Shown here: in pieces, positions 1 to 35,085 of the stretch
Numbering within the stretch: position 1 is the stretch's first letter
Layout of the letters: each line of letters opens with the position of its first letter
Source of the DNA: Actinobacteria bacterium casp-actino2
GTDB lineage: Bacteria; Actinomycetota; Acidimicrobiia; Acidimicrobiales; Ilumatobacteraceae
Assembly (NCBI GenBank): GCA_001510335.1
Contig: LFFB01000003.1
Coordinates: 1-35,085, forward strand
Reading direction: 5' to 3'
DNA length: 35,085 bases
Position numbers and translations under genes: made by a program
The notes under the pieces: model-generated
Seen by the model: the letters and a program-made list of their open reading frames with translations, nothing else
What the model was told of the DNA's origin: nothing
The model's database searches: none

Positions 1-203
1 CGACTGACTGACAGCGCGATTGCATCGGATTTCCAGTACGAGGTCACTGCCATGACGGCCGCAATGATAAGGGCCACGATGCTGGCGGTTGGCCCTCCAC
101 CGACTAGAAAGCCGACGACAACACCTACTAGGACGACCAAGAGAACGAAACCAAAGATCAACGCCACACTGCGTCGCTTATTAGAGGCAATCTGTTGATA
201 CAC
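1..203 (-). CDS. htpX: HtpX-like M48 zinc metalloprotease, N-terminal fragment (gene runs off the left edge)
   Basis: Only the first 67 codons are visible, reading leftward from a GTG at 203-201. The start reads V-Y-Q-Q-I-A followed by a basic stretch (N-K-R-R-S) and then a long hydrophobic hairpin, two membrane segments with a G-G-G-P turn between them. This matches the N-terminus of actinobacterial HtpX, a membrane-bound protease that degrades misfolded membrane proteins. The HExxH zinc motif lies outside the window, so catalysis cannot be checked. The gene begins just inside the 3' end of lemA territory: lemA stops at 209, five bases upstream of this start, so the two are probably cotranscribed. 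A lemA-htpX pair is a common arrangement. Family call is from N-terminal pattern and neighbour only. Confidence 0.8.
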   Translation of the reverse strand, partial: MYQQIASNKRRSVALIFGFVLLVVLVGVVVGFLVGGGPTASIVALIIAAVMAVTSYWKSDAIALSVS

Positions 204-208
204 GAAGA

Positions 209-757
209 TTAAAACTTGACGTTAGGAACAGTGCGAGCGGCATCTTCAGCTTCAAAAAATTCACGATGCGGAAATCTGCCGATCTTGGCGACAAGAACCG
301 TTGGGAAGGTATCAAGTTTGTTGTGGTACTCAAGGACCGAATCGTTGTAAAACTGACGGGCGTAGGCAACACGGCTTTCTGTCGATGTGAGTTCTTCTTG
401 TAAGGCCAAGAAATTTTGGTTGGCTTTGAGATCGGGATAAGCCTCTGATAGCGCAAACAATTGGCGCAGCGCTCCAGTCAGCATGTTGTCAGCCTGCCCC
501 TGTGCTTCTGGACCGGGACCCGCAGCCATGGCGGCATTACGGGCCGTGATAACCGCCTCGAGCGTGGCCTTTTCATGGGCCGCGTAACCTTTGACTGTCT
601 CAACCAAATTAGGCACAAGATCAAGACGACGTTTGAGTTGGACATCAACTTGGGACCAGGCATTGTCAACTTGGTTACGGCGCCTAATGAGGGCGTTATA
701 GGTAATGACGACGTAGATGGCTAGCAAGGCGACGACTGCGATAACGATAAGAGTCAT
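209..757 (-). CDS. lemA: LemA family membrane-anchored protein
   Basis: The 182-residue protein has an N-terminal membrane segment (about residues 2-20), then the family's hallmark region: Y-N-x-L-I-R-R-R-N-Q-V-D-x-A-W-S-Q-V-D-V around 25-43, followed by L-K-R-R-x-D-L-V-P-N-L-V-E-T-V-K-G-Y. The remainder is helical, ending in a motif like F-x-x-R-E-F-F. LemA proteins are anchored by one N-terminal helix with the helical bundle outside or at the membrane; their biochemical role is not settled. The partner htpX start lies five bases downstream, which supports a membrane-quality-control pair. Length is normal for the family. The ATG at 757 begins directly before the hydrophobic segment, and 44 bases separate it from the pimA stop upstream. 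Confidence 0.95.
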   Translation of the reverse strand: MTLIVIAVVALLAIYVVITYNALIRRRNQVDNAWSQVDVQLKRRLDLVPNLVETVKGYAAHEKATLEAVITARNAAMAAGPGPEAQGQADNMLTGALRQLFALSEAYPDLKANQNFLALQEELTSTESRVAYARQFYNDSVLEYHNKLDTFPTVLVAKIGRFPHREFFEAEDAARTVPNVKF

Positions 758-801
758 GTCGTCATCCTAGGTTCAAATACGGGAACCCATCGGTCAATCG
801 A

Positions 802-1995
802 TCAATCGGACGAACTGCCATCGCGGGCCAGGAAACGGCGCAGTCGTTGCCGCCGAGTAGGACGGTGACGGGATTCCGCGATGATGCGCCGATAGATATC
901 CACATATGTATGAGCCAATAGGACCATGGAAAAGCCACTCGCCCGTTTCTGACCGTTGCTGACGAGGCGGTGCGCGAGGTCTTGGTCGAGCAAAATTCGT
1001 CGAAGAGCGCTTTCAAGAGCCTGAGGATCATTGGGTTCAACAAGAAGAGCATCGACTTCGTGAGTCGCCACATTCATATATCCGTCGAGTGCACTAGCGA
1101 CGATTGGTGTGGAGGCGGCCATGGCTTCAATCAAAACCACCCCAAAACTTTCGCCTCCAAGCGACGGAGCGCAAAAAACATCAGCTTGGGAAAGTCGTTG
1201 AGCTTTCTCAGCATCGCTGATTCTGCCCAGCCATATCAAACGAGAGTCACCGGCCCATTCACGCTTTAACCGTTCAGTTTCAGGACCTTCCGAAGCTATC
1301 CAGACGTCGACATTGTCGGGCAAAGTGGCGTGAGCCTGTAAGAGAACTTCCAATCCTTTGCGGGGTTCGTGTCGACCACAGAAAAAAACAGATTGACGAT
1401 CTGACGAGGTTGCAATTCGTGAAGTCGAGAGAAATCGATCAAGCTCAACCCCATTTGGCAATATTTGATAATCGCCACCGAGATAGCGCTGCGCTAATTG
1501 AACTGCGTCTTTGGAGACGGCAACACGATGATCAATCGCACTGGCAAACCCTTTGAGAGGTGCGCTCAAATACTTGTAGCTCAGGCTCTCGCCCGCCGCG
1601 TGAAATGTTGCGACAATGGGTGCAGTTCGCATCACCAACGCAGTGATGGTTGCGCCAGGGGTCAATGGTTCATGTAGATGCAACACGTCAAATTGCTCAT
1701 CGCGTAAAACTCGGATTGTTCGTAAGGCCGCTGAAGGATCTGGGGCTAGCGGTGCAATCGAACCATTGGCGACAGTGGGTAGTGACTCGCCAATCGGTGT
1801 GACAAAGGTGTCGGGCGGAGCACCATCGCACGGACCAAGTACTCGTACCTCGTGTCCCATTTTGCGCAACGCTCGAGCGAGTCCCATGACCTGCCCCTGG
1901 ACGCCACCTGGGGTCGTCAAACTGTACGGACACAGCAATCCAATACGCAGACGTGACACGGACTCTGAAGCGAGGGCATCGGGGGGTACAGACAT
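802..1995 (-). CDS. pimA: PimA-like GT4 glycosyltransferase (phosphatidylinositol mannosyltransferase)
   Basis: A 397-residue GT-B glycosyltransferase. In order: an N-terminal nucleotide-fold start R-I-G-L-L-C-P-Y-S with the G-G-V-Q acceptor loop at about 30-33, H-L-H-E-P at 106-110, the catalytic-type His in A-T-F-H (132), R-H-E-P-R-K-G at 208-214, and the EX7E donor-site pair E282/E290 inside G-G-E-S-F-G. These match mycobacterial PimA, which transfers mannose from GDP-mannose to phosphatidylinositol on the cytoplasmic face of the membrane. An ATG at 1995 follows a GGAG with good spacing; the first 15 residues are a non-conserved extension. The block upstream on the same strand contains pgsA and patA, which would supply substrate and acylate the product. 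A related GT4 sugar specificity is possible, but context favours PimA. Confidence 0.88.
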   Translation of the reverse strand: MSVPPDALASESVSRLRIGLLCPYSLTTPGGVQGQVMGLARALRKMGHEVRVLGPCDGAPPDTFVTPIGESLPTVANGSIAPLAPDPSAALRTIRVLRDEQFDVLHLHEPLTPGATITALVMRTAPIVATFHAAGESLSYKYLSAPLKGFASAIDHRVAVSKDAVQLAQRYLGGDYQILPNGVELDRFLSTSRIATSSDRQSVFFCGRHEPRKGLEVLLQAHATLPDNVDVWIASEGPETERLKREWAGDSRLIWLGRISDAEKAQRLSQADVFCAPSLGGESFGVVLIEAMAASTPIVASALDGYMNVATHEVDALLVEPNDPQALESALRRILLDQDLAHRLVSNGQKRASGFSMVLLAHTYVDIYRRIIAESRHRPTRRQRLRRFLARDGSSSD

Positions 1996-2052
1996 GACAT
2001 CTCCAAACTAGCGAGATCAGAAGGGTGCGGAGTGTTCGGCTAACTTCGAGGA

Positions 2053-2952
2053 ATGATGCTTCCCGCCTTATCAATTGTTGCTTCCCCCACCAAGCGGCTT
2101 CAGATACTTGAACTTGCAGCAGAAGCCGAACGCCGAGGTTTTCCAGCATTGGCTTGCCCGACTCTTGGCAATGCTTTTGGACTGTGCGTGAGTTTGGCTC
2201 ATGTGACCCAACGTATACGTTTTTACACAGCGATTCAAGGTATCTACGGCACGTCAGCGGCTGAAATCGGTTCGATAGCGAGCCATATAGGAGAAGTATC
2301 AGGCGGACGATTCGCGTTAGGACTCGGAGTCAGTCACGAAGCAATGGTGAAGCGTCTTGGTGTTGAAATGGGACCTCCACTGTCAGATATGCGAGCTTTC
2401 GTCGATGCTTTGCGTAAACAAGAAAAATTCGGCGGTCCTCTCCCCCCGATTTATCTCGCCGCGCTTCGAGATCGCATGCTGGCCTTGGCGTCAGAGATTG
2501 GTGAAGGTGCGTTATGGGCTAACGCGAGTTACAACAATACGGTCAAGCAGGTTCATCAAGTATCTCGAGAACAGATTGCTGGAGGCTTTCATCTTGCGAA
2601 CATGATTCCCACAGTCATTAGCGATGACCGTGAAGCAGCCGCTGCAGTGAACCGCAAAACGATGGCGGTGTACGTCCGGCTCCCCAACTATCGCAATTAT
2701 TGGAAGGCTGCCGGCTACGTCAAAGAGATGGAAGCAATTGAAAGTGCCATTGCCGCTGGCAACCGCGATGACCATTCTGCCTATATGAGTGATGCTTGGC
2801 TATCTGACTGCACCTTGTATGGCAACGCTGATGAGGTGCGCGACGGTCTGCAACGTTGGTATGACATTGGGGTCGAACCCATCGCCGTGATGTCAAGTAC
2901 GAGTGGCGGTCAGATCAAAGCCATTAACGAATTATTTGACCTTTATTCGTGA
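2053..2952 (+). CDS. Luciferase-like monooxygenase family oxidoreductase (possibly F420-dependent)
   Basis: A 299-residue protein with the bacterial luciferase-like TIM-barrel pattern: an N-terminal segment ending E-A-E-R-R-G-F-P-A-L, a strand with R-I-R-F-Y-T-A-I-Q-G-I-Y, then the family's G-R-F-A-L-G-L-G-V-S-H box at about 87-97 and P-P-I-Y-L-A-A-L. The G-T-S-A-A-E-I-G region replaces the usual R-H-P segment. Family members use FMN or F420; the presence of an F420:NADPH oxidoreductase gene at 14630 makes F420 plausible, but no substrate can be read from the sequence. It is the only plus-strand gene in the first 15 kb, diverging from pimA and converging on the exporter permease with 13 bases between stops. 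ATGs occur at 2053 and 2056; a GAGGA lies immediately before them. Confidence 0.85.
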   Translation: MMLPALSIVASPTKRLQILELAAEAERRGFPALACPTLGNAFGLCVSLAHVTQRIRFYTAIQGIYGTSAAEIGSIASHIGEVSGGRFALGLGVSHEAMVKRLGVEMGPPLSDMRAFVDALRKQEKFGGPLPPIYLAALRDRMLALASEIGEGALWANASYNNTVKQVHQVSREQIAGGFHLANMIPTVISDDREAAAAVNRKTMAVYVRLPNYRNYWKAAGYVKEMEAIESAIAAGNRDDHSAYMSDAWLSDCTLYGNADEVRDGLQRWYDIGVEPIAVMSSTSGGQIKAINELFDLYS

Positions 2953-2965
2953 CCTGATGTCTCTT

Positions 2966-4153
2966 TTAACCCAGTCGCAAAGTTTCGAGCGGTTCAAGTT
3001 TGGCGGCCCGTCGTGCCGGATACAGACCAGCAAGAATTGAAATTGTTATTGCCAGAATGATTCCCGCTGGGGCTAACCACGATGCCATCACAAAGACCCA
3101 ACCGGCAATAGACGCACCAACGAAAATTGCCAACATACCCAGCAGAACACCGAGTATTCCGCCAATCACACCGACCACGATGGCTTCAAATAAGAATTGA
3201 ACAGCGATGATATTGCGAGTGTGCCCGAGCGCTCGGCGGATACCAATTTCGGCCGAGCGTTGAATCACCGAGATTGACATCACATTGGCGATTCCGAGTC
3301 CCCCAACGATAATCGCGAGGAGTCCCATCGAGATTACGATCATCTGCAGTTGACGATCACTTTGGGCCGCTAGCTCCAAAGCTTCACTCTTGATGTCGGT
3401 CGAGATTTCTTGTGGACCACCGAGATTGACTGCCGTCTTCAGTGCTTCGGAAGTTTCGGATTCGGTACCTTCGGTGCATCGAACATACATCTTGTTTGGT
3501 TGAACCTCATCGTCTAGAAAATCGATTTCAGCACGAGCGAATGAAATGAAGACAGCGTTGTCAAAACCAGGCTCAAGTTCAACCGAATCCAAAATTCCGA
3601 CCACTCCATAGGGAATTCCGGCTAATTCAATGGTGCGATTTTCTCCAGGCAACACATCAAATTCACGTGCCAATCCAACTCCGATAACTGCGGCACGAAC
3701 CTCGCTGTCTTCGTCAAATTGGTTGATCCAGCGACCAGATACAAGATTGACTTGCAGCACCGCAGGCAAATTACTGTCAGCGGCAAGTACCGGTATTGGA
3801 ACCGTCTCAAACTTTTCACGAGCCTCTGTATACGGGGTCACTGCGATGTTGGACAATTCGACTACGGCTGAAACTTTCTCGACAGTTTTCACGGTGAGTG
3901 CCCGTTCCACAGCATCAGTGGGAAGGGTTGGATTTTGACCGCCGAATGAACTTGAGGCAGCGGCCTCAATCAGATTGGTGCCAAGTTTTGCGACTTTTTG
4001 CTTTAAGTCTCCCTTAGCTGAATCGGTGAGGCCCACCGACGCAATGATGGCGGCGACTCCGATCATGGGTCCGAGAAGAAGTAATAGGGTGCGCACTTTG
4101 CGGGCGAGTAAGCCAGTGAATGCAACCCGAACAAGATCTTTGAAGGTACTCAT
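2966..4153 (-). CDS. MacB-type ABC transporter permease (FtsX-like)
   Basis: A 395-residue permease with the standard MacB layout: a cytoplasmic N-terminal segment L-L-A-R-K-V-R-T then a first membrane helix (about 22-42), a large extracytoplasmic domain (about 45-270, with L-V-S-G-R-W and a V-I-G-x-G-L-A segment), then three C-terminal helices. The FtsX signature R-S-A-E-I-G-I-R-R-A-L-G-H-T lies between the second and third helices, and the end reads Y-P-A-R-R-A-A-K-L-E-P-L-E-T-L-R. These permeases act as mechanotransmission exporters with a partner ATPase, moving substrates from outside the membrane through an adaptor rather than pumping from the cytosol. The start overlaps the ATPase stop by four bases (ATGA), so coupling is clear. 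Substrate unknown. Confidence 0.93.
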   Translation of the reverse strand: MSTFKDLVRVAFTGLLARKVRTLLLLLGPMIGVAAIIASVGLTDSAKGDLKQKVAKLGTNLIEAAASSSFGGQNPTLPTDAVERALTVKTVEKVSAVVELSNIAVTPYTEAREKFETVPIPVLAADSNLPAVLQVNLVSGRWINQFDEDSEVRAAVIGVGLAREFDVLPGENRTIELAGIPYGVVGILDSVELEPGFDNAVFISFARAEIDFLDDEVQPNKMYVRCTEGTESETSEALKTAVNLGGPQEISTDIKSEALELAAQSDRQLQMIVISMGLLAIIVGGLGIANVMSISVIQRSAEIGIRRALGHTRNIIAVQFLFEAIVVGVIGGILGVLLGMLAIFVGASIAGWVFVMASWLAPAGIILAITISILAGLYPARRAAKLEPLETLRLG

Positions 4154-4872
4154 GAGCGCAGTACCTCATCGGAGACGATTCCGCCGTCGAGCATGGAAAC
4201 TTTTCGTACCGCCGAATTAGCAATGTCTAGATCGTGAGTCACGATGACGACTGCGCGCTCAGAAGAGCGAAGGCCCGACAATATTTCCATCACGTTGGCG
4301 GCATTTTTGGTATCAAGAGCACCTGTGGGTTCATCGGCTAAAAGAATTTTTGGTTCGGTCACGAGCGCCCGAGCAAGAGCAACGCGCTGTTGTTCACCAC
4401 CTGACAGTTGAACAGGTCGATGGTCAGCGCGACGCCCTAGACCAACGCGCTCAAGCGAGGCCATGGCACGATCGCGTCTCTCGGCAGGTTTGAGCGAACG
4501 ATACAAGAGAGCGGTTTCAACATTCCCGATGGCGTCAAGGTGTGGGATTAAATGGAATTGCTGGAAAACAAATCCGATACTTTTTCCACGAACTCGGGTT
4601 CGCGCGGCATCAGCGAGTCGTGTCACCTCCTCGTCGCCAACGGTGATTGTGCCTTCGGTTGGAACATCAAGACACCCGAGAAGTCCGAGCATCGTTGATT
4701 TTCCAGAACCCGATGGACCAACAATCGAGACGAAGTCGCCGGCGCGGATGACTAATGAAACATCACGTAATGCCCATACTGCGGCTTCTCCAGATCCGTA
4801 CACCCGAGATACATGACTCAGTTCCATCAAGATCGTAAGATTTGACGAATCCGCTGAAGTTGATGCGTTCAT
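4150..4872 (-). CDS. ABC transporter ATPase, MacB/LolD type
   Basis: A 240-residue nucleotide-binding subunit with every expected motif: Walker A G-P-S-G-S-G-K-S-T at 52-60, Q-loop F-V-F-Q-Q-F-H-L, signature L-S-G-G-E-Q-Q-R, Walker B I-L-L-A-D-E-P-T-G-A-L-D and H-loop V-T-H-D. The Q-Q-F-H-L-I-P segment and short length are typical of the LolD/MacB/FtsE subgroup that pairs with FtsX-type permeases. About 15 residues precede the conserved M-E-L-S-H-V-S-R-V-Y start, so the internal ATG at residue 16 is an alternative; the first ATG at 4872 was kept because the frame is open. The gene follows the adaptor by 25 bases and overlaps the permease by four, completing a three-part exporter. Confidence 0.95.
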   Translation of the reverse strand: MNASTSADSSNLTILMELSHVSRVYGSGEAAVWALRDVSLVIRAGDFVSIVGPSGSGKSTMLGLLGCLDVPTEGTITVGDEEVTRLADAARTRVRGKSIGFVFQQFHLIPHLDAIGNVETALLYRSLKPAERRDRAMASLERVGLGRRADHRPVQLSGGEQQRVALARALVTEPKILLADEPTGALDTKNAANVMEILSGLRSSERAVVIVTHDLDIANSAVRKVSMLDGGIVSDEVLRS

Positions 4873-4897
4873 GGCAAAAGGGTCTCGTCAATCTTGC

Positions 4898-7039
4898 TTA
4901 TGCCGCTGAGGCGATATTGCCCGAAGCAATATCGACGACGACAAGTTCGTCACCCTTGAGGCCATCTTCGATCTCGACCCATTCGCCATCGATCAAACCG
5001 ATTGTCACTTTGATGCGGGTGATGGTGCCAGCGTCATTGACGATTCGCACCTCATCGCCATCGGCAGAACGCAGGACAGCAGCAACAGGGACAGCGAGGA
5101 CTTGTAAAGCCTCGTCAAGAGTGACGTCAATTGAGACCGTCGCTCCGTCAACGGCACTGAATTCACCTGAAACAGTAATTGTTCCTTCGTACAATTCTTG
5201 GCCGGCGGAGCCGACAGTTGCGCTATCGCCTAGTTCAGAAATTGTTCCAGGAAGTATTTGACCTCCAACTCTGAGATTAACTGAAACAGCTTGTCCAACT
5301 ACGAGTTCAGCGCGATCGGTTGGGCTGACCTTCATTGTGATTGTGAACTGTGGTTCAGTCAGGCTGAGAACAACATTTCCCTGAAGGACAAACTCGCCTT
5401 CATCGACCTCAACCTTGCCGATACGCGCTGGCCAGTCAGCGACGAGCATGTCGGATGGTTTGAATACGACGTCATCGTTGATCACGTTGATCGGAACTGT
5501 CACGCTGCTTGAACCAGCCTTCAAAATAACTGTTCCACTGAGCGCTTTGTAGTCGGCTCCGTTTTGCGCCGTACCAGACAGTTGATAGTTGACTGAAGTG
5601 TCCTCTGTAACTGGAGCATCAGCAACAATGCGGAATGAACCAGTTCGACCTTCGCCTACTGTTCCTCCCCCGATGAGAGTCAATTCAGGTAAATCTCCGC
5701 TCTCGATGATGACTCGAGCACTCACGACATCACCGAGGTAGTAGCGCTCTGTTTTGCCTTCTGGTGGCAGATCTGAAGTGACGGTAAATGTCAAGTTCTC
5801 ATCGGATTCAACAGTGTCGTCGCGCCGAATTTGAATTGGTACGTCAACGCTATATGCGCCGGCATTGATGCTGTAGGTGTCGGTGTTCGGTGTCAAGAAG
5901 TCAACGTCTTGACTCGCACTGCCCGACAACGTCACATTGAACTTAATGTCGCGATTTGACTTAACCGAAGTGCGAACCGTGAAAGTCACAGTTGAACCTT
6001 CGTTAATCGTCTCACTGCTGGCCTTCACTGTCAGAAGTGGACGAAGTTCTGATCCATTCGCCGGAATCACTACTCGCAATTGGTTTGTATTTCCAAGTGC
6101 ATATGTTGGGTCGTTACCAAATTGAGTGGTCATCGCGACCGTGATGTCTTCTTCATCTTCAATCGTATTGTCTACGAAAATCTTTGACGTAAACGATGTT
6201 GAAAGTTCTCCTGCTCGAATCATTACACTTCCCAAAATTCGGTCGTAATCGTCATCGTTGGCCGGATCGTCGCCTGGTGTGGCACTGCCGCCGGTATTTA
6301 ACGCGATCGTTAAGTCTGAGGTAGGAGCAACGTCAGAAGTAATAGTGAATGTGACTGATCCACCTTCAATCACCGACTCGTTGTCAACCGAGATATTCAA
6401 GGTTGGCTTTTGTACTGTCGAACGCAAACTGGAACCGCTTGAGGTCGGCACTGATGGGGTGACGATAAAGGCGGCAGTATTAGATCGACCCACCGAGTAG
6501 GCGGCACTGTTGGGAGCCAGCGAAACGGTGATGGTCTCATCGTTTTCGTTACTTGAACCGCTGTAGCCACGATCAAATTGCCATTTGGCCAAAGCAGTAC
6601 GAGTTTCTTCCGTAAACAGTGTGTCTACGGACCGAATCGCGTAGCCGTCATTATTGAGAATTGTTTCAAGTTGAAGAACATCTGGTCCGACACTGCCAAC
6701 GTTGAGCTCACGATAAAACGAAAAATCTCCAGGAACAGCGACAGCTGTTCGTCCGTCTAGTGCAAACACCCCGTCACCGATTTCAACGGTGTCGCCGTCT
6801 TCAACATTGATCTGACTGACTTTGCCGTCCACTGCTGAGTTGATCTTCTTGGTTTCATTGCGACGTACTTCTCCGGTCACAGTGAGAACATCGGACAGAT
6901 CGCGCCGTTCAACAGCACGCGGAGTGATCAGCAATGCATTGTTGGTGGATGTTCCACCGGACTGCCGACCGATGAATACTGCAACCCCGACGATGGCCAC
7001 GAGACCGACGACTAGTGAGATCTTTTTGACATTGGACAT
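4898..7039 (-). CDS. Exporter adaptor (membrane fusion protein) with peptidoglycan-binding-like segment and inserted Calx-beta domains
   Basis: A 713-residue adaptor, about twice the size of ordinary MacA-like proteins. In order: membrane anchor (about 6-24); first half of the lipoyl/barrel region (about 40-104, V-T-G-E-V-R-R and G-K-V-S-Q-I-N-V-E-D-G-D-T-V); a peptidoglycan-binding-1-like segment (115-159, G-S-V-G-P-D-V-L-Q-L-E and W-Q-F-D-R-G-Y); Calx-beta material (about 162-523); second half (about 524-600, G-K-V-E-V-D-E-G-E-F-V); and a C-terminal barrel and membrane-proximal domain ending D-G-L-K-G-D-E-L-V-V-V. Acidic loops such as D-D-T-V-E-S-D-E-N resemble calcium-binding Calx-beta loops. 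The array starts with a C-terminal half-domain (167-193) and ends with an N-terminal half (450-522). Start ATG abuts the lipoprotein stop (TAAATG). Role: linking a MacB-type exporter to the cell wall is inference. Confidence 0.9.
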   Translation of the reverse strand: MSNVKKISLVVGLVAIVGVAVFIGRQSGGTSTNNALLITPRAVERRDLSDVLTVTGEVRRNETKKINSAVDGKVSQINVEDGDTVEIGDGVFALDGRTAVAVPGDFSFYRELNVGSVGPDVLQLETILNNDGYAIRSVDTLFTEETRTALAKWQFDRGYSGSSNENDETITVSLAPNSAAYSVGRSNTAAFIVTPSVPTSSGSSLRSTVQKPTLNISVDNESVIEGGSVTFTITSDVAPTSDLTIALNTGGSATPGDDPANDDDYDRILGSVMIRAGELSTSFTSKIFVDNTIEDEEDITVAMTTQFGNDPTYALGNTNQLRVVIPANGSELRPLLTVKASSETINEGSTVTFTVRTSVKSNRDIKFNVTLSGSASQDVDFLTPNTDTYSINAGAYSVDVPIQIRRDDTVESDENLTFTVTSDLPPEGKTERYYLGDVVSARVIIESGDLPELTLIGGGTVGEGRTGSFRIVADAPVTEDTSVNYQLSGTAQNGADYKALSGTVILKAGSSSVTVPINVINDDVVFKPSDMLVADWPARIGKVEVDEGEFVLQGNVVLSLTEPQFTITMKVSPTDRAELVVGQAVSVNLRVGGQILPGTISELGDSATVGSAGQELYEGTITVSGEFSAVDGATVSIDVTLDEALQVLAVPVAAVLRSADGDEVRIVNDAGTITRIKVTIGLIDGEWVEIEDGLKGDELVVVDIASGNIASAA

Positions 7040-7714
7040 TTAGGCTCCGTTTTCAATGGCGTCGTTGATGCCGGTCTCAGTGAGGCATTGATCTAAATCA
7101 CGCTGGTTCAAATCGCCGTCTGCACTTTGAAACTGTGTTGGATTAATCAGACCGGAAGAGTCGATTGACGTTTCGATTTTCCAACCCTTCTTCTTCAGGC
7201 AGTCAGAAAGAGCGACAAAGCCCTCGTTACGAGTTTTGATTTCGTCTGGCTTGAGACTGGCTCGGGTGGTGCCAACTTCTCGAAGAACATTGATGATGTC
7301 GCTACGAGCAGCGCATTTTTGAATGACTTCTAGATATGCGGGGTCTTGGTAGGCGGGGTTATTCGGGTCTGCCAAATCTCCACGAATCGTTTGCCCTGCA
7401 TCTTTGATACATCCTGAAAATTCAGCGTACGCATCAAACAGTTTTAGTTCTGGCGGACGGTTGTCTTGATTGAGAGGAATCGTGTCAGAAGTCGTCTCCC
7501 CCGCAGCCAATGAACTGTCAACCTCGTCGACCGATGATTGAATCGCTGGAACCAAAGTAGAGCGCATAGCGATGACTTCTTCGGGAGTCATGACCTGAAT
7601 GGCATCAACATCACGAACCAGAGTTGTGGTTTGGCCAGCCGAACCACAAGCGGACAGTAAAAGGATTGAAATGCCTAATCCGGTAAGGACTGAAGAACCC
7701 CCGTTCAACTTCAT
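7040..7714 (-). CDS. Exporter-associated cysteine-rich lipoprotein
   Basis: A 224-residue lipoprotein: hydrophobic signal (about 8-20) ending in a lipobox L-L-S-A-C with the lipidated Cys at 23, then a Thr/Asp-rich linker and a globular part holding four cysteines (102, 134, 172, 210). The globular part looks like two copies of one unit: F-S-G-C-I-K-D-A-G-Q-T-I ... Q-K-C and L-S-D-C-L-K-K-K-G-W-K-I ... D-Q-C, spaced 32 and 38 residues. This suggests two disulfides in a duplicated fold outside the membrane. From memory, similar C-(M/I/L)-x-x-x-G lipoproteins accompany peptidoglycan-binding adaptors and MacB-type ABC genes in other Actinomycetota; I cannot name a Pfam family. Its stop abuts the adaptor start, so the four genes form one unit. 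Function unknown; substrate capture or adaptor assembly are guesses. Confidence 0.85.
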   Translation of the reverse strand: MKLNGGSSVLTGLGISILLLSACGSAGQTTTLVRDVDAIQVMTPEEVIAMRSTLVPAIQSSVDEVDSSLAAGETTSDTIPLNQDNRPPELKLFDAYAEFSGCIKDAGQTIRGDLADPNNPAYQDPAYLEVIQKCAARSDIINVLREVGTTRASLKPDEIKTRNEGFVALSDCLKKKGWKIETSIDSSGLINPTQFQSADGDLNQRDLDQCLTETGINDAIENGA

Positions 7715-7793
7715 GTGGAAAGACTACGACCCCAGGCACAGAATTGATGACTTGTTCAGTCAACTCTCTGTCACTGACTACTTACAGTTCAGG

Positions 7794-8756
7794 TCAAGTC
7801 GGATCTTGTGAGCTTGACCGATCATGACTACCTTCGTGATCTTCGCCGTATCCAGGATCACTTGGCCAATTCGGTTGAAGGAGGTGCCACTGTTCAGGCG
7901 CCCGACGAATCAAAGTTTCAAGCTCGCAGGCCAATTTCTGAGTAATACGCTGGACATCCTCACGAAGTTTGCCGTGGCGATCACAATTCATGGGCGCCCC
8001 TATCACACCATGGTGTCCGACTCCCCGATTAGTGAAATACGCCGCGGTCGGTAGCAAAGCCGCACCAGTACGTAGAGCCAAGGTCGCGGGTCCGGCCGGT
8101 AACTTAGTGCGCTCGCCGAAAAATTCAACCTCAATACCGCCGCCCGTAATGTCTCGATCGCTTAGCAAGCACAGAACCTCATTATTGCGTAATGACTTCA
8201 GCACTGCTGGACCAGCGTCGGGTCCAAGGGAAATGACAGTCATGCCAAATTTACGACGAAGGTCGGCAAACCATTCAAAGAGTTCCGGCGGCTGAATCGG
8301 TTCGACCACGACTGTCATCTTGTGACCGAGATCGGCGGCCCAGCGTCCGGCCCACTCCCAGCCGCCTAAATGTGGGAGTGCCAGAATGACACCCTTGCCA
8401 CGGTCAAGCGCTGGCAACATATTTTCGTGGTAACCCTCAACCGTGAATGAGGCGGCTACTTGCGCACTAGTCAATGTCGGTAAACGAAAACTTTCTAGGT
8501 AGTAACGGGCATAACTGTCAAAAACCTGCTGTGTGAGGCGACGTATTTCAATACTTGATGCGAGAGGTCGAACGCGTCGCATATGCCTTTCAACCATCTT
8601 GCGCTTATCGCGCATTCCAAGTGACGCCGGCAGACCAACCAGTGAACCTATCGTCCCAGACAGAAACCCTGGCACGCCTTTAGACAACAATGAACCAAGT
8701 TTGTAACTACCCACGACGAGCGTGTCACTAATTTCTTGACGGGCTGAGGAAGCCAT
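7794..8756 (-). CDS. patA: PatA-like phosphatidylinositol mannoside acyltransferase
   Basis: A 320-residue member of the LpxL/HtrB-type lysophospholipid acyltransferase family. The catalytic HX4E motif is visible as L-P-H-L-G-G-W-E-W (H129, E134), followed by V-V-V-E-P-I and a conserved S-D-R-D-I-T-G-G-G-I-E-V-E-F-F-G block at about 199-213 typical of mycobacterial PatA. PatA adds a palmitoyl group to the mannose of phosphatidylinositol monomannoside at the inner face of the membrane. The call rests on the motif together with the pgsA gene 20 bases upstream and the pimA gene further downstream. The ATG at 8756 gives a normal-length protein, although no strong ribosome-binding site precedes it. 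The C-terminal 20 residues are charged and non-conserved. Confidence 0.88.
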   Translation of the reverse strand: MASSARQEISDTLVVGSYKLGSLLSKGVPGFLSGTIGSLVGLPASLGMRDKRKMVERHMRRVRPLASSIEIRRLTQQVFDSYARYYLESFRLPTLTSAQVAASFTVEGYHENMLPALDRGKGVILALPHLGGWEWAGRWAADLGHKMTVVVEPIQPPELFEWFADLRRKFGMTVISLGPDAGPAVLKSLRNNEVLCLLSDRDITGGGIEVEFFGERTKLPAGPATLALRTGAALLPTAAYFTNRGVGHHGVIGAPMNCDRHGKLREDVQRITQKLACELETLIRRAPEQWHLLQPNWPSDPGYGEDHEGSHDRSSSQDPT

Positions 8757-8776
8757 GTGCAGAAGATGCGTGTGAG

Positions 8777-9463
8777 CTAGGACGAACGACGTGAAGACGG
8801 ACTGGGGCGGCGTGACGCGATGGCCGAACGTCGACTCTGGCGACGCGTACGTCGCGATTCAATTCGAGCGGCGGTGATTGGAGCGACTGCGGCTTGTTGC
8901 CAAACTTTGATAAATCGCTGAACTGCCGTGACCGTCGTCAGGATCAACATGACCCACATGATCGGAACCAACAAGGGTGGGAACAACAAACCAAGACATA
9001 AGCAGATAATGCGTTCGGCACGTTCCATCAAGCCCCCTTTGGCTGACAGTCCGAGTGATTCTGCCTTCGCGCGTTCGTAAGAAATGACTGAACTCATTCC
9101 AGAAACTGCAAACGGCAAAATTGCGAGATGGGGTGATTCGTTGGAAGCGAAGTACCACGCCACACCGCCAAACAAAAGAGCATCAGTCACACGGTCTACA
9201 ACTGAGTCGAAAAAGGCTCCACGCTGACTGGAGGTATTGGAGGCTTTGGCAAGCGCTCCATCAAGAAGATCGGGTAAGGCTGCGAGGATGACGAGCAACA
9301 ACCCAAGCGACAGATAGCCAGCTCCGATAGCGATAGCGGCTCCACAAGCAATCAGCATTCCCGCAATCGTCAATTGGTCGGGAGTGATTTTTGTTCGACG
9401 TAATGTATCTCCGAGAGGTTTGACCGCTCGATCAACTGATTTTCGAAAGTGACCGTCAAACAT
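8777..9463 (-). CDS. pgsA: CDP-alcohol phosphatidyltransferase, probable phosphatidylinositol phosphate synthase
   Basis: A 228-residue multi-span membrane enzyme. The CDP-alcohol phosphotransferase motif is intact as D65-x-x-D68-G69-x-x-A72-K73 ... G82-x-x-x-D86-x-x-x-D90; Lys replaces the usual Arg at position 73, a substitution I also recall in related actinobacterial sequences. N-terminal R-x-x-x-x-I-T-P-D-Q-L-T is the usual cytoplasmic lead-in, and several hydrophobic helices follow. In Actinomycetota the gene at this place makes phosphatidylinositol phosphate from CDP-diacylglycerol and inositol 1-phosphate. A phosphatidylglycerophosphate synthase cannot be excluded by motif alone; the patA and pimA neighbours decide the call. 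The C-terminal tail is rich in Arg and Ser. The ATG at 9463 lacks a clear Shine-Dalgarno. Confidence 0.88.
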   Translation of the reverse strand: MFDGHFRKSVDRAVKPLGDTLRRTKITPDQLTIAGMLIACGAAIAIGAGYLSLGLLLVILAALPDLLDGALAKASNTSSQRGAFFDSVVDRVTDALLFGGVAWYFASNESPHLAILPFAVSGMSSVISYERAKAESLGLSAKGGLMERAERIICLCLGLLFPPLLVPIMWVMLILTTVTAVQRFIKVWQQAAVAPITAARIESRRTRRQSRRSAIASRRPSPSSRRSS

Positions 9464-9533
9464 TTCATTAGTCTACGAAAGATAGAGACTCAGGGATGGC
9501 ATACGCCGCTAATTGCTCGGTCAAAGTGAGTGA

Positions 9534-10034
9534 TTATGACCAATCTTCGAGGTTTTCTTGCGCCAAGTGTTCAACAACCTTGCCGTCTACCGCATCGACC
9601 AGCACCAAGCCGCGTCGCATCGGTGGATCTTCATTGGAATAGCACAAAACTCGCCACGTTGGTCGACTGCGAAAACCGCGCCACACCTGCTGTGCTGAAG
9701 CGTGACCAACGGCAAAGCCGACCGCCTCACCCGCTGCCGAAAGAGCATCTTGTTCGTCAATCGTCATTCGCCATCCGGAAGTGAGACACAGCAGGCCGAA
9801 TAGAGAAAGCACCACTCCTCCGGTCAACACACCCGAATTGATGAGGGGTCCGTCGCTGCCAACGACAACCACGAGCACAATGATGGCGACGCCAAGTCCA
9901 AGGTAGATGTATCCAGGAATTCGACGGCGACTGTTATCGGGAAACTTGTAAACACCGACGAATTCAGACACGTTGAGGTCGGTAGGCAACTGATCGCGAA
10001 TCTCGTTTGCGTCTGTTGAGTTTTGTTGAGGCAT
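9534..10034 (-). CDS. Two-helix membrane protein of unknown function
   Basis: I do not recognise the family. From the ATG at 10034, which follows a GGAG by six bases, the product is 166 residues. An acidic N-terminal region of about 40 residues, with a basic N-S-R-R-R-I-P patch, precedes two adjacent membrane helices (roughly residues 41-59 and 67-86). The C-terminal 75 residues are soluble and likely cytoplasmic, with a Trp-containing segment V-W-R-G-F-R-S-R-P-T-W-R and an acidic end. It lies between the HIT hydrolase (27 bases upstream) and pgsA (70 bases downstream) in the phospholipid gene block, so a role in envelope lipid synthesis is possible but unproved. A TTG four codons upstream is a less likely start. 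Confidence 0.8.
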   Translation of the reverse strand: MPQQNSTDANEIRDQLPTDLNVSEFVGVYKFPDNSRRRIPGYIYLGLGVAIIVLVVVVGSDGPLINSGVLTGGVVLSLFGLLCLTSGWRMTIDEQDALSAAGEAVGFAVGHASAQQVWRGFRSRPTWRVLCYSNEDPPMRRGLVLVDAVDGKVVEHLAQENLEDWS

Positions 10035-10061
10035 CTTGATCTCCAATAGTTGAGAGGAATT

Positions 10062-10592
10062 TTACGACGAAGATCCATACTTCGTCCACGCGCGGCGGAG
10101 TCGGTCGGCGGTTTCGTTGAGAGGTTCAGAAATTGTCTTGGCATTTGCGACAGAAGTCATGAAATTAGCGTCTCCACGCCAACGAGGAACAATGTGGACA
10201 TGCAGGTGCTCGCTGACGCTGCCCCCTGCTGCGGGCCCAAGATTGATACCGACGTTGAGCCCGTGGGGGTTGTACTCGTTCTTTAAGACTTCATGAGCCG
10301 CTGTGACGGTTGACCACAACTCAGAACTTTCGTGCGGTGTTAAATCGGCCAAATTGGCAATTTGACGCATTGGTAGAACCATGAGGTGACCGACCGCATA
10401 GGGATAGGCATTGAGAATTGCGAAGACATACTCGCCTCGATGAACGATGTACGTTTCTTCATCGGTCAGACCTGACTCAAGAATCTGCGTGAAGATACTG
10501 CTTCCAGATGAATGAGAACCCTCAAACGGATTCGGAAGTGACGAAAGGTACTGGCTACGCCATCCAGTCCATAACGCGTCAATCGTCATCAT
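10062..10592 (-). CDS. HIT family nucleotide phosphorylase/hydrolase
   Basis: A 176-residue histidine-triad protein. The catalytic triad is H-L-H-V-H-I-V-P-R-W with His at 129, 131 and 133, preceded by the G-G-S-V-S-E loop. Upstream strands Y-V-F-A-I-L-N-A-Y-P-Y-A-V-G-H-L-M-V-L-P match the family core. The W-R-S-Q-Y start and the position next to thrS are those of the mycobacterial AP4A phosphorylase-type protein (Rv2613c as remembered), which splits diadenosine tetraphosphate. Aminoacyl-tRNA synthetases make such dinucleotides, so the pairing with thrS is sensible. It starts 24 bases after the thrS stop. Two ATGs in tandem begin the frame. Substrate preference cannot be read from the sequence. 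Confidence 0.92.
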   Translation of the reverse strand: MMTIDALWTGWRSQYLSSLPNPFEGSHSSGSSIFTQILESGLTDEETYIVHRGEYVFAILNAYPYAVGHLMVLPMRQIANLADLTPHESSELWSTVTAAHEVLKNEYNPHGLNVGINLGPAAGGSVSEHLHVHIVPRWRGDANFMTSVANAKTISEPLNETADRLRRAWTKYGSSS

Positions 10593-10616
10593 GCACCAAT
10601 CTTCGTCGACAGTCGC

Positions 10617-12584
10617 TCAAATTACTGAGTGACTGACCTCTTCGGTGATGCGGCGAGTGAATTCAGATACGGCAACGCCTCGTTCAACTTCAAGTCCTCG
10701 GGCATTGACGCCCACCGTTGTCGCAGCAACATCGTCATCGCCCACCACAAGTACATAAGGAGTCTTCTCCATTTTTGCGGTGCGAATTCGTTTGCCTAGT
10801 TGATCGTTTGCTTCAACGATCTCTACTCGAATACCAGATGCCAATAATTTTTTGGCGACTTCTTGAGCATAAGTTTCGTGGGCCTCTGCAACGGGCAAGA
10901 TTTTTACTTGAACCGGACTCAACCATGTGGGGAAAGCTCCGGCGTAGTGCTCGACGAGAACTCCAAAGAAGCGTTCGACCGAACCAAAGAGTGCTCGGTG
11001 CAACATGATCGGACGTTGACGGGATCCGTCGGTCGCAACGTACTCAAGATCAAAGCGATCGGGAAGGTTGAAATCGCATTGGATAGTCGATAGTTGCCAG
11101 GTGCGACCAATGGCATCGCGAATATGGATATCAATCTTCGGTCCGTAAAAAGCTGCGTCGCCCTCTTTGACGCTGTATTCGACTCCATGAGTTTCGAGCG
11201 CAGTCGACAATGCATTGGTCGCTGACTCCCAAATCTCGTCGGAACCCACGTACTTCTCGGGATCTTTAGTTGACAGGTGGAATGAAAAATCTTCAAACCC
11301 GAAAGCCTTCAGAACGCTCATCACGAAATCAAGCAGCGAGATGATTTCATCTTGTAGTTGCTCTCGGGTGCAGAAAATGTGGCTGTCATCTTGAGTGAAA
11401 CCACGAATTCGCATGAGCCCATGCAAAGTCCCGGCGCGTTCATAGCGATAAACAGTTCCGAGTTCGAAAAGTCGCAGAGGAAGTTCGCGATAACTGCGCT
11501 GACGTCCACGGAAGATCAGGCAATGCATCGGGCAGTTCATGGGCTTGGGATAATAAGTGCCGTTATCCATTTCCATGGGCGGATACATACCATCGGCGTA
11601 GAAATCAAGGTGGCCAGAAGTCTGGAAAAGCGTGGCGTTTGATAGGTGCGGAGTAAAGACAAATTGATAGCCGCCACTTTGGTGACGAGCGCGGCTGTAG
11701 TCCTCCATCAATTTGCGCACAATGGCCCCTTTGGGATGCCAAACCGCGAGTCCCCCGCCGAGTTCAGTTGGAAACGACAACAGGTCAAGTTCGACTGCTA
11801 AGCGACGGTGGTCGCGACGTTCGGCCTCTTCAAGGCGATGCAAGTGTTCTTCGAGCGCAGATTTACTCTCCCACGCAGTTCCATAAATACGTTGCAGGAC
11901 TGGTCCTTTTTCGTTACCGCGCCAATACGCCGACGAAACCTTTTGCAACTTGAAGTGTCCAAGTCGACCAGTGCTTGGAACGTGCGGTCCGAGACAGAGA
12001 TCAACGAACTCGTCGGTATTGCGATAAATGCTGACGGAGTCTCCCGAGCCACCAACTTCGGCGCTATCAGTTCCATCGGCTGATCCCCCGTTCACTCGTT
12101 CGATGATTTCGCATTTGTACGGTTGCTCTCTAAATAATGAAAGAGCTTCAGCAACCGAAATCTCGGCGCGTACGAACGGTTGATTCGCAGTGATGACCTT
12201 TCGCATTTCTGCTTCGACGTTGGACAGATTATCTTCAGTGAAAACACGGCCCCCTAAATCGAAGTCGTAGTAAAAGCCATTTTCTATTGCCGGGCCGATG
12301 GTGTACTTCGCACCTGGATACAAATTCAAGACTGCCTGGGCCATGACATGGGCCGTCGAGTGACGCAACACATGACGGCCCCAGTCAGAATCAACCGTGA
12401 TGATCTCAACCAAGTCGCCCTGAGTTAACGACTGCGAAAGGTCAACTTGCTGACCATTAACCACACCAGCAATAGCTGCTTTGCCTAAGTTGCGACTGAT
12501 TGAGGTCGCCAAAGTCAGCACCGTTGAATCATCGGCAATATCGCGCTGGGATCCGTCAGGGAGGGTGATTGATATCTGGGCCAT
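10617..12584 (-). CDS. thrS: Threonyl-tRNA synthetase
   Basis: A 655-residue class II synthetase of normal bacterial length. In order: TGS domain (about 1-65), the N-terminal editing domain with H-S-T-A-H-V-M-A-Q-A and D-L-C-L-G-P-H-V, the catalytic core with N-C-P-M-H-C (zinc-binding Cys) and motif 2 around R-Y-E-R-A-G-T-L-H-G-L, motif 3 near I-M-L-H-R-A-L-F-G-S-V-E-R, and the C-terminal anticodon-binding domain starting at P-V-Q-V-K-I-L-P-V. It charges tRNA-Thr in the cytosol. The chosen start is the ATG at 12584; an in-frame TTG nine codons upstream has no better ribosome-binding site and lies before the TGS domain. The leader from plsC is about 60 bases, too short for a T-box; a small G-G-G-C / G-C-C-C palindrome is present. 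Confidence 0.97.
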   Translation of the reverse strand: MAQISITLPDGSQRDIADDSTVLTLATSISRNLGKAAIAGVVNGQQVDLSQSLTQGDLVEIITVDSDWGRHVLRHSTAHVMAQAVLNLYPGAKYTIGPAIENGFYYDFDLGGRVFTEDNLSNVEAEMRKVITANQPFVRAEISVAEALSLFREQPYKCEIIERVNGGSADGTDSAEVGGSGDSVSIYRNTDEFVDLCLGPHVPSTGRLGHFKLQKVSSAYWRGNEKGPVLQRIYGTAWESKSALEEHLHRLEEAERRDHRRLAVELDLLSFPTELGGGLAVWHPKGAIVRKLMEDYSRARHQSGGYQFVFTPHLSNATLFQTSGHLDFYADGMYPPMEMDNGTYYPKPMNCPMHCLIFRGRQRSYRELPLRLFELGTVYRYERAGTLHGLMRIRGFTQDDSHIFCTREQLQDEIISLLDFVMSVLKAFGFEDFSFHLSTKDPEKYVGSDEIWESATNALSTALETHGVEYSVKEGDAAFYGPKIDIHIRDAIGRTWQLSTIQCDFNLPDRFDLEYVATDGSRQRPIMLHRALFGSVERFFGVLVEHYAGAFPTWLSPVQVKILPVAEAHETYAQEVAKKLLASGIRVEIVEANDQLGKRIRTAKMEKTPYVLVVGDDDVAATTVGVNARGLEVERGVAVSEFTRRITEEVSHSVI

Positions 12585-12644
12585 TGTTAACAGTTTACGG
12601 GCAATGCCCAAGGGTCACCGTGGGATTTTTGGTGAGAAAGCGAG

Positions 12645-13382
12645 TTAGGAACTTGAAACGGTCTGCTGATCTTGAACGTGGCCAACTTTTGCGGTCGTTA
12701 TGGGTTCAGAATCGGCAGTTTTTCCGGCGTAAACGTTCTTATAAACCTGACCGGTCATTGATTGAACTTCAAACATGACTTCATCAATCATTGACCGCCA
12801 GGCCATATGCGGATCGGTTGACGATGTGTATCGTTCGGGTCGTATTGGACGCCCAATCGTGATAGTGCACGAACGGAAGAGTTTAGGCACTTTGGCGTTG
12901 GGTGGTTGAATGTCGTTGGTGCCGACGATGCCAACTGGAAATATCGGGCACCCAATTTTCGTAGCCAATCGAGCGGCGCCAGTGCGACCTTTGTACAAGC
13001 TCCCATCGCGGCTTCGTGTTCCTTCAGGGAACATGCCGAAAAGCTCGCCGCGAGCCAAAACGCCTTCTGCTGCGTCAAGAGCCGCTTGGCTTTTCTCACC
13101 GCCCGAGCGATCAATAGGGATCATGCCCATCATCGGAAAAAGAATTTTGGTCTTCCACGAATCCATGTATTCGGCTTTGCCGACGAAAGAAATATTGCGT
13201 TGGACGACCAACATCAAAAAGGCAGAATCAAGAAAACTCACATGATTGGGACAGAGAATTGCTGGACCAGATTCGGGTAGACGGTCAAGACCAGAAATTT
13301 TGATTGACCACAATCGTCGAGCGACGGGGGCAAGCGTCGTTCGAGCACGCGTCTGGGCTTTCCCGGCGCCTTGTGCTTTCAT
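12645..13382 (-). CDS. plsC: 1-acylglycerol-3-phosphate acyltransferase (PlsC family)
   Basis: A 245-residue PlsC-type acyltransferase. The catalytic motif N-H-V-S-F-L-D is at 46-52 (HX4D), the substrate motif F-P-E-G-T-R-S at 118-124, and P-V-G-I-V-G-T downstream matches the family's third block. These enzymes acylate lysophosphatidic acid to phosphatidic acid at the inner membrane face, the precursor for the CDP-diacylglycerol used by PgsA. The start is the ATG at 13382, preceded by AGGTGATC, a long match to the anti-Shine-Dalgarno sequence; the GTG four codons upstream overlaps that site and is unlikely. The Lys/Arg-rich N-terminal 22 residues are cytosolic. It is separated from thrS by about 60 bases and may be cotranscribed with it. 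Confidence 0.92.
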   Translation of the reverse strand: MKAQGAGKAQTRARTTLAPVARRLWSIKISGLDRLPESGPAILCPNHVSFLDSAFLMLVVQRNISFVGKAEYMDSWKTKILFPMMGMIPIDRSGGEKSQAALDAAEGVLARGELFGMFPEGTRSRDGSLYKGRTGAARLATKIGCPIFPVGIVGTNDIQPPNAKVPKLFRSCTITIGRPIRPERYTSSTDPHMAWRSMIDEVMFEVQSMTGQVYKNVYAGKTADSEPITTAKVGHVQDQQTVSSS

Positions 13383-13462
13383 GGCTGAGATCACCTGCCT
13401 CTCTTGAACGCTGAGCGAAGCATATGCACAATTGAAACAATAAGCGAGTCAAATTTTCGCCG

Positions 13463-13486
13463 CTGTCGTTCTGTCTGTCGTTCTAT
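13463..13486. repeat. Two-copy 12-bp tandem repeat beside the mshC stop
   Basis: CTGTCGTTCTGT (13463-13474) is followed at once by CTGTCGTTCTAT (13475-13486), differing at one base, and the second copy ends exactly at the mshC stop codon. It lies in the roughly 100-base space between mshC and plsC. It looks like a simple local duplication; no function is proposed. Confidence 0.7.
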
Positions 13487-14614
13487 TTACAGTTCAATTC
13501 CTAATAACGACGCCGCGTTCTTAGCCGAAAAGCCTTGTGCTATCGCTTGATCAATGGCTGTCATTGCTGATGGCGTGTCAAGATCATTATCGAGATGCTC
13601 ACGCACCTCGTTCAACAAGTTTGCAGATTCGGGTGCTTTGAGGCCCTTTGACCATCGCTCCAGGCGGTCTCTGGCTACGGGCATTTGGTCATTGGTCCAC
13701 TCCCACTCAAAGCGGTAATGGTGACTAATGATGGCCATACGTATGGCGCGAGGATCCCATTCACGACGTAATGCATCAACGAAAACAAGGTTGCCCAATG
13801 ATTTGGACATCTTGGCACCATCCATGAACACCATGGCTACATGCATCCAATGTTTAACGAATGGTGAGCCAGTGGCTGCTTCACTCTGCGCTCGCTCACA
13901 TTCGTGATGCGGGAAAATCAGGTCACTGCCACCACCGTGTAAATCGATCGTTTCACCCAATTCGCGCAGGGCTAACGCACTGCACTCAATATGCCAACCA
14001 GGACGACCTGCACCCCATACGGCCTCCCACGAAGGTTCATCGTACGCTGATGGGTGCCATAAGACGAAATCAAGGGGATCTCGTTTGTTGGGGTTATCAA
14101 CATCGCCCCCACGTTCGCGAGCAAACTCGATCATCTGTTCACGCGTGTAGTGACTGACACTGCCGAATGAATCAAATTTGCTGACATCAAAATATACCGA
14201 ACCACCGGAAACGTAGGCGAAGCCCCGTTCAAGAACCATTCCGATAAATCCACGAATATCAGGGATTGCTGAAGACGCCCGTGGGGTTGAATACACGGGT
14301 AAGGCGTTTAACGCTTCCATATCACGTTCAAAGCGCGCTTCTTCACCAGCGGCTAAATCGAGATAGTGCACTCCAAGTTGACGTGCTTTAGCGAAGAGCG
14401 GATCATCGACGTCAGTGACATTGCGAACACAGCGCACTTCGTGACCGAGATCAATCAAACGCCGCTGTAAGACGTCATAAGCCATAAAAGTGGCGGCATG
14501 GCCAATATGGGTGGCATCGTAAGGAGTAATGCCGCAGGTGTACATGAGCACACGCGGTCCTGGTTCGAAAGGAACTATTGCCTGACGAGTGGTATCAAAC
14601 AGCCTGATTGGCAA
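13487..14614 (-). CDS. mshC: MshC: L-cysteine:glucosaminyl-inositol ligase of mycothiol synthesis
   Basis: A 375-residue class I synthetase-like enzyme. The N-terminal block reads M-Y-T-C-G-I-T-P-Y-D-A-T-H-I-G-H-A-A-T-F, the MshC form; true cysteinyl-tRNA synthetases have C-G-P-T-V-Y-D. Zinc ligands correspond to C27, C211 and H236, HIGH is at 36-39, and K-M-S-K-S at 268-272. There is no anticodon-binding DALR region, and the length is close to MshC rather than CysS (about 460). It joins cysteine to GlcN-inositol using ATP, a late step to mycothiol, the main actinobacterial thiol. The start is TTG at 14614, with GAGGG about ten bases upstream and no better ATG. It follows npdG by 15 bases and is probably cotranscribed with it. 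Confidence 0.92.
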   Translation of the reverse strand: MPIRLFDTTRQAIVPFEPGPRVLMYTCGITPYDATHIGHAATFMAYDVLQRRLIDLGHEVRCVRNVTDVDDPLFAKARQLGVHYLDLAAGEEARFERDMEALNALPVYSTPRASSAIPDIRGFIGMVLERGFAYVSGGSVYFDVSKFDSFGSVSHYTREQMIEFARERGGDVDNPNKRDPLDFVLWHPSAYDEPSWEAVWGAGRPGWHIECSALALRELGETIDLHGGGSDLIFPHHECERAQSEAATGSPFVKHWMHVAMVFMDGAKMSKSLGNLVFVDALRREWDPRAIRMAIISHHYRFEWEWTNDQMPVARDRLERWSKGLKAPESANLLNEVREHLDNDLDTPSAMTAIDQAIAQGFSAKNAASLLGIEL

Positions 14615-14629
14615 GTGACTATCCCTCTT

Positions 14630-15301
14630 CTACTTCTGTTCGGGGATCGAACGAATACCCGTCAACTTAGGCGCAACGCGAGTCTTGTAGCGCACATTTA
14701 GTTGTAGAAGAACCGCGGTGAATGCTTCAATGGCGGTGGCATTCGAGAGTTGTCCTGCATCGAGTGGTCGACAACCAGGGATCTTCTCGACAATTGCGCT
14801 GACTTCGCGCAATGCAGTCGGGTCGTCCGAGCAGATCAAGACGTCTGAATCAATCGGCTCGCCAATATGACCGAGTTCTTTGGCAGGAAGGTGATGAAAT
14901 GCGGCGACGACGCGACTGCGAGGTACAGCAGCCTGAATATGAGCGGCAACACTTCCGCGAGGTGGCAGTAGCGGCTGAAATTCTCCGGCCACTCGTACAA
15001 GTGCGTTCGCCATGCTGATAATGATCTTGCCATCGAGAGCGTCGGCGTTATCTTGAACGGTCGTCGCTGCCGAATCCCAGGGGGTCGCAATGACCACAAG
15101 GTCGCAGGCTGAGGCCGCTGCGTTGTTTCCCCCCGATAATCGTCCTTCCAACTGCGGAAACTTTTCGGTGAATTCGTTAGCTATTTCCACTGCCCTGTCA
15201 GCCGAACGTGAGCCGATCATGGCGGTGTATCCAATTGAAGCAAGTCGGGCCGCAAGTGCTGAGCCGGCAGGACCTGTACCGCCAAGAATTCCAATGCGCA
15301 T
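14630..15301 (-). CDS. npdG: NADPH:F420 oxidoreductase (Fno/NpdG type)
   Basis: A 223-residue Rossmann protein from the ATG at 15301. It opens R-I-G-I-L-G-G-T-G-P-A-G with the NADP-binding glycine loop at 7-13, then I-G-S-R-S for the 2'-phosphate, V-V-I-A-T-P-W-D, and V-A-A-F-H-H-L-P-A near the active site. Features such as G-N-N-A-A-A-S and the D-A-G-x-L-S-N-A end are those of Fno/NpdG, which moves hydride between NADPH and coenzyme F420 in the cytosol. It begins back-to-back with the inhA-like gene with 76 bases between starts, and leads into mshC. An AGGT lies one base before the ATG, so the message may have a very short leader. An NAD(P)-binding homologue of other function is possible but less likely. 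Confidence 0.88.
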   Translation of the reverse strand: MRIGILGGTGPAGSALAARLASIGYTAMIGSRSADRAVEIANEFTEKFPQLEGRLSGGNNAAASACDLVVIATPWDSAATTVQDNADALDGKIIISMANALVRVAGEFQPLLPPRGSVAAHIQAAVPRSRVVAAFHHLPAKELGHIGEPIDSDVLICSDDPTALREVSAIVEKIPGCRPLDAGQLSNATAIEAFTAVLLQLNVRYKTRVAPKLTGIRSIPEQK

Positions 15302-15338
15302 ACCTACACAATGACACAAAAAGGTCACGATTCGTTAG

Positions 15339-15367
15339 TTGACCCTTCTTGAAGAGGGAAAGAACTA
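15339..15367 (+). promoter_or_regulatory. Candidate promoter for the enoyl reductase gene
   Basis: TTGACC (15339-15344) is a good -35 match; 17 bases later GAACTA (15362-15367) could serve as a weak -10. Transcription would then begin only a few bases before the ATG at 15378, and no Shine-Dalgarno is seen there, so a leaderless or near-leaderless message is possible. The -10 is poor, hence low confidence. Confidence 0.3.
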
Positions 15368-15377
15368 GTTTGTTCGT

Positions 15378-16145
15378 ATGAGCCTTCTTGCAGGTAAGAA
15401 AATAGTTGTCACTGGCGTCCTGACTGATGCCTCACTGGCCTTTGGGGTCGCCAAATTGGCTCTCGAACAAGAAGCCCAAATTGTTTTGACTGGAGCTGGT
15501 CGTGCCATGTCGTTGACCCAAAGAACAGCGCGAAAGCTGTCCCAAACCGTCGAAGTTCTTGAACTCGATGTGACGGTTGATGAACATGGACCGATCGTCC
15601 GCGACCATTTGGCGTCAACATGGGGTGCAGTTGATGGCGTCGTACATTCCATCGGCTACGCACCAGAGGTGTGTCTCGGCGATGATTTCATGGCCGCAAA
15701 GTGGAACGATGTTGCGATAGCGATGCAGATCAGCGCCTATTCACTGAAGCATCTCGCTGAAGTATTTGTACCGTTGATGAAGCCAGGTGGCTCGATCGTT
15801 GGTCTCGATTTTGACAATACGGTGGCGTGGCCCGCCTACAACTGGATGGGCGTCGCCAAGTCGGCATTAGAAAGCATCAATCGATACTTGGCGAAAGAAC
15901 TTGGCCCGTTAGGTATCCGCTCAAATTTGGTTGCTGCTGGCCCGATCAAAACAATGGCCGCTAAATCAATCCCTGGCTTTAAGAAGTTTGAAGATGTGTG
16001 GGACGATCGAGCTCCCCTTGGATGGGACGTCACTAACAGCGAACCGGTCGCTCGTGCCGTCATTGCTTTGCTCTCTGACTGGTTCCCCGCAACAACGGGA
16101 TCAATGATCCACGTTGATGGCGGGTATCACGCCACTGGTGCGTGA
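15378..16145 (+). CDS. fabI: Enoyl-ACP reductase, InhA-like (FabI family)
   Basis: A 255-residue short-chain reductase closer to mycobacterial InhA than to ordinary FabI by eye. It opens L-L-A-G-K-K-I-V-V-T-G-V with D-A-S-L-A-F, the NADH-site of InhA; V-H-S-I-G at 89-93 (S91 equals InhA S94); V-G-L-D-F-D; then P-A-Y-N-W-M-G-V-A-K-S-A-L-E-S with catalytic Tyr154 and Lys161, and V-A-A-G-P-I-K-T. The end P-A-T-T-G-S-M-I-H-V-D-G-G matches family. It reduces the double bond in the last step of each fatty-acid elongation cycle. It is monocistronic on the plus strand, divergent from npdG and convergent with the thiolase 32 bases away. Confidence 0.93.
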   Translation: MSLLAGKKIVVTGVLTDASLAFGVAKLALEQEAQIVLTGAGRAMSLTQRTARKLSQTVEVLELDVTVDEHGPIVRDHLASTWGAVDGVVHSIGYAPEVCLGDDFMAAKWNDVAIAMQISAYSLKHLAEVFVPLMKPGGSIVGLDFDNTVAWPAYNWMGVAKSALESINRYLAKELGPLGIRSNLVAAGPIKTMAAKSIPGFKKFEDVWDDRAPLGWDVTNSEPVARAVIALLSDWFPATTGSMIHVDGGYHATGA

Positions 16146-16177
16146 GGCCAAGATTTACAGACCGTTTTCGATGGCGA

Positions 16178-17386
16178 TCAGAGACCGCTACGTTCCAAAA
16201 TGTGGATGCCGCAGGCTGAGCCCAAGCCGATGACATGGGCCAGACCAACTTTGGCGTCCTTGATCTGACGATCACCCGCTTCATTGCGCAAGTGATGACA
16301 CACTTCCCAGATGTTGGCGATTCCAGTAGCCGCAATGGGGTGACCCTTTGATTGGAGACCGCCCGAAACGTTGACTGGCATTGAACCATCACGCCAGGTT
16401 GCTCCGCTCATGAAGAAGTCAACCGCACCACCTTCGGGGCACAACATCAAGTTGTCATAGTGCACCAATTCGGCAGTTGCAAAACAGTCGTGAAGTTCAA
16501 CAAGGTCAAGATCGCTCGGTGAAACGCCAGCTTGCTCGTAGGCAATCTTGGCGGCATTGCGCGTCAAGGTGTTGACGTCGGGAAGGATCTGACATGCTTC
16601 TTGGTACGGGTCGGTGGTGAGAACTGAAGCAGAAACCTTGATCGCACGACGCTGTTGTTCTTTTGACAACGTGCGGAGAACTTCGCCCGATGTCACGACA
16701 GCGGCTGCAGCACCGTCACAGTTAGCCGAACACATCGGACGAGTATTCGGATACGCGATCATCATGTCATTCATGATCTCGTCGAGAGTGAAGCGCTTTT
16801 GGTACGCAGCCATCGGGTTCAACACTGAGTGAGCGTGGTTCTTCTCGGAGATCTTGGCGAACAGATCGAATGACACGCCACCGTACTTGTGGCCGTACTC
16901 CATTCCGACTTGTGCGAAGGTTCCAGGCATGGTGTCGGTGCCGATACGACCGTCAGTTGGCAGGACGCTTCCGAAACGGCCACGTGGTTCAAACTTGTTG
17001 CCGTCCTTCTTCGAAACTCCGCCACCGCCGAGCAATCCAGCACCAGCGAGCTTTTCGGCTCCGACTGCGAGACCCATCTTCACTTCGCCTGCCTTCACGG
17101 CCATGATGGCAGTGCGCAAGGCAGTTGCACCCGTTGCGCAAGCATTGGCGACGTTGTACACCGGGATACCGGTCTGACCGATCTGCTTTTGCAATGCCTG
17201 ACCGAAACTTGCGCTAGCACCCATGAGGTTGCCGGCTGCCAAAATTCCGATATCGGCCATCGTGACGCCCGCATCAGCCAATGCAGCGATGGCTGCTTCC
17301 GATCCGAGGTCAACAATGTCTTTGTCGGAATGCTTACCAAACTTGGTCATTGCGATTCCGAGGATCCAGATGTCGTCACTAGCCAT
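16178..17386 (-). CDS. Thiolase of the SCP-x/lipid-transfer-protein group
   Basis: A 402-residue thiolase. The nucleophile region is N-A-C-A-T-G-A-T-A with Cys83; the catalytic His is in G-L-Q-S-K-G-H-P-I-A-A-T-G (H349), and a C-terminal G-L-G-S-A-C-G-I-H-I-L-E-R contains Cys392 in the place of the usual CxG region. The short A-D-I-G form and the DUF35 partner place it among SCP2-type thiolases rather than FadA. Having the nucleophile Cys suggests real C-C bond cleavage or synthesis on an acyl-CoA, unlike the Cys-less aldolase Ltp2 of steroid breakdown. The substrate (fatty acid, steroid or other acyl-CoA) cannot be decided. It follows the DUF35 gene by 78 bases; AAGG precedes the ATG. Confidence 0.9.
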   Translation of the reverse strand: MASDDIWILGIAMTKFGKHSDKDIVDLGSEAAIAALADAGVTMADIGILAAGNLMGASASFGQALQKQIGQTGIPVYNVANACATGATALRTAIMAVKAGEVKMGLAVGAEKLAGAGLLGGGGVSKKDGNKFEPRGRFGSVLPTDGRIGTDTMPGTFAQVGMEYGHKYGGVSFDLFAKISEKNHAHSVLNPMAAYQKRFTLDEIMNDMMIAYPNTRPMCSANCDGAAAAVVTSGEVLRTLSKEQQRRAIKVSASVLTTDPYQEACQILPDVNTLTRNAAKIAYEQAGVSPSDLDLVELHDCFATAELVHYDNLMLCPEGGAVDFFMSGATWRDGSMPVNVSGGLQSKGHPIAATGIANIWEVCHHLRNEAGDRQIKDAKVGLAHVIGLGSACGIHILERSGL

Positions 17387-17464
17387 GATGAGTGCCTTCG
17401 CTTTCGTCGTAAGAATTTTTGGGTAATGAGTTAAATGATGGTTAAGAAGATGGACTGGACAGAA

Positions 17465-17857
17465 TCAAGCGGGTTCGAAGCCAAAGCCGATTGCTTCAGA
17501 TCCTTCGTCGTCGGTACCGAGACTAAAAGTTGCCAAACGTACTTTCATGCCAAGCGATACCTTTTCTGGTGTTGGGTCAGTATTAATGACATTGCCACGC
17601 ACGCTGGTACCAGCGCAATCAATAATTCCGGCGACAAAAGGAACCGGAACACCAGGTGCCGCAAAGGCGACAATGGTGAATGACTTCAAAATACCATCAG
17701 TCGCGATCGGGACTTTTTTAAATTCATTTTTGAAACATTTCGCACAGGCGTTGCGACGGTCAAAGAAACGAGCGCCACATGACGTGCACTCATTGGCAAC
17801 GAGGTGTGGCTTAACGCCGAGTTCTAGATAATCAACGTGCGGTATTTGGTTGGCCAT
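17465..17857 (-). CDS. DUF35 / Zn-ribbon OB-fold partner of the thiolase
   Basis: A 130-residue protein from the ATG at 17857, which follows GGAG by eight bases. A rubredoxin-like zinc ribbon has paired cysteines C24-x-x-C27 and C38-x-x-C41; the rest is a beta-rich OB fold with V-P-F-V-A-G-I-I-D and L-G-M-K-V-R-L. In other systems DUF35 proteins bind a thiolase and help pass acyl-CoA between active sites (archaeal thiolase/HMG-CoA synthase complexes, actinobacterial steroid aldolases). Sitting directly upstream of the thiolase on the same strand, it is very likely that partner. An upstream in-frame start would add 13 residues but lacks a ribosome-binding site. Confidence 0.9.
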   Translation of the reverse strand: MANQIPHVDYLELGVKPHLVANECTSCGARFFDRRNACAKCFKNEFKKVPIATDGILKSFTIVAFAAPGVPVPFVAGIIDCAGTSVRGNVINTDPTPEKVSLGMKVRLATFSLGTDDEGSEAIGFGFEPA

Positions 17858-17953
17858 GATGGTGACTCCGATTAACGGTTGTACGAACATTCTCACCCTA
17901 AACCCTTATACGTCCTGATCCGAAACCCTTGTGCCCCAAGGCCAAATTCCTGA

Positions 17954-18577
17954 CTACCAGTGACCGATATGGATGACCTCATCCGTCGGTCGGCGGGATC
18001 GGGTGGTTGGAGAACCACTCGGTTGATCTTCTGGATGGCGGTATCCCACAGCGACGGCGCCGACACATGACACTGATTCCGGAACACCAAAAGCGTCAAG
18101 AACCTTTCTTGAATCGCCAAAAAGACCAAACAAAAGCGCTCCCCAATGCTGTTCTTCGATGAGAAGTAACAAGTTTTCGGCGGCCATGGCTGCATCAGTG
18201 AGCCAATATGGGGTCACCCAGTGATCAGCGTGGTCAAGACCATGCGCGGCCTTATCGGGCTTGCTGTAACGCTCGGTGTAGGCATCTTGATCGCCCAAAA
18301 TCAGAACGACGCAGGACGCTTCGAGAACTCCCGAAGCAGTTGACCTAAACCAATCCCCGGCCCCAGAAACATCCCAAAACTTCCGAAGGTCGAGATCAGT
18401 CAGGACCAAAAAATGAGAGCCCTGCGAAAAACCAGCGGAAGGGGCCCGTAACGCCAATGTGCATAAAGCACTGATGTCAAGCGGTGATGGTCCGCCTAGA
18501 AAACGGCGCGTCATTCGGCGCCGACGTAAAAGAGCCTCGAGGGAAAACGAGGTCGCAGAGCTATTTGAAATTGCCAA
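17954..18577 (-). CDS. Nitroreductase family flavoprotein
   Basis: A 207-residue protein with the FMN-binding N-terminal pattern R-R-R-R-M-T-R-R-F (about 18-26) and R-A-P-S-A-G-F-S-Q-G, D-A-A-M-A-A-E-N-L-L-L mid-protein, and G-A-L-L-F-G-L-F-G. Late in the sequence V-G-A-V-A-V-G-Y matches the family end. Nitroreductase-fold enzymes use FMN with NAD(P)H, or in some actinobacterial members F420-type cofactors; substrate is unknown. The only plausible start that retains the N-terminal helix is TTG at 18577, which overlaps the end of the upstream gene by 17 bases, so translational coupling is likely. No ATG occurs before residue 22, inside the FMN motif. Confidence 0.83.
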   Translation of the reverse strand: MAISNSSATSFSLEALLRRRRMTRRFLGGPSPLDISALCTLALRAPSAGFSQGSHFLVLTDLDLRKFWDVSGAGDWFRSTASGVLEASCVVLILGDQDAYTERYSKPDKAAHGLDHADHWVTPYWLTDAAMAAENLLLLIEEQHWGALLFGLFGDSRKVLDAFGVPESVSCVGAVAVGYRHPEDQPSGSPTTRSRRPTDEVIHIGHW

Positions 18578-19220
18578 GTTTGAGGAGATCCTCAGTCATG
18601 GTCCAACCATGGATGATTAAACAGCCACCAACTGCGGGATTGACCGCAGAGAACATTTCGGCAATCTCGGGCTTGATTTTGTCAGCCTTAGTGGACTCGT
18701 GATCTAAGAAGCCAGACAAACCCTTCTTGGCAACAATGAAAGTCTTTTCGTCGTAATTGGCATCGACGCCGAAACGACGCGCGAGGCGTCGTCCCCATGC
18801 TCTTTCTTCGCCTACCGCGCGATGCCCTGGACGCGGAATCAGTTCGGTCAATTGTTTGAAAGCCTCAAGACCTTCTGCCGAAGTGAAGCGACTTCCGACC
18901 ACTACGTCTTCATCAGGGAAGGCCATGAGTGCTCGGTGAAATGCTTCAGCCATCAAACCCTTCAGGATCTGATCACGCTTCGATGAACGCTTCACACTCA
19001 TCATGCCCAACAGCACGCAGGGTGTGCCGCCAATACGTTCGAGGGTCGAAAATGTAAAGCCCTGGACCATGCCACCTTCACGAGACGTCGTGCAGAGCAC
19101 CCAGTCTTCCTTGGCCTTGAGGAGGCGCTCCATATCGAAGGAACCACCCATTGCGACCATGTCTTCAAGTTGAGTCTCCGTAAGAGCCGCGCAATCTATT
19201 GTTTCGACTTCGACGGACAT
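18561..19220 (-). CDS. Uncharacterised protein, possible GNAT-like fold
   Basis: I do not recognise the family. The start is the ATG at 19220 after a GGGAG; the product is 219 residues. The order of strands and helices, with W-V-L-C-T-T-S, G-F-T-F-S-T-L-E-R-I, V-L-L-G-M-M-S-V and a following R-x-x-x-x-x-x-I-L-K-G-L-M helix, resembles an N-acetyltransferase (GNAT) core, but the acetyl-CoA pyrophosphate loop Q/R-x-x-G-x-G/A is not clear. The C-terminal portion ends in I-I-H-G-W-T. It overlaps the nitroreductase gene by 17 bases and lies downstream of dnaE with a gap of about 140 bases. The GNAT suggestion is by eye only. Confidence 0.75.
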   Translation of the reverse strand: MSVEVETIDCAALTETQLEDMVAMGGSFDMERLLKAKEDWVLCTTSREGGMVQGFTFSTLERIGGTPCVLLGMMSVKRSSKRDQILKGLMAEAFHRALMAFPDEDVVVGSRFTSAEGLEAFKQLTELIPRPGHRAVGEERAWGRRLARRFGVDANYDEKTFIVAKKGLSGFLDHESTKADKIKPEIAEMFSAVNPAVGGCLIIHGWTMTEDLLKLGNFK

Positions 19221-19360
19221 GAAAACGACTTCTCCCTCAATGGACCCAAAAGTCTGGCCCGAAAATGAACTCCCTCTATTCTGCCACTTGGGAAGGCGCT
19301 GAGGCGAAACGACGACTCGTCGACCGTGAAATAACACCGAGAAATCGCACGAAATAACGC

Positions 19361-22300
19361 TTAGCGCACGACTCCAGCACCGAAAGCGACCCGTAGCGGC
19401 GGAATAACTCGGTCAATATCGACCATGAATTCGGCGCCCAGCTTTAAAACTTTGGCGTCGCCAATGTGGAGAAAGACGTACGAAGGTCCGGGGTACTTCG
19501 ACAAGATCGCTTTCAGTCGAGCCACGTTTTCGGGGTCAAGGGCTACCGCGGGGAGGTTGAGACGCAATTCGGGTTCGCGGTTTGATAACTGCAGTGGAGT
19601 GATTTCCATGGTGGCGACACTGATGCGATCGTCTTGACGGTTAACCCGGCATTTAACCGAGATGATTGCCTCATCGACAATTTTGTGGCCATGCGTCTGC
19701 AGAGTCTTAGCGAAGACGGTGAGTTCAACTCCCCCGTATAAGTCTTCAAGATGCACGATCGCCATCGGGTCACCCTTTTTGGTGACCTTGCGTTCAACTT
19801 TGGTAATGATTCCGGCCAAGGTCCAGATGGAGCCATTCTCAGCCTCAGTCAATGAAGCGGTCGTCGTTGTTGAATGCTTAGCAAGCGATGACTCATGTCC
19901 GAACAATGGATGATCGCTGATGTACAAACCAAGCATTTCTTTCTCAAACTTCAACTTGACTGATTTGTCGTATTCGTTTTCAGGAATGGGAATATCAAGA
20001 TCAAATGAGGGATCGGTATCGGTATCAATGGCATCGAATAGACTCATCACACCCTGATCGGCTTCGGCGCGACGAGAAACAGTGTCGTCAACAATATTTT
20101 CAAACACGGCCATCAGCCCTTGACGGGGATGTCCCAAACTGTCAAATGCGCCTGCCTTAATGAACGACTCAACTGCCTTCTTGTTGAGACAATCAGTGGG
20201 AACCCGCATCGCGAAATCATGGAAAGATTCAAAAGATCCGTTGGCTTGCCTCTCGGCAACAATGCGTTCACAAATGGCTTGACCGACACCTTTGATTGCT
20301 GACAAGCCAAAGTGAATAACTCGTTGTTCAACCTCAGGTGTGAAATCAACGTGGGAAACATTGATGTTTGGCGGACCAACGGTGATTCCGCCAGTTCGGG
20401 CGTCAACGAGATAGCCGGCTGCTTTATCAAGATTATCTTTAACACTTGTCAGCATTGCTGCGAAGTATTGGACCGGATAATTCGCTTTAAGGAAGGCTGT
20501 TTGGTAGCAGATGTATCCGTAACCAAATGAGTGACTTTTACCAAACGCATAGTCGGCGAAGTTCTCAATGATGTCGAAGAGCTGTTTGCCGAGAATATCG
20601 CCGTAACCCGAAGTTGCGCAGCCCTCTTCAAACTTCGAACGCTCTTCCTTCATGAGCGCGCGTTCTTTCTTGCCGCACGCCTTGCGCAAGTTGTCGGCTT
20701 CAGCTAGCGAGTAACCAGCAAAACGTTGCGCAACGCGCATCACACTCTCTTGGTAAATCATGAGCCCGTAGGTGTCGCCAAGAATTTCTTCGGCGTCGGG
20801 ATGGAAATACTCAACCTTCTTGCGACCGTTTTTGCGATCGGCAAAGTCGTAGTGCATATTGACGCCCATTGGACCCGGGCGATACAAAGCGATCACAGCC
20901 GACACATCTTCAAAACTTGTCGGTGCCATAGCACGCAGCAACTGCTGCATCGGCGGAGATTCGAGTTGAAAAACACCGATGGTGTCGCCGCGCGACAACA
21001 ATTCATAAGTTTTCTTGTTATCGATCGGAATGGCATCAATATCAAAATCCGGTTCTGACAAACGTATGAGCGCCATCGCATCGGAAATGACGTCCAAGTT
21101 ACGTAGACCAAGGAAGTCCATCTTTAAGAGGCCGAGTGATTCGACGCCGTGCATTTCGAACTGGGTCGTAACTTGTGACTCTTCAATGGGCTTGCCAGCC
21201 TCAGGCTTACGTTGCAACGGAAGATACGAAGTAAGAGGTTCCTTAGAAATGACGACGGCTGCGGCGTGGATACCGGTCGAGCGTTTCAGACCCTCGAGTC
21301 CTTTGGCGACATCAATGACCTGTCGCATATCATCTTCGGACTCATAGATATCGCGAAGTTCTTGAGCGGCCTGATAACCCTCTTTGTACTTGGGATCTAG
21401 CTCGAGACAATATTTGAGTGGAGTGTCTCGACCCATGACAAGTGGCGGCATGGCTTTGGCCAACTTGTCACCGACGGCGTACGGATGACCGAGCACTCGC
21501 GCTGCATCGCGAACAGCGTTTCGGGCTTTGATCGTGCCGAACGTAATGATTTGGGCGACGTGTTCACGGCCATAAGTGTCGGTCGCGTAATGAATCATTT
21601 GCTCTCGATACCTGGAATCGAAGTCCATGTCGATATCGGGCATTGAAATTCGACTGGGATTCAGGAAACGCTCAAAGAGCAAGTCATAACGAATCGGGTC
21701 AATTTCGGTGATGCCTAGGCAATAGGCAACTGCGCAACCGGCGGCCGAACCACGTCCCGGACCGACACGAATACCTTGGTCTTTGGCGTAACGAATGAGG
21801 TCCCACACGATCAAGAAGTACGAAGCGAACCCCATATCGCAGATGACTTTGGTTTCATAAGCCAAACGCTCAATGATTGACGGTTCAAGTTTGTCGCCCC
21901 AACGCTGTTTGGCACCTTCGCGAGTGAGGTGATCGAGATAGGCCGCGTCATCGGCAAAACCTTGAGGAATTTTGAAGTTCGGCAATTGCGGTTTACCGAA
22001 TTCAATGGTGACGTCAGCACGTTCGGCAATCCACAAAGTGTTGTCGCATGCTTCTGGAACTTCGCGAAACACGTAACGCATTTCGTTAGATGTCTTGAGG
22101 TAATGCTCGGTGCCTTCAAAGCGAAAACGCTTTGGGTCGTTGATCATTGAGTTGGTCTGAACACATAACAGTGCGTCGTGGGCATCGCTATCGTGGCGAT
22201 GTACGTAATGCGAGTCATTCGTGGCGATGACGGGCGCACCAATTTCTTGGGCGATTTGCAACAACTGCGGATTTGTTTTTGTTTGTGCCGCTAATCCGTG

Positions 22301-22876
22301 GTCTTGGATTTCTACGAACAGATTGTCTTTGCCGAAAATTTCTTGAAGACGAGCCGCCTTGATTTTGGCGTCTTTATAATCGTCTTTTAGCAGCGACTGC
22401 AAAACATGTCCGCCCAGACAACCTGTCGTGGCGATCAGACCTTCGTGATATTTCTCAAGCAACTCCCAATCCATTCGTGGCTGATAGTAGTAACCCTCAA
22501 GGAAAGCCAAGCTGGACAATTGAATGAGGTTTTTGTACCCCACATTGTTTTCGGCGAGCAAGGTGAGGTGGTAGTACAACTTGCGACCACCTTCGGTGTC
22601 ACCGCCGGAATCGTCAACTTGACCCCGTCGACTGGGACGTTCAAAACGAGTTTCGTAGGCCATATAGGCCTCTGTACCGATGATTGGCTTCACACCCTGG
22701 GCTCGACACTCCTTGTAGAAGTCGAGAACTCCGTACATGTTTCCGTGGTCGGTCATTCCGAGGGCTGGTTGACCATCGGCGACTGCTTTGGCGACGAGCT
22801 CGTCAAGTTTGGCGGCTCCATCGAGCATGGAAAACTCGGTATGAACATGGAGATGGGTGAAAGAGTCGCCCAACAC
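19361..22876 (-). CDS. dnaE: DNA polymerase III alpha subunit, DnaE1 type
   Basis: A 1171-residue replicative polymerase. The PHP domain opens H-L-H-V-H-T-E-F-S, with M-T-D-H-G-N, I-I-G-T-E, Q-D-H-G and A-T-N-D-S-H-Y, so metal ligands look intact, consistent with a proofreading PHP as in mycobacterial DnaE1. The catalytic acidic pair is in M-P-D-I-D-M-D-F-D (D414, D416), with the third Asp in L-R-N-L-D-V. Helix-hairpin-helix, OB-fold and a C-terminal domain follow. The lead start is GTG at 22876; the next codon is TTG, and a strong AGGAGG lies three bases before GTG but six before TTG, so TTG at 22873 is at least as likely. It is separated from the upstream bpa gene by about 96 bases. Confidence 0.97.
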   Translation of the reverse strand: MLGDSFTHLHVHTEFSMLDGAAKLDELVAKAVADGQPALGMTDHGNMYGVLDFYKECRAQGVKPIIGTEAYMAYETRFERPSRRGQVDDSGGDTEGGRKLYYHLTLLAENNVGYKNLIQLSSLAFLEGYYYQPRMDWELLEKYHEGLIATTGCLGGHVLQSLLKDDYKDAKIKAARLQEIFGKDNLFVEIQDHGLAAQTKTNPQLLQIAQEIGAPVIATNDSHYVHRHDSDAHDALLCVQTNSMINDPKRFRFEGTEHYLKTSNEMRYVFREVPEACDNTLWIAERADVTIEFGKPQLPNFKIPQGFADDAAYLDHLTREGAKQRWGDKLEPSIIERLAYETKVICDMGFASYFLIVWDLIRYAKDQGIRVGPGRGSAAGCAVAYCLGITEIDPIRYDLLFERFLNPSRISMPDIDMDFDSRYREQMIHYATDTYGREHVAQIITFGTIKARNAVRDAARVLGHPYAVGDKLAKAMPPLVMGRDTPLKYCLELDPKYKEGYQAAQELRDIYESEDDMRQVIDVAKGLEGLKRSTGIHAAAVVISKEPLTSYLPLQRKPEAGKPIEESQVTTQFEMHGVESLGLLKMDFLGLRNLDVISDAMALIRLSEPDFDIDAIPIDNKKTYELLSRGDTIGVFQLESPPMQQLLRAMAPTSFEDVSAVIALYRPGPMGVNMHYDFADRKNGRKKVEYFHPDAEEILGDTYGLMIYQESVMRVAQRFAGYSLAEADNLRKACGKKERALMKEERSKFEEGCATSGYGDILGKQLFDIIENFADYAFGKSHSFGYGYICYQTAFLKANYPVQYFAAMLTSVKDNLDKAAGYLVDARTGGITVGPPNINVSHVDFTPEVEQRVIHFGLSAIKGVGQAICERIVAERQANGSFESFHDFAMRVPTDCLNKKAVESFIKAGAFDSLGHPRQGLMAVFENIVDDTVSRRAEADQGVMSLFDAIDTDTDPSFDLDIPIPENEYDKSVKLKFEKEMLGLYISDHPLFGHESSLAKHSTTTTASLTEAENGSIWTLAGIITKVERKVTKKGDPMAIVHLEDLYGGVELTVFAKTLQTHGHKIVDEAIISVKCRVNRQDDRISVATMEITPLQLSNREPELRLNLPAVALDPENVARLKAILSKYPGPSYVFLHIGDAKVLKLGAEFMVDIDRVIPPLRVAFGAGVVR

Positions 22877-22885
22877 CTACCTCCT
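22871..22885 (-). promoter_or_regulatory. Ribosome-binding site that questions the dnaE start
   Basis: On the minus strand AGGAGG (22885-22880) is followed by TAG, then GTG (22876) and TTG (22873). Spacing is three bases to GTG and six to TTG. The second codon is therefore better placed, so the protein may begin at TTG, one residue shorter. Confidence 0.6.
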
Positions 22886-22900
22886 CACATCTCGGTGAAA

Positions 22901-22915
22901 CCCGAATGCTTCGGG
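22901..22915 (-). terminator. Short hairpin in the bpa-dnaE gap, possible weak terminator or leader structure
   Basis: CCCGAA and TTCGGG form a perfect six-pair stem with a three-base loop, followed on the minus strand by TTT. It lies 24 bases before the dnaE start and about 57 bases after the bpa stop. It could partly terminate the bpa message or shape the dnaE leader; the short U-run makes strong termination unlikely. Confidence 0.35.
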
Positions 22916-22972
22916 ATCCAAATCTCGTCAATCCAAATCTGATCGATTTAGTCTAGGAACAGTAGCAGTGCT

Positions 22973-23494
22973 CTAGAGGTAAGTTCCTGAGAGTCCGCCA
23001 GAGTTTGAGTCACTTCCCGGATGTTGGTTCGGTCCTCCGGGATTGATTTGACGTAATTGCTCGAATTGTTGGCGGGCCGCTATTTGTTGGGCGAATAGTG
23101 TCGCCTGGATACCATGAAAAAGACCTTCGAGCCAGCCCACCAGTTGAGCTTGGGCAATGCGCAGTTCGCTATCACTGGGAATGCCATCAGAAAAAGGAAG
23201 TGCCAACATCCGAAGTTCTTGTTGGAGGTCTGGTGATAAGGCATCGGCGAGTTCGACGACCGAACGTTCATAAATTTCGGCGAGACGTTCACGACTACTT
23301 GCGTCTAATTGCGATGTCCGTACTTCTTCAAGTAATTGCTTCACCATCGAACCGATACGCATGACCTTGGCTGGTTCAGTGACTGATTCAGTTACTGGTG
23401 TTTCTGGCGCGGGTAGGGCAGCTGTCATCCCCTGGACGAGCACTTCGGCGGCATCGGCATTGGGAGTGTTGCTATTTGAATCAGAGATACTCAT
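22973..23494 (-). CDS. bpa: Bacterial proteasome activator (Bpa/PafE)
   Basis: A 173-residue protein from the ATG at 23494, which follows GAGGAAA. A variable N-terminal tail (1-43) precedes the conserved region: V-M-R-I-G-S-M-V-K-Q-L-L-E-E-V-R at 44-59, then L-R-I-A-Q-A-Q-L-V-G-W-L-E-G-L-F-H-G-I-Q at 111-130. A Gly/Ser/Pro-rich linker ends in G-T-Y-L, matching the G-Q-Y-L tail that docks on the proteasome ring. In mycobacteria this ATP-independent dodecameric ring opens the 20S proteasome gate for unfolded proteins. It therefore implies a 20S proteasome in this organism, whose genes are not in the window. Its location by dnaE is not explained. Confidence 0.93.
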   Translation of the reverse strand: MSISDSNSNTPNADAAEVLVQGMTAALPAPETPVTESVTEPAKVMRIGSMVKQLLEEVRTSQLDASSRERLAEIYERSVVELADALSPDLQQELRMLALPFSDGIPSDSELRIAQAQLVGWLEGLFHGIQATLFAQQIAARQQFEQLRQINPGGPNQHPGSDSNSGGLSGTYL

Positions 23495-23549
23495 GGTTTT
23501 TTCCTCACGCAAGCGTCACATTCTACCTTCGCACAAGTTCACGCCAACT

Positions 23550-24665
23550 TCACGTTGTCCGAGCGAGAAATGGAACAAACATTTCAGCAGCGGTTATGGA
23601 ACCGTGTCGACATATCAAACTGAAAGGTCCCGAATCTAAGGGATCGTCAAAGGTTGTCGCTGTAAAAGGAACCAATGCGACATCACCCAATCGACGTTTG
23701 ATTTGATCAGCCATTCGTCCCCCTCGGGCCGGTCCAAGCCATGCATCATCCACAACTTGATCTCGTGAAGCCACCCACGCGATATTGCTGTAGGCCTCAG
23801 ACGTCGCTTGTAAAAGTTCGGCTTCTTGACCGCGCTTGGCATGAAGCCAACGAAAACGTCCTTCGCCCGACTGATGATGCACTAGTGCCCTGATGTCGTC
23901 TGACAGATGAACCACGTTGTCGTCAACTTGCACCTGGCCATGATCAGCGGTCACTGCCAATGTTGTGCCGCTAGGCAATGCATTCAGCAACGTTCCGACT
24001 AACCAATCGGTGGCCGCGATCTCGGCGTCGTAGTACGCACCAAAGCCGCGCTCATGGGCGATTTTGTCAACCCCGTCGTAGTAGGCATAGACAAACTTTT
24101 CACCTGCCTCGATGAGATGTGCGCACTGCGCCACGATCGAACTTGCGGCTCGCCATCCGCAGGGACGACTCCCCCGTAAGTGAGCCTCGGTGAAAGCTGA
24201 CCCTTCAAGTTCGGTGCGACTGACCACCGGAATCGACATCCCGACAAACGGTGGAATGGGTTGCACCGTTGCGGGAGGATGAACCTTACGCAGGTCTCGA
24301 GCATCTGACCACCAGCGCAAAGAATTCATGACTGAGTCACCCATGTCCATGCGGTAGCCGACGATGCCATGCTCGGCGGGAGAGGCTCCCGTGACCAAAC
24401 TAGTCAACGCACTCGCAGTTGTGCTGGGGGCTATTGTCGTGATCGAACGGCCTTCAAGGGACATGAGGTGGGGTGCCAGATGGGCATGGCTTTGTAACTG
24501 TTCGTAGCCGAGTCCGTCAATGACCAATAAAACGATACGCTCGGCGTCTTGGAGAGGTTGGGGAAACCATTGAGGGCGCTGAGACGGCCTTCCCAACAAA
24601 CATCCCGGAATGATTCCGGTCAGATTGTCGGCTGCGTAGTTTGGAATCACTGGCGCAGGAGTCAT
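23550..24665 (-). CDS. Type I phosphodiesterase / nucleotide pyrophosphatase family protein
   Basis: A 371-residue alkaline-phosphatase-fold enzyme from the ATG at 24665. Metal and nucleophile sites are visible: V-I-D-G-L-G (about residue 50), A-P-S-T-T-A-S-A-L-T-S-L-V-T-G with the nucleophile Thr near 83, Y-Y-D-G-V-D-K-I-A-H, T-A-D-H-G-Q-V and a late C-R-H-G-S-I. These bind two metal ions and cleave phosphodiesters or pyrophosphates. No signal peptide or membrane segment is seen, so a cytosolic location is likely; the substrate cannot be read. An in-frame TTG 19 codons upstream is possible but less conserved. It lies upstream of bpa with a 55-base gap and diverges from the Rrf2 gene. Confidence 0.85.
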   Translation of the reverse strand: MTPAPVIPNYAADNLTGIIPGCLLGRPSQRPQWFPQPLQDAERIVLLVIDGLGYEQLQSHAHLAPHLMSLEGRSITTIAPSTTASALTSLVTGASPAEHGIVGYRMDMGDSVMNSLRWWSDARDLRKVHPPATVQPIPPFVGMSIPVVSRTELEGSAFTEAHLRGSRPCGWRAASSIVAQCAHLIEAGEKFVYAYYDGVDKIAHERGFGAYYDAEIAATDWLVGTLLNALPSGTTLAVTADHGQVQVDDNVVHLSDDIRALVHHQSGEGRFRWLHAKRGQEAELLQATSEAYSNIAWVASRDQVVDDAWLGPARGGRMADQIKRRLGDVALVPFTATTFDDPLDSGPFSLICRHGSITAAEMFVPFLARTT

Positions 24666-24790
24666 AGCCGAAACAATCACATGTCTATCTTTCACCAAAT
24701 CTGGCGAAAAGTCTCTATTCAAACTTGGTGAACTGATCCCGAACGCTGAAGATTCGTATTATCGGGGCGCCAACCTCCTACGATGAGAGC

Positions 24791-25243
24791 GTGCGTGTTT
24801 CAACAAGAGGTGACTATGCCTGTCGGGCTTTACTGTCTCTTACCTTGCACGCTGGAGAGCCGGGACCAACATCGGTTCGTGACATCGCAGATCGTACGGG
24901 TCTTCCCCAGCCGTATCTTGAGCAAATTCTGTTGGCCTTAAAGGGAGCGGGATTGGTGAAGTCAAAGCGTGGAGTTGGCGGTGGGTACACCTTGGCTCGT
25001 ACTCCTGAAAAAATTCGACTCAACGACATTATTTCTGCTGTTGACGGTCCGATTACCTTGGGCGACTTTGGTGAACCCCATCAAGACGGTTCATGCGATC
25101 ATGAAGGTCAATGCGTCTTGCTAGCTATTTGGAAGCAAACTGGCGACCATATGCGTGAACATCTCGCGGGTTTCACATTAGCCAATGTGGCTGACGCGGC
25201 TAACGGAAAAAGCCCATGGCCCGAAACTAACCATCACGCCTAG
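24791..25243 (+). CDS. Rrf2 family transcriptional regulator
   Basis: A 150-residue winged-helix regulator with start GTG at 24791. The N-terminal R-V-S-T-R-G-D-Y-A-C-R-A-L, a helix-turn-helix around S-V-R-D-I-A-D-R-T-G-L-P-Q-P-Y-L-E-Q-I-L, and the wing G-V-G-G-G-Y-T-L-A match the family. In the cluster-binding loop only two cysteines remain, C-D-H-E-G-Q-C, aligned with the second and third Cys of IscR; the first Cys and the following His of IscR are replaced. Members sense iron-sulfur clusters, nitric oxide or redox, but which applies here is unclear. It stands alone on the plus strand, diverging from the phosphodiesterase and ending 11 bases before the nusB stop; TATTAT at 24757-24762 is a possible -10. 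Confidence 0.92.
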   Translation: MRVSTRGDYACRALLSLTLHAGEPGPTSVRDIADRTGLPQPYLEQILLALKGAGLVKSKRGVGGGYTLARTPEKIRLNDIISAVDGPITLGDFGEPHQDGSCDHEGQCVLLAIWKQTGDHMREHLAGFTLANVADAANGKSPWPETNHHA

Positions 25244-25254
25244 TTTTTAGTTTC

Positions 25255-25677
25255 TCAGCTGGCGCGAACTTCTTGAGCTATCGCAGACAGCACACCATTG
25301 ACGTAGCGACCAGAATCATCAGTGCTGAAGGTTTTGGCAAGTTCGACCGCTTCGTCCATGATGACGGCTTTGGGAATGTCCGTACGTTTCAATAGTTCAA
25401 ATGTCGCCATACGCAAAATGTTGCGATCAAGACATGGCATGCGCTCAATTGTCCAACCATCGGCGTGTTTGATGATGAGTTGATCAATATCGGCGGCCAT
25501 GTCTGAAACACCACGAACGATCAATGCTGTGACGTGATCAGGATCATCAACTAACCCCGCGAGAACTGCATGACCATCTAGGCTTTTGGTATCCGCTTCA
25601 TAAAGAAGAGTTAACGCACGTTCACGCGATTGCGAACGAGGGTCAACATGCGATGAACGCGACCGGCGAGTTGCCAC
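25255..25677 (-). CDS. nusB: Transcription antitermination factor NusB
   Basis: A 140-residue all-helical NusB. R-S-Q-S-R-E-R-A-L-T-L-L-Y-E-A-D opens the fold, the middle has L-D-R-N-I-L-R-M-A-T-F-E-L-L, and D-I-P-K-A-V-I-M-D-E-A-V-E-L-A-K-T-F-S-T-D-D-S-G-R-Y-V-N-G-V-L is the conserved C-terminal block. NusB binds boxA RNA with NusE (S10) during ribosomal RNA transcription. The start is GTG at 25677, two bases after the efp stop. It is the last gene of the alaS-to-nusB operon; the Rrf2 gene converges on it. The efp-nusB pairing is standard in Actinomycetota. Confidence 0.96.
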   Translation of the reverse strand: MATRRSRSSHVDPRSQSRERALTLLYEADTKSLDGHAVLAGLVDDPDHVTALIVRGVSDMAADIDQLIIKHADGWTIERMPCLDRNILRMATFELLKRTDIPKAVIMDEAVELAKTFSTDDSGRYVNGVLSAIAQEVRAS

Positions 25678-25679
25678 AA

Positions 25680-26243
25680 TCAGACTCGCGTCAAATATTC
25701 GCCTGAACGAGTATCGACCTTGACTTTGTCGCCAATGTTCACGAACAACGGAACTTGAATGGTCTTACCTGTCTGCAACTCAGCGGGCTTGCGGGCACCT
25801 GAAACTCGGTCGCCCTGAATACCAGGTTCGGTATTAGCGATCAGCAGTTCAACAGAAGCCGGAATTTCAACCGACACGATTTCGGTGTTATGCGTCGCGA
25901 TAATCGCGATCATCGATTCAATGATGTAATCAGCAGCATCACCGAGGGCAACTGGCGCAACATTGATCTGGTCGTAGGACTCGGTGTCCATGAAGACATA
26001 GTCATTGCCATCGCGGTACAAGAACTGCATGTCCTTTTTTTCAAGCATGGCCTGCTCAACACGGATACCTGCGTTGAATGTCTTTTCCAAGACGTTGCCA
26101 GTTTTTAGATTGCGCAACTTGGTGCGCACGAATGCTCCACCCTTGCCGGGCTTGACGTGCTGGAATTCAATGATGGTAAAAAGACCGTTCTCTAGTTGCA
26201 GCGTGATGCCGTTTTTCAGATCGTTAGTGGTAATGGCGGGCAT
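25680..26243 (-). CDS. efp: Elongation factor P
   Basis: A 187-residue three-domain EF-P from the ATG at 26243, preceded by AAGGAT. The domain I loop reads K-P-G-K-G-G-A-F with Lys34 at the position modified in other bacteria; domain III begins near N-T-E-P-G-I-Q-G-D and carries the signature G-A-R-K-P-A-E-L-Q-T-G. It relieves ribosome stalling at consecutive prolines. Because the loop reads P-G-K-G-G rather than the P-G-K-G-P or P-G-K-G-Q forms I recall, the modification state is uncertain. The start lies inside the end of the upstream peptidase gene (28-base overlap), and nusB follows after two bases. Confidence 0.97.
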   Translation of the reverse strand: MPAITTNDLKNGITLQLENGLFTIIEFQHVKPGKGGAFVRTKLRNLKTGNVLEKTFNAGIRVEQAMLEKKDMQFLYRDGNDYVFMDTESYDQINVAPVALGDAADYIIESMIAIIATHNTEIVSVEIPASVELLIANTEPGIQGDRVSGARKPAELQTGKTIQVPLFVNIGDKVKVDTRSGEYLTRV

Positions 26244-27328
26244 GTTGGATCCTTGGGAGATGAGTTCAAAATTCGGCAACCGTGTTCGGTGATGACCACA
26301 AGGTCCTCAACACGGAAACCGCCGAACCCCCCACGATAGAGCCCAGGTTCGACAGTCACGACATCTCCAGGCTGAAGAATTGCCGTTGACGAGGAATTTA
26401 TGAACGGTTCTTCATGGATAACCAGCCCTACTCCATGACCAGTGCCGTGAGTAAAGTACTGAGCGAGTTCCGCATCAGCGAGCACTTTTCGGCAAGCGGA
26501 GTCAACATCAGAAGCCAAAACTCCTGGTCGACACGCGGCGACTCCGGCCTGCTGAGCCTCGTGAACAGCCTCGTAGTAACGAGTTTGCTCATCGTTCATA
26601 GGACCGACGACAAACGAACGCGTCATATCAGAGTGATATCCGGCCACCAGCGCACCGACATCAATGATGACGGTATGACCATTTTCGATTTTGGCCTTGG
26701 TGGGGTGATGATGCGGTCGAGCCGCGTTTGTCGGTCCCGTAGCGACGATGGTGTCATAGGACGGACCATCTGCTCCAAGTTTGCGCATTGTGTAGTCAAG
26801 CTCATCTCGAATATCAGACTCGGTCAGGCCCTCAGATAGAAGTGGCCAACACTTTTGCAGGGCCTGATCAGCGATACGACAGGCGTTCTCGATGAGTCCA
26901 ATTTCGGTTTCATCTTTGAACCGTCGAAGAAATTTGATTGAACCGTGAAGGGGAACCAATGTCGCCTTGATCTCGTTACTGAGCGACTGAAAGAGTTGGT
27001 ACGAAACTTGAGCGTCCTGAAACTGAACAAAAGATGCTCCTGAAGTCAACGATGCAACCGCAGTATGCATGGCCGATTGCGTTCGACACTCGACGATCTC
27101 GACTTCGGCCTGATGTTGAAAGACTTCGGCTTGCGCTTGATCGACATAGCGACCATCAGTCAACAGATGCATCGTATGATTGTGAACAACAAGCCACGCA
27201 TGCGAACCAGAAAATCCGGTGAGCCAGCGAATATCGGCCAGATCGGTCAATAAACATGAGCCGGACACTCCCTGATCAAGCGTCTCAAACAATCTGTCGG
27301 CTCGCATCAACGATCGTTGTGGTGGCAT
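26216..27328 (-). CDS. pepQ: M24 family Xaa-Pro peptidase
   Basis: A 370-residue aminopeptidase-P/prolidase-like enzyme. The N-terminal creatinase domain has R-W-L-T-G-F-S-G-S; the pita-bread domain has all five metal ligands: D223 (I-I-D-V-G-A), D234 (H-S-D-M-T-R), H298 (H-G-T-G-H-G-V-G-L), E327 (V-E-P-G-L-Y) and E341 (F-R-V-E-D). It removes residues before or after proline from peptides in the cytosol. Its position directly ahead of efp, which handles proline stalling, is common in actinobacterial aro operons. The C-terminal nine codons overlap the efp start. The ATG at 27328 is seven bases after the aroQ stop; an ATG at 27307 is a weaker choice. Confidence 0.93.
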   Translation of the reverse strand: MPPQRSLMRADRLFETLDQGVSGSCLLTDLADIRWLTGFSGSHAWLVVHNHTMHLLTDGRYVDQAQAEVFQHQAEVEIVECRTQSAMHTAVASLTSGASFVQFQDAQVSYQLFQSLSNEIKATLVPLHGSIKFLRRFKDETEIGLIENACRIADQALQKCWPLLSEGLTESDIRDELDYTMRKLGADGPSYDTIVATGPTNAARPHHHPTKAKIENGHTVIIDVGALVAGYHSDMTRSFVVGPMNDEQTRYYEAVHEAQQAGVAACRPGVLASDVDSACRKVLADAELAQYFTHGTGHGVGLVIHEEPFINSSSTAILQPGDVVTVEPGLYRGGFGGFRVEDLVVITEHGCRILNSSPKDPTCPPLPLTI

Positions 27329-27335
27329 CTCAAGT

Positions 27336-27770
27336 TCACTTCAATAAACGAGCAACTACAGATACGGCTAATTCATAACCGAGAATTCCGAGACCAGCAA
27401 TCGTTCCGTTGGCGACTGGAGCGATCACGCTGGTGTGACGCCACGGCTCTCTGGCGTTGGGATTCGAGATGTGTACCTCAATCACTGGACCGACAAACGT
27501 GGCAAGAGCATCATGAATGCTCCATGCGTAATGGGTGAAAGCCCCAGCGTTGATGATGATTGCATCTACTCTGCCGCGAGCCGCATGTATTGCATCAACT
27601 AATTGGCCTTCGTGATTGGTCTGGAATTCTTCAAGAGAGAAACCCGCATCACTCGCCCACCGGGTAGTGCTGGCGACATAATCGGTCAGAGTTGCGGTTC
27701 CGTAGATTTCGGGCTCACGCTGACCAAGAAGGTTGAGGTTTGGACCGTGAAGTAAAAGAATGATTCCCAC
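27336..27770 (-). CDS. aroQ: Type II 3-dehydroquinate dehydratase
   Basis: A small dodecamer-type dehydroquinase. H-G-P-N-L-N-L-L-G-Q-R-E-P with the catalytic Tyr in I-Y-G, N-H-E-G-Q-L-V-D, N-A-G-A-F-T-H and the E-V-H-I-S-N-P-N-A-R-E block are all present. It removes water from 3-dehydroquinate, the third shikimate-pathway step, directly after aroB. Starting at GTG 27770 gives 144 residues, normal for the family; the frame extends upstream to a TTG at 27797 (153 residues), and neither has a good ribosome-binding site, so the start is uncertain. It lies about 40 bases after the aroB stop and seven before the peptidase start. Confidence 0.95.
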   Translation of the reverse strand: MGIILLLHGPNLNLLGQREPEIYGTATLTDYVASTTRWASDAGFSLEEFQTNHEGQLVDAIHAARGRVDAIIINAGAFTHYAWSIHDALATFVGPVIEVHISNPNAREPWRHTSVIAPVANGTIAGLGILGYELAVSVVARLLK

Positions 27771-27812
27771 AGTGTTGACGCTACTTGCTACGACCAAGTG
27801 AGATGAGCAACT

Positions 27813-28829
27813 TTACGCTTGGCTGAATCGAACTAGCTCTGCTCGGACGATGTCTGCGGGCACATCAGCCACGACCTCAAGACCTTGTGGCGAATCCAAA
27901 ACAAAGGTCAATCCGTGTAGAGCCTTTTTGTCGCGCGCCATGGCTGCCAGGAGTTGGTCAATATTGATGTCCTCTGGCATGCGCGTCTGCAAAGAGTAAG
28001 TCTTGCCGACGACTAGTTCGTGGTAGTCCACCCGGTCTAGTGAAATTCGACCTAGTGCTTGGGCTAAACGGGCTGCGAATATCAGTCCGATTGCCACGGC
28101 TTCACCATGGGCTAATTGATGATTACCCACCGTTTCTAAGGCGTGAGCCAAAGTATGACCGTAATTGAGGAAGGCTCTTTTTCCAGACTCATGTTCATCT
28201 TGCTCAACAAAAGCCGCTTTGATTCCGACGCAACGAGCGACCCGTTCATCTAAGTCAAGGGACAACAAATCGTCGCCAGTTAGGAAGTGGTACTTAGCAA
28301 CTTCGCCAAAACCGCACCGCAATTCACGCGCTGGCAAAGTACTAAGCAAATCAAGATCACAGATAACTGCACTCGGCTGCCAAAAAGCGCCAACGAGGTT
28401 CTTCCCTTGTGGAAGATTGACTCCAGTCTTTCCACCAATTGCTGCATCAACCATCGCAAGAAGTGAAGAAGCCACATGCACAACTGGAGTGCCACGATGC
28501 CATGTAGAGGCAGCAAAACCAGCGATATCAGTGACCATTCCCCCACCAACACCGATGATCACGTCGTTGCGAGTGATGCCCATCTCGGCGAACTCTTGAC
28601 ACAGGTTCTCAATCGTCGACAGCGACTTCGCCTTTTCTCCTTGAGCGATGGTGACAACTTTTGACTCAATGGGAAGGTCAAGAGAAACTGGAATCTCTTT
28701 CTGTGTCACCACGATCGCTCGACGAGCAGTTGTTGGTAACCATTGACCGATCTGCTGAGAAACACCGTGTCCAATGAGAACGGGATATTCGCGTTCAGGA
28801 AGATGAACATCAATGCGGTGAATAGTCAT
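27813..28829 (-). CDS. aroB: 3-dehydroquinate synthase
   Basis: A 338-residue NAD- and metal-dependent enzyme making dehydroquinate from DAHP, the second shikimate-pathway step. Motifs: G-G-G-M-V-T-D-I-A-G-F-A-A-S (NAD), V-D-A-A-I-G-G-K-T-G-V-N-L-P-Q-G-K-N-L-V-G-A-F (substrate loop), and metal ligands in G-E-V-A-K-Y, N-Y-G-H-T-L-A-H-A and L-A-H-G-E-A-V. The gene overlaps the aroK end by four bases (ATGA), so translation is coupled. Length is on the short side of the usual range, with no missing motif. Confidence 0.96.
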   Translation of the reverse strand: MTIHRIDVHLPEREYPVLIGHGVSQQIGQWLPTTARRAIVVTQKEIPVSLDLPIESKVVTIAQGEKAKSLSTIENLCQEFAEMGITRNDVIIGVGGGMVTDIAGFAASTWHRGTPVVHVASSLLAMVDAAIGGKTGVNLPQGKNLVGAFWQPSAVICDLDLLSTLPARELRCGFGEVAKYHFLTGDDLLSLDLDERVARCVGIKAAFVEQDEHESGKRAFLNYGHTLAHALETVGNHQLAHGEAVAIGLIFAARLAQALGRISLDRVDYHELVVGKTYSLQTRMPEDINIDQLLAAMARDKKALHGLTFVLDSPQGLEVVADVPADIVRAELVRFSQA

Positions 28830-29380
28830 AATTTTGCCTCCAAACCCGTCGTGGCCAAAATCTGGTCGATGACTTCAGGAATCTGTAATCCCTCAACATC
28901 AATCTCAACAGATGAGACATCGCGATATAAAGATTCTCGTTCGGCGTAGAGCTTTTCCAACCTTGCGGCGGGGTCGCCATCGATAAGGGGTCGATGACCA
29001 TCGCCCGTTACCGATCGTTGTCCGATTCTTTCCACGAGGACATGAAGTGGCGCATTGAGCCACACAACATGTTCTGCAGTTCGCAATAGTTGGCGGTTGT
29101 CGGCCCGCAAAATGACGCCACCGGCCCCAGCAATGATGTGGGGACTGGAATGTTGTAACCCTGCAACAAGGGCATCATGCTCGAGTTGACGAAAAGCCTT
29201 TTCACCAACAGATTCAAATATCTGGCGAACCGTCTTCCCAGTGACACGATTGATTTCATCATCGGTATCAAGAAACTCCCAACCCAATTTGTGAGCGAGA
29301 CGTCTTCCAACAGTGCTTTTTCCCGTGCCCATCAGTCCCACCAACACAACGTGAGGGGTTGATGAACTCAGTTGATTCAT
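28826..29380 (-). CDS. aroK: Shikimate kinase
   Basis: A 184-residue P-loop kinase that phosphorylates shikimate with ATP. The Walker A loop is G-L-M-G-T-G-K-S-T (15-23), followed by D-T-D-D-E-I (substrate Asp), G-A-G-G-V-I and the lid R-P-L-I-D-G-D. It overlaps aroC upstream and aroB downstream by four bases each, both ATGA, so the three are translated as a coupled set. An AroK-AroB order is common in Actinomycetota. The N-terminal ten residues are unconserved. Confidence 0.95.
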
Positions 29381-30537
29381 AAAGGCTGGGTTGCCGTCGT
29401 TGCGTTACGGACAAACTCGGTGACCGAATCTCCGCCGAACTTGCGCTGTGCTTCGGCTGCCAGTACCAGAGCCACCATTGTCTCGGCGACCACACCCATC
29501 GCCGGCACTGCAGTGACATCGGTGCGTTCCTTAAATGAAACACCGGATTCCTTAGAGATGACGTCAACTGTTGGCAACGTCGGCCTATTGAGAGTCGCGA
29601 GCGGCTTCATCGCAGCACGTACGACCAAGAGTTCACCGGTCGTAATACCACCTTCGGTACCACCAGCAAGAGTTCCGGTGCGGGCAAAACGCTCATTGTC
29701 GGCATCCCAATGAATGGGATCATGGCCGACACTGCCCCGTCGCGAGGCAACTTCAAAACCATCACCGATTTCGACGCCCTTGACGGCTTGAATACTCATG
29801 ATGGCTTGAGCGAGTAACGCATCAATTTTGCGGTCCCAGTGAACGTGCGAACCAAGTCCGACGGGAACGCCATATGCCAGTACCTCAACAATTCCGCCGA
29901 GAGAATCTCCTTCCTTAGCGGCTTGTTCAATTTCGGTGACCATTCGTGCGCCGGCTTCGCTGTCAAAACTACGGACGGGCGATTCGTCGACTTGCGCAAG
30001 ATCAGACGGCGTCGGTCGCGAAGTACCATCAGATTTGGCCGACCCCATCGCTACGACATGGGAAATGACCTCAATACCTATCGTTCGAAGTAGTGCCTTC
30101 GCTAATGCGCCAGCGGCAACTCGAGCAGCAGTTTCGCGGGCGCTCGCGCGTTCAAGGACATCCCGAGCGTCTGTGAAGCCGTATTTTTGCATCCCTGCTA
30201 GATCGGCATGACCGGGACGCACTTTGGTTAATGGATCAGCAGTGGCCCCTGGGGCGGGATCCATTTCTATGTGCCACTTGTCCGAGCGAAACCATTCACT
30301 GTTCTTGATCTCGATGGCAACTGGCGAACCGATGGTGCGGCCGTGGCGAACACCGCCAACAAGGGTCACCTCATCTTGTTCAAATCGTTGGCGCGGTCCT
30401 CGTCCATATCCGAGACGACGTCGGGAGAGTTCGATCTGAATATCTTCGACGGTGATGGGCAATCCTGCTGGGAGACCTTCAACAATGACAACTAAGGCTT
30501 GACCATGGGATTCGCCGGCAGTGAGGAAGCGCAACAT
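29377..30537 (-). CDS. aroC: Chorismate synthase
   Basis: A 386-residue FMN-dependent enzyme for the last shared step to aromatic amino acids, converting EPSP to chorismate. The conserved blocks are all present: T-A-G-E-S-H-G at the N-terminus, [35 protein letters not shown], and [11 protein letters not shown] near the C-terminus with A-A-M-K-P. ATG at 30537 starts on the conserved M-L-R-F-L. It follows aroE by 22 bases and overlaps aroK by four. Confidence 0.97.
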
Positions 30538-30559
30538 TGGAGGTTAGGTTACCGCTGAC

Positions 30560-31456
30560 TTAAGAAAGAGCCTGTAATGCAGCTCGATACATATCGGGCA
30601 CATCGGGCACGAATCCCGTCCAGATCTGTTGTTGTAGGGCCGCCTGGTGCACGAGCATGCCGAGGCCGTCGACGGTTTGGGCACCTCGTTGTTGAGCGTT
30701 GCGGAGAAGTTCGGTCTGAATGGGGTGATACACCAAATCAACCACGGTGTGCTGTGGCGTGATCAGATCAGCCGAAAGAGGACTGTCTGATAAATGGACC
30801 GAGTCCTTGCTCATACCGATGCTGGTGGCGTTAATCACGATGTCAGCCGATGAAACGGCGGTTTTCAGGGCCGCCGAGTCACTCAACGCAAGCGATTGAC
30901 TGATTTTGGGTGCAAGTGCTTGTGCCGATTGAGCACCCGCCAGAGAGCGATTAGCAATGACGATGTTGTGAGAGCGATGGCGCTTCAGAGCGTCGACGAT
31001 CGAACGCGCTGCTCCCCCCGCTCCAAGAATCAAAATACTTTTGCCAGTGACGTCCACACCTTGGGCCGACAGGCTGGCCACGAGTCCGTCACCATCGGTG
31101 CTGTGCCCTACTAAGAGACCATTCGCTCCGACTTCTACGGTATTGACACTCTTGAGCGCTTGCGCCGCAGTACTCACCGTGTCAACCAAATCAGCGACAT
31201 CTGATTTATGCGGCATCGTTACTGAAAGGCCACGTAAGCCGAAAATACGCACTGCATCAAGAGCTGCTCGCGCTTGTCCGGCCTTTACTTCATAGGCCAC
31301 ATAGACCCAATCAATACCCAATGATTGAAAACCGACATTATGGATAATGGGTGACAAACTGTGTTTAACCGGGTCGCCGATGACTGCTGCAACTGACGTA
31401 CTTGCCGTGATGCGATATGAAGTATTTGCTATCGCCGCTTGTAAATCATGAGTCAT
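30560..31456 (-). CDS. aroE: Shikimate dehydrogenase
   Basis: A 298-residue NADP-dependent enzyme reducing 3-dehydroshikimate. G-D-P-V-K-H-S-L-S-P binds substrate (Ser33, Ser35), V-T-M-P-H-K carries Lys84 (catalytic), S-T-D-G-D-G carries Asp121, and G-A-G-G-A-A-R is the NADP glycine loop; I-N-A-T-S-I-G-M follows. The start is the ATG at 31456, one base after the mltG stop and with AGGAG nearby; a longer frame upstream lies inside mltG and is unconserved. The mltG-aroE link ties cell-wall synthesis and shikimate genes in one transcript. Confidence 0.95.
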   Translation of the reverse strand: MTHDLQAAIANTSYRITASTSVAAVIGDPVKHSLSPIIHNVGFQSLGIDWVYVAYEVKAGQARAALDAVRIFGLRGLSVTMPHKSDVADLVDTVSTAAQALKSVNTVEVGANGLLVGHSTDGDGLVASLSAQGVDVTGKSILILGAGGAARSIVDALKRHRSHNIVIANRSLAGAQSAQALAPKISQSLALSDSAALKTAVSSADIVINATSIGMSKDSVHLSDSPLSADLITPQHTVVDLVYHPIQTELLRNAQQRGAQTVDGLGMLVHQAALQQQIWTGFVPDVPDMYRAALQALS

Positions 31457-31457
31457 A

Positions 31458-32633
31458 TCAGAACACTCCTGCGATGATCGCTGCTTGCACGTTGGCTTGA
31501 TGTTGCGCCAAAGTTGAAGCAAACTTGTGACGACCATCTTTGTCGTACAACACATAATAGAGATACAAACACGGTGAACCGTCGGTGATTTCGCGACAGA
31601 TCGGATTTCCCGCTGAAGGATTGGGCGCTGGATTTAAAGCCGCGTTAATGGCTGCTCTTCCCGGATTAGAGATAGGAGTAGGAGGTAAACCGCTGTAGAG
31701 GTACGAGTTGTAGGGACTGTCGATGGACTTAAGTTCGAGGAAGGGCAAGTCAAGATTTTGCTTGTAAAACAAAGTGGCGTCTATTTCTAAAGGCATGCCG
31801 ATTGATAGTCGGTTGTAAATCACTCGAGATATTTTCGCCCGATCCTCTGGAACTTTTGCTTCGCGCTCAATGATTGAAGCGATCGTCAGAACCTGATACG
31901 GAGTCAATCCGACTGAATTCAGCGAATCATCGAGACCTTCTTGACGCCCGACTCGCTCCATCAACTTGAGCATTTGCTGAGCAACTTGGGTTGCAGTTTC
32001 TTCACCGCTTACTAGGTAAGTATCAGGAAAAAGTAATCCTTCGAGCGTCGTCACAGATTCGGGTTGGTACACCGATCGGACAGCAGAAATCTCGGCGGAA
32101 GTATCTCCGGTCTTGGTAAGAAAATCAATTTCGGTGACAGTCTTAATTTCCTCGCTGAGACGCTCCGCCATCTGCTCCAAAGTAAAGCCCTCGGGAAAAG
32201 TAACTTTGGTCAATGTCTCGTTCGGTGGCGTGCGTAAAACTCGCAAGATATTGCCAACGTGATCACGTGGCTTCACTGTAAAAAAGCCAGCCGTAATGTC
32301 AAGGCCGCCTTTAGACGAGACATAAGACCGAAAAACCGAATCGTTGACGATGAAACCCTCTTGTTCAAGCCGTTTACTGATCGCCAACAAATCATCGGAT
32401 TCAGACACTGTAAAAATCTCAGCTGCTCCAGGAGCACCCGTTGGGTTCACTTGGCGTAAATACCAGAATTGATAACCGCCATAAATAACTGTCACGATCG
32501 CGAGGACTAGAACAACAGAGAGTGCGATTCGATTAACAAGTTTGCGACTCACCATTTTTTGAATGCGAACATATGGAAGTACTTGATACGGATCAATCTC
32601 AAGATCGTCTTCGTTATTGACTTTGTTGCTCAT
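31458..32633 (-). CDS. mltG: MltG-like endolytic transglycosylase
   Basis: A 391-residue membrane-anchored protein. A basic cytosolic stretch (22-35) precedes one membrane helix (about 36-55), then a LysM-like region and the YceG/MltG catalytic domain with A-S-I-I-E-R-E-A (Glu256 matches the catalytic Glu of MltG), V-I-Y-N-R-L, and L-P-P-T-P-I-S-N-P-G. It cuts nascent peptidoglycan outside the membrane and helps set glycan-strand length. A Cys pair near the C-terminus (I-C-R-E...P-C-L) could form a disulfide. The ATG at 32633 overlaps the ruvX stop by four bases. Confidence 0.94.
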   Translation of the reverse strand: MSNKVNNEDDLEIDPYQVLPYVRIQKMVSRKLVNRIALSVVLVLAIVTVIYGGYQFWYLRQVNPTGAPGAAEIFTVSESDDLLAISKRLEQEGFIVNDSVFRSYVSSKGGLDITAGFFTVKPRDHVGNILRVLRTPPNETLTKVTFPEGFTLEQMAERLSEEIKTVTEIDFLTKTGDTSAEISAVRSVYQPESVTTLEGLLFPDTYLVSGEETATQVAQQMLKLMERVGRQEGLDDSLNSVGLTPYQVLTIASIIEREAKVPEDRAKISRVIYNRLSIGMPLEIDATLFYKQNLDLPFLELKSIDSPYNSYLYSGLPPTPISNPGRAAINAALNPAPNPSAGNPICREITDGSPCLYLYYVLYDKDGRHKFASTLAQHQANVQAAIIAGVF

Positions 32634-33049
32634 GACGAATGACGTCTTTCCAGCCACGCTTGCAACATGATTGCTGCTGCCACTTTGTCGACAAACTGGC
32701 GACGAGCAGTTGCGCTGAGATCAGCTTCTTTCAGAGCACGATCGGCAGCGACTGTGGTCATTCGCTCATCAAACATTTCAACTGGCACAGCAAGAACCGT
32801 ACTGAGTCGCCGCGCCTCAGTGGTGGCGGCCTTGGCCGCTGGACCATGACCACCAGACATTAATAGCGGTAGTCCGACGACAACGATCTCAGCCTCTTCT
32901 TCAAGGACTAGATCAAGGATCTTTTGGTGATCAAGTCGAACAGACTTGCTGCGGAGAATGACCGAATGAGGGCTAGCGATGGTTCCCGAAAAATCACTGA
33001 CTGCAACGCCGATGCGTTTTGTGCCGAGATCAAGTCCGATGGCACGCAT
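32630..33049 (-). CDS. ruvX: YqgF/RuvX RNase H-fold nuclease
   Basis: A 139-residue protein with an RNase H-like fold: G-L-D-L-G-T-K-R-I-G-V-A-V-S-D (first Asp), V-V-G-L-P-L-L-M-S-G (second strand) and F-D-E-R-M-T-T (conserved acidic residue). Homologues act in 16S rRNA 5'-end maturation and possibly in Holliday-junction work; the first role is best supported. Position between alaS and mltG is conserved across bacteria. The alaS stop shares one base with the ATG at 33049; the mltG start overlaps the other end by four bases. Confidence 0.95.
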   Translation of the reverse strand: MRAIGLDLGTKRIGVAVSDFSGTIASPHSVILRSKSVRLDHQKILDLVLEEEAEIVVVGLPLLMSGGHGPAAKAATTEARRLSTVLAVPVEMFDERMTTVAADRALKEADLSATARRQFVDKVAAAIMLQAWLERRHSS

Positions 33050-35085
33050 TAGCTGCGAGCCGCCTCCTGCGCCAAGCGAAGAGCTTCGGCAATTCCCTCA
33101 GGGTTCTTTCCACCGGCTGTGGCGATATCGCCCTTACCGCCGCCGCCTCCACCGACAGCCTTGGCGGCTGCAGCAATAAGTTGAGCAGCATTCTTGCTAC
33201 TCGCAGTATCAACGGCTCCGACTAGTGAAACTCCACCGCTTGGTGACACGCCGATGAGAACGACGGTGTGAATACCAGACTGTTGACGTACCGCGACCGT
33301 TAAATCACGTAGATCTCCTGGAGTGAGATCGTCAACTTGAGCAACCACTATTCCGTCAACTGCTTCAGCGGCAAGGGCCGAAGCCGCAGTGATTGCTAAA
33401 CGGGCGCGTAACGTTTTGTTCTCGTCTTGGAGACCCTTGATGTCATCAACCTTGCGCTGAACGCCGATCATTAGGTCATCAGGACCAGCACCGACTAATC
33501 GAGCGACATCAGTAATGACTCGTCGGTCTTGCTGAAGCAAATTCAAAGTGCGAGTTCCGGCGACGGCTTCAATACGGCGAAGGTTGGCGCCGACCGAACC
33601 CTCGGAAATGACTTTGATGATTCCGATGTCACCAGTTGCTGAAACATGGGTGCCACCGCAAAGTTCAACCGAAGGCCCCGCCGAAAGAACACGAACTCGA
33701 TCGCCGTATTTGTCGCCGAAGAAAGCGATTGCACCCTTTGCTAGAGCCTCGTCTTTTGATGACTCAGTTGAATCTACTCGCTCGTTCGACAGCGTCAGAC
33801 TGTTGGCTAATTCTTCAATGCGCAAAAGTTCGTCTTCTGAAACTGCGTCGTAGTGACTGAAGTCAAAACGCAGACGCTCGTCATCAACGAGTGATCCGGC
33901 CTGCTTGACGTGATCGCCCAAAACCTTGCGCAGTGACCAATGGAGAATGTGAGTCGCCGTATGGTGACGACGAATAGCAAGTCGACGCTGAGAATCAATC
34001 TCGGCAGTCACGCTTTGATTAACCATGAGACTGCCAGTGACAACGCGACACTGGTGGCGTCGTAGTCCAGGCAAAGCAAAAGTCGTGTTGAGAACCTCGT
34101 ACCGATTATTTCCCGCGAGTATAAATCCGGTATCTCCAACTTGTCCGCCGCTTTCGGCATAAAACGGGGTGCGATCAAGGAACAAGTCAAAAGTTCCATC
34201 ATCATCGGGAACAATCGCTAACACTTTGGACTCGCATGAATCGAGCTCATAACCAATAAATTCGGTTGTGCCGAATTGTTCCATGACTTCGCGGTACAAA
34301 TCGTGACGAACTGAATCAACTTCGCCACCTTTACGAGCCGCTTTGGCCCGCTGACGCTGTTGGTCCATTTCGGTGTTGAATCCATCGATGTCAAGCGCCA
34401 GGTCGCATTCATTCACGATTTCTTCGGTGACCTCAAGTGGAAAGCCATACGTGTCGTGCAGCAAGAAAGCAGCTGAGCCAGACAACACCTTGTTTGACTT
34501 TGCGGCTGATTGAAGCTCATCTTCCAAAATGGTGAGACCAGTCTTCAACGTTTGACGGAAGCGTTCTTCTTCTTTGGTGAGCACGCCCATGATGAAATCT
34601 TTTTGTGCAACGACTTCAGGGTATGCCTGACCCATTGTGGCGATGGCCGTTTCAACGAGTGAAGGCATCACCAGTTTTTCGGTGCCGAGCAAATAGGCGT
34701 GGCGCACAGCGCGACGAATAATTCGACGAAGTACATAACCTCGTCCTTCGTTCGATGGAAATACTCCATCGCCTACCAACATTGTGCTGGAACGGGCATG
34801 CTCGGCCAGAACTCTGAGCGAGAAACTCGCACGATCGTCGTAATCGCCCACCTTGTACGTTGCTCCAGTGACTGATTGAGCGGCCTCAACAATGGGGAAG
34901 ATCGCGTCGGTCTCCCACACGCTGTCTTTCCCTTGAACCAATGCCAAAATGCGTTCAAGGCCTGCGCCTGTATCGATTGAGGGCTTCGGAAGTGGTGTTC
35001 GTGAGCCATCAGGGGACTGGTTGTATTGCATGAAAACCAAGTTCCAGAATTCCATGAAGCGATCGCCGTGTGGATCATTGAGTGG
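33049..35085 (-). CDS. alaS: Alanyl-tRNA synthetase, 5' part missing at right edge
   Basis: The frame is open through the window end at 35085, reading P-L-N-D-P-H-G-D-R-F before W-N-L-V-F-M-Q, so the first roughly 200 residues (class II catalytic motifs 1 and 2) lie outside. Visible: T-G-A-G-L-E-R-I (end of the catalytic domain), a helical region with R-G-Y-V-L-R-R-I-I-R-R-A, the editing domain with zinc motifs H-H-T-A-T-H and C-G-G-T-H, and a C-terminal C-Ala (DHHA1) domain with a run of glycines. It charges tRNA-Ala and clears mischarged tRNA. The ATG at 35055 is internal to the gene, not its start. It heads the operon seen here. Confidence 0.97.
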   Translation of the reverse strand, partial: PLNDPHGDRFMEFWNLVFMQYNQSPDGSRTPLPKPSIDTGAGLERILALVQGKDSVWETDAIFPIVEAAQSVTGATYKVGDYDDRASFSLRVLAEHARSSTMLVGDGVFPSNEGRGYVLRRIIRRAVRHAYLLGTEKLVMPSLVETAIATMGQAYPEVVAQKDFIMGVLTKEEERFRQTLKTGLTILEDELQSAAKSNKVLSGSAAFLLHDTYGFPLEVTEEIVNECDLALDIDGFNTEMDQQRQRAKAARKGGEVDSVRHDLYREVMEQFGTTEFIGYELDSCESKVLAIVPDDDGTFDLFLDRTPFYAESGGQVGDTGFILAGNNRYEVLNTTFALPGLRRHQCRVVTGSLMVNQSVTAEIDSQRRLAIRRHHTATHILHWSLRKVLGDHVKQAGSLVDDERLRFDFSHYDAVSEDELLRIEELANSLTLSNERVDSTESSKDEALAKGAIAFFGDKYGDRVRVLSAGPSVELCGGTHVSATGDIGIIKVISEGSVGANLRRIEAVAGTRTLNLLQQDRRVITDVARLVGAGPDDLMIGVQRKVDDIKGLQDENKTLRARLAITAASALAAEAVDGIVVAQVDDLTPGDLRDLTVAVRQQSGIHTVVLIGVSPSGGVSLVGAVDTASSKNAAQLIAAAAKAVGGGGGGKGDIATAGGKNPEGIAEALRLAQEAARS

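Follow-up and report, generated by a model that had tools for sequence, protein, structure and literature searches.

We describe a MacAB-like exporter adaptor whose Calx-beta insert is probably closed on itself through a circularly permuted base domain. The gene lies in the window, by which we mean the whole stretch of 35,085 nucleotides that was analysed, from an assembly of 1.57 Mb that is 68% complete. The insert begins with the C-terminal half of a Calx-beta domain (C0), continues with two complete repeats (D1 and D2) and ends with an N-terminal half (N0). The predicted pairing of C0 and N0 into one circularly permuted domain is supported by acidic site residues that are retained and lost jointly in the two halves.

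Anatomy of the adaptor and its insert

The adaptor is of the MacA/HlyD type (Table 1). Its first lipoyl half is matched by Biotin_lipoyl_2 (residues 65-89, 25.7 bits against a cut-off of 29.8) and HlyD_D23 (residues 48-96), both below the Pfam cut-off, and is conserved in profile A1, which comprises the lipoyl half, the peptidoglycan (PG)-binding-like domain and the C-half. PG_binding_1 also stays under its Pfam cut-off of 23 in the window adaptor (residues 118-158, 19.8 bits); it exceeds the cut-off in five of six scanned relatives (L103, L040, L041, L042 and L148) and falls 0.1 bit short in the sixth, L112. HlyD_3 (residues 533-623) scores 35.3 bits, over its Pfam cut-off of 22.2, and RND_mfp (residues 539-703) lies under its own. 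The lipoyl halves, the HlyD_3 region and the partner MacB-type ATPase and permease are those of a HlyD/MacA adaptor; the alpha-helical hairpin of such adaptors is missing between the lipoyl halves, and the Calx-beta insert is found there instead. The preliminary description had the lipoyl halves split by Calx-beta material. The insert does lie between them, but it starts after the PG-binding-like domain, near the last turn of that domain, and not after the first lipoyl half.

Table 1. Features of the adaptor gene and its neighbours, with positions in the window
Feature	Residues	Position	Strand	Basis
MacA/HlyD-type adaptor, 713 aa		4898..7039	(-)	one ORF
First lipoyl half and preceding strands	48-97	6749..6898	(-)	Biotin_lipoyl_2 and HlyD_D23, both under cut-off
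PG_binding_1-like domain	113-159	6563..6703	(-)	PG_binding_1 match
Calx-beta C-half C0, profile columns 77-105	165-194	6458..6547	(-)	Calx HMM
Ser/Thr/Pro-rich linker C0 to D1, 17 residues	195-211	6407..6457	(-)	
Complete Calx-beta repeat D1, columns 1-106	212-327	6059..6406	(-)	Pfam, Calx HMM
Complete Calx-beta repeat D2, columns 1-105	334-446	5702..6040	(-)	Pfam, Calx HMM
Calx-beta N-half N0, columns 1-77, ending INDDVV	about 451-525	5465..5689	(-)	Pfam, Calx HMM
Second lipoyl half	533-562	5354..5443	(-)	HlyD_3; exact end is our reading
Beta-barrel and membrane-proximal part	563-713	4901..5353	(-)	RND_mfp; division is our reading
MacB/LolD-type ATPase, downstream neighbour of adaptor		4150..4872	(-)	
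MacB_PCD and FtsX permease, downstream of adaptor		2966..4153	(-)	Pfam
Putative lipoprotein, 224 aa, upstream of adaptor		7040..7714	(-)	no family match

That a Calx-beta array interrupts the adaptor, as first proposed from the letters, is borne out by Pfam (PF03160 in three stretches, 3e-14 and 53.5 bits for the whole protein, sufficient for the cut-off) and by a Calx HMM of 107 columns, trained on 11 complete repeats alone. By the HMM boundaries, the borders drawn initially (a C-terminal half-domain at 167-193, full repeats at about 211-325 and 334-446, an N-terminal half at 450-522 stopping at I-N-D-D) were correct to within a few residues. D1 and D2 follow the strand order A-G of PF03160, and the split domain has columns 77-105 first. 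Acidic residues (E/D) occupy columns 14, 47, 73, 77 and 80 in the split domain, D1 and D2, and from these a Ca2+ site is predicted in the repeats of the window.

Pfam finds no match in the C-half alone. When aligned to the complete-repeat profile with hhalign, the C-half profile (74 proteins) covers columns 71-109 with a probability of 89.6% (E 2.2e-7) and the N-half profile columns 1-76 with 99.6%, while eight 40-residue control windows from the host reach at most 1.1%. Because these scores lie far over the host controls, we take C0 and N0 to be true Calx-beta sequence, and a convergent look-alike was rejected as the origin of the C-half. Joined in the order N-C, the halves give a single continuous Pfam Calx-beta match of 49.5 bits, up from 34.5 for the N-half by itself and against a cut-off of 27. 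An assembly artefact was likewise rejected, the arrangement being present in 74 distinct proteins from many genomes.

Relatives and the contents of the slot

By our own counts, matches of profile A1 extending to model position 152 or beyond are present in the following numbers of genomes: 42 of 397 for the order, 33 of 395 for the class and 36 of 200 for the family, where 38 passed the threshold and two of these were shorter. The order, class, phylum and family draws overlap. At E ≤ 1e-25, A1 matched 4 of 396 phylum genomes, all four inside the class. Against viral contigs it returned 20 stretches and no relatives. In all, 105 regions were retrieved, almost every one of them around an adaptor, in addition to the loci of the searches. 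The array-bearing set consists of the 74 adaptors that have both host parts, carry at least 300 inserted residues and remain once identical-end copies are removed; its regions were mostly picked from matches covering the C-half.

All 74 distinct array-bearing proteins have the C-half first and the N-half last in the insert. The C-half starts at columns 74-80 and the N-half ends at columns 74-84 of the Calx HMM, so that, as anticipated for the window adaptor, the half missing at the end is the one at the start in every array-bearing homologue. This phase is constant down to about 30% identity with the window adaptor. In one genome, G182 (L068, L104), the C-half was missed at the stricter threshold and is present at the looser one.

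Most of the 74 carry two to five complete repeats between the halves. The linker from C0 to the first recognised complete repeat (C0 to D1 in the window) is never shorter than 17 residues, and most links between other repeats have 2-9. Counted from the hits at the looser threshold, it measures 17-50 residues in 52 of 54 proteins with two repeats (114 and 441 in the other two), with three 18-71 (9 proteins), with four 41, 55, 91 and 209, with five 40, 54 and 93, and with one 386-461 (4 proteins). The trend of linker length with repeat number is weak, and some of the repeats counted in family f54 are weak hits. This family (L103, L105, L106, L107, L110, L112-L115, L117 and L118) has about 240-460 insert residues that the Calx HMM recognises weakly or not at all, without a Pfam match in the two members scanned (L103 and L112); the stretch is possibly a further domain inside the same closed insert. 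In L041, the linker after the C-half has 91 residues with many His, Lys and Arg, which sets it apart from the other linkers displayed.

Because most regions had been picked via the C-half, adaptors whose match ends before it were scanned as well, namely the 20 longest further ORFs among the shorter order and class matches, selected by eye, and 19 obtained earlier. All 39 have the host N part and none has a Calx-beta hit, so no array in ordinary phase was seen in the slot; homologues with ordinary, unsplit repeats, which the preliminary description had named as evidence against the split, did not appear. We also read the slot contents of Calx-beta-free adaptors in which both host parts were found. 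The insert-free form sought from the outset occurs in L042, L141, L142 and L143, where the slot is 5 residues long. It holds 50 residues in L154 and 186-215 Ala-rich residues in L148, L149, L150, L151 and L153. By our reading of the letters the Ala-rich inserts are probably coiled coils, which fits the initial remark that a coiled-coil hairpin ordinarily sits at this place.

As a phase control, 40 loci of the class with other Calx-beta proteins were examined, yielding 19 ORFs with at least three hits. None of the 19 has a split-type end (start at column 74 or later, or end at column 80 or earlier); for five of them the visible start coincides with the locus border and is not the true one. In 18 of the ORFs the first hit starts at columns 1-18; the remaining one, truncated by the border of its locus, has it at column 39. 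Last hits end at columns 82-106.

The ATPase adjoins the array-bearing adaptor in 70 of 72 tested loci, and in the two without it (L026 and L118) the adaptor reaches the locus edge. The same ATPase type lies downstream of insert-free L042, L141 and L142; none was found within the locus of insert-free L143. The putative lipoprotein, which has an LSAC motif by our reading, is also upstream of array-bearing adaptors in many relatives, and a homologue with 26% identity is upstream of insert-free L042 too.

Site residues and the probable pairing of the halves

In the portion of the NCX1 study available to us (PMC3386913), E385 and E451 of CBD1 coordinate Ca2, residues E385, D447, I449, E451, D498 and D500 coordinate Ca3, and residue 454 lies near D421 and E451 at Ca1. 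In our alignments D421, D447, E451 and E454 correspond to columns 47, 73, 77 and 80 (an offset of 370 fits all); E385 lies two residues before the aligned stretch, and its equivalence to column 14 is our reading. By these matches, columns 14, 47, 73, 77 and 80 would form one Ca cluster. In the split domain, column 14 belongs to the N-half and columns 77 and 80 to the C-half, about 300 residues apart. The terminal Asp cluster (D498-D500) is absent from C0, which would thus hold only part of an NCX1-type Ca2+ site.

Column 80 of C0 and column 14 of N0 are both Glu in 63 proteins and both another residue in 11, with 0 of 74 discordant. The same two columns agree within the first complete repeat in 71 of 74 proteins and within the last in 73. 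In crossed comparisons, C0 column 80 agrees with column 14 in the first complete repeat in 67/74 and in the last in 69/74, and N0 column 14 agrees with their column 80 in 64/74 and 68/74; the split domain can be told apart from the first complete repeat in only 7 of the 74 proteins and from the last in only 5. On a host-column tree (quick IQ-TREE, 77 rows, 74 of them array-bearing), C0 column 80 changes four times. Across four independent pairs, N0 column 14 changes with it in all four and the DD pair of the N-half in three; the averages are 0.5 for the first complete repeat and 1.5 for the last. With four pairs a sign test cannot reach 0.05. When column 14 was simulated independently on the tree, agreement of 74/74 arose in 0 of 20,000 runs (best, 71).

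Several individual proteins are informative. In L021 and L023 the acids are gone from both halves and retained in D1 and D2; L018 has lost them only in the split domain, with L017 and L140 of the same genus keeping all, and L019 has lost them in the split domain and D2. In L041 and L120, Glu is present in each half, and no complete repeat has it at both columns. The DD pair is less strict, one Asp being changed in 3 of the 63 both-Glu proteins. In one clade of the host tree (L041, L092, L094, L095, L120, L121, L131, L132 and L133), the complete repeats are without most of the Ca2+-site acids, which suggests that these arrays are calcium-free.

The preliminary description had left a choice between halves that pair and an insertion cut mid-repeat, and had looked to a predicted structure for packing of residues 167-193 on 450-522. 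The acidic residues back pairing; AlphaFold2 did not show it. For the full adaptor (9 close sequences), mean pLDDT was 42.8, with host blocks at about 20-45 and C0, without strands, at about 21-25. For the insert alone (9 sequences) the mean was 63.8; D1 (about 43-80 by blocks of ten), D2 and N0 were folded and C0, at 36-40, again had no strands. N0 reached a pLDDT of about 50-80 despite the unbuilt C0, as it might if the insertion had cut an array mid-repeat and left C0 as a loose or host-packed hairpin and N0 as an incomplete sandwich. We consider such a cut improbable: in a leftover fragment one would expect decay or a varying phase, and here both ends hold a constant phase throughout the 74 proteins, distant relatives included, with site residues that agree in every one.

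Joint retention and loss fits pairing within a chain and pairing between chains equally well, and Spr0693 and MacA are hexameric in the part of PMC5768738 at hand; C0 could complete the N0 of a neighbouring protomer and staple the hexamer ring. This exchange is unlikely, as the start of C0 and the end of N0 of one chain would be adjacent, at EF-loop spacing, where 5 residues join the flanks of insert-free adaptors, and a partner in the next protomer would be at longer range than one in the same chain.

A shifted register, C0 with N1, C1 with N2 and C2 with N0, would keep the number of domains unchanged and use the N1 that follows C0 in sequence; the permuted domains would then stand in a row, and the insert would not close. 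We give it very little credence. Most inter-repeat links have 2-9 residues, too few to connect strands G and A of a single sandwich; site agreement is 67/74 for C0 with N1 against 74/74 for C0 with N0; and in L021 and L023 the site was lost only in C0 and N0.

Coevolution outside the site columns was also considered. Mutual information between C0 and N0 was not above that of C0 with other repeats after filtering and cluster bootstrap, in a test without power, since the own halves of complete repeats did no better than crossed ones. A first C0-N0 peak came partly from a gappy column and was gone after the same treatment, which leaves the site columns as the sole ones that are conspicuous. A coupling model from unrelated Calx-beta domains was abandoned, with just 86 full external domains at hand.

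A probably closed insert and its precedents

With C0 and N0 of one chain paired, the chain would leave the PG-binding domain, form strands F-G of the base domain (C0), continue into a loose linker followed by n complete repeats (two in the window) and, on its return, form strands A-E (N0) before entering the second lipoyl half. Strands E and F of a Calx-beta domain are joined by the short EF loop. C0 and N0 would be a single domain opened at this loop, an opening that would put the ends of the insert side by side and leave the old termini to carry the complete repeats, held as a loop or stalk above the base domain. Adjacent entry and exit would suit the host, since the flanks are bridged by so few residues in insert-free relatives. 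The chain must also run back from the upper end of the base domain, so one long link would be expected there, and it is the link from the C-half to the first repeat that is long. As the acidic residues of the EF loop are equivalent to Ca2+ ligands, Ca2+ probably locks this clasp.

The available part of PMC3386913 gives a 117 degree hinge for NCX1 CBD12 and a Dmax of 103-105 Å for two domains in the E454K mutant. Using that hinge and about 50 Å per domain, our arithmetic puts the closure gap at n = 2 at about 95 Å and the span of a 17-residue linker at no more than about 60 Å. Such a linker would be too short at n = 2, and hinges of about 96 degrees or less, sharper than in NCX1, would be required. 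Tentatively, the insert may be a self-closing Calx-beta hoop with a calcium-dependent split-domain lock, six hoops per exporter making a calcium-stiffened beta crown in place of the alpha-helical tube. With repeat numbers of 2 to 5, one clasp might then conceivably serve hoops of different sizes; the base lock can be likened to the closure of beta-propellers by their first and last strands.

The host bacteria are not known to have an outer membrane. In the accessible text of PMC5768738, the adaptor Spr0693 of a Gram-positive MacAB-like pump is a tubular hexamer whose alpha-hairpin barrel has a height of 56 Å. The window adaptor shares with Spr0693 and MacA the HlyD-type lipoyl and beta-barrel parts and the adjoining MacB-like ATPase and permease, and its insert sits at the position of their alpha-helical hairpin; unlike them, as far as that text describes them, it has a PG-binding-like domain and a permuted Calx-beta array in place of the hairpin. 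The array would substitute for the alpha-hairpin that forms the distal tube of MacA and Spr0693, and its probable role is to lengthen or brace the exit duct within the cell wall, beside the peptidoglycan-binding domain. We think of a wall-spanning or bracing role because the array is located where the alpha-hairpin barrel would start, next to the PG-binding-like domain.

NCX1/CALX tandems are the best PDB profile matches of the window repeats, and, compared by fold, NCX1/CALX CBD12 is one of the closest structures to the insert model, with corresponding site residues. NCX1 chains take Foldseek ranks 1-5 (best E 3.5e-9) at a query TM of 0.26, a low overall value that is expected if single domains match and their arrangement does not. 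Unlike in CBD12, the end domain is split and permuted and C0 is without the C-terminal Asp cluster.

The nearest precedent appears to be swaposin (the plant-specific insert of aspartic proteinases), which in the part of PMC3320104 available to us is likewise a permuted domain placed within a protein to which it is not related; it looks like a piece taken out of a tandem array and has its halves in swapped order. Unlike swaposin, described there as a lone permuted domain, the adaptors keep complete repeats between the halves, and these would be the new element. Nothing lies between the halves of a swaposin-type domain; all 74 adaptors have at least one complete repeat together with further repeats or unrecognised sequence there. 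In tandem domain-swapped Ig-like repeats the outer halves combine. Exchange between tandem domains would be common to those repeats and the array, and the Ig-like swaps are misfolded or alternative states in the sections available of PMC4862688 and PMC6863430, unlike the apparently conserved native arrangement here. A literature search, covering few subscription journals, found no description of a permuted Calx-beta domain or of Calx-beta in such adaptors among the papers listed.

The arrangement looks like a new way of plugging a string of domains into a loop. In bead-like domains the two termini lie at opposite poles, and a host loop should therefore not accommodate a string of them; one domain split across both ends of the string would solve this problem, and the split is kept across many families of one class. 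If this reading is right, it may be a general rule for inserting repeat arrays, and the exporters of mostly uncultured actinobacteria would have a beta-built counterpart of the alpha-hairpin tube.

Some relatives show further peculiarities. The first complete repeat of L035 and L038 has a two-residue insertion with two Cys (CLC and CKC), the other seven aligned rows being without Cys at that site. In L046 (546 aa) and L047 (563 aa), the unit of lipoyl half and PG-binding domain is apparently doubled, one part of the query being matched twice. Three loci titled Bifidobacterium breve (L032, L033 and L036) encode adaptors 88-96% identical to that of the window, and L033 and L036 share its gene neighbours too; these titles look mislabelled. 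The titles of the related contigs that carry names refer to actinobacterial assemblies, in one case to acIV, a freshwater lineage of Acidimicrobiia.
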